DNA of 53,443 nt from Enterococcus sp. DIV0660C (GTDB lineage Bacteria > Bacillota > Bacilli > Lactobacillales > Enterococcaceae), in contig NZ_JAFLWA010000024.1 in assembly GCF_017316125.1 (NCBI RefSeq), positions 1 through 53,443 on the forward strand, in the 5' to 3' direction. Each line of letters starts with the position of its first letter. Position 1 is the stretch's first letter. Below, piece by piece: positions 1-53,443 of this stretch. The notes under the pieces were generated by a model. That model did not search any database. It saw only the letters and a program-made list of their open reading frames with translations, and was not told the origin of the DNA. Made by a program: the position numbers and the translations under genes.

Positions 1-6
1 TTTATC

Positions 7-621
7 TTAGTACCAACCGTTTGCTAACCAGAATGATTGAGCAGCTTCCCAAGAACCATAGCGTGAAGACACATAAGCGTCTGCTACACGTTCTTGATTG
101 GCAGCAGAGTAGTCACCGTTTAAGTAAGATGAATCTAATTGGTAACGTCCGATGTAGCGACCGTTCGTTGCTGTGTAAGAACCGCTTGATTCACGTTGTG
201 CGATCCATTCTTTTGCAGAGTTAGAAGTAGTAGCGACTGCTTCTGTAGATGTTTCAACTGCTGGAGTTGCTTGAACTGTTTCTTGAACAGGAGCTTGAGC
301 TACTTCTTGAGTTGTTTCTTGTTGAACAGGTTCGGCTTGAACTGCTTCTGTTTGAGGGGCAACATAAGTTGTTGCTGCTTGCTCAGCAGTTGGGATAGTT
401 AAAGTTTGACCTGCAAAAATCAGATTGATATCTGAAATTGAATTTGATTGAGCAATTTGGTTAATCAAGGAGTTATCGCCAACATATTTTTGTGAAATAG
501 TTGATAATGAATCGCCTGATTGAACAGTGTACGCTTCGTCTGCGTGTGTTGTTGTTCCCATAAATAATGCAGCGCCGGCAGCCAGAGTTGTTCCTAATAG
601 TACAGTTTTAAGTGATTTCAT
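7..621 (-). CDS. secreted LysM protein with C-terminal lysozyme/transglycosylase-like domain
   Basis: Exported cell-wall-binding protein of 204 aa, probably a small peptidoglycan hydrolase or remodelling factor. Residues 1-27 form a signal peptide (Lys near the N-terminus, Ala-rich core, likely cleavage after THA). Residues 31-77 are one LysM domain (YTVQSGDSLSTISQKY), which binds peptidoglycan. A Gln/Thr/Val/Pro-rich linker spans about 78-135. The C-terminal 65 residues (WIAQRESSGSY...GRYIGRYQLD) resemble the short transglycosylase-like domain of many Lactobacillales LysM proteins; Glu144 is the candidate catalytic acid. An AAAGGAG site precedes the ATG. The -35-side region holds a direct repeat of TTGTCA on the coding strand (719-734). 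Only six bases follow the stop, so its terminator lies outside. The secreted LysM class is secure; enzymatic activity is inferred. Confidence 0.85.
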   Translation of the reverse strand: MKSLKTVLLGTTLAAGAALFMGTTTHADEAYTVQSGDSLSTISQKYVGDNSLINQIAQSNSISDINLIFAGQTLTIPTAEQAATTYVAPQTEAVQAEPVQQETTQEVAQAPVQETVQATPAVETSTEAVATTSNSAKEWIAQRESSGSYTATNGRYIGRYQLDSSYLNGDYSAANQERVADAYVSSRYGSWEAAQSFWLANGWY

Positions 622-890
622 ATAAAATAGTTTCTCCTTTTGAATTGTTCGAATTTTGTTGTTGTGATCAACTTGGATTACTTTAACATGGAAAAATATT
701 TCATAGGTAAAAGGTTGATGACAATTTGTGACAAAAATCGCTCTTTTGTAATTTTTTTAGTAACGTACGTAAAATGAAGGATTGGAAAGGCTGCTAAATC
801 AAGGAATTGTATAAAATAATTCTTATTTTTTGAACTGTTTGATCGTAAAAAAAGAAGATTATCCAAAATTTTTTTATAGAAACAAAAAGT

Positions 891-1421
891 ATGGATTTCA
901 ATTTCATTTTGGTGGTAAAACAAAAGGCAAAACTCGTTATAATTCATTTAAGACTGACAAATCTTCCCCTTGGAATATATGAACTTCGTCAAACAAAATC
1001 AAAATTTGGTTTTGTACGAGCAACCGAAACGATACATTTTGAATTATCAAGTCAACACTTAATCGAAACAATCACCATACTCAACCAAAAATTGGTTGCA
1101 ACAAAACTGACGCAAAACGCTGTAGTGAAATCGGCTAAAAAAAGTCTAGATGATGCTACAATTGAATGGAACACCAAGATTACATTTGGAACAGATAATA
1201 TCGAAGCACCTATAGTTGTCTTCCAAAATGAGCTGGATCATTTAGTAGCAACCGACGTTAGTGGTAGCTATCAGGGAGAATCCATCGAAAGTATCGGGTA
1301 TTTTGATCAGAAAGATGGAATTGTACTAGTTCTTTTTGATAAAAAGAACGAAAGCTATGACTATTTAGTTGAACAAGAAATTCAAATGAAGATTGTTACA
1401 ACCCCAGATCAGTGGGAATAG
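891..1421 (+). CDS. unrecognised protein upstream of folA (start uncertain)
   Basis: I do not recognise this product. The frame from about residue 30 onward has codon use like its neighbours and reads as a plausible soluble protein of alternating strands and charged turns (…SAKKSLDDATIEWNTKITFG…), ending TPDQWE. It has no signal peptide or membrane segment. The 5' end is doubtful. The ATG at 891 has no ribosome-binding site, and a good -10 hexamer (TATAAT, 938-943) lies inside the first 20 codons, so the true start may be downstream at a non-ATG codon. A second frame beginning at ATG 979 stays open for about 27 codons across this stretch. The gene ends about 80 bp before folA and could be co-transcribed with it. 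Confidence 0.5.
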   Translation: MDFNFILVVKQKAKLVIIHLRLTNLPLGIYELRQTKSKFGFVRATETIHFELSSQHLIETITILNQKLVATKLTQNAVVKSAKKSLDDATIEWNTKITFGTDNIEAPIVVFQNELDHLVATDVSGSYQGESIESIGYFDQKDGIVLVLFDKKNESYDYLVEQEIQMKIVTTPDQWE

Positions 1422-1504
1422 TCAAAGAGTAAGAGTAGTTTTTTTACCAAAAATTGTGTATGCTTCTTGATAGAATGAGAAAGTTAGCTAAAGGAGCGGA
1501 TAAT

Positions 1505-2002
1505 TTGTTTATCTCAATGTGGGCACAAGATCGTAACGGTTTGATTGGAAAAGATGGGTTATTACCGTGGAAACTACCAAATGATATGCGTTTTTTTCGG
1601 GAACATACAATGAATCGAATATTAGTGATGGGACGAAAAACATATGAAGGGATGGGAAAATTAAGTTTGCCATATCGCCATATTATTGTTTTAACAACAC
1701 GTCCAGACCTTAAAGTTGCTGAAAACGCGGAAGTCATGCATTCAGTTGAAGAAGTGTTAGCTTATAGTAAACAAGTGACAGAAGACATTTACGTTTCTGG
1801 TGGCAGTCGAATTTTTCAAGAACTACTACCAGAAACAGGCATCATTTGGCGAACCTTGATTGATGAAGAATTTGAAGGCGATACGTATATTGGTGAAATC
1901 GACTTTTCTGATTTCACGTTAGCAGAAGAACATGTTGGGATTTTAGATGAAGAAAACCAGTATCCGCATCGTTTTCAAAAATGGGTGCGAAAAACGAGTT
2001 GA
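1505..2002 (+). CDS. folA: dihydrofolate reductase
   Basis: Reduces dihydrofolate to tetrahydrofolate with NADPH in the cytoplasm, supplying one-carbon carriers; it is the target of trimethoprim. The 165-residue product has the N-terminal DHFR signature (ISMWAQDRNGLIGKDGLLPW), the acidic substrate-binding Asp27 in LPNDMRFF, the NADPH segment MGRKTYEGMG and the GGSRIFQELLP segment. I chose the TTG at 1505 because AAAGGAG (1490-1496) sits 8 nt upstream and the start then fits the family N-terminus. A longer reading from 1454 has no ribosome-binding site and adds residues foreign to DHFR. Thymidylate synthase, often adjacent in this group, is absent here. A terminator follows directly. Confidence 0.95.
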   Translation: MFISMWAQDRNGLIGKDGLLPWKLPNDMRFFREHTMNRILVMGRKTYEGMGKLSLPYRHIIVLTTRPDLKVAENAEVMHSVEEVLAYSKQVTEDIYVSGGSRIFQELLPETGIIWRTLIDEEFEGDTYIGEIDFSDFTLAEEHVGILDEENQYPHRFQKWVRKTS

Positions 2003-2018
2003 CGGTTAAAAAGGAATG

Positions 2019-2054
2019 AAAAGAGCCAGGACAAGTGAATGTTCTGGCTCTTTT
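2019..2054. terminator. bidirectional intrinsic terminator between folA and the iron-binding protein gene
   Basis: Hairpin AAAAGAGCCAGGACA / TGTTCTGGCTCTTTT with a 6-nt loop, flanked by A and T runs. It can end folA on the plus strand and the convergent binding-protein gene on the minus strand. Confidence 0.85.
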
Positions 2055-2070
2055 GATATTTCAGAAGTTT

Positions 2071-3027
2071 TTAGTTTAATTTTTCAGCAAGATCGTTTAG
2101 CATTTCTTGACTAGCAATTGGTCCATTGTACAACCAACTAGATTCTGGGCCAAATTCGAGCAAGTGATTTTCTTTGACTGCTTTCAGATTTTTCCATGCA
2201 GGTTCCTTGAACATAGCAGCACCTTGGTCACTATTGACCAAAATCAAATAATCAGCATCTAACTCAGCTAATTTTTCTGAAGAAACGGCAGACCAATCTG
2301 AAGTAGCATCTTTGGAAATCTCTTTCACTAAGCTAGGTACACCAAAACCTAAATCGCCATAGACAATGCGACCACTTGAGCGATTTTCACTCACCATAAA
2401 GGCAGAATTATTGGTTACCCATAGCACGGCTGCTGTTTTACCAGTGATTTTATCGGCTAATTTTTCTTTGGTTTTTTTGGCAGAATCTTGGTATTCATTG
2501 ATGATTTCTTTTGCTTGGTCTTCTTTTGCCAAAGCTTTACCCACATCTTTTAACTGATCTTCCCAAGTTACATCGCTACCATTTGTAACGACATAAGTAG
2601 GGGCAATTTTACTGTATTGGTCATATTTTCCACCTTCAACAGTTGCCGAAGAGGAAATTAGAAGTAAGTCAGGTTCAAAACTTAAAACTTTTTCGTAAGG
2701 TAAGTCATAAGAAATCGTTGGTATATTTTTCAGGTCATCTTGCAAATAATCTTGGATTGATCCGCTACCAACCGTCCATTGTGCAACAGGTTTTTCACCT
2801 AGTGCAATCAAATAGTCTTCTAAATAGCTTCCAATGATTCGTTTTGGTTGATTCGGAATGGTTACTTTATTGCCCAAAGTATCTGTCACAGTGTGCGTAC
2901 CATTGCTTTTTGCTGTAGTTGTCGAAATTGTTGTATCTGTCGTTTTATTTGCTGTGGAGCAAGCGCCTAATAAACCAATTAATAATAAAGTCGTTGAGAT
3001 TGTGAAAAACTTTGCTTTTCGTTTCAT
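2071..3027 (-). CDS. iron(III)-siderophore ABC transporter substrate-binding lipoprotein (FhuD/FecB-like)
   Basis: Captures a ferric siderophore or iron-citrate-type chelate at the outer membrane face and hands it to the permeases encoded divergently. The 318-aa product starts MKRKAKFF and carries a lipoprotein signal with lipobox LLGAC, then a Ser/Thr-rich tether. The periplasmic-binding fold follows (PKRIIGSYLEDYLIALGEKPV near the start, LAELDADYLILVNSD near the C-terminus). The start at 3027 is preceded by AGGAGGAAG; a reading ten codons longer lacks one. Its promoter carries a perfect 7-1-7 Fur-type palindrome, consistent with iron repression. Chelate specificity cannot be read from the sequence. 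Confidence 0.92.
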   Translation of the reverse strand: MKRKAKFFTISTTLLLIGLLGACSTANKTTDTTISTTTAKSNGTHTVTDTLGNKVTIPNQPKRIIGSYLEDYLIALGEKPVAQWTVGSGSIQDYLQDDLKNIPTISYDLPYEKVLSFEPDLLLISSSATVEGGKYDQYSKIAPTYVVTNGSDVTWEDQLKDVGKALAKEDQAKEIINEYQDSAKKTKEKLADKITGKTAAVLWVTNNSAFMVSENRSSGRIVYGDLGFGVPSLVKEISKDATSDWSAVSSEKLAELDADYLILVNSDQGAAMFKEPAWKNLKAVKENHLLEFGPESSWLYNGPIASQEMLNDLAEKLN

Positions 3028-3047
3028 TTTCTTCCTCCTAGAATAAT

Positions 3048-3062
3048 TGAGAATCATTCTCA
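3048..3062. promoter_or_regulatory. Fur-type operator of the binding-protein gene
   Basis: TGAGAATCATTCTCA is a perfect 7-1-7 inverted repeat matching the Gram-positive Fur/PerR-type box (TGATAATnATTATCA). It lies between the -10 box and the start codon of the minus-strand binding-protein gene. Fur is favoured over PerR because the regulated genes are iron uptake genes. Confidence 0.85.
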
Positions 3063-3068
3063 GATGTT

Positions 3069-3097
3069 ATTATTCCTGATAATTAAAGCACTGTCAA
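3069..3097 (-). promoter_or_regulatory. sigma-A promoter of the iron-binding protein gene
   Basis: On the minus strand, TTGACA (3097-3092), a 17-bp spacer and AATAAT (3074-3069). The -10 ends 6 bp before the Fur-type box at 3048-3062, so a bound repressor would block initiation. Confidence 0.75.
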
Positions 3098-3132
3098 CCA
3101 GTTTTTTAGTGAAAGTAAAAGAAAACTTGTGC

Positions 3133-3161
3133 TTGACGAATTTGTGAAGTAGCGTCATAAT
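3133..3161 (+). promoter_or_regulatory. sigma-A promoter of the iron ATPase/permease operon
   Basis: TTGACG (3133-3138), 17-bp spacer, CATAAT (3156-3161), immediately followed by a second Fur-like box. It fires divergently from the binding-protein promoter. Confidence 0.75.
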
Positions 3162-3176
3162 TGAGAATGATTTTCA
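3162..3176. promoter_or_regulatory. Fur-type operator of the ATPase/permease operon
   Basis: TGAGAATGATTTTCA is a 7-1-7 repeat with one mismatch between arms, abutting the -10 box. Together with the box at 3048-3062 it suggests that both halves of the uptake system are repressed by iron. Confidence 0.8.
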
Positions 3177-3193
3177 ACGAAAGGATGGGTGAA

Positions 3194-3997
3194 ATGGCAA
3201 AAATTGAAGCAGTCGACATTGCAGCAGGATATCCCAAAAAGCAAATTATTGATGCCTTATCAGTAAAAATACCTGAGGGCAAAATTACTAGTTTGATTGG
3301 GCCAAATGGAAGTGGAAAATCGACATTATTAAAAAGCTTCACACGAATCCTTCCTGTGAAAAAAGGGAAAATCATTGTGAATGATTCTGAAATTTCTACA
3401 TATAGTTCAAAAGAGTTGGCACAAAAAATTGCCTTACTAGCACAAAGTAGTGATCATCCATTGGGGATGACCGTGGAAGAAATTGTTTCTTATGGCAGAT
3501 ATCCTTATCAAAAACCCTTTAGTGGGTTGACTGTAGAAGACCAAGAAGCGATTCAATGGGCGCTGGAAGCGACTAGTTTAGATACTTTAAAAGCAAGAGA
3601 GATTGCTACCTTGTCTGGTGGACAAGCGCAACGTGTATGGATTGCTATGGCGTTAGCACAAGAAACAGACATTTTGATTTTAGATGAACCAATTACTTTT
3701 TTAGATCCCGCACATCAATTAGAAATCTTACATTTATTAGAAGAAATCAATCGCGTAAAGCAAACTACGATTTTGATGTCCATTCATGATATCAATCATG
3801 CCTCTCGTTTTTCAGACTATTTATTAGGATTGAAAGCTGGTCGATTATTAGTTGAAGGGTCGCCAAAAGAAGTAATTACAAAAGAATGGATGCGAGAAAT
3901 TTTTGAAATTGATGCACAAATCGTTCATTTGCCTGATTCTGACAAGCCAGTCTTTCTAACTTATGATTTACTTTCACGACAGGAGGCAAATCAATGA
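3194..3997 (+). CDS. iron-siderophore ABC transporter ATPase (FhuC/FecE-like)
   Basis: Cytoplasmic ATPase that powers iron-chelate import through the two permeases encoded next. The 267-aa product has Walker A GPNGSGKST (residues 36-44), Q-loop region LLAQSSDH, signature LSGGQAQRVWIAMALAQ, Walker B DILILDEP and H-loop SIHD. I take the ATG at 3194 because AAAGGA lies 8 nt upstream; the in-frame ATG at 3185 is too close to that site. The stop overlaps the next gene's start (ATGA), so the three genes are translationally coupled. The Fur-like box upstream points to iron repression. Confidence 0.93.
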   Translation: MAKIEAVDIAAGYPKKQIIDALSVKIPEGKITSLIGPNGSGKSTLLKSFTRILPVKKGKIIVNDSEISTYSSKELAQKIALLAQSSDHPLGMTVEEIVSYGRYPYQKPFSGLTVEDQEAIQWALEATSLDTLKAREIATLSGGQAQRVWIAMALAQETDILILDEPITFLDPAHQLEILHLLEEINRVKQTTILMSIHDINHASRFSDYLLGLKAGRLLVEGSPKEVITKEWMREIFEIDAQIVHLPDSDKPVFLTYDLLSRQEANQ

Positions 3998-4983
3998 CGA
4001 GTAGAAAGAAGAGTCGTTTTATTTGGCTACTTATAGTAGTAAGTACGATACTTTTTTTATTAGCTGTTGCAAATGGTGTAGCAGAAGTAACGGTGAAAGA
4101 TTTGTGGTTATCCATTGTTCAATTTGATCCAACGAATCAAGCACAACAAATTTTACGAACGATTCGACTCCCACGAGTGCTAGGCGCATTTGTTGTTGGT
4201 AGCAGTTTTGCGCTAAGTGGTGCGTTGATGCAAGGTGTGACACGTAATCCATTGGCAGATTCTGGGTTATTGGGAATCAATGCAGGTGCGTCTTTAGCTA
4301 TGGCTATTAGTTTTGCTTTTTTACCAGATGCTTCTTCTTTTCAAACGTTTTTGATTTCTTTGATGGGGGCATTAGCAGTGACGACTATTGTGTTTGGCTT
4401 TCTCAAATTTTCCAAAATAGGCATCAATCCAGTTCAACTAATTTTAGCTGGGGTGGCGATCAGCTCATTTTTTACTGCCATTAGTCAAGCACTAACCCAA
4501 TTATTTAATTTGCAACAAGATTTAGCTTTTTGGTTTGTCGGAGGAGCAGCAAACATCACTTGGCGACAATTGACAATTTTGTTACCTGTTTATTTAGTTG
4601 CTTCAATTTGTGCTTGTTTGCTAGGTAAAGCAATCTCATTAGTTAATTTAAGTGAATCCCATGCTGTCGCACTTGGTGGAAATCCACGAAGAACGCGTCT
4701 TATTTCTTTTGGAATGGTGGCGATTTTATCTGCAATTGCTGTGTCACTTGTAGGTCCTGTTTCATTTATTGGTTTATTAGTACCACCCTTGATTCGTGGT
4801 GTTGTAGGTTCAGATTATCGGTATGTTCTACCCGGTTCTTTTTTAGTGGGAGGATGTTTAGTAATGGCAGCAGATCTAGTTGCGCGGATGATCAATCCAC
4901 CGTTTGAAACACCTTTTGGTTTAATTATTGCTTTGATTGGTGTACCATTCTTGCTTGTTCAAGTTAGGAGGGAAGAGGGATGA
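3994..4983 (+). CDS. iron-siderophore ABC transporter permease, FecCD family (first)
   Basis: Integral membrane half of the iron-chelate channel: 329 aa with about nine hydrophobic segments. Family hallmarks are the RLPRVLGAFVVGSSFALSGA region, the motif GVTRNPLADSGLLGINAGAS, and SLVGPVSFIGLLVPPLIRG near the cytoplasmic loop that contacts the ATPase. AGGAGG precedes the ATG, which overlaps the ATPase stop by 4 nt. It pairs with the following paralogue to form a heterodimer with two ATPase copies; this is known of the family, not tested here. Confidence 0.92.
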   Translation: MTSRKKSRFIWLLIVVSTILFLLAVANGVAEVTVKDLWLSIVQFDPTNQAQQILRTIRLPRVLGAFVVGSSFALSGALMQGVTRNPLADSGLLGINAGASLAMAISFAFLPDASSFQTFLISLMGALAVTTIVFGFLKFSKIGINPVQLILAGVAISSFFTAISQALTQLFNLQQDLAFWFVGGAANITWRQLTILLPVYLVASICACLLGKAISLVNLSESHAVALGGNPRRTRLISFGMVAILSAIAVSLVGPVSFIGLLVPPLIRGVVGSDYRYVLPGSFLVGGCLVMAADLVARMINPPFETPFGLIIALIGVPFLLVQVRREEG

Positions 4984-5969
4984 AAAAGTTCCGATGGCTG
5001 ATAGTCTTCTTACTGTTCTGCTTGTTCATCAGTGCGTTGCTCAGTTTGATGATTGGGACACCAGTTTTATCTATTCAACAAGTTATTGATGGGGTTACTG
5101 GCTCTGCCTCACCAGTTATACAGCTGATTATCCAAGAATTTCGTTCACCACGGCTAATTGTTAGTCTCTTGGCGGGGATGTGCTTAGGTATTTCTGGATA
5201 CTTATTGCAAGGAGTCACTAGAAATGAACTGGCAGATGCTAGTATTTTAGGAATCAATGCAGGTGCTGGCTTTTTTGTCATGCTTTATTTGGGTTTCTTT
5301 TCACAAGCTGCAGCAACTTTTCTTTTGCCATTTGCGGCTTGCCTAGGTGGCTTGCTGGCCGCCCTTTGTGTGTATCTTACTTCTTATACCAAAAGTGGTG
5401 TGTTGAAAATGAATCGAATTTTACTTTCGGGAATTGCGGTAAACGCTGGATTCTCGGCGATGACTTTGCTAGTGACAATCAAAATCTCAAAAGAAAATTA
5501 CGGTTTCGTAAATGCTTGGTTAGCAGGATCTATTTGGGGCGCTAGTTGGGCTTATGTTTGGGCGTTGCTTCCATGGGCAGTATGTCTCTTGCCTCTCGCT
5601 TTTTATTATAGTCAACAGATTGGGCTTCTCTCTTTTGGACAAGAACAGGCACAAAGTTTAGGATTGCATGTCCGAAGAAGTCAACGGACATTATTGATTT
5701 TGGCAGTGGGATTAGCTTGTGCCAGTGTTGCTGTCGCAGGTAGTTTATCCTTTGTAGGCTTGTTAGCACCACATGTGGCAAAAACAATTGTCAAAAAAGA
5801 GAATCAATGGACGTTTTTACTAAGTGGTTTATTTGGTGCCTTATTAGTGAACGTAGCCGATATTATTGCGCGTGTCATTCTCCCAAGTGGTGAAATCCCG
5901 ACAGGAATTTTGATTGCGTTAATCGGTGCGCCGTATTTTCTTTATTTATTATTTCAAAAGCAAGCTTAA
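4980..5969 (+). CDS. iron-siderophore ABC transporter permease, FecCD family (second)
   Basis: Second FecCD-type permease, 329 aa, overlapping the first by 4 nt (ATGA). It has the same family landmarks: QEFRSPRLIVSLLAGMCLGISG, GVTRNELADASILGINAGAG and GSLSFVGLLAPHVAK. It completes the binding protein/ATPase/two-permease set. Its TAA stop (5967-5969) abuts an intergenic repeat element (5970 onward), and a terminator follows at 6227. Confidence 0.92.
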   Translation: MKKFRWLIVFLLFCLFISALLSLMIGTPVLSIQQVIDGVTGSASPVIQLIIQEFRSPRLIVSLLAGMCLGISGYLLQGVTRNELADASILGINAGAGFFVMLYLGFFSQAAATFLLPFAACLGGLLAALCVYLTSYTKSGVLKMNRILLSGIAVNAGFSAMTLLVTIKISKENYGFVNAWLAGSIWGASWAYVWALLPWAVCLLPLAFYYSQQIGLLSFGQEQAQSLGLHVRRSQRTLLILAVGLACASVAVAGSLSFVGLLAPHVAKTIVKKENQWTFLLSGLFGALLVNVADIIARVILPSGEIPTGILIALIGAPYFLYLLFQKQA

Positions 5970-6200
5970 AGGTTGTGGTTCAAAGCGTTCAGCTCCGAAA
6001 AATAATAAGAAACTGCCAAAAATAGCTCCATATGTTTTTGAACAGTTACGAATTATTTCGAGAAGTTGCTTTGGGAACACCGTAAATAAAAGTTGTGGTT
6101 CAAAGCGTTCAGCCCCAAAAAAATAGCAAACAGACGCGCAAAATAGCTCTTCATAAATAATTTTTGCTGTTTGAACACTCGCAAATAGAGTTCGTGACAA
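5970..6200 (+). repeat. dispersed intergenic repeat, copy A (~1.5 modules of 120 bp)
   Basis: Starts one base after the permease stop. The arm GTTGTGGTTCAAAGCGTTCA occurs at 5972 and again at 6092, exactly 120 bp apart. After each arm comes a conserved segment (CAAAAATAGCTC… then …TTTTTGAACAGTT at 6035-6047). The first 145 bp align closely with copy B at 48732-48882, including GTTGCTTTGGGAACACCGTA in both. After the second arm the sequence diverges and ends in a CAAACAG…CTGTTTG hairpin. No coding frame is apparent, so it looks like a REP/BOX-like or MITE-like element. Confidence 0.75.
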
Positions 6201-6226
6201 AAACTTTACCTTAAAAAATCTGGAGC

Positions 6227-6262
6227 AAAGAGTTCAAGTACTCATCTTGAACTCTTTTTCTT
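6227..6262 (+). terminator. intrinsic terminator after the iron operon
   Basis: AAAGAGTTCAAG / CTTGAACTCTTT stem with a 7-nt loop followed by TTTTTC. It closes the iron-uptake transcript downstream of repeat copy A. Confidence 0.8.
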
Positions 6263-6349
6263 TTGAGAGAAACAGGTATTTCTCTGTCACAGCATTGCTA
6301 TTTTATTCATTTTTCGATACCATGCTATCAAGGAAGGTAGGTTGGGGGA

Positions 6350-6889
6350 GTGAATCAAACGAAAGCACAATTACGTCAACTAGGCGTTCAGACATTAAAA
6401 AATCTAGCACCAAACAAAAAAGCAGAGAAGGAACGACGGATCCATCAAAAATTATTTTTGAGTTCAGCATTTCAAAACGCCCAAACGATTGGAATAACTT
6501 TAGCAAATGAAATCGAAGTCGCAACAGAACCTGTTATCCATTATGCTAAGCAACAGCATAAAAAAATTGTGATTCCGAAAACATTACCCAAACGTCAAAT
6601 GGTTTTTTATGAGCTGACAGTTGAAACGATTTTAGAGCGATCCAGTTTCGGTGTGTTAGAGCCTACAAATTCACGACTTTTTTTACCCAAGCAAATCGAT
6701 TTATTGATTGTACCTGGCTTAATATTCACAAAATCGGGTTATCGAATTGGTTTTGGTGGTGGGTATTATGATCGTTATCTACAACAATATCCCAATCAAA
6801 CAGCGAGTTTGGTCTTTACGGAACAGTTGAATGATGAATGGTTGCCAGAATCATTTGATCAAAAAATTGAACAATTGTTTATTGATTAA
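6350..6889 (+). CDS. fthC: 5-formyltetrahydrofolate cyclo-ligase
   Basis: Converts 5-formyl-THF to 5,10-methenyl-THF with ATP, returning a storage folate to the active pool. The 179-aa length is typical. Conserved features are the basic N-terminal helix (RRIHQKLFLSSAFQNAQTIGITLANEIEV), the FGVLEP segment, and the C-terminal substrate loop DLLIVPGLIFTKSGYRIGFGGGYYDRYL. Start is GTG at 6350 after a G-rich stretch; no upstream ATG is in frame. It stands between the iron operon terminator and the rhomboid gene, the conserved Bacillus/Lactobacillales order. A weak promoter (TTGCTA, 17 bp, TACCAT at 6318-6323) precedes it. Confidence 0.92.
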   Translation: MNQTKAQLRQLGVQTLKNLAPNKKAEKERRIHQKLFLSSAFQNAQTIGITLANEIEVATEPVIHYAKQQHKKIVIPKTLPKRQMVFYELTVETILERSSFGVLEPTNSRLFLPKQIDLLIVPGLIFTKSGYRIGFGGGYYDRYLQQYPNQTASLVFTEQLNDEWLPESFDQKIEQLFID

Positions 6890-6913
6890 TTTTATTACTA
6901 ATAGGAGGTTTTC

Positions 6914-7612
6914 ATGGATTACCAACAAAAACGAAAAATCCAATTTTGGTTGAAAAAACCAATCTGGACATATATTTTTTTAGGAGTTCAAACGATTGTG
7001 TTTGTATTGATGTACTTGTTTCCAGAGCTAAAAATAGAATCATTTGGTGGAATGTACGGCCCCTTTTTTGCCTATTATCATGAGTGGTGGCGCTTGTTTA
7101 CTCCAATCTTTATTCACTTTGGCTTGATGCATTTTGCAGTTAACTCAGTCACGCTTTATTTTATGGGCTCGCAAATTGAAACGATTTATGGACACTGGCG
7201 TTTTTTCCTTATTTATTTATTGAGTGGCATAGCTGGAAATCTAGCAAGTTTTGCGATGAATCAAGTGGGTGTGTTATCTGCTGGAGCAAGTACGTCACTG
7301 TTTGGAATGTTTGGAGCTTTTGTGATTTTAGGCTTTCATTTCCGAAATAACCCTGCAATTACACAGATGGTTAGACAGTTCTCGTTATTTATCGTTTTAA
7401 GTTTAGTCTTTGGTGGATTTGACACATCAGTTGATATCTGGGGCCATGTTGGTGGCGTTCTTGGTGGACTACTTTTAGGAAATATCTTAGGCTTGCCGGA
7501 ACAAAGAGGAAATTTTTCGATTCATCAACGAATTATTTCTGGAATGATTTTTATTTTTCTTTTAGTAATTTGTCTTTTAGTGGGTTTAAAAAAGTATGGT
7601 TTACTTGTATAA
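6914..7612 (+). CDS. gluP: rhomboid family intramembrane serine protease (GluP/YqgP-like)
   Basis: Polytopic membrane protease of 232 aa with about six to seven membrane helices that cleaves transmembrane substrates inside the bilayer. The catalytic dyad is visible: Ser126 in LSAGASTSLFG (the usual motif is GASGAxFG) and His178 in DIWGHVGGVLGG. The oxyanion/helix-2 motif HFGLMHFAVNS is present too. Unlike B. subtilis YqgP it lacks a long N-terminal cytosolic domain and TPR tail, so it is the short form. AGGAGG precedes the ATG. The order rhomboid-yqgQ-glcK is conserved with B. subtilis yqgP-yqgQ-glcK and supports the name. Confidence 0.9.
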   Translation: MDYQQKRKIQFWLKKPIWTYIFLGVQTIVFVLMYLFPELKIESFGGMYGPFFAYYHEWWRLFTPIFIHFGLMHFAVNSVTLYFMGSQIETIYGHWRFFLIYLLSGIAGNLASFAMNQVGVLSAGASTSLFGMFGAFVILGFHFRNNPAITQMVRQFSLFIVLSLVFGGFDTSVDIWGHVGGVLGGLLLGNILGLPEQRGNFSIHQRIISGMIFIFLLVICLLVGLKKYGLLV

Positions 7613-7632
7613 TGTGAAGGAAGTGCTTTAAC

Positions 7633-7845
7633 ATGGAAAGCTTGTATGACGTACAACAGCTGTTCAAAAAATTTGGCATCATCATCTATGTCGGCTCGCG
7701 GATTTATGACATAGAGTTGATGACAATTGAATTAAGAACGTTATATGACAATCGCTTGATTGATCATGATACGTACATGACGGCATGGCGCATTCTGAAA
7801 AGAGAGCACCGAATAGAAGAAAGCCGAAAGAAAGGAAACGTGTAA
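7633..7845 (+). CDS. yqgQ: YqgQ family protein (DUF910)
   Basis: Small 70-aa cytoplasmic protein of the YqgQ family, known as a compact helical bundle with no established function. The family pattern YDVQQLFKKFGIIIYVGSRIYDIELM followed by a second helix with MTAWRILKREH is complete. It lies between the rhomboid gene and glucokinase, and its stop shares bases with the glucokinase ATG (TAATG), so the two are translationally coupled. Confidence 0.88.
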   Translation: MESLYDVQQLFKKFGIIIYVGSRIYDIELMTIELRTLYDNRLIDHDTYMTAWRILKREHRIEESRKKGNV

Positions 7846-8807
7846 TGGACAAGAAAATTATTGGAATTGATTTAGGTGGAACAACTGCGAAATTCGCAAT
7901 TATGACTCCAGAAGGTGAAATTCAACAAAAATGGAGTATTGATACCAATATTTTAGATGAGGGTGTACATATTGTCCCTGAAATCATTGAATCAATCAAT
8001 CATCGTTTAAATTTATATAACATGAAAGCGGAAGACTTTATCGGTATTGGTATGGGGACTCCCGGAAGTGTCGATAGCGAAGCTGGAACAGTGATTGGTG
8101 CGTACAACTTGAACTGGACAGAATTACAACCAGTGAGAGAACAAATCCAATCAGGCACTGGAATCCAGTTTGCGATTGATAATGATGCCAATGTTGCTGC
8201 CTTAGGGGAACGCTGGAAAGGGGCTGGCGAAAATGATCCTGATGTTGTTTTCGTTACATTAGGAACAGGTGTTGGCGGTGGAATCGTTGCTGCCGGTAAT
8301 CTTGTACATGGCGTTGCTGGGAGTGGTGGTGAAATTGGTCATATTACTGTGGACCCAAATGGTTTTGAATGCACATGTGGAAAACGTGGCTGTTTAGAAA
8401 CGGTTTCTAGTGCGACAGGCGTGGTACGTCTAGGACGTTTCTTAGCGGAAGAATATGCAGGTGATTCAACACTTAAAGCAATGCTTGATAATGGTGAAGA
8501 AGTTACAAGTAAAGACATTTTCGAGTTGGCAGAAGATGGCGATCCATTTGCATTGATGGTCGTGGATCGTGTTTGTTTCTACCTAGGACTAGCTTGCGGA
8601 AACTTAGGAAACACGTTGAATCCTTCAAGTATCGTTTTAGGTGGCGGAGTATCTGCAGCCGGCGAATTTTTACGTAGCCGTGTCGAAAAATACTTTATGG
8701 AATTCACTTTCCCACAAGTAAGAGAATCAACAAAAATTAAATTAGCAGAGCTTGGTAATGAAGCAGGTGTCATTGGCGCTGCATCATTAGCCTTGAAGTT
8801 TGCGTAA
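7845..8807 (+). CDS. glcK: glucokinase, ROK family
   Basis: Phosphorylates glucose with ATP to glucose-6-phosphate, mostly for glucose released from disaccharides inside the cell. The 320-aa ROK protein has the ATP-binding DLGGTTAKFAI near the N-terminus, sugar-binding GEIGH, the zinc-binding ROK signature CTCGKRGCLE, and GGGVSAAGEF near the C-terminus. I start at ATG 7845, which overlaps the yqgQ stop and gives MDKKIIGIDLGG, the expected N-terminus; a longer reading from 7785 runs through yqgQ. Confidence 0.94.
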   Translation: MDKKIIGIDLGGTTAKFAIMTPEGEIQQKWSIDTNILDEGVHIVPEIIESINHRLNLYNMKAEDFIGIGMGTPGSVDSEAGTVIGAYNLNWTELQPVREQIQSGTGIQFAIDNDANVAALGERWKGAGENDPDVVFVTLGTGVGGGIVAAGNLVHGVAGSGGEIGHITVDPNGFECTCGKRGCLETVSSATGVVRLGRFLAEEYAGDSTLKAMLDNGEEVTSKDIFELAEDGDPFALMVVDRVCFYLGLACGNLGNTLNPSSIVLGGGVSAAGEFLRSRVEKYFMEFTFPQVRESTKIKLAELGNEAGVIGAASLALKFA

Positions 8808-8822
8808 AGATGGAGGCAACTC

Positions 8823-9215
8823 ATGTTTTTTTGGATTAATATTTTTTTAATCGCGATTATTTTAGCGATTGTATTTTGGGAAGCATACTTACGTATCATG
8901 GCAAAACGTTCAGCAAAAATGTTAGATGAAGAAGAGTTTCGTGAAGGAATGCGTAAAGCACAAGTCATTGATGTCAGAGAAAAAGATGTTTTTGATGCTG
9001 GACATATTTTAGGTGCACGAAATATTCCTTATACTGTATTAAAGAATTCATTAGGCTCTATTCGTAAAGACCAACCTGTCTATATTTACGATCAAAGAAA
9101 AAGCTTGAGCATTCGAACAGCTAACAAATTGCGTAAAGAAGGCTTTAAAGAACTTTATATTCTAAAAGGCGGCTATGATGGCTGGTCTGGTAAAATCAAA
9201 AGCAAAAAAGTTTAA
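8823..9215 (+). CDS. membrane-anchored rhodanese-like protein lacking the catalytic cysteine
   Basis: 130-aa protein with one N-terminal membrane helix (residues 2-20) and a rhodanese-fold domain (VIDVREKDVFDAGHILGARNIPY; LYILKGGYDGWSG). It resembles B. subtilis YqhL. The active-site loop that normally reads C-R-x-G-x-R is YDQRKSLSIR, with no cysteine, so thiosulfate sulfurtransferase activity is not expected; it may bind or scaffold. It follows glcK by 15 bp with a GGAGG-type site and ends the operon before a terminator. Confidence 0.88.
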   Translation: MFFWINIFLIAIILAIVFWEAYLRIMAKRSAKMLDEEEFREGMRKAQVIDVREKDVFDAGHILGARNIPYTVLKNSLGSIRKDQPVYIYDQRKSLSIRTANKLRKEGFKELYILKGGYDGWSGKIKSKKV

Positions 9216-9228
9216 TTGACTATTTTTT

Positions 9229-9269
9229 AAGGATAGAGGAACTAGCAAATAGTTCTTCTATCCTTTTTT
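9229..9269 (+). terminator. intrinsic terminator after the glcK operon
   Basis: Stem AAGGATAGAGGAACTA / TAGTTCTTCTATCC with a short GCAAA loop, followed by TTTTTT. Confidence 0.88.
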
Positions 9270-9273
9270 ATTT

Positions 9274-9302
9274 TTGTGCTCTCATCCATTTTTGGCTAAA
9301 AT
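9274..9302 (+). promoter_or_regulatory. promoter of the DUF488 gene
   Basis: TTGTGC (9274-9279), 17-bp spacer, TAAAAT (9297-9302), just downstream of the preceding terminator and 29 bp before the start codon. Confidence 0.55.
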
Positions 9303-9330
9303 AAAGAGTGAAAGGAAAGGAGCAAAGAAA

Positions 9331-9696
9331 ATGATTCAATTGAAACGAGCTTATCAAAAAGCGGAAGAAACAGATGGTTTCCGAGTTCTTGTTGACCGTA
9401 TGTGGCCAAGAGGTGTTTCTAAAGTAGAAGCAAAATTAGATTTATGGCTGAAAGAAGTTGCACCAAGTACAGAGCTGAGAAAGTGGTACAACCATATCCC
9501 AGAAAAATTTTCTGAGTTCGTTGAACGTTATCAAGAAGAATTGCTAAATGAAGAAGCTTCTCACCAAGCATTTCAGAAATTACTGGCTATTTGTCAAAAA
9601 GAAAAACAAGTAACACTTGTCTATGGTGCAAAAGATGAAACGGAAAATCAGGCAGTCGTATTGAAAAAATTATTGGATCAACAACTGGCTGTTTAA
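9331..9696 (+). CDS. DUF488 family protein (YeaO-like)
   Basis: 121-aa cytoplasmic protein of the DUF488 family, whose function is not established. The family core DRMWPRGVSKVEAKLDLWLKEVAPS and WYNHIPEKFSEFVERYQEEL is present and the length is normal. ATG 9331 is preceded by AAAGGAG. It is followed after 18 bp by the FAD/NAD(P)-binding protein gene, so the two are probably co-transcribed from the promoter at 9274-9302. Confidence 0.85.
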   Translation: MIQLKRAYQKAEETDGFRVLVDRMWPRGVSKVEAKLDLWLKEVAPSTELRKWYNHIPEKFSEFVERYQEELLNEEASHQAFQKLLAICQKEKQVTLVYGAKDETENQAVVLKKLLDQQLAV

Positions 9697-9714
9697 ATAA
9701 AGAGAAGGTGTAAG

Positions 9715-11529
9715 ATGAAGATTGGTATTATTGGTGCAGGTCCACGTGGCTTAAGCATGTTAGAAAGAATTTTACGTAATAAACAAACGAATCAATCGCT
9801 TCAAATTTTTTTATTCGATGTGATTGGCCCTGGTGGACGAGTTTGGCGAATAGATCAATCAACTGATCTGCTGATGAACTCGGTCTCACAACAAGTAACA
9901 TTGTTTACTGACGACACACTATCGACGGGAGGAGCCATTTCTCCAGGTCCCAATCTTTATCAATGGGCGAAAAAAGAAGGAATTTCTTTTGTGAAACAAC
10001 AATCATTGAAAAATCAGGATTTTTTTCTAGCAGAGATGGCGCAATTAGGAAAGAATGAACACGCAACTCGTTGTCTGTATGGTTTGTATCAGCAATGGTT
10101 TTTCATGGAACTTCAAAAAGAATATCTCGACAAGATTACTTTTGTTCACTCACTTGTTAATGGTGTCTCACAAGCAGATTCAGGTTTTGAGTTGAAAACA
10201 GAAGACACAGCTTTCTTTATGGATCAAATCGTATTGGCGAGTGGTCATTGGGAAAATGAATTGATGAATGAGGAACTGGCTTTTGCCGACTATGCACAGC
10301 AACATGATTTATTTTATCAACCCCCAAGTAACCCGGCAGATGTTTCAGTTGCCGATATTCCTGCGAATGAACCGATTTTTTTGCGTGGGCTAGGATTGGC
10401 TTTTTTTGATTACATTGGCCTATTAACTGTCGGTCGTGGTGGTTATTTTGAAGAACAAGAACATCGCCTTACTTATCATCCTTCTGGTAAAGAACCGATT
10501 ATTTACGCGGGCTCTCGTCGTGGAGTTCCCTATTACCCAAGGGGTAAAAATCAAAAGCAGGGAGGTGCGATGGCACGGCTCAAGTTATTAACGACAAAGA
10601 ATCTAAAAAAATGGCAGGCAAAAGGACAGTTGACAGGTGAAACATTTTTTTACTTGTTCAAAAAAGAAGTCGAATTGTTTTATTATCAAAAAACGATTGA
10701 AGAACAACAATTGGCTATCGATCCTTTTGAGTTTGAACGAGCGTTCTTGTTAAAGTCTTCTGAGGAATGTTTGGTCGATTATCCGCAATTAGAGCCGTAT
10801 ATTTGGTCATGGGAAAGGCTGGAACATCCTCTTTCAACTTTTTCAGATGACTTTGAAAAGGGTGTTCGCTCCTTTTTGGCATGGCAAATCAATGAGGCTG
10901 AAAAAGGAAATGACACGGGTGCGTTTAGTTCAACCTTAGATGCAATCAAAGACTGGCGTGAGCCAATTCGTGAAGCCATTGCGTGGGATATTTTTTCAGT
11001 TGAAGAATATCGTGAACAATTGTGGTCTTGGTTTACACCGCTGAATGCTTTTTTGACTATCGGTCCACCTTTGAGAAGGAGCAAAGAGCTCGCCGCGCTG
11101 ATAGATGCCGGTATTTTTCATATAGCAGCTCCACCATTTGAAATCAAACAAGCTAGAGGGTCTTTTTGGATTGAAACAGAAGAGAAGCCACTTGAAAGCC
11201 GTTATTTACTTGAAGCACGTTTGCCGATTAATAGTGTGTCTTATTCGAAAAACCCAATCATTCAAAGCCTGAGAAAAAATGGCTTGATTCGTCCCTATCA
11301 AAAAACAGAAGATGCAGAACATTATTTTTCAGGCGCGATTGATGTAAACAAAGCAAATCAAGTTATCAGCGCAAATGGAAAAGTGATTCCCAACTTTTAC
11401 TGTTATGGGATACCCGTTGAAGGCGTCGATTGGTTGACGGCTGCTGTGGCACGTCCATATACAGATGCATGGAATTTAAGACAAGCAGATTTGATTGCTC
11501 GTCATTTGTTGACTAATCAAAAAAAGTAA
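9715..11529 (+). CDS. FAD/NAD(P)-binding family oxidoreductase-like protein
   Basis: 604-aa protein with an N-terminal Rossmann dinucleotide-binding motif (IGIIGAGPRGLSMLERIL) of the large NAD_binding_9 group found in lactic acid bacteria. A second nucleotide-binding-like segment (MDQIVLASGHWEN) and a C-terminal flavoprotein-like ending (VISANGKVIPNFYCYGIPVEGVDW) support the assignment. The reaction is unknown; relatives include N-hydroxylase-like flavoproteins, but no substrate motif is clear. Start ATG follows GAGAAGGTG. It is probably in one unit with the DUF488 gene and ends at a strong hairpin. Confidence 0.82.
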   Translation: MKIGIIGAGPRGLSMLERILRNKQTNQSLQIFLFDVIGPGGRVWRIDQSTDLLMNSVSQQVTLFTDDTLSTGGAISPGPNLYQWAKKEGISFVKQQSLKNQDFFLAEMAQLGKNEHATRCLYGLYQQWFFMELQKEYLDKITFVHSLVNGVSQADSGFELKTEDTAFFMDQIVLASGHWENELMNEELAFADYAQQHDLFYQPPSNPADVSVADIPANEPIFLRGLGLAFFDYIGLLTVGRGGYFEEQEHRLTYHPSGKEPIIYAGSRRGVPYYPRGKNQKQGGAMARLKLLTTKNLKKWQAKGQLTGETFFYLFKKEVELFYYQKTIEEQQLAIDPFEFERAFLLKSSEECLVDYPQLEPYIWSWERLEHPLSTFSDDFEKGVRSFLAWQINEAEKGNDTGAFSSTLDAIKDWREPIREAIAWDIFSVEEYREQLWSWFTPLNAFLTIGPPLRRSKELAALIDAGIFHIAAPPFEIKQARGSFWIETEEKPLESRYLLEARLPINSVSYSKNPIIQSLRKNGLIRPYQKTEDAEHYFSGAIDVNKANQVISANGKVIPNFYCYGIPVEGVDWLTAAVARPYTDAWNLRQADLIARHLLTNQKK

Positions 11530-11531
11530 AC

Positions 11532-11591
11532 AAAAAAGACAGCTAGGATGAACAAGTCATAAGTGACTGGACATCTTAGCTGTCTTTTTTT
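11532..11591. terminator. long bidirectional terminator hairpin
   Basis: AAAAAAGACAGCTAGGATG pairs with CATCTTAGCTGTCTTTTTT, with an inner AGTCA/TGACT stem. It is flanked by A and T runs and lies between convergent genes, serving both. Confidence 0.88.
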
Positions 11592-11601
11592 AAATAACTG
11601 A

Positions 11602-11769
11602 TTAACGTGCAACACGTTTACGCATCGCTTTTTTTCGATTTTCTTCGATCATCGATTCTTTTTCATCAATTGGATCAATTACCGTTTTTTTAACTGAAGC
11701 GACAACGCCTGCTACAGCAGCAACAGTTGCTAAGCTTCCGACTAATAATCCAGATACAAATTTTTTCAT
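11602..11769 (-). CDS. DUF3042 family small membrane protein
   Basis: 55-aa peptide MKKFVSGLLVGSLATVAA… with one N-terminal membrane helix (about 4-25) and a highly charged tail ending ENRKKAMRKRVAR. This matches the DUF3042 family of enterococci and lactobacilli, of unknown function. The ATG (11769) is preceded by AGAGGTG on the minus strand, and the stop sits just beyond the shared terminator hairpin. It is divergent from galE, with a 255-bp AT-rich intergenic region between them. Confidence 0.88.
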   Translation of the reverse strand: MKKFVSGLLVGSLATVAAVAGVVASVKKTVIDPIDEKESMIEENRKKAMRKRVAR

Positions 11770-11874
11770 TGAACACACCTCTTAATTGTTTGATACTTCT
11801 ATTATGAAACAAAAATCGAAAAAAGGCTAGTTAGACGATCATTTGAAAACCTTTACAAAAACGATTGAAAAAAA

Positions 11875-11906
11875 TTACTAAATGTTTTATTATAAATTTA
11901 CTAAAT
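11875..11906. promoter_or_regulatory. candidate GalR operator pair upstream of galE
   Basis: The 9-mer TTACTAAAT occurs at 11875-11883 and 11898-11906, 23 bp apart. The second copy sits in the near-palindrome ATTTACTAAAT. The pair lies about 60 bp upstream of the galE -10 box. The local LacI-family regulator galR makes an operator role plausible, but no consensus was searched. Confidence 0.35.
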
Positions 11907-11964
11907 AAAATCATAGGAAAAGCTGGTGATTGTTAAAAACTGTTTCGAAACTTCCATTTTCTTT

Positions 11965-11973
11965 TGGTACAAT
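11965..11973 (+). promoter_or_regulatory. extended -10 promoter of the galE operon
   Basis: TGGTACAAT gives an extended -10 (TGn + TACAAT, 11968-11973). No strong -35 is seen at 17 bp. A leader of about 45 nt precedes the AAAGGAG of galE. Confidence 0.5.
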
Positions 11974-12024
11974 GAAAGATGGAAGATCAAAGAGAGTCAA
12001 CTATCAATAAAGGAGTGTTTAAAT

Positions 12025-13014
12025 ATGTCAATTTTAGTTTTAGGTGGTGCTGGATACATTGGTTCACATGCCGTCGATCAACTGATCCATAATGGGTATG
12101 ATGTTGCTGTTGTTGACAATTTACTAACGGGGCATCGCCAAGCAGTTCACCAAGATGCACGTTTTTATGAAGGTGATATTCGTGACAAAGCATTTTTAAA
12201 AACGGTATTTGAAAAAGAAAAAGTCGAAGGTGTGATCCATTTTGCTGCAAGCTCACTAGTGGGGGAATCCGTAGAAAAACCATTGGATTACTTTAACAAT
12301 AACGTTTACGGTACACAAATTTTGCTTGAAGTCATGCATGAATTTGACGTAAAACAAATTGTTTTCTCATCAACAGCAGCAACATATGGTGAACCAAAAA
12401 TGTCTCCAATAACAGAAGAAACCCCAACTAATCCCAAAAATCCTTATGGGGAAAGCAAATTGATGATGGAAAAAATGATGAAATGGTGTGACAATGCGTA
12501 CGGGATGCGTTATGTGGCTCTTCGCTATTTCAATGTAGCAGGTGCGAAGGCGGATGCAAGTATTGGTGAAGACCACACCCCTGAAACACATTTAGTACCG
12601 ATTATCTTACAAGTAGCATTAGGACAAAGAGAAGAATTGGCCGTTTATGGGGACGATTATGATACACCAGATGGGACTTGCGTTCGTGATTACGTTCAAG
12701 TTGAAGATTTGATTGCCGCACATATCAAAGCCTTAGAATATTTAAAAGCTGGAAATGAAAGTAACTTCTTTAATTTGGGAAGTAACAATGGTTACTCTGT
12801 CAAAGAAATGCTTGAAGCGGCTCGCGAAGTTACTGGCAAAGAAATTCCTGCAAAAATTGCGCCTCGTCGTGCAGGTGATCCAAGTAAATTAGTTGCTTCA
12901 AGTCAAAAGGCAAAAGAGATCTTAGGCTGGGAGCCTGCATACACTGACATCAAAGCGATTATCAAAACAGCATGGGATTGGCATGTAAGTCATCCTCATG
13001 GCTACGAAGAATAG
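12025..13014 (+). CDS. galE: UDP-glucose 4-epimerase
   Basis: Interconverts UDP-galactose and UDP-glucose with bound NAD in the Leloir pathway, and supplies UDP-galactose for envelope polymers. The 329-aa SDR protein has the N-terminal NAD motif [11 protein letters not shown] and the catalytic pair in [12 protein letters not shown] (YxxxK). The family segments RYFNVAGA and [14 protein letters not shown] are present. ATG 12025 follows AAAGGAG; a longer in-frame reading lacks a site. galT starts 10 nt after its stop. Confidence 0.95.
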
Positions 13015-13024
13015 GAGAAGTGAT

Positions 13025-14509
13025 ATGTCTATCAGTCAAACAATTTGTGACTTTGCAACGCTTTCGATTGGTTCTGGTGGCTTTATGGAAATGGATCGAA
13101 TTTATCTTCAAAATCGACTATTAAGTTTGATCGGTGAAGAAGCGTTAACTGGAGAAGTCACACCACGTCCAGTAACGGTACCTGCAGTGGATTTGCTGGC
13201 AGAATTAGTTCAAGTAGCAAAGAATAATCAAGTCATTTCAGATTTGCCTGCGGAACAAGAAATAGTTGAAGCGCAGTTAATGGATTTTTTGACGCCCCCG
13301 CCGTCTGTTGTTAATGCTTTTTTTGCACAGCACTATGCTAATTCACCTGAGGAAGCAACGGAATACTTCTTTCAGTTAAGTCAGCAAAATGACTATATCA
13401 AAACGCGTGCGATTGCTAAAAATATTCAGTTTCCCGTACAAACTGCTTATGGAGATCTTGAAATTACAATCAATTTATCGAAACCTGAAAAAGATCCAAA
13501 GCAAATTGCTACAGAACGAGAAGCAGTGAAAGTAGACTATCCAAAATGTTTGCTTTGTATGGAAAATGAGGGATATCGAGGACGTTTGAATTATCCTGCA
13601 AGAACAAACCATCGAATTATCCGTATGAATCTAGATGGCGAAAGCTGGGGTTTCCAGTATTCGCCGTATGCCTACTACAATGAACATTCAATTATTTTGT
13701 CAGAAGATCATCGTCCAATGCAAATCAATCGAGACACCTTCCGCCGATTGCTACGGATCACGGAAGTGTTACCTCATTATTTTGTGGGATCAAATGCAGA
13801 TTTACCAATTGTAGGTGGTTCTATTTTATCTCATGATCATTATCAAGCAGGGCGACATGATTTTCCTATGGCAAAAGCACCAATGGAACGTTTGATCAAG
13901 TTAACCGATTATCCTCAAGTCATTGCAGGAATCGTGAAGTGGCCAATGTCGGTGATTCGTCTTCAATCACCAGACAAAGAACTTCTTATAGATGCGGCAA
14001 CAACTATTTTAGAAAAATGGCAAGCTTACTCGGATGAGTCCGTCGAGGTTTCAGCATATTCTGCTGACGGGACTGCACACCACACGATTACTCCGATTGC
14101 TCGTAGGAAAGATGGCTACTTTGAATTAGATTTAGTATTACGTGACAACAATGTATCTGAAAAACACCCGGATGGGATTTTCCACCCACACAAGGACGTT
14201 CAGCATATCAAAAAAGAAAACATCGGCTTGATTGAAGTGATGGGATTAGCCGTGTTACCGCCACGATTAAAAACAGAACTTGAAGAAGTGGAAAAATATT
14301 TGTTGAACCAAGAAAATCACTTGGCTGATTATCATCGTGAATGGGCAGATGAGTTGCAGGCAACTCATACAATCACAGCTGATCGTGTGACTGAAGTCGT
14401 GCAGGAAGCCGTTGGTCAAGTATTCCTGCGGGTGTTAGAGGATGCGGGTGTGTTTAAACGGACAGAAGAAGGACAAGCAGCATTTGCTCGTTTTACTGAT
14501 TATTTATAA
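13025..14509 (+). CDS. galT: UTP/UDP-glucose--hexose-1-phosphate uridylyltransferase, class II
   Basis: Transfers a uridylyl group between UDP-glucose and galactose-1-phosphate (Leloir pathway). At 494 aa it belongs to the long Gram-positive GalT class, distinct from the HIT-like 350-aa enzymes. Class features are KCLLCMENEGYRGRLNYPAR, EHSIILSEDHRPM and GGSILSHDHYQAG. ATG 13025 follows GGAGAAG 10 nt after galE; the first residues (MSISQTICDFATLSIGSGGFME) match the class N-terminus. It lies between galE and the regulator gene; galK is not in this window. Confidence 0.93.
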   Translation: MSISQTICDFATLSIGSGGFMEMDRIYLQNRLLSLIGEEALTGEVTPRPVTVPAVDLLAELVQVAKNNQVISDLPAEQEIVEAQLMDFLTPPPSVVNAFFAQHYANSPEEATEYFFQLSQQNDYIKTRAIAKNIQFPVQTAYGDLEITINLSKPEKDPKQIATEREAVKVDYPKCLLCMENEGYRGRLNYPARTNHRIIRMNLDGESWGFQYSPYAYYNEHSIILSEDHRPMQINRDTFRRLLRITEVLPHYFVGSNADLPIVGGSILSHDHYQAGRHDFPMAKAPMERLIKLTDYPQVIAGIVKWPMSVIRLQSPDKELLIDAATTILEKWQAYSDESVEVSAYSADGTAHHTITPIARRKDGYFELDLVLRDNNVSEKHPDGIFHPHKDVQHIKKENIGLIEVMGLAVLPPRLKTELEEVEKYLLNQENHLADYHREWADELQATHTITADRVTEVVQEAVGQVFLRVLEDAGVFKRTEEGQAAFARFTDYL

Positions 14510-14533
14510 TTGATCCAGTGAGGAGGAAACATC

Positions 14534-15514
14534 ATGGCAACAATTAAAGATATTGCACAGTTAGCAGGTGTTTCTCCTGCGACTGTTTCAAGAGTCTTGA
14601 ATTATGATTCGGAACTCTCAGTAGGCCTAACGACCAAACAGAAAGTTTTCGAAGCAGCAGAGCAATTAAACTATACGAAACATAAAAAAAGTCTTTCGGC
14701 TAATCAAGCAACTTTGCGATTGGTTCAATGGCACAATGAAAGCGAAGAACTCGAAGATTTGTATTATTTAGCGATCCGTCTGGGTATTGAGAAGAAGGCA
14801 GAAGAATTGAATGTTGATTTGCTAAAAGAAACTTGGGATTCTATTAGTGAACGTGAAGTTGATGGAACAATTGCTGTTGGTAAATTCGACTTGCAGCAGT
14901 TAACAGAGTTGAAAAAATCTCAGTCAAAATTACTTTTAGTTGATTCCGATGGGACATCAGTAGGTATCGATTCGCTAACCGTCGATTTTTTCTCAAGCGT
15001 AAAAAAAATAGTCGATTATTTTCTGTCACTACATGCTAAAAAAATCGCCATGCTAACAGGGAAAGAATATACTAAAAAAAATCGTCAACTATTGAGTGAT
15101 CCAAGAAGACTAGCTTTTGAACAAATCATGACTAGCGCGGAACAAAAACCATTTGCTATAATTGAAGCCGATTTTTCGGTGGAAGCAGGTTATTTAGCAA
15201 TCAAACAATTTTTAGAGGAAACAATTGAAAAACCAGATGCTTTATTTGCTGCAAATGATGCATTAGCAATTGGCGCGTTAAAAGCAATTCAAGAGAGTGG
15301 CTATCATGTACCTGAGGATATTGCAGTCATCGGATTTAATGACAGTAGTGTAGCTAAGTATGTGACACCTGCGTTATCAACGGTAAAAGTTTATACTGAA
15401 TGGTTGGGGGAGATTGCTGTCGAAACGATTTTACAGTTGATTCAAACAGAAGCCCCCGTTCCAAGAAAGATCGTGGTTGGCACAGACTTGATCGTTCGAG
15501 AATCAACGGAATGA
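14534..15514 (+). CDS. galR: LacI family transcriptional regulator, GalR-like
   Basis: DNA-binding regulator of 326 aa. The N-terminal LacI helix-turn-helix is MATIKDIAQLAGVSPATVSRVL and is followed by a hinge helix. A periplasmic-binding-type effector domain ends IVGTDLIVRESTE. The segment PEDIAVIGFNDSSVAKYVTPALSTV is the family's effector-domain signature. AGGAGG precedes the ATG and it follows galT by 24 bp, so it probably regulates its own gal operon; candidate operators lie upstream of galE. Effector identity (galactose) is inferred from context. Confidence 0.88.
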   Translation: MATIKDIAQLAGVSPATVSRVLNYDSELSVGLTTKQKVFEAAEQLNYTKHKKSLSANQATLRLVQWHNESEELEDLYYLAIRLGIEKKAEELNVDLLKETWDSISEREVDGTIAVGKFDLQQLTELKKSQSKLLLVDSDGTSVGIDSLTVDFFSSVKKIVDYFLSLHAKKIAMLTGKEYTKKNRQLLSDPRRLAFEQIMTSAEQKPFAIIEADFSVEAGYLAIKQFLEETIEKPDALFAANDALAIGALKAIQESGYHVPEDIAVIGFNDSSVAKYVTPALSTVKVYTEWLGEIAVETILQLIQTEAPVPRKIVVGTDLIVRESTE

Positions 15515-15535
15515 ACAATTGAAATGCTAATGATC

Positions 15536-15632
15536 AAAACTAGCGAAATTTTGTGTAAGAACCTACTCATCAAGTAACGTTTACAATAGATGAGTTTGTC
15601 CGTAGTTCTTATGGAGTATCGCTAGTTTTTTT
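15536..15632 (+). terminator. long composite hairpin terminator after galR
   Basis: Outer stem AAAACTAGCGA / TCGCTAGTTTT with a T run. Inside it, TAAGAACCTAC (15556-15566) pairs with GTAGTTCTTA (15602-15611) and ACTCATC pairs with GATGAGT. This makes a ~95-nt multi-stem structure, far larger than the other terminators here. Confidence 0.75.
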
Positions 15633-15666
15633 GTTGTTATCTCAGACTAGGTTTCCGTAAAAAGTG

Positions 15667-15675
15667 TGCTACAAT
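15667..15675 (+). promoter_or_regulatory. extended -10 promoter of the tsaB operon
   Basis: TGCTACAAT (TGn + TACAAT at 15670-15675), 34 bp before the tsaB start. No convincing -35. Confidence 0.55.
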
Positions 15676-15708
15676 AAGAAACGATAGTTAACGGAAAGGA
15701 ACCAAAAC

Positions 15709-16431
15709 ATGATTACATTAGGAATTGATACAGCAAACCAAACTTTAGCTATAGGTATCGTTGAGGATGATGTAGTTCTTGGACAAATTCAAACGAACAT
15801 CAAACGAAACCATAGCATTACTTTGATGCCAGCAATTGACCAATTATTTGCTGATCTTCAATTAGAGCCAACAGCAATTGATCGCATTGCTGTTTCTGAT
15901 GGGCCAGGTTCATATACTGGTTTGAGAATCGGTGTGACGACTGCAAAAACTTTAGCCTATACAATGAAAAAAGAGTTGGTGGGGATTTCTAGTTTGAAAA
16001 CAGTCGCAGCTAACTGTGTGAATATCGAAGGTGTGATTGTACCACTCTTTGATGCGAGACGTAAGAATGTTTACGCGGGAGCGTATCAATGGAAAGGAAA
16101 TCGTTTAGAAACGTTGATTGAGGACAAACATTCCTCTCTAGAAGATCTACTCACAGAATTAAAAGCACTTGAACAATCTATTTATTTTGTTGGTAGCGAC
16201 TGTCGAAAATTTGAAACAGAATTAAAAGCAACTTTACCAGAAGCAACAATCAATTTGATTCCTCAATGGGATATCCCGAATGGAACTGTGCTAGCAAATT
16301 TAGGAGCACAAGCTGATCCTGTCTCTGATGTTCAAGCATTCTTACCACGTTATTTAAAAAAGGTAGAAGCGGAAGAAAAATGGCTAGAAAATCATACGCC
16401 TGGAGCCGAAAGTTATGTTGAAAAAATTTAA
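15709..16431 (+). CDS. tsaB: tRNA t6A37 threonylcarbamoyltransferase complex dimerization subunit TsaB
   Basis: Partner of TsaD and TsaE in making N6-threonylcarbamoyladenosine at position 37 of ANN-decoding tRNAs. The 240-aa ASKHA-fold protein begins MITLGIDTANQTLAIGIVED and has SDGPGSYTGLRIGVTTAKTLAY, the TsaB hallmark. GGAAAGGAAC precedes the ATG. It is first of four overlapping or closely spaced genes (tsaB-rimI-GNAT-tsaD); the next gene starts inside its 3' end. TsaE and TsaC are elsewhere. Confidence 0.94.
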   Translation: MITLGIDTANQTLAIGIVEDDVVLGQIQTNIKRNHSITLMPAIDQLFADLQLEPTAIDRIAVSDGPGSYTGLRIGVTTAKTLAYTMKKELVGISSLKTVAANCVNIEGVIVPLFDARRKNVYAGAYQWKGNRLETLIEDKHSSLEDLLTELKALEQSIYFVGSDCRKFETELKATLPEATINLIPQWDIPNGTVLANLGAQADPVSDVQAFLPRYLKKVEAEEKWLENHTPGAESYVEKI

Positions 16432-16957
16432 AAAATTAACGAAAAATTTGTTCCGAGAATCATCTTTTTATCCTGTTAAAGAGCTAGAAATAAATCAAGC
16501 CATTTATCAAATACGTCAATTGACGATATCAGATATTAAGGATTTATTGACAGTCGAGAGAGAAGTCTATCTTGGTGAATTACCTTGGACGCGGAGCGCA
16601 TTTATATCTGAATTTCGTTCTCCTTTGATTCATCTATATTTGGGTGTCTTTATCAATGAGATGCTAGTGGGATTCATCGGTTCACGAATCATCGGAACCG
16701 ATTGTCATATTACAAACATCGCATTGATGTCTCGCTATCAGCGGAAAAGTATTGGCTCGTTCTTGATTGACGAAATAGAAAAGTTTGCTATAATGAATCG
16801 CTGTGAGACTCTTTCGTTAGAAGTTCGCGTAGGTAATAGAGATGCGCAAAAGTTGTACCGAAAGCTGGGTTTCGAATCAAGGACCATCAAAAAAGGATAT
16901 TATACTGAAAATAATGAAGATGCCTTAGACATGGTAAAAAATTTAGAAAAAGAGTGA
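16415..16957 (+). CDS. rimI: ribosomal protein bS18 N-acetyltransferase-like GNAT
   Basis: GNAT acetyltransferase of 180 aa; RimI acetylates the N-terminal residue of ribosomal protein S18. An N-terminal basic extension of about 30 residues precedes the GNAT fold. The acetyl-CoA motif region is ITNIALMSRYQRKSIGSFLIDEI (the usual Q/RxxGxG/A appears as YQRKSIGS) and LEVRVGNRDAQKLYRKLGF is the family's C-terminal motif. The ATG overlaps the tsaB stop by 17 nt. Position in the tsaBD cluster supports the RimI name. Confidence 0.85.
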   Translation: MLKKFKKLTKNLFRESSFYPVKELEINQAIYQIRQLTISDIKDLLTVEREVYLGELPWTRSAFISEFRSPLIHLYLGVFINEMLVGFIGSRIIGTDCHITNIALMSRYQRKSIGSFLIDEIEKFAIMNRCETLSLEVRVGNRDAQKLYRKLGFESRTIKKGYYTENNEDALDMVKNLEKE

Positions 16958-16960
16958 AGA

Positions 16961-17431
16961 TTGTTGATTTATCAAAAAGCAGCATTTGATTACAATGACT
17001 TGGCAGAAAAGCTCTGGTTGATTAGTAATCAGGCGTATACACATGGTTCACCATGGACAAAAACACAGTTTTTAGCAGATCTACAGCAACCTCATACAGA
17101 CTATTTGATAGCGATTGAAGCAAACGAAATCATTGGTTTTTTGGGTTTTAGCCGTGTAGTAGATGAAGTTGAAATCACCAATATTGCAATAGACTCAACT
17201 TTCCAAGGAAAAGGGTATGCGCGACAATTGTTGAAAGCGTTGATCCAGCAAGAAAAAGCAAATGATGTGTTTCAAGTTTTTCTAGAAGTTCGTCAATCAA
17301 ATGAGAGGGCAAAATGCCTGTATGAATCAGAAAAATTTCGAGTGTTGGGCATTCGTAAATCTTATTACCATCAACCAGTAGAAGATGCCTTTATAATGAG
17401 TACAAAGTTAAAGACGGAGACGATAAAATGA
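16961..17431 (+). CDS. second GNAT acetyltransferase of the tsa cluster (RimI paralogue)
   Basis: 156-aa GNAT protein with [26 protein letters not shown] (Q/RxxGxG/A as FQGKGYA, the canonical acetyl-CoA loop) and [19 protein letters not shown]. The latter RimI signature is shared with the preceding gene, so the two are tandem paralogues. Here the acetyl-CoA loop is the better preserved. Start is TTG at 16961 (a second TTG follows at 16964), 3 nt after the previous stop. The tsaD ATG overlaps its stop. Which paralogue modifies S18 is unknown. Confidence 0.82.
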
Positions 17432-18438
17432 ATAGAGAATTGATTCTTGCGATTGAATCAAGTTGTGACGAAACAAGTGTTGCTGTCGTAGAAGATGGGA
17501 CAAAAATCTTGTCAAATATTGTTGCATCGCAAATAAATAGTCATAAGCGCTTTGGCGGTGTCGTACCAGAAGTCGCTAGCAGACATCACGTAGAACAGAT
17601 CACGCTTTGTATTGACGAAGCATTGACTGAGGCGAAGGTAACAGTAGCTGAAATTTCTGCAGTGGCAGTTACCTATGGACCGGGATTAGTTGGGTCTTTA
17701 TTAATTGGTATTTCTGCTGCTAAAGCATTTGCATGGGCAAATAACTTACCTTTGATTCCCGTCAATCACATGGCGGGGCATATCTATGCTGCACGATTTA
17801 TTAAACCATTTGAATTTCCGCTAATCGCTTTACTTGTTAGTGGCGGACATACGGAACTTGTTTATATGCAAGAAGACGGCTCTTATGAAATTATTGGAGA
17901 AACACGCGATGATGCAGCCGGGGAAGCTTATGACAAAGTTGGGCGTGTCCTTGGGTTGAGTTATCCTAGTGGAAAAGAAATTGATGAATTAGCGCATCAA
18001 GGAAAAGATAATTATCATTTTCCAAGAGCGATGATCCACGAAGCAAACTATGATTTTAGTTTTAGTGGTTTGAAAAGTGCATTCATTAACTTAGTTCATA
18101 ATGCAGAACAGCGTGGAGAAGAGCTAGATAAAAATGATTTAGCTGCTAGTTTCCAAGCGAGTGTTGTAGAGGTACTGGTGACTAAAACATTACGCGCATG
18201 CAAAGAATTTCCAGTAAAACAATTAGTTGTTGCTGGAGGTGTTGCAGCTAATCAAGGGCTTCGCGAAGGATTAACCACAGCGTTAGCGGAAGAAATGCCA
18301 GAAGTTGAGTTGATTATCCCTCCACTACGTTTGTGTGGAGATAATGCAGCAATGATTGGTGCAGCAGCACATGTTGAACGACAAAAGGGAATTGTTGCTG
18401 AATTAAAATTGAACGCAGACCCTAGTTTAGTTCTGTAA
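17428..18438 (+). CDS. tsaD: tRNA t6A37 threonylcarbamoyltransferase TsaD
   Basis: Catalytic subunit that transfers the threonylcarbamoyl group to A37 of tRNA; 336 aa, ASKHA/Kae1 fold. Diagnostic segments are [17 protein letters not shown], the metal-binding His pair in [21 protein letters not shown], and [13 protein letters not shown]. The C-terminal [15 protein letters not shown] carries the late Asp ligand. It overlaps the GNAT gene by 4 nt (ATGA), giving tight coupling across the cluster. A strong hairpin follows. Confidence 0.96.
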
Positions 18439-18445
18439 AAATGAT

Positions 18446-18490
18446 AAAAAAAGTAGCAAACAACATTCAAGTTGTTTGCTACTTTTTTTT
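18446..18490. terminator. bidirectional terminator between tsaD and arcR
   Basis: AAAAAAGTAGCAAACAAC / GTTGTTTGCTACTTTTTTTTT with a 6-nt loop; perfect 16-bp stem. It terminates both convergent genes; the arcR stop touches its right edge. Confidence 0.92.
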
Positions 18491-19200
18491 TATTCATCGG
18501 TATCTCTTAAAGCAGGAGTGACGGCGGTTTTACAAAAAGTAAATTGTTTTTTTCGATAGTCAAGTAATCCGCTATCGCGCAATTGTTTGATGACTTGGCC
18601 AGCAGTTTCTCTGGTAGTTCCGCTATTAACAGCTAACTCTTTTAGGGTGATTGGATAAGGAATACAAATGTGTCCATCTTCTGTTGGAACACCGAGCTCT
18701 TCTTTTAAAATAAATAAATTTTGTTTTACTCGATCAAACGCACTGGAAGTTAAGCCAATTTGAATTCGTAATTCATGCATCTCAACAACTTTTGAAATTT
18801 TATGAATAAGTGCAATCAGTTGTTCAGAATTGTTTCGCGCAAGTTTCTCATAAATGCTCACGGGTAAATAAAATGTATCGATGTCTGTCATTGCTTGTGC
18901 AGTATAAGCATAGGATTGTGCTTCAAAGATTCCTGCCATAGGAAATAAGGTGCTCGCATTTACATAGTCATAGTAGTAATAAGTGGCACTTTCATCATAA
19001 CGTTCAAGACGAACGAGTCCTGTTGTTAAAATATAGAAGCGTTGACGTTCATCGCCTTCATCAAAAAGAATCTGTCCTTTTTTATAGGAACGAAGGACAG
19101 TATGTTCCTTGATCAATTGAAATTCTTCGTCAGTAAAATGCATGAAGTCTGGTTGATATCGTAATTTGGAAAAATGGTAATCAATTTTAGTTATTCGCAT
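18490..19200 (-). CDS. arcR: Crp/Fnr family regulator of the arginine deiminase genes
   Basis: 236-aa regulator. The cyclic-nucleotide-binding-type beta roll (LRSYKKGQILFDEGDERQRFYILTTGLVRLERYD) is followed by a dimerisation helix and a winged helix-turn-helix (PITLKELAVNSGTTRETAGQVIKQLRDSGLL). It lacks the N-terminal Cys cluster of FNR, so direct oxygen sensing through iron-sulfur is unlikely. It is transcribed divergently from arcA, the classic place of ArcR in enterococci and other Firmicutes, where it activates arcABC in response to energy or anaerobic state. GAGG precedes the ATG at 19200. Confidence 0.85.
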   Translation of the reverse strand: MRITKIDYHFSKLRYQPDFMHFTDEEFQLIKEHTVLRSYKKGQILFDEGDERQRFYILTTGLVRLERYDESATYYYYDYVNASTLFPMAGIFEAQSYAYTAQAMTDIDTFYLPVSIYEKLARNNSEQLIALIHKISKVVEMHELRIQIGLTSSAFDRVKQNLFILKEELGVPTEDGHICIPYPITLKELAVNSGTTRETAGQVIKQLRDSGLLDYRKKQFTFCKTAVTPALRDTDE

Positions 19201-19671
19201 GTCAAACCTCTCTCCTTATTTCTTCACTACTACCATTGTCCCGTTTTTCACTTGATTTGTAAAGGCAAAGAAATAACGGTAATTAAACGGTAAATTAGTG
19301 GATAGATAAAAAAATTTGTTATTAAAGAGAAAATATTCATTAATAATCCACGTAAATGAATATTAGTGACTTAGTTTAAGATATATTGCATAAAAAAAGA
19401 TATCGCTTAATAAGTAAACGCTAACAACGTTATTATTTCAATAAATTTATTATATTCAAAAATATTTTTTTGATGAATAAATATTTTTTTTAGAGTGTTT
19501 TTACCTGTAAAGAATGAATAAAACTTAATAAAATGAAGAAAAACGTTTAATTATTTAATAACGGAATATTAACGTGAAGGATCTCTCGTTTTAAATGCAA
19601 AGAAATTATGAAAAGGGTTACAAAATGACGGTATTCTATACATGTAATCAAAACGAAGGAGGCAACACAAC
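19201..19671. promoter_or_regulatory. arcR-arcA divergent control region
   Basis: 471 bp, very AT-rich, with no open frame worth calling. It holds five TGAATA/TATTCA half-sites (TATTCA at 19334 and 19453; TGAATA at 19357, 19474 and 19515) that resemble halves of ARG boxes, and a cre-like site at 19413. A poor arcA promoter (TTACAA at 19618, TGTAAT at 19643, spacing 19 bp) is what one expects of an activator-dependent gene. AGGAGG precedes arcA. Confidence 0.6.
19413..19426. promoter_or_regulatory. cre-like site upstream of arcA
   Basis: AGTAAACGCTAACA matches the CcpA consensus (TGWNANCGNTNWCA) at all but the first base. Carbon catabolite repression of arginine deiminase genes is established in lactic acid bacteria; its use here is inferred. 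Confidence 0.6.
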
Positions 19672-20901
19672 ATGGATAAACCAATTCACGTTTTCTCTGA
19701 AATAGGGAAGTTAAAAACCGTTTTGTTAAAACGGCCTGGACAGGAAGTTGAAAACTTGACACCAGATATTATGGATCGTCTATTATTTGATGACATTCCA
19801 TATCTTCCAATTGCTCAAGAGGAACATGACTTATTTGCTAAGACGTTACAAAATGAAGGCGTTGAAACACTTTATTTAGAAAAACTCGCTGCAGAAGCAA
19901 TTGATGCAGGCAATGTGAAAGAGCAATTCCTAAACAAAATGTTAGACGAATCGCACATTGCATCAAATGCTGTGAGAGATGGTCTTCATGAGTTCCTTCT
20001 ATCAATGGAAACACAAGAAATGGTAGATAAAATTATGGCAGGTGTTCGTACAAAGGACATCGAAGTTCGTTCAAACAGCTTGTACGACTTATCAGCAGAC
20101 GATGAATATCCATTCTACATGGACCCAATGCCAAACCTATACTTTACAAGAGATCCTTCCGCATCAATCGGAAATGGGATGACTGTCAATCGTATGACTT
20201 TTGAGGCACGTCGTCGTGAATCAATGTTCACTGAGTATATTTTGAATCATCATCCACGCTTTGCAAATAAAGGTGTCGAAGTTTGGTTAGATCGTGATAC
20301 TACTGAACATATTGAAGGTGGAGATGAACTAGTTTTAAGTGATAAAGTTGTCGCAGTAGGAATCTCACAAAGAACCAATGCAAAAGCTTTAGAAACAATG
20401 GCACGTCGCTTGTTCGCTAAAAACTCAGGATTTGAAAAAGTTCTAGCAATCAAGATCCCTAATAATCGTGCCATGATGCACTTGGATACAGTATTTACCA
20501 TGGTTGACTATGATAAATTTACGATCCATCCAGCAATTCAAAGTAAAAACGGGAAAATCGATGTCTATACAATTGTTCCAGATGGTGATGACATCAAGAT
20601 CACTCACTCAGATGATCTACATGCAACATTGAAAGATGCTTTAGGATTAGATGATTTAGTCTTGATTCCAACTGGTAATGGCGATGCAATTGTTGCGCCA
20701 CGTGAACAATGGAATGATGGCTCAAATACGTTAGCTATTGCACCAGGTGTGGTTGTCACATATAACCGTAACTATGTGTCAAATGAATTACTAAGAAGCT
20801 ACGGTATCAAAGTGTTGGAAATCAATTCAAGTGAATTGTCTCGTGGTCGTGGTGGTCCACGTTGCATGAGCCAACCACTTGTACGTGAAGATTTGAAATA
20901 A
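19672..20901 (+). CDS. arcA: arginine deiminase
   Basis: Hydrolyses arginine to citrulline and ammonia, the first step of the ADI pathway that yields ATP and raises pH. The 409-aa protein has the expected landmarks: [32 protein letters not shown], the guanidinium-binding [10 protein letters not shown] (HIEGGDE), and the nucleophilic Cys398 in [18 protein letters not shown] precedes the ATG. It is first gene of arcA-arcB-arcC. The arginine/ornithine antiporter gene arcD is not adjacent. Confidence 0.97.
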
Positions 20902-20912
20902 GTTTGAATTTT

Positions 20913-20944
20913 CCAGCGATAGTCCTACTGTCAGCTGTCGCTGG
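20913..20944 (+). other. arcA-arcB intergenic stem-loop
   Basis: CCAGCGA / TCGCTGG with an 18-nt loop, without a T run. It is more likely an mRNA processing or stability element than a full terminator. Confidence 0.55.
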
Positions 20945-21012
20945 GATTTCCTCTTAAATCAATGAAATTCCGTCTTAAATTATAAAAACAAACTAAAGGA
21001 GAATGTTTTATT

Positions 21013-22032
21013 ATGAAAGAATCAGTATTTCAAGGAAGAAGCTTATTAGCAGAAAAAGATTTTACTAAAGAAGAGTTACAATATTTGATTGATTTCTCTC
21101 AACATTTAAAAGATTTGAAAAAACGTGGCATTCCACATCATTACTTAGAAGGTAAAAACATTGCTTTATTATTTGAAAAAACTTCTACACGTACACGTGC
21201 AGCTTTTACAACTGCTGCGATTGACTTAGGTGCTCATCCAGAATACTTAGGCGCAAATGATATCCAATTAGGTAAAAAAGAATCAACAGAAGATACAGCT
21301 AAAGTATTGGGTAGTATGTTTGACGGAATTGAATTCCGTGGTTTCAGTCAAAAAATGGTTGAAGAACTTGCTGAATTCTCAGGCGTTCCAGTTTGGAATG
21401 GTTTAACTGACGAATGGCATCCAACTCAAATGATTGCCGATTTCTTAACAATCCAAGAAAACTTCGGAAAAGTTGAAGGAATCACTGTTGCTTACTGTGG
21501 TGATGGCCGTAACAATATGGCGAACTCATTATTAGTAACTGGTGCTATTTTAGGAACAAACATGCGTATCGTTGCACCGAAAGAATTACAACCAGAAGAA
21601 GAAATCGTGAAATTAGCAGAAGGCTTTGCAGCTAAATCAGGTGCAAAACTAATGATTACTGACGATGTTGATAAAGGTGTTGACGGTGTTGACGTACTTT
21701 ATTCAGACGTATGGGTATCAATGGGTGAAGAAGACAAATTTGAAGAACGCATCAAACTGTTGAAACCTTACCAAATCAACATGGAAATGGTTGAAAAAAC
21801 ACATAATACAGATCGTTTGATTTTCTTGCATTGCTTACCAGCATTCCATGATACAAACACTGTTTACGGTGAACAAATGAAAGAACGCTTTGGTATTACT
21901 GAAATGGAAGTAACAGACGAAGTCTTCCGTAGCAAATATGCACGTCAATTTGAACAAGCTGAAAATCGTATGCACTCAATCAAAGCAATTATGGCTGCAA
22001 CATTAGGCAACTTGTTTATCCCTCGCGTTTAA
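21013..22032 (+). CDS. arcB: catabolic ornithine carbamoyltransferase
   Basis: Converts citrulline plus phosphate to ornithine and carbamoyl phosphate in the ADI pathway. The 339-aa protein has the carbamoyl-phosphate motif STRTRAAF, the DEWHPTQM segment and the ornithine-binding HCLPAFHD loop (HCLP). Position between arcA and arcC marks it as the catabolic enzyme, not biosynthetic ArgF. AAAGGAG precedes the ATG. A terminator-like hairpin separates it from arcC. Confidence 0.96.
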
Positions 22033-22053
22033 TAAACCACATTCATCTCATGT

Positions 22054-22097
22054 ACAAAACGAGGCAGAGGACGCGAGTGCTTGCTGCCTCGTTTTGT
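22054..22097 (+). terminator. terminator-like hairpin between arcB and arcC
   Basis: ACAAAACGAGGCAG / CTGCCTCGTTTTGT, a perfect 14-bp stem with a 16-nt loop. The only T run is inside the stem, so partial read-through into arcC is expected. Confidence 0.65.
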
Positions 22098-22133
22098 CAT
22101 TGATTAACATTGTCTGAAGAAAGGGCGAATAAT

Positions 22134-23081
22134 ATGGCAAACCGAAAAGTAGTTGTCGCTTTAGGCGGTAACGCGATTTTATCGACTGATGCAAGTGCAA
22201 AAGCACAGCAAGAAGCATTGATGGAAACAGCAAAATACTTAGTGAAATTTATTGAACAAGGTGACGAGTTGATCATTTCTCATGGAAATGGCCCACAAGT
22301 TGGTAACTTATTGATCCAACAACAAGCAGCTGATTCGGAGAAAACACCAGCAATGCCATTAGATACTTGTGTTGCAATGACAGAAGGTTCTATTGGCTAT
22401 TGGTTACAAAATGCAATGGGTGAAGTGTTGAAACAAAAAGGTATTGACAAAGATGTCGTTTCATTAGTCACACAAGTTATCGTAGATGAAAACGATCCTT
22501 CTTTCAAAAATCCAACAAAACCAATTGGTCCATTCTATTCAGAAGAAGAAGCTACTGCACAAATGAAAGCAGATTCAAATGTCACGTTTAAAGAGGACGC
22601 TGGTCGTGGTTGGCGTAAAGTAGTTGCTTCACCAAAACCAATTTCAATCAAAGAAGCGCGTGTAATCGAAGCGTTGGTTGATCAAGGTGTAGTTACTGTT
22701 TCTGTTGGTGGTGGTGGCATTCCAGTAGTTGAAACAGCAACAGGCTTAGAAGGTCGTGAAGCAGTAATCGATAAAGACTTTGCTTCAGAAAAATTGGCAG
22801 AAATCATTGATGCTGATCTATTGATTGTTTTAACTGGCGTGGACAATGTTTATGTCAACTATCAAAAACCTGATCAAAAGAAATTGGAAACTGTAACCAT
22901 TTCAGAAATGAAACAATATATCAGTGAAGACCAATTTGCTCCTGGTAGTATGCTGCCAAAAGTTGAAGCAGCTATTCAATTTGTAGAAGCTCGACCAAAA
23001 GCAAAAGCAATCATCACTTCTTTAGAAAACATTGAAAACTTATTGGCATCTGAAGAAGGAACGATTGTTGTTGCTGATTAA
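22134..23081 (+). CDS. arcC: carbamate kinase
   Basis: Uses carbamoyl phosphate and ADP to make ATP, ammonia and CO2, the energy-yielding last step of the ADI pathway. The 315-aa amino-acid-kinase-fold protein begins [16 protein letters not shown] and has [42 protein letters not shown] and [13 protein letters not shown], all family motifs. ATG 22134 follows AAAGGGCG; an in-frame ATG at 22110 lacks a site. A terminator follows. Confidence 0.96.
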
Positions 23082-23125
23082 TTTGTTAAGTCTTTCGTGT
23101 AAACGAAATGATTTATAGCTATTTT

Positions 23126-23173
23126 TGCCCAGGTGGAGTTTCTTCTCCTTTAGACCATCTGGGCGGTTTTTTT
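23126..23173 (+). terminator. terminator of the arc operon
   Basis: GCCCAGGTGG / CCATCTGGGC with an inner GGAG/CTCC stem, then T8. Confidence 0.88.
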
Positions 23174-23183
23174 TATAAAGGAG

Positions 23184-23212
23184 CTAGCCAGAAATGTTTT
23201 TTTCTGTTATAA
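23184..23212 (+). promoter_or_regulatory. promoter of argS
   Basis: TAGCCA (23184-23189), 17-bp spacer, TATAAT (23207-23212) with an extended TGT. Transcription would start about 23219, at the head of the T-box leader. Confidence 0.7.
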
Positions 23213-23218
23213 TTCAAA

Positions 23219-23483
23219 ACAGTTTAATACTTTTATGATTTGTTGAACAAGAGAGTACTTGTGCTGATTCTTGCTGAGCGAGTTCGGGTGATTGGTGGGA
23301 GCCGAATGAAGAAAACACAACGAAGCGCACTTGGAGAATTTCTGCCTTTGAGTGAATCAAAGCGGACGGTCATCTACCGATAACAGATTGAGTGGGTCTT
23401 AGTGGATAAGACAACTGGAGTGGTACCGCGGGTAATCTCGTCTCTAGCAATCACAGTAATTGTGATTGCTAGAGACTTTTTTT
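23219..23483 (+). promoter_or_regulatory. T-box riboswitch controlling argS
   Basis: Leader RNA that reads uncharged tRNA-Arg and chooses antitermination. The T-box sequence TGGTACCGCGG is at 23421-23431. The terminator GTCTCTAGCAATCACA / TGTGATTGCTAGAGAC with T7 is at 23440-23483. Stem I carries a GAGAGTAC-type AG motif near 23250 and a GGTG loop. The likely specifier codon is CGC (Arg) at 23326-23328, followed by A, in the 3' side of stem I. Conserved elements and the downstream gene agree; the exact specifier is inferred. Confidence 0.92.
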
Positions 23484-23523
23484 ATTGTCTTCAACAATCA
23501 TGGAAAATTTAGGAGGAACTTAA

Positions 23524-25215
23524 ATGAATAACAAAGACTTAGTTGCAAAAGCCGTTTATGATGTAGTGAAAGACGACTTAACACTTGAACAAGTACAACA
23601 ATTATTAGAAAATCCAAAATCAGCTGATCATGGGGATGTTGCTTTTCCAGCTTTTTCATTAGCAAAAATCTATCGTAAAGCACCACAACAAATTGCAGCA
23701 GATTTAGCTGAAAAAATTGCACCAGAAAACTTTGAAAAAATCGAAGTGGTTGGACCATACTTAAACTTCTTTATGAATAAAGAAGCGATTAGCCAAGCTG
23801 TACTACAAGCAGTAGTAGAACAACAAGCACATTATGGTGATAGCACAATTGGTAATCAAGGTACGGTACCAATCGATATGTCTTCACCAAATATTGCCAA
23901 ACCAATCTCAATGGGACACTTACGTTCGACAGTTATCGGAAACTCAATTGGTTTTATTTTAGAAAAAATTGGGTATCAACCCATTCGGATCAATCACTTA
24001 GGTGACTGGGGAACACAATTTGGTAAATTGATCGTTGCTTATAAAAAGTGGGGTTCAGAAGAAGCGGTCAAAGCTGAACCAATCAATGAATTATTACGTC
24101 TTTATGTGAAGTTCCATGAAGTAGCCGAAACTGAACCAGAATTAAATGATGAAGCACGTTCTTGGTTTAAACGTCTAGAAGAAGGCGATGCAGAAGCCAT
24201 TGAATTATGGCAATGGTTCCGTGATGAATCAATGAAGGAATTCAATAAAATCTATGATTTGCTAGAAGTTCGTTTTGATTCACTAAATGGTGAAGCATTC
24301 TATAATGATAAGATGGATGAAGTCGTAGAACTTTTAGAAGAAAAACATTTATTAAAAGAAGATAAAGGTGCCGAAATCGTTGATCTAACTGCTTATGATT
24401 TAAATCCTGCCTTGATCAAAAAATCAGATGGTGCAACACTTTATATCACTCGTGATTTGGCTGCGGCACTTTACCGCAAACGTACGTATGATTTTGCACA
24501 ATCTTTATACGTTGTTGGGAATGAACAAAGCTATCACTTTAAACAATTAAAAGCTGTTTTGAAAGAACTTGGTTTTGATTGGTCAGATGAAATGCATCAC
24601 ATTCCATTTGGATTGATTACCCAAGGCGGTAAAAAATTATCCACACGTAAAGGCAAAATTGTCTTACTTGAAGAAGTCTTAAATGAAGCAATCGATTCTG
24701 CAAAAGAACAAATTAGTGAAAAAAATCCAGACTTGGAAAACAAAGACATCGTTGCTAAACAAGTGGGTGTTGGCGCAGTAATTTTCCATGATTTGAAAAA
24801 TGATCGTTTGAATACTTTCGACTTTAACTTAGAAGAAGTTGTACGTTTCGAAGGCGAAACAGGACCTTACGTTCAATATACACATGCTCGCGCAATGAGC
24901 TTACTCGAAAAAGCAAACTTTGTTCCGTCAGCTGATACACATTATGCATTAAATGATGAAAGCAGCTGGGAAGTGATCAAGTTGGTTCAAAAATATCCAG
25001 AAACTGTTTTATCTGCTGGCGAAAAATACGAACCTTCAATTATTGCAAAACATGCAATCAAATTAGCTCAAGCATTTAACAAATACTATGCACATACAAA
25101 GATTTTGGCTGATGATGGCCAAAAAGAATCTCGTCTAGCACTTGTTTATGCAGTAGCTGTTCTATTGAAAGAAGATTTACGTTTACTTGGCTTACACGCA
25201 CCAGATAAAATGTAA
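23524..25215 (+). CDS. argS: arginyl-tRNA synthetase
   Basis: Class I synthetase charging tRNA-Arg, 563 aa. The N-terminal domain recognises the tRNA D-loop. The HIGH-type motif appears in [16 protein letters not shown] (GHLRS), the KMSKS-type loop as KKLSTRKGK, and the C-terminal anticodon-binding domain ends LGLHAPDKM, as expected. AGGAGG precedes the ATG. Expression is under the T-box immediately upstream, and the gene sits next to the arginine catabolic operon and argR, forming an arginine-focused region. Confidence 0.97.
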
Positions 25216-25250
25216 TTGAACTATTTTTCTTAGAATCGAAAACAAAAATA

Positions 25251-25296
25251 AAAAGCAACAGACTCAAATGTAAAGTTTGAAGTCTGTTGCTTTTTT
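25251..25296. terminator. bidirectional terminator between argS and argR
   Basis: AAAAGCAACAGACT / AGTCTGTTGCTTTT with an inner TCAAA/TTTGA pair and T6; it also has an A run for the minus strand. Confidence 0.9.
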
Positions 25297-25301
25297 GATT
25301 A

Positions 25302-25772
25302 TCAATGTAATAAGTGCTTTTTAAAATACAACTCGATTTTCTTGGCATCTTCTTCTGATTCAGAAAGTACGATGACTGTATCAAATCCAGCAATGGTGCT
25401 AAGCATATGCGGTGGCTTGATGTCATCTAAGATGGAAGCAAATAAATGCGCATTGTCTGGTAAGGTACCGATGATTGTCAAAAAGTGGACACGTTCGACT
25501 TTTAGTACGATTTCTTCAATCATACGAATTAAACGTTGTTCTTCTTCATTTTTTGTTTCGTCATCGTCTTCACCATGAAATAAAACAAAGCGGGAAAGAC
25601 CATCAGCATCAGGTGCCTTGACGATTTTTAAATCGCGAATATCGCGAGAAATCGTTGCTTGCGTTGCGGTTACCTGATAGTCACCTAATCTCGTTAATAA
25701 ATCTTCTTGTGTTCGAATGGGAAACTCTTCAATAATTTGTTTAATCAATAAATGTCGGTCGGCTTTTCGCAT
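25302..25772 (-). CDS. argR: arginine repressor, ArgR/AhrC family
   Basis: Hexameric arginine-responsive regulator of 156 aa. The N-terminal winged helix carries VTATQATISRDIRDL (the SR recognition motif). The C-terminal oligomerisation domain contains MLSTIAGFDTVIVL where arginine-sensing members have GT(I/L)AGDDT. The first Asp of that pair is replaced by Phe, so arginine binding may be altered, as in lactococcal ArgR that needs an AhrC partner. ATG 25772 follows AAAGGAG on the minus strand; promoter -10 TATGAT at 25809-25804. It probably acts on the arc genes, whose control region has TGAATA half-sites. Confidence 0.92.
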   Translation of the reverse strand: MRKADRHLLIKQIIEEFPIRTQEDLLTRLGDYQVTATQATISRDIRDLKIVKAPDADGLSRFVLFHGEDDDETKNEEEQRLIRMIEEIVLKVERVHFLTIIGTLPDNAHLFASILDDIKPPHMLSTIAGFDTVIVLSESEEDAKKIELYFKKHLLH

Positions 25773-25966
25773 CGTTTTCTCCTTTACAAAAGATTTCATC
25801 CGTATCATAACAAAAAAAGCTAGGATTGCCCACCTGCATTTTTTAATCGAAAGAGTTAAATAGGAAGTCATAGTAGAAAATTCAAGTGGAAGTAAGAATT
25901 TTACTTGAAAAAATCAGCTTCTTCCGTTAAACTAATGAATGTTGAGCAGAAAACTTCTTTTTCTTA

Positions 25967-25995
25967 TTGCTATAGATAAACTTTATCTGTATAAT
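25967..25995 (+). promoter_or_regulatory. promoter of rpsB
   Basis: TTGCTA (25967-25972), 17-bp spacer, TATAAT (25990-25995). The start site would be near 26002, giving a leader of about 120 nt. Confidence 0.82.
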
Positions 25996-26001
25996 AACCA
26001 A

Positions 26002-26115
26002 GGATGCTTTTTTGCATCAATAAATCCACATTTTTGTTGGATTGTCGGTAGGTGCTTGTAAAAGTTTGCTGGCAAGTTTGAAGACAAGAAGAGGAAAATA
26101 AAAACCTAATTGGAG
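26002..26115 (+). promoter_or_regulatory. structured 5' leader of rpsB, possible S2 autoregulatory RNA
   Basis: Contains the hairpin GATGC/GCATC and a second stem AATCCA/TGGATT, followed by a G-rich region, before the GGAGG of rpsB. Long structured leaders on ribosomal protein genes often bind their own product. The RNA family was not identified. Confidence 0.45.
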
Positions 26116-26125
26116 GAAACACAAA

Positions 26126-26908
26126 ATGGCAGTAATTTCTATGAAACAATTACTAGAAGCCGGCGTACACTTTGGTCACCAAACACGTCGCTGGAACCCA
26201 AAAATGAAGAAATATATCTTCACAGAAAGAAACGGTATCTACATCATTGACTTACAAAAAACAGTTAAATTAGTAGATGCAGCTTATGATTACATGAAAA
26301 ACGTTGCTGAAGAAGGCGGCGTAGCATTATTCGTAGGTACTAAAAAACAAGCACAAGAAGCAATCAAAGAAGAAGCAACTCGTGCAGGTCAATACTTTGT
26401 AAACCACCGTTGGTTAGGTGGAACATTGACTAACTGGGATACAATCCAAAAACGTATTAGCCGTTTGAAACAAATCAATGCAATGGAAGCTGATGGAACT
26501 TTTGAAGTTCTACCTAAAAAAGAAGTTGCTGGTTTGAACAAAGAACGCGAACGTCTTGAAAAATTCTTAGGTGGTATCGCTGATATGCCAAGAATCCCAG
26601 ATGTAATGTACATCGTTGACCCTCGTAAAGAACGTATTGCTGTTCAAGAAGCTCATAAATTAAATATCCCAATCGTAGCTATGGTTGATACAAACTGCGA
26701 TCCAGATGAAATCGATGTAGTAATCCCTTCAAATGACGATGCAATTCGTGCCGTTAAATTGATCACTTCAAAAATGGCTGATGCATTTATCGAAGGAAAC
26801 CAAGGTGAAGACCAAGTGGTTGAAGAAGATTTTGTAGCAGAAAACAATGCAACATCAATCGAAGAAATCGTTGATGTTGTTGAAGGCGACAACTCTTCAG
26901 CAGAATAA
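26126..26908 (+). CDS. rpsB: 30S ribosomal protein S2
   Basis: Small-subunit ribosomal protein uS2, 260 aa. It begins [27 protein letters not shown] and has [10 protein letters not shown] and [12 protein letters not shown], all family signatures. An acidic C-terminal tail ([19 protein letters not shown]) is typical of Lactobacillales S2. GGAGG precedes the ATG. It is followed by a strong terminator before tsf, so EF-Ts is made by read-through or from its own signal. Confidence 0.97.
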
Positions 26909-26922
26909 TTTTTGAATGATGG

Positions 26923-26977
26923 AGCTGTTTCAAAGGCTAGGCGACAAGCCTCACTCTCCTTTGAAACAGCTTTTTTT
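26923..26977 (+). terminator. terminator between rpsB and tsf
   Basis: AGCTGTTTCAAAGG / CCTTTGAAACAGCT, with an inner AGGC/GCCT stem and T7. It probably sets the S2:EF-Ts ratio by partial read-through. Confidence 0.88.
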
Positions 26978-27007
26978 AAAGAAAAACACTACTAGGAGGA
27001 CTATAAA

Positions 27008-27889
27008 ATGGCAGACGTTACAGCTAAAATGGTAAAAGAACTACGCGACATGACTGGCGTAGGTATGATGGATGCGAAAAAAGCATTAGTAGAAGTAGAA
27101 GGCGACATTGAAAAAGCAGTTGATCTTTTACGTGAAAAAGGAATGGCTAAAGCAGCTAAGAAAAATGATCGTATTGCAGCTGAAGGTTTAGCAGCAGTTG
27201 CTGTTAAAGGTAACACTGCAGCAATCGTTGAAGTTAACTCAGAAACTGACTTCGTTTCTAAAAATGAAATGTTCCAAGATTTAGTAAAAGAAATTGCAGA
27301 ATTAGTTGCTGAAAACAAACCAGCTGACATGGAAGCTGCAATGCAAATCAAAACTGAAAAAGGTACAATCGAGTCTGAATTAATTGAAGCTACACAAGTT
27401 ATCGGAGAAAAAATCAGCTTCCGTCGTTTTGAAGTAGTTGAAAAAGAAGATAACGCTGCATTTGGTGGTTACTTACACATGGGCGGACGTATTGCTGTAT
27501 TGACAGTTCTAGATGGTACAACTGATGATTCAGTTGCTCGTGACGTTGCTATGCACGTTGCTGCTATCAACCCTCGTTATGTAAATGAATCACAAATCCC
27601 TGCTGAAGAATTAGAACATGAAAGAACTGTTCTAACTGAACAAGCATTAAACGAAGGCAAACCTGCTAACATCGTTGACAAAATGGTGGAAGGTCGCTTG
27701 AAAAAATTCAAAGCAGAAATCGCTTTGGTTGACCAACCTTTCGTCAAAGATCCTGATATGACTGTTGAAAAATTCGTAGCTTCTAAAGGTGCAACTGTTA
27801 AATCATTTGTTCGTTTTGAAGTTGGCGAAGGAATCGAAAAACGTGAAGATAACTTTGTAGAAGAAGTTATGAGCCAAGTGAAAAAATAA
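27008..27889 (+). CDS. tsf: translation elongation factor Ts
   Basis: Guanine-nucleotide exchange factor for EF-Tu, 293 aa. The UBA-like N-terminus [33 protein letters not shown] and the [10 protein letters not shown] Tu-contact segment are diagnostic, and [10 protein letters not shown] is in the core. AGGAGG precedes the ATG. No separate promoter is evident between the rpsB terminator and the start. Confidence 0.97.
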
Positions 27890-27909
27890 TTCTGTTGAAT
27901 AAAACAGAT

Positions 27910-27942
27910 GGGAACGCACACTATTGTGCGCTCCCTTTTTTT
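27910..27942 (+). terminator. terminator after tsf
   Basis: GGGAACGCACA / TGTGCGCTCCC-type stem with a 4-nt loop and T7. Confidence 0.87.
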
Positions 27943-27944
27943 AG

Positions 27945-28751
<807 letters not shown>

Positions 28752-28753
28752 AG

Positions 28754-29311
28754 ATGGCAGATGCAATTATGGCAGAAGCAAAAGAGAAAATGGAAAAAGC
28801 AGCACAAAGTTTACAACGTGAACTTGGACAAATCCGTGCTGGACGCGCGAATGCAAGTTTATTAGACCGAATCACAGTTAATTACTATGGTGCACCAACA
28901 CCATTGAACCAAATGGCATCAATCCAAATTCCAGAAGCTCGTGTATTGATGATCACGCCTTTTGATAAAAGTATTCTTCAAGATGTAGAGAAGGCGATCA
29001 TGGCAAGCGACATTGGTATCAGCCCAACGAATGATGGAAATGTTATTCGTTTAGTTATCCCGCAATTAACGGAAGAACGTCGTAAAGAATTAGCGAAAGA
29101 TGTTAAAAAAGAAGCAGAAAATGCAAAAATCGCTATTCGTAATATTCGTCGTGATGCGATGGATGCCTACAAAAAACAACAAAAAAATGGTGACATTACA
29201 GAAGATGATTTGCGCGGACTAGAAAAAGATGTTCAAGCATTGACTGATGACAGCATTAAAGAACTAGATAAAATTGCTGGTGAAAAAGAAAAAGAATTAC
29301 TAGAAGTTTAG
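28754..29311 (+). CDS. frr: ribosome recycling factor
   Basis: Splits post-termination ribosomes together with EF-G; 185 aa, tRNA-mimic shape. Signature segments are [28 protein letters not shown] and [29 protein letters not shown] precedes the ATG and the gene is coupled to pyrH. A strong hairpin ends the unit. Confidence 0.97.
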
Positions 29312-29327
29312 TCTTCCAAGTTTTTTC

Positions 29328-29371
29328 AAAAGGAGTAGCAAAATCAAGATTGATTTTGCTACTCCTTTTTT
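29328..29371 (+). terminator. terminator after frr
   Basis: AAAAGGAGTAGCAAAATCA / TGATTTTGCTACTCCTTTT, a perfect 19-bp stem with a 4-nt loop, then a T run. Confidence 0.92.
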
Positions 29372-29452
29372 GATGGAAACTTAAAAATTTTCAAAAAAAT
29401 AAACAAATTTTTTGGAAAAAATCAGGATTTCATAGGAAATAGAAAGAGATAT

Positions 29453-29461
29453 TGCTATAAT
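29453..29461 (+). promoter_or_regulatory. extended -10 promoter of uppS
   Basis: TGCTATAAT (TGn + TATAAT at 29456-29461), with a weak -35 TAGGAA at 17 bp, 40 bp before the start. Confidence 0.6.
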
Positions 29462-29501
29462 GTGTAGGATAGTGGGAATTTTAAGCATAGGAGGGAAAAG
29501 A

Positions 29502-30314
29502 ATGTTACGTTTTTTTCCGCAAAAAAACAAGTATATTCAAGAAAAAAGTGAGTTTCAATTTAGCGCTGAGGGAAAGATTCCTCAACACATCGCCATCATC
29601 ATGGATGGAAACGGTCGTTGGGCACAAAATCGCCGATTACCTCGAATTGCAGGACACAAAGAAGGGATGGAAACTGTAAAAAAAGTAACGAAGGCAGCAT
29701 CAAATCTGGGTGTGAAAGTATTGACCCTTTATGCATTTTCGACTGAAAATTGGAAGCGACCAACGGATGAAGTTAATTTTTTGATGCAATTGCCTGTTGA
29801 TTTTTTTGATACATTCGTGCCAGAACTTATTAAGGAAAATGTGAAAGTCCACGTGATGGGGTATGAAAACGTGTTGCCAAGCCACACACAAGATGCTGTG
29901 CGTCGTGCAATCGATCAAACTAAAGAAAACACTGGAATGGTGTTGAACTTTGCATTGAATTATGGGAGTCGAGCGGAAATAGTGACGGCAGTGAAAGAGA
30001 TTACGACTGAAATCAATAATCAAGAATTAGCTGTTGAAGCAATTGACGAAGAAATAATTGCGAATCACTTGATGACAGGGTTTTTACCAAAGGAACTTCG
30101 AGATCCTGAACTAGTCATTCGGACTAGTGGAGAAGAAAGAATCAGTAATTTCTTATTATGGCAAATTGCTTATAGTGAACTTTATTTTACAAAAGCATTA
30201 TGGCCAGATTTTGATGGTAATCATTTGGAGGAAGCAATTGCTTCTTATCAAAATCGTGACCGTCGCTTTGGTGGCGTAAAAAAATTGGATAAAAATGAGG
30301 AGGATCAATCATGA
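29502..30314 (+). CDS. uppS: isoprenyl transferase (undecaprenyl diphosphate synthase)
   Basis: Adds isopentenyl units to farnesyl diphosphate to make the C55 lipid carrier for wall polymers. The 270-aa cis-prenyltransferase has IPQHIAIIMDGNGRWAQ (catalytic Asp in DGNGRW), YAFSTENWKRP and LPKELRDPELVIRTSGEERISNFLLWQIAYSE. ATG 29502 follows AGGAGG; upstream in-frame ATGs lie over the promoter. cdsA overlaps its stop by 4 nt, so it makes one lipid-synthesis unit. Confidence 0.95.
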   Translation: MLRFFPQKNKYIQEKSEFQFSAEGKIPQHIAIIMDGNGRWAQNRRLPRIAGHKEGMETVKKVTKAASNLGVKVLTLYAFSTENWKRPTDEVNFLMQLPVDFFDTFVPELIKENVKVHVMGYENVLPSHTQDAVRRAIDQTKENTGMVLNFALNYGSRAEIVTAVKEITTEINNQELAVEAIDEEIIANHLMTGFLPKELRDPELVIRTSGEERISNFLLWQIAYSELYFTKALWPDFDGNHLEEAIASYQNRDRRFGGVKKLDKNEEDQS

Positions 30315-31111
30315 AACAACGAGTGATCACAGCTGTCGTTGCTTTAATTTTATTCATTCCAATCATTTGGATTGGTGGAATGGCTGTTGAATTGTTAGGG
30401 GCTTTGCTAGCAGTAGTAGGTGTCTACGAGCTGTTTAGAATGAAAGGATTAACGTTATTAAGTTTTGAAGGAATCTTATCTGCGATTGGTGCGGTTTTTC
30501 TGGTGTTGCCAAAAGAGCGGTGGTTTTTCTTTTTACCAGAAAATACGAGTACATTTATGCTTTTTTATTTTGTTGTAATGATTTTATTGGGAACAAGTGT
30601 GGTTTCAAAAAATACGTATACTATTGATGAAGCTGGATTTCCCGTGGTTGTAAGTTTATACGTTGGTATGGGGTTCCAGAATTTCGTGAATGCGCGAACA
30701 GAAGGTTTAGTTGTATTACTATTTGGCTTGTTTATTGTTTGGGCAACGGACATCGGTGCTTATATGTTTGGTCGTCGCTTTGGTCAGCACAAATTGATTC
30801 CAGCAATTTCGCCAAATAAAACAATTGAAGGAGCGCTGGGAGGTATTGTAAGTGCAATCGTTGTGGCATTGATCTATCTCTTGTTATTCCCTGGAAAAGA
30901 ATACTTCAATCATGGAACACTAGTTATGTTGTTGTTAACCATTGTCTTCTCAGTTGTTGGTCAGTTTGGTGATTTAGTTGAGTCAGCAATCAAGCGTCAC
31001 TATGATGTAAAAGATTCAGGAAATATCTTGCCGGGTCATGGTGGAATCTTAGATCGTTTTGACAGTTTGCTATTTGTTTTCCCAATCATGCAATTGTTTG
31101 GTGTAATTTAA
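30311..31111 (+). CDS. cdsA: phosphatidate cytidylyltransferase
   Basis: Integral membrane enzyme making CDP-diacylglycerol from phosphatidate and CTP for phospholipid synthesis; 266 aa with about seven to eight helices. The CdsA signature is at the C-terminus: SAIKRHYDVKDSGNILPGHGGILDRFDSLLF. GAGGA precedes the ATG, which overlaps uppS. Its TAA is directly followed by a degenerate copy of the intergenic repeat and then a terminator, separating it from rseP, with which it is usually co-transcribed. Confidence 0.95.
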   Translation: MKQRVITAVVALILFIPIIWIGGMAVELLGALLAVVGVYELFRMKGLTLLSFEGILSAIGAVFLVLPKERWFFFLPENTSTFMLFYFVVMILLGTSVVSKNTYTIDEAGFPVVVSLYVGMGFQNFVNARTEGLVVLLFGLFIVWATDIGAYMFGRRFGQHKLIPAISPNKTIEGALGGIVSAIVVALIYLLLFPGKEYFNHGTLVMLLLTIVFSVVGQFGDLVESAIKRHYDVKDSGNILPGHGGILDRFDSLLFVFPIMQLFGVI

Positions 31112-31260
31112 AAGAGTGTGAAAGAAGTGTTTAGTTCTAATAAAAATAAATTGCTAGAAATTATTCCCTCAATTTTTGAGAAATATAGACTTATTTTGAA
31201 GAAGTTGCTTCTTGAATACTGTAGATAGAGTTGTGATTCCAAATACTTAGCACCAATTAG
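31112..31260 (+). repeat. degenerate copy C of the dispersed intergenic repeat
   Basis: Begins immediately after the cdsA stop. The segment at 31190-31255 (TTATTTTGAAGAAGTTGCTT…TGTAGATAGAGTTGTG) aligns with the core-plus-second-arm of copies A and B, and the first part (AGAGTGTGAAAG…TTAGTTC) aligns loosely with the first arm. Decayed, with many substitutions. Confidence 0.5.
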
Positions 31261-31316
31261 AAAGTAGTAAGGTAAAATCATTTCTAAATCGATCAAAAAA
31301 TTTTTTTGATCCAATG

Positions 31317-31350
31317 AAAAGAGTAGTGAGTATTGTCGCTACTCTTTTTT
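31317..31350 (+). terminator. terminator between cdsA and rseP
   Basis: AAAAGAGTAG / CTACTCTTTT with a 12-nt loop and a T run. A second palindrome (GATCAAAAAA / TTTTTTGATC, 31291-31311) lies just before it. Confidence 0.82.
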
Positions 31351-31368
31351 GTTTTCGAAAGGTAGCTA

Positions 31369-31397
31369 TTGGTGTCTGTGTCAGACTGTGGTAAAAT
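31369..31397 (+). promoter_or_regulatory. promoter of rseP
   Basis: TTGGTG (31369-31374), 17-bp spacer, TAAAAT (31392-31397), 61 bp before the start codon. Confidence 0.65.
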
Positions 31398-31458
31398 TAT
31401 GTTGTTTATCTTCATAAAAACTAGAATAATGCTAGAAAAAGTAAAGGAGAAGTAAACT

Positions 31459-32727
31459 ATGAAAACGATTCTAACTTTTGTCATCGTTTTTGGTATTTTG
31501 GTTATCGTCCACGAATTTGGTCATTTCTTCTTTGCGAAACGATCAGGAATCCTAGTCCGAGAATTTGCAATTGGTATGGGTCCAAAAATTTATGGACATC
31601 AAGCAAAAGATGGAACGACATATACACTTCGGTTATTACCGATTGGTGGTTATGTAAGAATGGCAGGTAATGGCGACGATGAGACAGAGATGGCTCCAGG
31701 TATGCCACTGTCACTTTCACTCAATTCTGATGGTGTCGTAGAGAAAATCAATTTAAGTAAAAAAGTTCAATTAACGAATGGAATTCCAGTAGAACTTGTT
31801 CGTTACGATCTAGAGGATGAGCTAACGATTACGGCCTTTGTTAATGGCGATGATTCTGAAGCAGTGACCTATCCGGTAGATCATGATGCTACAATTATTG
31901 AGGCAGATGGAACAGAAATTCGGATTGCACCTAGAGATGTTCAATTTCAATCGGCAAAATTATGGCAACGCATGTTAACTAACTTTGCTGGGCCAATGAA
32001 TAACTTCATTTTAGCGATTCTTTTGTTCATTGTGCTTGCATTCATGCAGGGAGGCGTCCAGGTAACAAATACGAATCAAATTGGCGCGGTACTTCCTGAT
32101 GGCGCAGCTGAAGTAGCTGGTTTAAAAGAAAATGACCACATCTTAAGTATTAATGATAAAAAAATTGCATCATGGACTGATTTAACAAGTCAGATTACTG
32201 CAAATCCAGGGAAAAAATTGAATTTTGAAGTCCAACGTGATGGAAAAGTTCAAGAAATCGAAGTAACACCCAAAACAGTAGAATCCAACGGGCAGGAAGT
32301 GGGGCAACTTGGTATACAAGCGCCAATGAAAACCAGTTTTATTGATAAAATCGTGGGTGGAACGAGACAAGCTTTCAGTAGCTCATTAGAAATATTCAAA
32401 GCGTTAGGGTCACTATTCACAGGATTTAGTTTGAATAAACTAGGTGGACCGGTGATGATGTTCCAGTTGTCTTCTGAAGCAGCTAGTCAAGGAATGATGA
32501 CTGTCATTGGGTTAATGGCGATGCTTTCAATGAACTTGGGAATCGTGAATTTATTACCCATTCCAGCATTAGATGGCGGTAAATTGGTCTTAAATGTCAT
32601 TGAAGGTGTACGTGGTAAACCATTAAGTCAAGAAAAAGAAGGCATCTTAACTTTGATTGGGTTCGGCTTCTTGATGCTATTGATGGTTTTAGTAACATGG
32701 AATGATATTCAACGATTCTTTTTTTAA
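31459..32727 (+). CDS. rseP: RIP metalloprotease RseP/Eep (site-2 protease)
   Basis: Intramembrane zinc protease, 422 aa. In enterococci this protein (Eep) trims pheromone lipoprotein signal peptides and anti-sigma factors. The metal motif HEFGH is at residues 18-22 in the first membrane helix. A PDZ domain lies around residues 205-270 (GAAEVAGLKENDHILSIN), and the third zinc ligand is in NLLPIPALDGGKL. A loop of about 90 residues between the first helix region and WQRMLTNFAGPMNNF is typical. AAAGGAG precedes the ATG. proS follows with its own promoter. Confidence 0.94.
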   Translation: MKTILTFVIVFGILVIVHEFGHFFFAKRSGILVREFAIGMGPKIYGHQAKDGTTYTLRLLPIGGYVRMAGNGDDETEMAPGMPLSLSLNSDGVVEKINLSKKVQLTNGIPVELVRYDLEDELTITAFVNGDDSEAVTYPVDHDATIIEADGTEIRIAPRDVQFQSAKLWQRMLTNFAGPMNNFILAILLFIVLAFMQGGVQVTNTNQIGAVLPDGAAEVAGLKENDHILSINDKKIASWTDLTSQITANPGKKLNFEVQRDGKVQEIEVTPKTVESNGQEVGQLGIQAPMKTSFIDKIVGGTRQAFSSSLEIFKALGSLFTGFSLNKLGGPVMMFQLSSEAASQGMMTVIGLMAMLSMNLGIVNLLPIPALDGGKLVLNVIEGVRGKPLSQEKEGILTLIGFGFLMLLMVLVTWNDIQRFFF

Positions 32728-32752
32728 CTAGAGTTGACAAATAGGGTATAAT
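32724..32752 (+). promoter_or_regulatory. promoter of proS
   Basis: TTAACT (32724-32729), 17-bp spacer, TATAAT (32747-32752). It overlaps the rseP stop codon. Confidence 0.65.
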
Positions 32753-32754
32753 AA

Positions 32755-34503
<1,749 letters not shown>

Positions 34504-34517
34504 TTCAAATAACCTCG

Positions 34518-34553
34518 AAATTCGAGAGAGACGAAGTCTTTCTCGAATTTTTT
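34518..34553 (+). terminator. terminator after proS
   Basis: AAATTCGAGAGAGA / TCTTTCTCGAATTT stem with a 5-nt loop and a T run. Confidence 0.87.
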
Positions 34554-34644
34554 AATGTAAATCAAAAGAAAAACGAGTATACTAAATAGTATTGAAAAAA
34601 TTTATTTGTCTCATAAACAAATAAACTAGAAAGGGCGTATTTTT

Positions 34645-37600
34645 TTGTCAGAAAAACGAGATTTGTTTGAAAAACTATTAGAACAAATTCAACTAGAGGA
34701 TGAAGAAAAAAATCATCCGTTAATTTCTACTGGCGAAATGGAACGTGTTGTCGTACATCGTAAATCACGTCTATGGGAATTTACGCTTCATTTTTCGCAA
34801 ATATTACCGATTATGCTGTATCGTTCATTCCTACAACATCTGACAATCGCGTTTAACGACATTGCACAGGTTAAAGTAATAATCAAAGTGGAGGATCAAT
34901 CGTTTGATGAACAGTTGTTGCAAGATTATTGGGCACAGGCTTTAGAAAGTCAACAGTGTGACACACCCTTAGTCCAACAAGTCTTAAAGACGCAAGTTCC
35001 TATTTTAAAAGATCGAAAAATCGTGCTGCCGGTTGACAAAACGGGTGCGATTTCTTATTTGAAACAACAATATTTACCTTTGGTAGAAGAACTTTATCTT
35101 AACTATGGGTTTCCTAAATTCCATATCGAACCGGAAGTCGATGAAGAACAAGCGGCTCGTGTGCTCGAACTTTTTGAAGAACGCAAGCAAGAACAAGCAG
35201 AAGCATTCATGAAGCAAGCTGCTGAAAGTCTACTTGTTCATGAACAAAAGAAAAAAGAAAAGAAAGAGCAAGCGCCTGCTTTGGAAGGACCAATTCAACT
35301 TGGCCGCAATATTCCAACAGATGATCCTGTTACACCAATGATTGACATCGTTGAAGAAGAGCGACGTGTCATTTTAGAAGGGTATGTATTTGATAAAGAG
35401 GTTCGTGAACTACGTTCTAAACGAAAAATATTAACGTTGAAAATCACGGATTATACCTCTTCTTTCATTGTCAAAAAGTTTTCAAATGGTGAAAAAGATG
35501 AACAAGTTTTCGATGCAATTAGTAAAGGAAGCTGGCTGAAAGTTCGAGGAAGTATCCAAGAAGATACATTCGTGCGCGATTTGGTGATGAATGCCCAAGA
35601 TATTGTTGAAGTCAAGCACACACCACGTAAAGACTATGCTCCTGAAGGGGAAAAACGAGTTGAACTACATCTTCATAGCAACATGAGTACAATGGATGCG
35701 ACGAATAGTATCTCTGATTTCGTTGCGCAAGCAGGTAAATGGGGACATAAAGCAATTGCCATTACGGATCACGGAGGGGCACAATCATTTCCGGAAGCAC
35801 ATAGCGCTGGAAAAAAGGCTGGAGTCAAGATTTTGTATGGCGTAGAAGCAAACGTTGTTGATGACGGCGTGCCAATTGCCTATAATGATGCACACGATTC
35901 ATTGAACGATGCGACTTATGTGGTTTTTGACGTGGAAACGACTGGTCTGTCAGCTGTTTATGATACGATTATTGAATTAGCCGCAGTCAAGATGCATAAA
36001 GGAAATGTCATTGAAAGCTTTGATGAATTTATTGATCCTGGTCATCGATTATCAAGAACCACAGTAGACTTAACAGGTATTACAGATGAAATGGTCCGTG
36101 GCTCGAAATCTGAAGAAGAAGTTTTAAGAATGTTTCTTGAATTTTCTGAAGGCTCGATCTTAGTTGCCCACAATGCGACCTTCGATATGGGTTTCTTAAA
36201 TACAAGTTATGCACGTTATGGAATTCCAGAAGCAAAAAATCCTGTGATTGACACATTAGAATTAGCACGTTATTTATATCCTCAATTTAAACGATTTGGT
36301 TTGGGTGTATTGACCAAAAAATTCGGTGTCAGTTTAGAACAACATCACCGCGCCATTTTTGATGCGGAGGCAACAGGTCATTTGGCTTGGATTTTTGTCA
36401 AAGAGGCAATGGAAAATCATGAGATGCTTTATCACGATCAGTTAAATGATCATGTCGGTGAAGGAGATTCTTATAAACGAGCTAGACCGTTTCATGCAAC
36501 GCTTTTGGCGAAGAATCAAGCTGGTCTAAAAGATTTGTTCAAATTGATTTCGATGTCAAATATCAATTATTTTGAGCGAGTTCCTCGGATTCCTCGTTCA
36601 CAGCTGAAAAAATTTAGAGACAATCTCTTAGTTGGTTCTGCTTGTGATAAAGGTGAAATTTTTGAAGCAATGATGCAAAAAGGGGTCGAAGAAGCAGAAA
36701 ATCGCGCAAAATTTTATGATTATATCGAAGTGATGCCAAAAGCAGTCTATGCTCCTTTGTTAGAACAAGAATTAGTGAAAAATGAACACGATTTAGAAGA
36801 AATCATTCGAAATTTAGTAAACATTGGGAAAAAGCTAGACAAGGTGGTTGTTGCTACGGGTGATGTCCATTATTTAAATGAAGAAGATGGTATTTATCGA
36901 AAAATCTTAATCAACTCGATGGGAGGAGCAAATCCACTTAATCGTCATAGTTTACCGGATGTTCACTTCAGAACGACGGATGAAATGTTAACAGCATTCA
37001 ACTTTTTAGGTGCAGAACTTGCCAAAGAAATCGTTGTTGATAATACCAATAAAATCGCGGACAGTTGTGAAGAAATCATCCCAGTTAAAGATGAATTGTA
37101 TACACCAAAAATTCCTGGATCAGAAGATGAAATCACCGAATTAAGTTATAATCGTGCGAAAGAATTATACGGTGATCCTTTACCAGAAATCATTCAAAAA
37201 CGTTTAGAAAAAGAACTGAATTCAATCAACGGAAATGGGTTTTCAGTTATTTATTTGATCGCTCAAAAGCTTGTGCATAAAAGTAATGAAGATGGTTACT
37301 TGGTTGGTTCCCGCGGATCTGTTGGTTCGAGTTTCGTAGCGACAATGACCGGGATCACAGAAGTTAATCCACTAGCGCCACATTATTATTGTCCTAACTG
37401 TCAGTATTCGGAATTTTTTGAAGATGGCACATATGGCTCTGGTTTTGATATGCCAGAAAAAAAATGTCCAAAATGTGGCGCACGCTTAAATAAAGATGGT
37501 CACGATATTCCATTTGAAACATTCTTAGGTTTCCATGGTGACAAGGTTCCCGATATTGATTTGAACTTCTCGGGGGACTATCAAGCAGAAGCGCATAACT

Positions 37601-38997
37601 ACACGAAAGTTTTATTTGGTGAGGAATATGTCTATCGAGCTGGAACCATTGGAACTGTTGCAGACAAAACGGCTTATGGGTTTGTGAAAGGGTATGAACG
37701 CGATCACAACTTACAATTTCGTGGAGCGGAGGTCGACCGTTTAGCTAAGGGTGCAACTGGTGTGAAACGAACAACTGGACAGCATCCAGGGGGGATCATT
37801 GTTATCCCAGACTATATGGATGTTTACGATTTTACCCCTATTCAATATCCTGCAGATGATCAGAATTCTGAATGGAAGACCACTCACTTTGATTTCCACT
37901 CGATTCATGATAACGTATTGAAACTTGATATTCTTGGACACGATGACCCGACTGTCATTCGGATGCTCCAAGATTTATCTGGAATCGATCCACAAACGAT
38001 TCCAACAGATGATCCGGAAGTTATGCGGATTTTTGCTGGTCCAGAAGTATTGGGAGTTGATAAGGATCAGATTTTTTCAAAAACGGGTACCTTGGGAATT
38101 CCCGAATTTGGCACGCGTTTTGTACGAGGGATGCTTGAAGAAACACATCCAACAACATTTGCTGAATTGTTACAGATTTCTGGACTATCCCACGGGACGG
38201 ATGTTTGGTTAGGTAATGCGGAAGAACTAATTCGCCGTGGAGATGCAACTTTGGCTGAAGTAATCGGTTGTCGGGATGACATCATGGTTTATTTGATCCA
38301 TGCTGGCTTAGATAGTGGGATGGCATTTAAAATCATGGAAACCGTTCGTAAAGGTTTATGGACGAAAATTCCTGATGATTTAAGAGAAACATATTTAACC
38401 GCAATGAAGGAAAACAACGTGCCAGATTGGTATATTGATTCCTGTTCAAAAATCAAATACATGTTCCCGAAAGCCCATGCGGCAGCTTATGTGCTGATGG
38501 CCTTGCGAGTAGCGTACTTTAAAGTGTATTTTCCAATTCTTTATTACTGTGCTTATTTCTCTGTTCGTGCGGATGATTTTAATTTAGTTGCGATGTGTAA
38601 AGGAAAAGAAGCTGTCAAAGAAGCGATGAAAGAAATCACTGATAAAGGATTAGAAGCTTCAGTGAAAGAAAAGAATCAGTTAACGGTACTCGAATTAGCA
38701 AATGAAATGCTAGAACGTGGCTACCATTTTGGTATGATCGACTTGTACAAATCAGATGCAACAAATTTCGTGATTGATGGTGATACGCTGATTGCACCGT
38801 TTCGTGCAGTCCCTAGTTTGGGAACCAACGTGGCAAACCAAATCGTGGAAGCAAGAAAAGATGGACCGTTCTTATCAAAAGAAGATCTAGCAACGCGAGG
38901 AAAAGTTTCTAAAACACTGATTGAATACATGGATGATAATGGTGTATTAAAAGATCTGCCAGATGAAAATCAATTATCATTGTTTGATATGCTATAG
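34645..38997 (+). CDS. polC: DNA polymerase III alpha subunit, PolC type
   Basis: Replicative polymerase with built-in proofreading, 1450 aa, standard for low-GC Gram-positives. Domains in order: N-terminal region; OB fold (about 235-330); PHP first part ([15 protein letters not shown], about 339); DEDDh exonuclease inserted in PHP (DVETTG at about 428, [21 protein letters not shown]); rest of PHP; zinc-binding CPNC…CPKCG (about 915-945); palm ([12 protein letters not shown] at about 970, with catalytic Asp residues); helix-hairpin-helix ([11 protein letters not shown]); and a clamp-binding end QLSLFDML. Start is TTG 34645 after GAAAGGG. A stem-loop (34601-34625) abuts the ribosome-binding site; a -10 TATACT is at 34578. 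Confidence 0.97.
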
Positions 38998-39023
38998 ACA
39001 ATTTTTCTTAACAAAAGGGTAAG

Positions 39024-39061
39024 AAAAAGCACCAATGTTTAAACGTTGGTGCTTTTATTTT
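39024..39061 (+). terminator. terminator after polC
   Basis: AAAAAGCACCAA / TTGGTGCTTTT with an inner GTTTAAAC, followed by ATTTTTTT. Confidence 0.87.
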
Positions 39062-39179
39062 TTTACGAGAAAATTTTTTACAAAAAATAAAAATGAATCA
39101 AAAAACAGAAAAAAATTTTAGCAAGCATTTATTTTAAACGAATAGAGTTGCTGAAGAAAGTAATAAATAACCAGTAAAC

Positions 39180-39208
39180 TTGTCATTTTATGAAATTTGT
39201 GGTATAGT
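39180..39208 (+). promoter_or_regulatory. promoter of the rimP-nusA-infB-rbfA operon
   Basis: TTGTCA (39180-39185), 17-bp spacer, TATAGT (39203-39208). The start near 39215 leaves a short leader containing a terminator hairpin. The remaining gap (39062-39179) is AT-rich with nothing recognisable. Confidence 0.75.
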
Positions 39209-39233
39209 TTTCATTGGTAATGATACTAATCGT

Positions 39234-39263
39234 GAGTGAGCGGAATTTTCGCTCACTCTTTTT
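39234..39263 (+). terminator. leader terminator/attenuator ahead of rimP-nusA
   Basis: GAGTGAGCG / CGCTCACTC with a 7-nt loop and T5, between the promoter and rimP. In B. subtilis the equivalent leader terminator is NusA-responsive and gives NusA autoregulation; the same arrangement here suggests the same control. Confidence 0.82.
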
Positions 39264-39301
39264 AATGGAATTACGTAGCCAATTTTAAGGAGGCGAAATT
39301 T

Positions 39302-39775
39302 TTGAGTAGCGTCGTTGAAACAGTCACAGAAATGGTGACCCCGATTTTAGATGAACAAAATTTTGAACTTGTAGAAGTAGAGTTTACAAAAGAAGGCAAA
39401 AACTGGTTTTTACGAGTATTCATTGACAAAGAAGGCGGAATTGACATCGATGAATGTGTCTATGTCAGTGAAAAATTAAGTGAGAAGCTAGATGCTGCAG
39501 ATCCAGATCCGATTCCTCAAGCCTATTTCCTAGAGGTGTCATCTCCTGGAGCAGAACGTCCATTGAAAAAAGAAGCAGATTATGAAAAAGCACTAGGTGA
39601 TTATGTCCATGTGTCTTTATATCAACCTGTTGATGGAGAAAAACAATACGAAGGTTTTCTTCAATCATTTGATGCTGAGCAACTAACGTTAAAAATTCGC
39701 ATAAAAACACGCGAAAAAGAATTAACCATTGAACGTAAAAATATTGCGAAAGCTCGCTTAGCTATTCAATTTTAA
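39302..39775 (+). CDS. rimP: ribosome maturation factor RimP
   Basis: Assembly factor for the 30S subunit, 157 aa. Signature parts are [37 protein letters not shown] and [25 protein letters not shown]. Start is TTG 39302 preceded by AAGGAGGCG. First gene of the nusA operon, in the conserved order rimP-nusA-rnpM-ylxQ-infB-rbfA. Confidence 0.96.
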
Positions 39776-39796
39776 TTACGGAGAGGAATCAAAATA

Positions 39797-40993
39797 ATGA
39801 GTAAAGAAATGTTGAACGCGTTAGATGCTTTAGAAGCTGAAAAAGGTATCTCAAAAGAAATCGTGATCGACGCTTTGGAAGCTGCTTTAGTTTCTGCTTA
39901 TAAACGTCACTATGGACAAGCCCAAAATGTAGAAGTAGAGTTTGATCAGAAAAAAGGAAACATCCATGTTTATGCGGTGAAAGAAGTTACAGAAGAAGTA
40001 ATGGATTCCCAACTAGAAGTGTCGTTAAAAGACGCACTTTTGATTAATCCGGCGTATGAATTAGGAGATACAATCCGTTTTGAAGTTACGCCTAAAGACT
40101 TTGGACGAATTGCTGCGCAAACAGCAAAACAAGTGATTTTGCAACGTGTTCGTGAAGCTGAAAGAACAATTATTTATAACGAATTCAGCGAATACGAAAA
40201 AGACATCATGCAAGGAATCGTTGAGCGTCAGGACAAACGTTATATCTATGTGAACTTAGGTAAGATCGAAGCAGTCTTGTCTAAACAAGACCAAATGCCA
40301 AACGAATTTTATCAACCACATGACCGAATCAAAGTCTACGTTTCACGTGTTGAAAACACATCAAAAGGCCCTCAAGTTTTTGTAAGCCGTAGTCATCCAG
40401 ACTTATTACGTCGCTTATTTGAACAAGAAGTACCTGAAGTTTACGATGGACTAGTTGAAATCGTAAGTATTGCTCGTGAAGCAGGCGACCGTTCAAAAGT
40501 TGCTGTTCGTTCAAACGATGCAAATATTGATGCTGTTGGAACTTGTGTAGGACCTAAAGGCCAACGTGTTCAAGCAATTGTAAACGAACTAAAGGGTGAA
40601 AACATGGATATCGTTGAATGGAACGAAGATCCAGCAATTTTTATTGCGAATGCATTGAACCCAGCTCAAGTAATGGATGTCATTTTTGACGAAACAAATG
40701 CGAAAGCTTGTACAGTGGTTGTACCTGATTATCAATTATCTTTAGCAATTGGTAAACGTGGACAAAATGCTCGCTTAGCTGCAAAATTGACAAATCATAA
40801 AATTGACATCAAATCTGAATCAGATATGGCTGAGTTTTATGAAAAACGAGCAGAAAAAGAAGAAGTTGTAGAAGAAGTAGTTGAAGAACTCCATGATGAA
40901 GCAATCGTTGAATCAGACCTAACAGCTGATGAATACGAAGCAATGGCTTTTGAAGAAACTAAAGCAACTGAGAAAACAGATCAAGAAGCTTAA
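39797..40993 (+). CDS. nusA: transcription termination/antitermination protein NusA
   Basis: Binds RNA polymerase and nascent RNA and modulates pausing and intrinsic termination; 398 aa. The N-terminal polymerase-binding domain runs to about 125. The S1 domain follows (IMQGIVERQDKRYIYVNLGKIEAVL). The two KH domains include VGTCVGPKGQRVQAIV and LSLAIGKRGQNARLAAKL. An acidic tail replaces the C-terminal repeats of proteobacterial NusA, normal for Firmicutes. GGAGAGGA precedes the ATG. Its operon carries a leader terminator. Confidence 0.97.
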   Translation: MSKEMLNALDALEAEKGISKEIVIDALEAALVSAYKRHYGQAQNVEVEFDQKKGNIHVYAVKEVTEEVMDSQLEVSLKDALLINPAYELGDTIRFEVTPKDFGRIAAQTAKQVILQRVREAERTIIYNEFSEYEKDIMQGIVERQDKRYIYVNLGKIEAVLSKQDQMPNEFYQPHDRIKVYVSRVENTSKGPQVFVSRSHPDLLRRLFEQEVPEVYDGLVEIVSIAREAGDRSKVAVRSNDANIDAVGTCVGPKGQRVQAIVNELKGENMDIVEWNEDPAIFIANALNPAQVMDVIFDETNAKACTVVVPDYQLSLAIGKRGQNARLAAKLTNHKIDIKSESDMAEFYEKRAEKEEVVEEVVEELHDEAIVESDLTADEYEAMAFEETKATEKTDQEA

Positions 40994-41012
40994 TTGTAAG
41001 GAGGCAAACGAG

Positions 41013-41306
41013 ATGAAACAAAGGAAAATTCCTTTACGCAAATCTGTGGTTTCGGGTGAAATGAAACCGAAAAAAGAAATGATTCGAGTGACCCGTTCAA
41101 AAGAAGGGGAAGTTTCAATTGATCCTACTGGAAAAATGCCTGGACGAGGCGCGTATGTCTCAATTGAGCCGGAAGAAGTGCAAAAAGCTTGGGATAAGCA
41201 AATCCTCGATCGAGTTCTCGAAGTAAAACTAACAGATGAATTTTATCAAGAACTATTAGATTATGTTACACACCAGAAAGCCCGAAAAGAGCTTTTCGGA
41301 AAATGA
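41013..41306 (+). CDS. rnpM: YlxR family RNA-binding protein (RnpM)
   Basis: 97-aa basic protein of the YlxR/RnpM family, reported to bind RNase P RNA and regulate its activity. It begins MKQRKIPLRKSVVSGEMKPKKEMIRV and has the family loop GRGAYVS. Most relatives have a Cys in RKCVVTG; here it is Ser. ATG 41013 follows AAGGAGG; a longer in-frame reading inside nusA has no site. Its stop overlaps the next start (ATGA). Confidence 0.9.
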   Translation: MKQRKIPLRKSVVSGEMKPKKEMIRVTRSKEGEVSIDPTGKMPGRGAYVSIEPEEVQKAWDKQILDRVLEVKLTDEFYQELLDYVTHQKARKELFGK

Positions 41307-41614
41307 ACACAGTAAACCGGCAAAAAGCCATGAATTTACTAGGACTTGCGATGCGTGCTGGGAAGTTAGTAACCGGTGAAGAGTTAACCATTGCAGATAT
41401 TCGTCGCCAAAAGGCAAAGGTAGTGTTTGTTGCGACCGATGCTAGTGAGAACACAAGAAAAAAGATCAAAGACAAAAGTTCCTATTACAAAGTTCCTTGT
41501 TTTGAACTATTTTCAGAAGCTGAAATTACGCAAATGATTGGAAAACCACGAAAAGTCTTCGGCGTCTTAGATGCAGGGTTTGCGAAAAAAATCAAGGAGC
41601 TAATTGAAGGTTAG
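41303..41614 (+). CDS. ylxQ: L7Ae/L30e-family putative ribosomal protein YlxQ
   Basis: 103-aa kink-turn RNA-binding protein of the L7Ae/L30e family, always placed between ylxR and infB. The pattern KAMNLLGLAMRAGKLVTGEELTIADIRRQKAKVVFVATDASENT is diagnostic. The ATG overlaps rnpM by 4 nt. Its exact RNA target is unknown. Confidence 0.9.
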   Translation: MNTVNRQKAMNLLGLAMRAGKLVTGEELTIADIRRQKAKVVFVATDASENTRKKIKDKSSYYKVPCFELFSEAEITQMIGKPRKVFGVLDAGFAKKIKELIEG

Positions 41615-41626
41615 GAAGGTGATTAC

Positions 41627-43873
41627 ATGGGAAAAAAAAGAGTCTATGAATTAGCAAAAGAGCTCAATCAGTCTAGTAAAGTGATTGTCGAAAAAGCCCA
41701 AAAATTGGGGATCGACGTAAAGAACCATATGGGAACTTTAAATCGCGAAGATGAGAATAAATTGCAGCAAGCTTTCAAAAACCCAGTTGTACAAAAGCCA
41801 AACCAGAAACCAGTCAATCAAAAGCCAAATGATAAAACTCAAGAAAACACAAAAAATGTAACACAACAAAAAAATAAAAATAACCGCAACTATCAAGATC
41901 GCGGTCAAGGGAGCGGTCAAGTGAATCAAGGACAAAACAAATCATCCAACCAAAATAACCAAAACCGTCAAGGCGGAAATCAAAATCGTAACAACAATAA
42001 CAATCGCGGAAAATTCAACAACAATAACCGCAATCGTTTTAACAAAAAAGGAAGAAAAGGGAAACAACAAACTTCAAATAAACCAGCTGTGCCACCACGT
42101 AAATTCCGTGAACTACCAGAAGTTCTAGAGTATACAGATGGCATGAACGTTGCAGATATCGCGAAAAAAATTCACCGTGAACCAGCGGAAATCATCAAAA
42201 AACTCTTTATGTTAGGTGTTATGGTCAATCAAAACCAAGCACTTGATAAAGATACAATCGAGTTATTAGCAACAGATTATGGTATGGAACCACAAGAAAA
42301 AGTACAAGTGGATATTGCCGATTTAGATAAATTCTTTGAACCAGAAGAATTGAATGAAGAAAATCTAGTTTCACGTCCACCAGTTGTCACAATTATGGGA
42401 CACGTTGACCATGGTAAAACAACATTGTTAGATACTTTACGTCATTCACGTGTAACGAATGATGAAGCGGGTGGAATCACTCAACATATCGGTGCTTATC
42501 AAATTGATATCGACGGTAAACCAATCACTTTCTTGGATACACCAGGTCACGCGGCCTTTACAAGTATGCGTGCTCGTGGAGCAAGTATCACAGACATCAC
42601 CATCTTGGTTGTTGCCGCTGATGATGGTGTAATGCCACAAACGGTTGAAGCTATCAACCATGCGAAAGCGGCAAATGTGCCAATTATCGTTGCTGTAAAC
42701 AAAATTGATAAACCAGGTGCAAATCCACAACACGTTATGCAAGAATTAAGTGAATATGAACTTATTCCTGAAGCATGGGGTGGAGATACGATCTTCGTTG
42801 AAATCTCAGCAAAATTTGGTCAAAATATCGAAGAATTATTAGAAATGGTTCTATTAGTTTCTGAAGTAGAAGACTTGAAAGCTGACCCAACGCAACGCGC
42901 AATTGGTACAGTTATCGAAGCACGTTTAGATAAAGGTAAGGGACCAATCTCTACTTTACTTGTTCAACAAGGAACATTACATGTAGGAGACCCAATCGTT
43001 GTCGGAAATACTTATGGACGTGTTCGTGTGATGGTCAACGACTTAGGTCGACGTGAAAAAAATGCGGGTCCAGCAACACCAGTTGAAATCACTGGCTTGA
43101 ACGATGTGCCACAAGCTGGAGATCACTTTGTTGTCTTTGAAGACGAAAAAACGGCTCGTGCAGCTGGTGAAGAACGTGCAAAACGTGCAGTTGTTGAACA
43201 CCGTGCTGCTACAAGTCGCGTAACCTTAGACAACTTGTTTGAAAGCCTTAAAGAAGGCGAATTGAAAGAAGTTAATGTCATTATCAAAGCTGACGTACAA
43301 GGTTCTGCAGAAGCTTTAGCTGCTTCATTGAAGAAAATTGATGTCGAAGGCGTTCGCGTAAAAATCGTGCATGCTGCTGTTGGCGCAATCAATGAAAGTG
43401 ATGTTACTTTGGCTGCTGCAAGTAACGCAATCATCATCGGTTTTAACGTACGTCCTACACCACAAGCGAAGAGTCAAGCTGATTCAGAAGAAGTAGATAT
43501 TCGCTTACACCGAATCATTTATAAAGCAATCGAAGAAATTGAAACAGCGATGAAAGGGATGCTTGATCCTGAATTTGAAGAAAAAATCACTGGTCAAATG
43601 ATCATTCGTGAAACCTTCAAAGTTTCAAAAGTTGGAACGATTGCTGGTGCGTATGTGACTGAAGGATTCATCCGCAGAGATAGTGGCGTTCGTGTCATTC
43701 GTGACGGAATCGTTATCTACGAAGGTCAATTAGCTAGCTTGAAACGTTTTAAAGATGACGTTAAAGAAGTTAAAATGGGATTTGAATGTGGCGCAATGAT
43801 CGAAAAATTCAATGACATCAAAGTTGATGACATCATTGAAGGATTCATCATGGAAGAAGTTAAAAACGACTAA
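41627..43873 (+). CDS. infB: translation initiation factor IF-2
   Basis: GTPase that brings initiator tRNA to the ribosome, 748 aa. The N-terminal helix domain ([26 protein letters not shown]) is followed by a low-complexity Asn/Gln/Lys/Arg/Gly linker (about 45-150), then a second IF2-N domain. The GTPase domain has G1 GHVDHGKTT (about 258), G3 DTPGH and G4 NKID. Domains II-IV include the C-terminal fMet-tRNA-binding domain. The unusual Asn/Gln-rich composition of the linker reflects the genus rather than a defect. GGAAGGTG precedes the ATG. Confidence 0.97.
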
Positions 43874-43897
43874 TAAAAATAAAGGAGGCCGCTCATT

Positions 43898-44245
43898 ATG
43901 GCTAACTATCGTGACCGTCGAGTCGGTCAAGAAATTTTAAAAGAAGTCAATGATATTTTACGTAAAAAAGTTCGTGATCCTCGAGTTGAAAACGTGACGA
44001 TCACTGATGTACATGTAACAGGTGATTTACAACAAGCAACCATCTATTACAGCATCTTATCTGATCTTGCTTCAGATAAGAAAAAAGCACAAGAAGGCTT
44101 GAGTAAGGCAAGTGGTTTAATCCGTCGTGAATTAGGTCATAACTTAAGTATTTACAAGACACCTGAGCTAATCTTTGAATTAGATGAGTCTGTTGGTTAT
44201 GGTAACCACATCGATGAGCTGTTGCGTAATTTGAATAAGGACTAA
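43898..44245 (+). CDS. rbfA: ribosome-binding factor A
   Basis: 30S maturation factor, 115 aa, KH-like fold. It has [23 protein letters not shown] and [13 protein letters not shown], typical of RbfA. AGGAGG precedes the ATG and it follows infB by 24 bp. In relatives truB and ribF come next; here a terminator, a CRISPR array and a lipoprotein gene intervene. Confidence 0.96.
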
Positions 44246-44246
44246 C

Positions 44247-44291
44247 AAAAAAAGCATCCATTCCTATCAAGGAAAATATGGATGCTTTTTT
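44247..44291 (+). terminator. terminator of the nusA-rbfA operon
   Basis: AAAAAAAGCATCCAT / ATGGATGCTTTTTT with a T run. Confidence 0.88.
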
Positions 44292-44328
44292 GCTTGAATA
44301 AAAAAATAAAAATTTATTGACAAAATTA

Positions 44329-44466
44329 TTGGACAAGGAGTTCCTATGTTATAATAAACAAAAATACGCTCTTTGAAATAAAAATATTCAAATTATGAGC
44401 ATTCAAACTGAAGTTTTGCTATGAACGAATAGTGCGATTACGGAACCTCAAAAAATTTTATCCGAG
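44329..44466 (+). promoter_or_regulatory. CRISPR leader with probable pre-crRNA promoter
   Basis: AT-rich leader directly 5' of the first repeat. It includes an extended -10 (TGTTATAAT, TATAAT at 44350-44355) with TTGGAC 15 bp upstream. The segment AACTGAAGTTTTGCTATGAA…AATAGTGCGATTACG (44406-44442) closely resembles the leader of type II-A arrays of Streptococcus pyogenes, and the leader ends TCCGAG at the repeat junction, similar to the leader-anchoring ends of that type. This fixes the array's orientation. Confidence 0.75.
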
Positions 44467-44635
44467 GTTTTAGAGCTATGTTGTTTTGAATGCCTCCAAA
44501 ACTCCCGGGCCGTAAAGTTTAGTGATTAGTTGAGTTTTAGAGCTATGCTGTTTTGAATGCCTCCAAAACAAATGTGAACATTCTTGATTTCATCTTCGTG
44601 TTTTAGAGCTATGCTGTTTTGAATGTAAAGCTACC
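44467..44635 (+). CRISPR. orphan type II-A CRISPR array, 3 repeats and 2 spacers
   Basis: 36-nt repeats at 44467-44502, 44534-44569 and 44600-44635. All start GTTTTAGAGCTATG, the type II-A form closest to S. pyogenes and unlike E. faecalis in the middle, and end GCCTCCAAAAC. Spacers are 31 nt (44503-44533) and 30 nt (44570-44599). Repeat 1 has T instead of C at position 15. The last repeat matches for 26 nt and then degenerates, as terminal repeats usually do. No cas gene and no tracrRNA are in the window, so Cas9 and tracrRNA would have to act from another locus. Confidence 0.93.
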
Positions 44636-44677
44636 GAGTTTTGATCATTATCCAAATAATTTAAGACAACTTAACCA

Positions 44678-44710
44678 AAACATTACTCATGTATCGAGTA
44701 ATGTTTTTTT
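44678..44710 (+). terminator. terminator downstream of the CRISPR array
   Basis: AAACATTACTC / GAGTAATGTTT with a 7-nt loop and T run. It would define a pre-crRNA of about 350 nt. The extended -10 of the lipoprotein gene (TGTTATAAT, TATAAT at 44713-44718) overlaps its end. Confidence 0.85.
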
Positions 44711-44805
44711 GTTATAATGAGTTGAATGGGACAAAAAGTTCCCAGAAATTTTTATATTTTTTGAATGGGTTTCTTTTTAAAAAAAGAAAAAAGGATGTGG
44801 GGATA

Positions 44806-45324
44806 ATGAAAAGAGTAATTGGGTTAAGTATGGTTGGTTTGACTTTGTTTCTTGCTTCATGCGGGAAAACGGAGCAAACTACTTCAAATGAAACTTCACA
44901 GTCAATGATTCAAACGAGTGAAACGACAGCAATGACTACTTCTGAAGTGACAACAAGCGATTCAAAAACGGCAACAAGTATCAAAGAAACGAACACAACC
45001 GTAACGACAACACAAGCAAGTTCAACAGATCAAAACACAAATACCTCAGCAGCAACAGTTACAGATTCATCAACAAATGTAACGAATGAACCTACATTTA
45101 CACCAGAACAAAAGCAAGCGTTAGATGCTATTTATGCAAAGTATCCTGAGTATAAGGATTCAGATATTGCTTTTATCTTTTGGCAAATGATTGATGATGA
45201 TTATCTTTTCAAAGCTTATAGTCTTTCTATGATTGAACAAGGCGGTTCAGGTACATTGACCTTTTTCCGAGTATCACCGACAGGAGAAGTGCAAGAAACA
45301 GATCCTAGTGGAAACCCGTATTAA
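44806..45324 (+). CDS. Ser/Thr-rich lipoprotein of unknown function
   Basis: 172-aa surface lipoprotein. Signal peptide with lipobox FLASC (Cys19), then a Thr/Ser-rich, mostly uncharged tether of about 85 residues. A compact C-terminal domain of about 75 residues follows (FTPEQKQALDAIYAKYPEY…IAFIFWQMIDDDYLFKAYSLS…TLTFFRVSPTGEV). I do not recognise the domain; length and layout recall DUF4767-like lipoproteins of Lactobacillales. ATG 44806 follows a GGGG-type site; a long leader separates it from its promoter at 44713. It lies between the CRISPR array and truB and ends at a strong terminator. Confidence 0.82.
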   Translation: MKRVIGLSMVGLTLFLASCGKTEQTTSNETSQSMIQTSETTAMTTSEVTTSDSKTATSIKETNTTVTTTQASSTDQNTNTSAATVTDSSTNVTNEPTFTPEQKQALDAIYAKYPEYKDSDIAFIFWQMIDDDYLFKAYSLSMIEQGGSGTLTFFRVSPTGEVQETDPSGNPY

Positions 45325-45344
45325 GAAAATAATTTGAGAAAATT

Positions 45345-45388
45345 AAAAACGGCAAGTCTCATTAGTTGAGAGACTTGCCGTTTTTTTT
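45345..45388. terminator. bidirectional terminator after the lipoprotein gene
   Basis: AAAAACGGCAAGTCTC / GAGACTTGCCGTTTTTTTT, perfect stem with a 9-nt loop. Confidence 0.9.
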
Positions 45389-45431
45389 GCACGAAGATCA
45401 AAACTCTTCGTTTGTCTTGGGGAAGACATAT

Positions 45432-45491
45432 TTAATTGCCTGAAAGCCACCCATATAACCAATCAAAGGGTGCAAAGAAAATATTTTCCAT
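45432..45491 (-). CDS. possible 19-residue hydrophobic peptide
   Basis: Minus-strand reading MENIFFAPFDWLYGWLSGN with an excellent ribosome-binding site (AAGGAGG, 6 nt before the ATG) in a 340-bp region with no other gene. It is hydrophobic with three Trp and an acidic start, like small membrane peptides. An overlapping frame downstream reads MGGFQAIKYVFPKTNEEF (stop at 45398), so the true product could be longer through a shift or a sequencing slip. No family recognised. Confidence 0.35.
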   Translation of the reverse strand: MENIFFAPFDWLYGWLSGN

Positions 45492-45625
45492 CTGATCCCT
45501 CCTTTTGTATAAAAAAAGAATAACACGGATTCTATTTACACCCCGATGAATTTTGTTACGTTTGTGTATCCTAGATGTAAAAATCGTTGGAGTTGGAATC
45601 AAAAATGTAGTATTCATTCTTGCTG

Positions 45626-45634
45626 TGTTATAAT
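45626..45634 (+). promoter_or_regulatory. extended -10 promoter of truB
   Basis: TGTTATAAT (TATAAT at 45629-45634), 36 bp before the truB start; no clear -35. Confidence 0.6.
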
Positions 45635-45669
45635 AAATCAGTTGAATCAAAAAGAAATGGAGAGCAGAA

Positions 45670-46593
45670 ATGGAAGGGCTATTACCGTTATGGAAAGAAC
45701 GTGGGATGACAAGTCATGACTGCGTATTTAAATTAAGGAAAATATTACATACCAAAAAAATCGGGCACGGTGGAACGCTAGACCCAGATGTAGATGGTGT
45801 GTTACCAATCTGTATTGGAAAAGCAACAAAAGTGATTGAATATTTAACTGATTCTGGAAAAACCTACCAAGGCGAAATTACGTTGGGATTCAGTACGACA
45901 ACGGAAGACAAGTCTGGTGAAGTGGTTGAAGAACAAGCAGTAACAGAACGTATCTCAGAAGAAAAAATCGATCAAATCATGGCTTCTTTTATTGGGGAGA
46001 TCACGCAAATTCCGCCAATGTATTCGGCGGTGAAGGTCAATGGCAAACGACTTTACGAATACGCACGTAATAATGAAATAGTTGAACGTCCAAGTAGAAA
46101 AGCTCAAATTTATCGTTTTGAACGCACGAGTGAATTAAACTGGGATCAAGAAAACGGGTTGTTATCATGGCATTTTGAAGTTGAGTGTGGTAAAGGAACC
46201 TATGTGCGAACACTTGCTGTTGATACAGGGAAAAAACTAGGTTTTCCTGCTCATATGTCAGATTTGACAAGGACAGCAAGTGCAGGAATGAATCAAAAAC
46301 AAGCAATCACTTTGGCACAGGTAGCTGAATATATGGCAAACGGAACTATTTCTGAGTATCTATTACCGATCGAGGCAGGGGTTACGAAGTTTCCACGAGT
46401 AGATATCAGTGAAGCTGTTTGGCAAAAAGTTAAGAATGGTATGCGTTTGGATTACAAAGTCTTTGGCTTATCAACGATGCCAGACCAAGAAATTGCTTTG
46501 TTTTATCAAGATAAAGTTGTTAGTATCTATCAACCTAATCCAAAGGAAAAAGATAAATTAAAACCAAGTAAAGTGTTAAGAAATGAGGTATAA
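45670..46593 (+). CDS. truB: tRNA pseudouridine(55) synthase
   Basis: Makes pseudouridine at position 55 of the T loop of all tRNAs; 307 aa. Begins MEGLLPLWKERGMTSHD, with catalytic Asp38 in GHGGTLDPDVDGVLPI and the family segments YQGEITLG, QIPPMYSAVKVNGKRLYEYAR and CGKGTYVRTLAVD. GGAGAGC precedes the ATG. It has its own promoter because the array and lipoprotein gene separate it from rbfA. ribF starts 4 nt after its stop. Confidence 0.96.
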   Translation: MEGLLPLWKERGMTSHDCVFKLRKILHTKKIGHGGTLDPDVDGVLPICIGKATKVIEYLTDSGKTYQGEITLGFSTTTEDKSGEVVEEQAVTERISEEKIDQIMASFIGEITQIPPMYSAVKVNGKRLYEYARNNEIVERPSRKAQIYRFERTSELNWDQENGLLSWHFEVECGKGTYVRTLAVDTGKKLGFPAHMSDLTRTASAGMNQKQAITLAQVAEYMANGTISEYLLPIEAGVTKFPRVDISEAVWQKVKNGMRLDYKVFGLSTMPDQEIALFYQDKVVSIYQPNPKEKDKLKPSKVLRNEV

Positions 46594-46596
46594 CTG

Positions 46597-47535
46597 ATGG
46601 AAATTATCAAGATTCGTCATCCTTATCAAAAAAATCAAATTCCAGCAGAGGAAGTAGTGCTTGTCTTAGGATTTTTTGACGGGGTACATTTAGGCCATCA
46701 AAAAGTAGTTGAAACTGGTCGAAAAATCGCTGACCAAGAAGGTTTGAAATTAGCTTTGATGACGTTCAATCAACATCCTTCAATTGTGTTTAAAAAAATC
46801 GATCCAGCAAGTGTTAAGTATTTAACTACCTTAGAACAAAAAGAAGAGAAAATGGCTGCACTGGGTGTGGATTTTCTATATGAGATCGACTTTACTTCTG
46901 CTTTTGCACATTTGGCACCTCAAGAGTTTGTTGATCAATACATTGTTGGTTTACATGCTAAGTATGCTGTTTCTGGGTTTGATTATACGTATGGACCAAA
47001 AGATATTGCGGATGTGGAACATCTTCCTGAATATGCAAAAAATCGTTTTGAAGTTGTGACGGTCCAAAAAGAAATTGAAGCTGGTGAAAAAATCAGTTCT
47101 ACACGTATTCGTCAATTGTTGGACGCAGGTGATGTGACAGAAGTAACCAAACTTTTAGGTAGTGTCTACGAAATTGAAGGTGTCGTGGTTCATGGTGATG
47201 CTCGCGGGCGTTTGTTAGGTTTTCCAACGGCAAATGTAAAAGTCAAAGGAACTGTTCATTTACCTAGAGAAGGTGTCTACGTTTCTGAAATCAAGGTTGG
47301 TGAAAACTGGTATCCAGCGATGGGTTCAATTGGTCATAATGATACATTTGGTGAGGGGCGAGAGCTAACTGTTGAATTATTTATTTTAGACTTTAGTCAA
47401 GATATTTATGGCGAGCATGTAGCCGTTCGCTGGAATAAATTTTTGCGAGATCAAGTAAAGTTTACGAATGTAGATGATTTGATTACGCAATTGAAAAAAG
47501 ATGAAGCTGATACAGCTGCTTATTTTAAAAAATAA
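46597..47535 (+). CDS. ribF: bifunctional riboflavin kinase/FAD synthetase
   Basis: Phosphorylates riboflavin to FMN and adenylates FMN to FAD; 312 aa. The N-terminal adenylyltransferase half has LGFFDGVHLGHQKVV (the GxHxGH-type motif) and ISSTRIRQLLDAGDV. The C-terminal kinase half has GRLLGFPTANV and GVYVSEIKVG. GAGG precedes the ATG and it is coupled with truB. Its stop is followed by a region resembling a decayed intergenic repeat. Confidence 0.96.
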   Translation: MEIIKIRHPYQKNQIPAEEVVLVLGFFDGVHLGHQKVVETGRKIADQEGLKLALMTFNQHPSIVFKKIDPASVKYLTTLEQKEEKMAALGVDFLYEIDFTSAFAHLAPQEFVDQYIVGLHAKYAVSGFDYTYGPKDIADVEHLPEYAKNRFEVVTVQKEIEAGEKISSTRIRQLLDAGDVTEVTKLLGSVYEIEGVVVHGDARGRLLGFPTANVKVKGTVHLPREGVYVSEIKVGENWYPAMGSIGHNDTFGEGRELTVELFILDFSQDIYGEHVAVRWNKFLRDQVKFTNVDDLITQLKKDEADTAAYFKK

Positions 47536-47547
47536 AGAGGAGTCAAT

Positions 47548-47645
47548 AGAGGCTGTGATAGAAGTAATCGGCTTATTTAATAAATTACTTCAAGAACATC
47601 GTTTATTCAGAAATAAGGAGTGTGGCAAAAAATTATGTCACACTC
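47548..47645 (+). repeat. probable degenerate copy D of the intergenic repeat, ending in a hairpin
   Basis: AGAGGCTGTGATAGAAGTAATCGGC-type start (47548 onward) resembles the arms of copies A and B loosely. The right end forms GAGTGTGGCA (47618-47627) / TGTCACACTC (47636-47645) and may terminate the truB-ribF transcript. The alignment is weak. Confidence 0.35.
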
Positions 47646-47703
47646 TCTTAATTTCTCAAGATTTCGTTGACTGCAACAGGAAAAAACTTGAAAGTCCTTC
47701 CCT

Positions 47704-47732
47704 TTGCTTCTTTTTCAAAATCCTAGTATAAT
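47704..47732 (+). promoter_or_regulatory. promoter of the dihydrouridine synthase gene
   Basis: TTGCTT (47704-47709), 17-bp spacer, TATAAT (47727-47732), 47 bp before the start. Confidence 0.75.
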
Positions 47733-47778
47733 AAGCATGTTTTTTTGAATTGGAATGAAGAGAGAACGGAGATAAATA

Positions 47779-48732
47779 ATGATGAACAATTTTTGGGCAG
47801 AATTACCAAAGCCCTTTTTTATTTTAGCACCAATGGAAGATGTGACAGATGTTGTTTTTCGCCATGTTGTTCAAGCGGCAGGCGCACCAGATGTCTTCTT
47901 TACAGAATTTACTAATTCGGACAGTTATTGCCATCCAGATGGTAGACAAAGTGTTCGAGGCCGTTTGACTTTTACTGAAGATGAGCAGCCAATGGTGGCT
48001 CATATTTGGGGGGACAAACCAGAATTTTTCCGCGAGATGAGTCTTGGCTTGGCAGAAATGGGTTTTAAGGGAATTGACTTGAATATGGGCTGTCCCGTTC
48101 CTAATGTGGCCGGTCATGGGAAAGGGAGCGGACTGATTTTACGTCCTGAAGTTGCGGCAGAGCTAATTGAAGCTGCTAAAGCAGGTGGACTCCCTGTCAG
48201 CGTAAAAACAAGGCTCGGATATAAAGATATAGCAGAAATGGAAAATTGGTTAGCGCATGTCTTAGCACAAGATATTGCAAATCTGTCAATTCACTTAAGA
48301 ACGCGCGACGAAATGAGTAAAGTAGATGCGCACTGGGATTTGATTCCGCAAGTGTTAGCCATTCGAGATCGAGTGGCGCCACAAACATTGATAACTATCA
48401 ATGGGGATATTCCTGACCGTCAGACTGGACTTCGATTAGCTGAAGAATATGGGGTAGACGGGGTCATGATTGGCAGGGGAATTTTCAAAAATCCATATGC
48501 TTTTGAAAAAGAACCTAGAGAACACTCTTCAAAAGAACTGCTTGATTTATTGCATTTACAATTAGACTTGCAAGATCAGTATGCGGAATTGGTTCCGCGT
48601 TCGATAGTTGGTTTGCATCGTTTCTTTAAGATATATGTTAAAGGATTTCCAGGTGCTAGTGATTTGCGTGCGCAATTGATGAATACGAAGACGACGGATG
48701 AGGTTCGAGAAATACTGAAAGATTTTGAATAA
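47779..48732 (+). CDS. dus: tRNA-dihydrouridine synthase
   Basis: FMN-dependent reduction of uridines in tRNA D loops; 317 aa TIM-barrel protein. It begins [19 protein letters not shown] (the Dus APM signature). The catalytic Cys is in [21 protein letters not shown], and the FMN-binding segments are SVKTRLGY and [16 protein letters not shown]. It is not the DusB-type gene usually next to lysS and is closer to the third Dus group of lactic acid bacteria; which uridine it modifies is unknown. Two ATGs overlap at 47779/47782. Repeat copy B starts at its stop codon. Confidence 0.92.
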
Positions 48733-48932
48733 GGTTGTGGCGCAAAGCGAACAGCTCCGAAAAAAATAATGAGCAACTGACAAAAATAGCTTTTCATATT
48801 TTTGAACAGTTATGAATTATTTCGAGGAGTTGCTTTGGGAACACCGTAAATAGAGGTTGTGGCGCAAAGCGAACAGCTCCGAAAAAGAATAACTAACAAA
48901 AATAGTATTCCCTGTTATCGGAGTTGCGCCAC
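48732..48932 (+). repeat. dispersed intergenic repeat, copy B (module of 122 bp, second arm, inverted end)
   Basis: Abuts the dus stop. Arm GTTGTGGCGCAAAGCGAACA…CTCCGA at 48734-48760 and an identical arm at 48856-48882, 122 bp apart. Core identical in large part to copy A (GAATTATTTCGAGGAGTTGC, then TTTGGGAACACCGTAAATAG). The right end TCGGAGTTGCGCCAC (48918-48932) is an inverted version of GTGGCGCAA…CTCCGA from the arm. No coding frame is apparent. Confidence 0.78.
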
Positions 48933-48980
48933 TTATTTTTAAATCATTCACCTAACTGAAAGATGGCCGTTAACGATAGA

Positions 48981-49010
48981 GGTATGGCATTGACGTGCCA
49001 TACCTTTTTT
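48981..49010 (+). terminator. terminator upstream of the malolactic genes
   Basis: GGTATGGCA / TGCCATACC with a 6-nt loop and T6; it closes the dus transcript past repeat copy B. Confidence 0.87.
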
Positions 49011-49049
49011 GTATCCACATATAAAAAAAATTTATCATGACCCTTGGTT

Positions 49050-49079
49050 TTGACTATAGCTGAAAGTGACGACTATACT
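49050..49079 (+). promoter_or_regulatory. promoter of the malolactic operon
   Basis: TTGACT (49050-49055), 18-bp spacer, TATACT (49074-49079), 33 bp before the start. No LysR-type regulator gene (mleR) is adjacent. Confidence 0.75.
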
Positions 49080-49112
49080 TTTGCATGTAGTAAAACTTAG
49101 GAGGAATTTTTT

Positions 49113-50756
49113 ATGCTTACAGGATTAAATTTATTGAACAATCCATTTTTAAACAAAGGAACAGCATTTACGAAAGAAGAACGCGCAAAATTTGGTCTTA
49201 CAGGGATGCTTCCCAGTACAGTTCAAACATTAGAACAACAATCCGTTCAAGCTTATGGTCAATACTTAAGCAAACCATCTGATTTAGAAAAACGAATTTT
49301 CTTAATGAACTTATTTAATACCAATCGTACACTTTTCTATAAATTGATGGGTGAACATTTAGTTGAGTTTATGCCAGTTGTTTATGATCCAGTAGTCGCT
49401 GACTCAATTGAACAATACAATGAAATTTTCTTGAAACCACAAGACGCAGCTTTTCTTTCAATCGATGATCCAGAAAGTATAAAAGCAAGTCTAAAAAATG
49501 CTGCTGATGGTCGAGATATTCGTCTAATTGTTGTGACTGATGCAGAAGGAATTTTAGGTATGGGTGATTGGGGCGTCAACGGTGTCGATATTGCGATCGG
49601 AAAATTAATGGTTTACACTGCAGCCGCTGGAATCAATCCGGCACAAGTGTTGCCAGTGTCTATTGACGCAGGAACAAATAACCAAGAATTATTAAACGAT
49701 CCACTATATCTAGGAAATCGTCATGAACGCATTGAAGGGGAAACTTATTATCAATTTGTTGATCAATTCGTAAATGCGGCAACAGAATTATTCCCTGAAT
49801 TATTATTGCATTGGGAAGATTTTGGTCGTGGAAATGCAGCCACTATTTTAGAAAAATATCAAGATCAAATCACTACATTCAATGATGATATCCAAGGAAC
49901 AGGGATCGTTGTTTTAGCTGGTGTATTAGGTGGATTGAATATTTCTGGTGAAGCATTGAAAGACCAAACGATTTTAACATTTGGTGCCGGAACTGCTGGT
50001 GTTGGGATTGCAAATATTCTTTTAGATGAAATGATTCGTCAAGGTGTTCCAGAAGAAGAAGCACGCAACCATTTTTACCAAGTGGACAAACAAGGTTTAC
50101 TCTTTACAGACACAGAAGGACTAACGCCAGGACAAATTCCTTTTGCACGAACTCGTGACGAATTTGAAAATGCAGCAGAATTGACTAATTTAACTGCAGT
50201 GGTAAAAGCAATCCACCCAACAATCATGATTGGTACATCAACACAACCGGGGGCCTTTACGGAAGAAATCGTTAAAGAAATGGCTGCTCATACAGAACGC
50301 CCAATCATTATGCCTTTGTCAAATCCAACAAAACTTGCTGAAGCAAAAGCGCAAGATTTAATTACATGGACAGATGGAAAAGCTTTAGTAGGGACTGGGA
50401 TTCCTGCAGCCGATGTTGAATATCAAGGTGTTACTTACCAAATTGGTCAAGCAAACAATGCATTGATGTATCCAGGGCTTGGACTAGGTTTGATTGCTTC
50501 AACTGCAACACGTGTGAATGCAGAAATTATTTCTCAAGCAAGCCGTGCCTTGGGCGGAATCGTTGATGTGACTCAACCGGGTGCATCAATTTTACCTCCT
50601 GTTGCAAAAATTACTGAATTTTCTCAAATTATTGCAGAAACAGTTGCCAAATCAGTGGTAGAACAAGGGTTAAACCGTGAAGAAATCACAGACATCAAAA
50701 CTGCTGTGGCAGATGCTAAATGGGTACCAGAGTACACAGAATTAGTAGCAGAATAA
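49113..50756 (+). CDS. mleS: malolactic enzyme
   Basis: Decarboxylates L-malate directly to L-lactate with bound NAD and Mn. At 547 aa it is the size of malolactic enzyme and not of the shorter MaeE malic enzyme (about 390 aa). It opens [28 protein letters not shown], typical of MleS. Malic-enzyme signatures follow: [15 protein letters not shown], the metal-binding [11 protein letters not shown] and the NAD site [23 protein letters not shown] precedes the ATG. With the downstream carrier it forms the malate-to-lactate system that generates proton-motive force and counters acid. Confidence 0.93.
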
Positions 50757-50780
50757 TTAGAAATAGGTGTGTGCAAGATT

Positions 50781-50825
50781 GTAAGAAAAGCAGGTAGTTC
50801 AACGAAGCTGTTCTGTTTTTCTTAC
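50781..50825 (+). other. intercistronic stem-loop between mleS and the malate carrier gene
   Basis: GTAAGAAAAGCAG / CTGTTTTTCTTAC with a 19-nt loop and no trailing T run. Likely lowers carrier expression or stabilises the mleS message. Confidence 0.5.
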
Positions 50826-50855
50826 GGGTTGCTTAAGGAGAAAGGATCTGTAAGT

Positions 50856-52178
50856 ATGGTACAAAAAGCAACAGCTGATTCAGCGGTTGAAGACGAAAAA
50901 AAGACGAGTATTTGGTCAACAAAAATTAGTGGTATCAGTTTGCCCTTATATTTAATCATGGTTGCCGTATTGATCGTCGCAATGGCGTTAGGAAAATTAC
51001 CGACAAACATGATTGGTCCAATTGCTGTATTAGTTATTTTAGGGAATTTATTTCATTTCATTGGTTCCAAACTTCCAATTGTGAAAAGTTATCTTGGTGG
51101 TGGCTCTGTTTTTGCTATTTTTGCATCAGCAGCTATCGCAACTTTTGGTATTTTACCTGAGTATGTGGTTCATGCAACGGAGAATTTTGTCAATAATATG
51201 GGCTTTTTAGATTTTTATATTGCCGCGTTGATTACTGGTAGTATTTTAGGAATGAATCGTAATTTATTGATGAAAGCTTCTGTCCGTTTTATTCCAGTCG
51301 CATTGATTTCAATGGTCGCTTCCTTTTTTGCAGTCGGCTTAGTAGGAATGTTGATTGGCAATGGTTTTGCTGACTCAGTATTGTATGTTTCGCTTCCTGC
51401 GATGGCTGGTGGTGTTGGTGCGGGTGCTGTGCCGTTATCCAGTATTTATGCCAATGTTTTAGGGACAGATGCTTCGGCAATTATTTCTCGTTTGATTCCG
51501 GCAACAGCGATGACCAATGTGCTAGCCATTATTGGTGCAGCTTTGGTAGCACGCGCTGGACAATCAATGCCTAAAATCAACGGAAATGGAAAACTAATGG
51601 AAAAAGGTGACCTTGGCGATGGAAAACCTCGTACAGTGAAACCAAATATTTCTCAATTGGGTGTAGGATTGATGGTTTCAATCACCTTTTTCATTCTTGG
51701 CCAAATTTGTAATTACTTTGTTCCAAAAGTTCATGCGTATGCGTTTATGATCATTATCGTTGTCATTTGTAAAATTACGAATATCTTGCCTGAATATTAT
51801 GAAGATGCAGCTATTATGTTTAATAACTTAATTGTGAAAAACTTGACCGCGGCTGTTCTTGCGGGTATCGGGATTGCGCTTTTGAATTTAAATGTACTAG
51901 CCTCTGCATTAACTTGGCAGTTTGTGGTACTTTGTTTAACAAGTGTCATTGTTATTTCATTAGTATCTGGCTTTGTTGGTCGATTATTTGGACTTTATCC
52001 AATCGAGTCTTCCATCACAGCAGGACTATGTAATAATTCAATGGGCGGTACCGGTAATGTTGCGGTACTTTCTGCTGCGAATCGAATGGAACTCATTGCA
52101 TTTGCTCAAATGGGGAATCGTTTAGGTGGAGCAATTGTCTTGATTATCTCAGGATTTTTGATGCAGTTGCTTTCATAA
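50856..52178 (+). CDS. mleP: 2-hydroxycarboxylate transporter, malate:lactate antiporter
   Basis: Membrane carrier of the 2-HCT family (MleP/CitP), 440 aa, about eleven helices, exchanging malate for lactate. Both family GGxG-type hairpin motifs are present: SLPAMAGGVGAGAVPLSS and AGLCNNSMGGTGNVAVLSAANRMELI. The latter contains the C-terminal substrate-binding Arg. I start at ATG 50856 after AAAGGA; an upstream reading runs through the intercistronic hairpin. Placement after mleS favours malate over citrate as substrate. Confidence 0.92.
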   Translation: MVQKATADSAVEDEKKTSIWSTKISGISLPLYLIMVAVLIVAMALGKLPTNMIGPIAVLVILGNLFHFIGSKLPIVKSYLGGGSVFAIFASAAIATFGILPEYVVHATENFVNNMGFLDFYIAALITGSILGMNRNLLMKASVRFIPVALISMVASFFAVGLVGMLIGNGFADSVLYVSLPAMAGGVGAGAVPLSSIYANVLGTDASAIISRLIPATAMTNVLAIIGAALVARAGQSMPKINGNGKLMEKGDLGDGKPRTVKPNISQLGVGLMVSITFFILGQICNYFVPKVHAYAFMIIIVVICKITNILPEYYEDAAIMFNNLIVKNLTAAVLAGIGIALLNLNVLASALTWQFVVLCLTSVIVISLVSGFVGRLFGLYPIESSITAGLCNNSMGGTGNVAVLSAANRMELIAFAQMGNRLGGAIVLIISGFLMQLLS

Positions 52179-52180
52179 GA

Positions 52181-52228
52181 AAAAACTTACGGATCATGTT
52201 GTCATTCACATGATCCGTAAGTTTTTTT
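52181..52228 (+). terminator. terminator of the malolactic operon
   Basis: AAAAACTTACGGATCATG / CATGATCCGTAAGTTTTTTT, a perfect stem with a 10-nt loop. Confidence 0.92.
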
Positions 52229-52738
52229 ATCTACTTAAATGAGGAAAATTCGGCAAAGTAAAGATGAACTAGAAAAAACGAAGGGGATTAAATGGCTATT
52301 TGGTACAAGAATATGTACTAGCCTCCTACGCATAAACGGATAACTATCTCTAGTCCTCTCATTTCTTGCTTTAAACGATAGTAATTCAAGTTGCCAAAGT
52401 TACCAACTACATATTTATCACATCAATGAACAGTCACAATAAATAGGAAAGAATATTTAATGAAAGTAACGTCAGCAAATCATTGAAGACCAGATGAAGA
52501 AGTGATAGAATGATTTTTTGATTACCTGAACAAACACACAGAAAATTGAAACTGTCTAATTAAATACATTGTCGCTTATCTCTCGAAAAGTAAGAAACTT
52601 TTTCGAGAGATCGTTGTTTTTAAGTAGAAACCAAACAAATTTTTCGATTGTGGAAGGCGAAACATTTGTAAAACAGTTGAGAAACCGGCAAAATCATATA
52701 AAACACTTGATTTTTTGAATATACAAGGAGGCAAAGAG
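52229..52738. other. 510-bp gap without an intact gene
   Basis: No gene with a start and ribosome-binding site was found. It contains a minus-strand open stretch without an initiating Met (52318-52422; reads YVVGNFGNLNYYRLKQEMRG… to a stop) that may be a remnant. It also holds a hairpin TCTCTCGAAAAGT / ACTTTTTCGAGAGA (52579-52610). The last 30 bp carry the AAGGAGG of the next gene. Confidence 0.5.
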
Positions 52739-53248
52739 ATGAAACCTAAAATTACCCGAGAAGAAGTAGAACAATTACTAGTCTCCGATGCATATTTTGA
52801 GAAAAAAAACTATGTGCTAAAATTTTTACAAACGATAGTTGCCATTATTGGCTGGATTTGCGTGATACTACCTTTTATTTGGTTATTGTTACCGTTTATT
52901 TCCCCAAAAAAAGCATGGAAGAATCATTTAGTTGTTTATAAGGATGAGTTACAAACTTTAAAATTTTTAGTTGTTTTTTTGAGTATCATGTTTGTTATGA
53001 TTGCGATAGTTTACATTGGATTGACGCTACGAAATAATTTTCATTTTAAAAATCTTTTGCACAAAAAGATCCAATATGATGAAGAGCGCTTAGAGAAAAG
53101 GCGACACTTACTAAACAAAGCGTTTGATGAACGGTTTGGACCCGAAGAAGTTCGCAAAGAAGTGTGTAGTTATTCCGTAAAAGAAGAGCAAAACTTAGAT
53201 ACAGATTTTGTACGCAACCTTTATAAGAAAGGAGGTGTGGAGCTATGA
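52739..53248 (+). CDS. PgaD-like membrane protein (poly-N-acetylglucosamine synthesis, tentative)
   Basis: 169-aa membrane protein with two hydrophobic segments (about 28-52 and 72-98) and a charged, helical C-terminal half (HKKIQYDEERLEKRRHLLNKAFDERFG). It resembles PgaD-type partners of the PgaC glycosyltransferase in layout and in position: the next reading frame, overlapping by 4 nt (ATGA), is a PgaC-like N-terminus. AAGGAGG precedes the ATG at 52739. In the family, PgaD helps PgaC make poly-beta-1,6-N-acetylglucosamine, a biofilm polymer. Sequence similarity is weak, so the name rests on layout and neighbour. Confidence 0.55.
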   Translation: MKPKITREEVEQLLVSDAYFEKKNYVLKFLQTIVAIIGWICVILPFIWLLLPFISPKKAWKNHLVVYKDELQTLKFLVVFLSIMFVMIAIVYIGLTLRNNFHFKNLLHKKIQYDEERLEKRRHLLNKAFDERFGPEEVRKEVCSYSVKEEQNLDTDFVRNLYKKGGVEL

Positions 53249-53443
53249 TGACTTTTTTTCAAACTGGTAATCATGTATTCGATACCCTTTTAACAATCAT
53301 ATTTTTGTTTCTAGTTACGTATCCAATTATTGGCGGGTTTTCTTGGTTTATCGGTGTTTTATGTTATACTTTTTTTTTTTAATATAAACAAAAAGAGTGG
53401 ATTTATATTCCGGTTTAAGTTGCGCCATTTATTAACATCCTTG
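53245..53443 (+). pseudogene. 5' end of a PgaC-like family 2 glycosyltransferase with two in-frame stops, truncated by the window
   Basis: The frame begins MMTFFQTGNHVFDTLLTIIF, with a membrane helix (LLTIIFLFLVTYPIIGGFSWFIGVLCYTFFF), as in PgaC/IcaA. A TAA occurs at 53380-53382 after a run of 11 T. The same frame then continues YKQKEWIYIPV, hits a second TAA at 53416-53418, and resumes VAPFINIL, which looks like the segment before the glycosyltransferase-2 motif (PFxxILIPAHNE). Homology-like sequence on both sides of both stops, in one frame, argues for nonsense mutations. The rest lies beyond the window. Confidence 0.55.

Follow-up and report, generated by a model that had tools for sequence, protein, structure and literature searches.

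The window analyzed here, a 53,443-nucleotide stretch of the genome of Enterococcus sp. DIV0660C, carries a small CRISPR array between rbfA and truB that is very likely a genuine, probably functional satellite of the single type II-A CRISPR-Cas system of its genome, used in trans. The array is an orphan only locally, as the Cas system is present in the same genome on another contig, C13. We infer that the array is transcribed and processed, that it takes part in interference, and that it acquires spacers in trans. In the mechanism that we propose, a single transcript would start at the array's own promoter, run through the leader, the two spacers and the terminal repeat, and stop at the array's own terminator. 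This pre-crRNA would pair with the tracrRNA, whose gene lies next to cas9 on C13. Pre-crRNA:tracrRNA duplexes are processed by RNase III, and the crRNA would then guide Cas9 to NGG-flanked targets, for example in Enterococcus podophages. New spacers would be inserted in trans by Cas1, Cas2, Csn2 and Cas9 at the leader–repeat junction that is common to the four arrays of the genome.

Organization of the array

In the region 44329–44710, a promoter-like sequence is followed by a leader of 72 nt, by three repeats that enclose two spacers, and by a terminator, which together form a compact unit (Table 1). The earlier note had described the repeats, spacers, leader and terminator at the rbfA–truB site, and all of them are in place. 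With up to three mismatches allowed, the 26-nt repeat core occurred three times in the window, compared to a mean of 0 in 100 shuffled sequences. The features are those of a type II-A array: 36-nt repeats beginning GTTTTAGAGC, unique spacers of about 30 nt, and a GAG/GTTT leader–repeat junction, a motif described in PMC5382924.

Table 1. Features of the rbfA–truB interval in the window.
Feature	Position	Strand	Remarks
rbfA	43898..44245	+	Upstream neighbor; Pfam PF02033
Putative promoter	44329..44355	+	TTGGAC at 44329–44334, 15-nt spacer, extended -10 TGTTATAAT at 44347–44355; read by eye
Type II-A leader	44395..44466	+	About 72 nt; carries GTGCGATTACG, terminates in TCCGAG; kin to the other three leaders of the genome
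Repeat 1	44467..44502	+	36 nt; ATGTTG and GCCTCC variants; matches Rfam RF01335 / CRISPR-DR22 on the opposite strand
Spacer 1	44503..44533	+	31 nt; credible target not found
Repeat 2	44534..44569	+	36 nt; GCCTCC variant
Spacer 2	44570..44599	+	30 nt; 25/30 likeness to the DNA polymerase gene of Copernicusvirus (Enterococcus phage), AGG PAM
Terminal repeat	44600..44625	+	Shortened to 26 nt; degenerate 3' end
Rho-independent terminator	44677..44707	+	12 pairs and a T tail; closes the transcription unit
Lipoprotein-like gene	44806..45324	+	172 aa; in three sister species only; outside the array unit
truB	45670..46593	+	Downstream neighbor; Pfam PF01509

The putative promoter was not reported by a consensus scan because its 15-nt spacer is shorter than the 16–18 nt that the scan requires. 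A sister species, Enterococcus sp. MSG2901 (G001), has the same -10 block. A version of the terminator is also found in E. thailandicus, where there is no array. The two complete repeats differ from the consensus repeat of the genome at 1–2 positions. They share the GCCTCC variant, which occurs in none of the 12 other repeats of the genome; among the window repeats, the ATGTTG variant is confined to repeat 1. The window repeat is presumably nearer to the repeat of S. pyogenes than to that of E. faecalis. Elsewhere in the window, a T-box leader (RF00230) was observed at 23234–23448.

The Cas system and the other arrays of the genome

The earlier note had found no cas gene or tracrRNA near the array and had suggested that a Cas9 locus elsewhere might serve it in trans. 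The first held up, and the second is supported. When the genome's own Cas9, Cas1, Cas2 and Csn2 proteins were used as queries, no match was obtained anywhere in the window at an E-value of 0.001, and the only anti-repeat-like matches in the window were the array repeats themselves. Contig C13, apart from the window array, carries the cognate type II-A genes in the order cas9–cas1–cas2–csn2, followed by another array. The cas9 gene is the single match in the genome and is one open frame that encodes HNH, RuvC, REC and PAM-interacting domains; its presence rules out the possibility that the genome lacks cas genes altogether. The genome has one tracrRNA, located upstream of cas9 on the opposite strand. 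Its anti-repeat is GGTAGCATTCAAAACAACATAGC, which differs slightly from the one predicted in the earlier note. The calculated duplex energies of the tracrRNA with window repeats 1–3 were -38.0, -33.7 and -29.2 kcal/mol, respectively, compared to -34.4 kcal/mol for the genome consensus repeat, making repeat 1 the best partner among the window repeats. The window array is therefore an orphan in the usual sense, having no cas genes nearby and sharing its repeat with the cas-linked array elsewhere in the genome.

In the whole genome (2.6 Mb in 65 contigs), we found 15 repeats in four arrays and no matches to a reversed control pattern. The window array has three repeats and the C13 array four, and two places on contig C16 have six and two; three of the four arrays are cas-less. 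A leader of about 72 nt is common to all four. The window leader is the most divergent, being identical to the other three at 61–63 of 72 positions, compared to 64–66 of 72 among those three. The 100 nt upstream of the four leaders align at chance level. We also observed a TPP riboswitch (RF00059) at L011:8437–8538, on a contig that also carries two cas-less arrays.

The rbfA–truB site in related genomes

The site was compared in 15 genomes of the genus, including that of the window. The rbfA gene is present in all 15, and an array lies next to it in two, the window's genome and that of sister species MSG2901. The interval was seen whole in 10 other genomes and in part in G003, G008 and G013, and no repeat motif was found in the sequence seen. 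The earlier note had taken rbfA and truB to be normally adjacent. They are indeed neighbors in gene order, but the length of the interval is variable: the window has 1.4 kb between rbfA and the start of truB, 7 of the 15 genomes have about 0.3–0.9 kb, and G004, G006 and E. thailandicus have about 3.2–3.5 kb.

The MSG2901 array at this site has seven repeats and six spacers, none of which is shared with the window array. In E. thailandicus (G012, strain DSM 21767), the rbfA–truB interval has no array. It does contain the terminator and the lipoprotein gene (74% identity), and prophage-like sequence that includes a repressor-type gene takes the place of the array. Since E. thailandicus carries the lipoprotein gene without an array, the gene is not part of the array unit, and its association with the array, which the earlier note had pointed out, is incidental. 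The array could have been gained in an ancestor of the window's species and MSG2901, or it could have been lost in E. thailandicus. Both are possible, given the prophage-like insert that occupies the E. thailandicus site.

A wider search of the family with the leader and repeat as query gave matches in 22 of 105 genomes. Among the 30 loci listed, with flanks of up to 1.5 kb, no array lay beside rbfA or truB. Most of the loci outside the genus, among the matches listed, adjoin cas1–cas2–csn2, which indicates that having several leader-bearing orphans is not the rule there. Listeria kieliensis (contigs L087 and L090) has three places with a leader plus repeat, the leader likewise carrying the GTGCGATTACG block.

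Arrays across the genus

With the window leader and first repeat as query, matches were obtained in 10 of the 15 genus genomes. Leader-bearing arrays occur in eight of these, the very genomes that have a Cas9 match; in G002, a stop codon interrupts the matched Cas9 stretch. The seven genomes without a Cas9 match yielded no leader-bearing array, in a search that divergent leaders could escape. Each of the eight Cas9 genomes has at least one leader-bearing array without a cas gene within 1.5 kb on either side, mostly on a contig other than that of cas9. In G002, G005, G009, G010 and G013, the cas-less array has just 1–2 countable repeats.

The window array could conceivably make a Cas9-independent regulatory RNA, similar to the Listeria rliB CRISPR, which is processed by PNPase (PMC4894674). 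That precedent, and the fact that the window array is a compact unit between conserved genes, would fit this explanation, but we consider it extremely improbable: the spacers, which would supposedly be the targeting part of such an RNA, are entirely different in the sister species, and leader-bearing arrays were not found in the 7 of 15 genus genomes lacking a Cas9 match.

The cas site and two other cas-less sites are common to the window's species, MSG2901 and E. thailandicus. A fifth cas-less site, with a different repeat, GTTTAGAATG, is found in MSG2901 and E. thailandicus (L046:4842–5009; L051, reverse strand, 4246–4812); it has eight counted spacers in E. thailandicus and is decayed in MSG2901, with two degenerate repeats. 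A second clade of four species has its own, different cas-less site in common.

In G003 and G006, the query matched only a leaderless repeat-like element. Leaderless 36-mers of this kind, one or two in each genome, were observed at L057:4929 (G003), at L058, reverse strand, 3893 (G006) and at L059:4908–5009 (G009). They have a conserved tail, and immediately downstream of them is a gene for a coiled-coil protein of the membrane or secreted type; two of the three species have no Cas9 match. In G009, a 30-nt spacer separates the two repeats, and the coiled-coil gene is apparently a remnant. These elements are either relict arrays or repeats retained for some other reason.

Maintenance and leader–repeat pairing

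The distribution of the repeat variants bears on whether the window array has acquired spacers. Both complete repeats carry GCCTCC and repeat 1 alone carries ATGTTG. Since the leader-proximal repeat is the one that is copied, this pattern suggests that a spacer was acquired at least once after the first mutation arose. Another explanation would be that the array is readable but frozen, its crRNAs being made and used in trans, with acquisition made inefficient by a drifted leader and repeat. Several features would fit a frozen array: there are only two spacers, where the sister species has six at this site; the leader has diverged more than the other three leaders of the genome; and the array has a private repeat variant and weakened leader–repeat pairing. 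We nevertheless regard this as rather unlikely, as the repeat variants point to later acquisition and the leader end, CCGAG, and the junction are intact.

At the rbfA–truB site, the leaders of the window's species and MSG2901 are identical at 67 of 72 positions, compared to 86 of 102 in the upstream flank and 83 of 108 in the downstream flank. The excess conservation of the leader has p-values of 0.10 against the upstream and 0.004 against the downstream 100 nt. Judged from this comparison, the leader appears to have been kept somewhat better than its flanks, a modest effect for which the upstream contrast is not significant. At the cas-less site C16b, the leader (67/72) and the flanks (90/102 and 88/102) are little apart.

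The earlier note had also left room for a relict, that is, an array without function that is retained by chance. The array is short, it has given a single target lead, and it is found at rbfA–truB in just 2 of the 15 genus genomes, as a relict might be. However, its pairing with the tracrRNA is intact, the sister species has six different spacers at the same site, and the leader is somewhat better conserved than its flanks. The relict alternative is thus weakened, and we consider it very unlikely.

In type II-A systems, the transcribed leader is reported to pair with the first repeat in a leader–repeat hairpin (Liao 2022, as reported in PMC12080349). The 5' part of the window leader, GCATTCAAA, is complementary to the 3' half of the repeat. 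The calculated pairing of the window leader was -11.4 with its own first repeat and -13.3 with the usual repeat of the genome. The fold had a z-score of -1.3, and 27% of shuffled leaders reached its number of pairs. The eight arrays of G002, G005, G009 and G013 had z-scores of -3.4 to -6.0. These leader statistics exclude G003, G006 and G009_C9, which have no leader, and the leader alignment also excludes G001_C11, G012_C11 and Listeria valentina. As the pairing is not significant for the window array, we dropped it as a proof of activity.

The same complementarity, with the 5' end of the leader being the reverse complement of the 3' half of the repeat, could be read as the terminal inverted repeats of a mobile element. 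We did not adopt this reading because the complementarity is explained by leader–repeat RNA pairing and because Listeria kieliensis leaders prefer the Listeria repeat: the two leaders tested gave -19.5 and -12.6 kcal/mol with the Listeria repeat versus -10.5 and -5.4 kcal/mol with the Enterococcus repeat. No target-site duplication could be read, since the sole close relative without the array has the prophage-like insert at this site.

Spacers and their targets

In the window's species, MSG2901 and E. thailandicus, we counted 100 spacers (11, 43 and 46, respectively), 89 of them distinct, with a script that omits gaps outside 26–34 nt, misses some truncated last repeats, and gives low counts for E. 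thailandicus, where two arrays contain draft Ns, and for small arrays in the other clade; the E. thailandicus count includes within-array repeats. In the same order of species, 8 of 11, 30 of 43 and 38 of 46 counted spacers lie in cas-less arrays. No two arrays and no two genomes have an exact spacer in common; spacers recur only within E. thailandicus arrays. One near pair, matching at 26 of 30 positions, links a cas-less array of MSG2901 to the cas-linked array of that genome, as if both arrays had sampled related elements.

In E. thailandicus DSM 21767 (L049 and L050), identical spacers recur within several arrays, and one array has a partial duplication of leader, first repeat and spacer. 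Some of these duplications may be artifacts of the assembly, which contains Ns.

Six of the 89 distinct spacers were searched one by one against phages, and two of the six results were taken seriously: window spacer 2 (E-value 0.01) and spacer 4 of the MSG2901 rbfA array (E-value 1e-4). The latter matches an endolysin gene at 28 of 30 positions, with AAG in place of the NGG PAM. Window spacer 2 matches DNA polymerase genes of Copernicusvirus phages: that of Enterococcus phage Efmus1 at 25 of 30 positions, followed by AGG, and that of phage MDA1 at 24 of 30 positions, followed by CGG. All 15 phage records with an E-value of 0.3 or better are Enterococcus phages matched in the homologous gene, the best E-value being 0.01, and at an E-value of 10, 33 of 117 records are Enterococcus phages matched at the DNA polymerase gene. 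As these matches are homologues, they amount to one observation. The mismatches cluster near the PAM, which suggests that the matched phages are relatives of the source of the spacer and not present targets.

No credible target for spacer 1 was found in phages, plasmids, IMG/VR or the 105 family genomes. Exact 22–23-mers of both window spacers had no match in IMG/VR, neither spacer had a credible match in plasmids, and with up to three mismatches both found only the array itself among the 105 family genomes.

Comparison with known systems

Why bacteria keep arrays apart from their cas genes is a standing question. In one survey, arrays that have identical repeats reportedly gained spacers at similar rates both near to and far from the cas locus, and definitive empirical evidence for the proposed benefits of distant arrays is described as lacking (Fehrenbach 2026, PMC12814883). 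In the clade of the window's species, each cas operon is accompanied by four to five arrays, which sit at conserved sites, and its relatives have one small orphan. As type II-A systems usually have one array, the clade and its relatives form a natural series for comparing acquisition and use between distant and cas-linked arrays. The arrangement is unusually dispersed and would be worth an acquisition experiment.

A broader reading is tentative and, in our estimation, unlikely: in this Enterococcus clade, the leader–repeat module might be a dispersing unit with at least five chromosomal sites, most of them kept across species with complete turnover of spacers. One Cas9 operon would then run a distributed memory, with only a minority of the spacers in the cas-linked array, rbfA–truB would be one of the more recent landings, and the arrays may divide labor.

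The kind of array described here, an orphan used in trans, is already known from CRISPR2 of E. faecalis, and multiple arrays in E. thailandicus have been published. What is new is the rbfA–truB site, the conservation of position with turnover of spacers, and the share of spacers held by the orphans in three species. In a literature search that had most subscription journals outside its reach, we found no paper naming rbfA, truB and a CRISPR array together, and no title among the matches listed was that of a site-by-site study of multiple or orphan type II-A arrays in Enterococcus.

The window array resembles E. faecalis CRISPR2 in being a type II-A array without cas genes, in sharing the repeat of a cas-linked array, and in having variable spacers and a fixed chromosomal site (PMC4580645, PMC4894674). 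CRISPR2 can be used in trans by Cas9 with an NGG PAM (PMC4580645, PMC4894674), and it provides defense only when the CRISPR1 cas9 and tracrRNA are supplied (Price 2016, PMC4894674). It is the one orphan in every E. faecalis genome studied in these reports, with or without CRISPR1-Cas. In the window's genome, by contrast, three orphans coexist with a cas operon, and we detected no leader-bearing array in the seven of 15 relatives without a Cas9 match. The earlier suggestion that the window array could be the counterpart of CRISPR2 in another species stands as to kind, a cas-less array probably used in trans, but the array is one of three and not a single counterpart.

Orphan arrays have been noted in E. 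thailandicus (PMC5341189), and strain a523, which has type II cas genes, is credited with five (PMC10165109) or six arrays (PMC5701470). In E. thailandicus DSM 21767, the cas site and two orphan sites are those of the window's genome; the difference is that no array lies between rbfA and truB. The GAG/GTTT junction of the window array is likewise that of Groups 1 and 2 of Van Orden 2017 (PMC5382924), and the leader end, ATCCGAG, is an exact fit to neither ATTTGAG nor CTRCGAG given there. Finally, type II-A loci are reported to average 1.07 arrays (PMC12814883), compared to the four arrays per locus found here.
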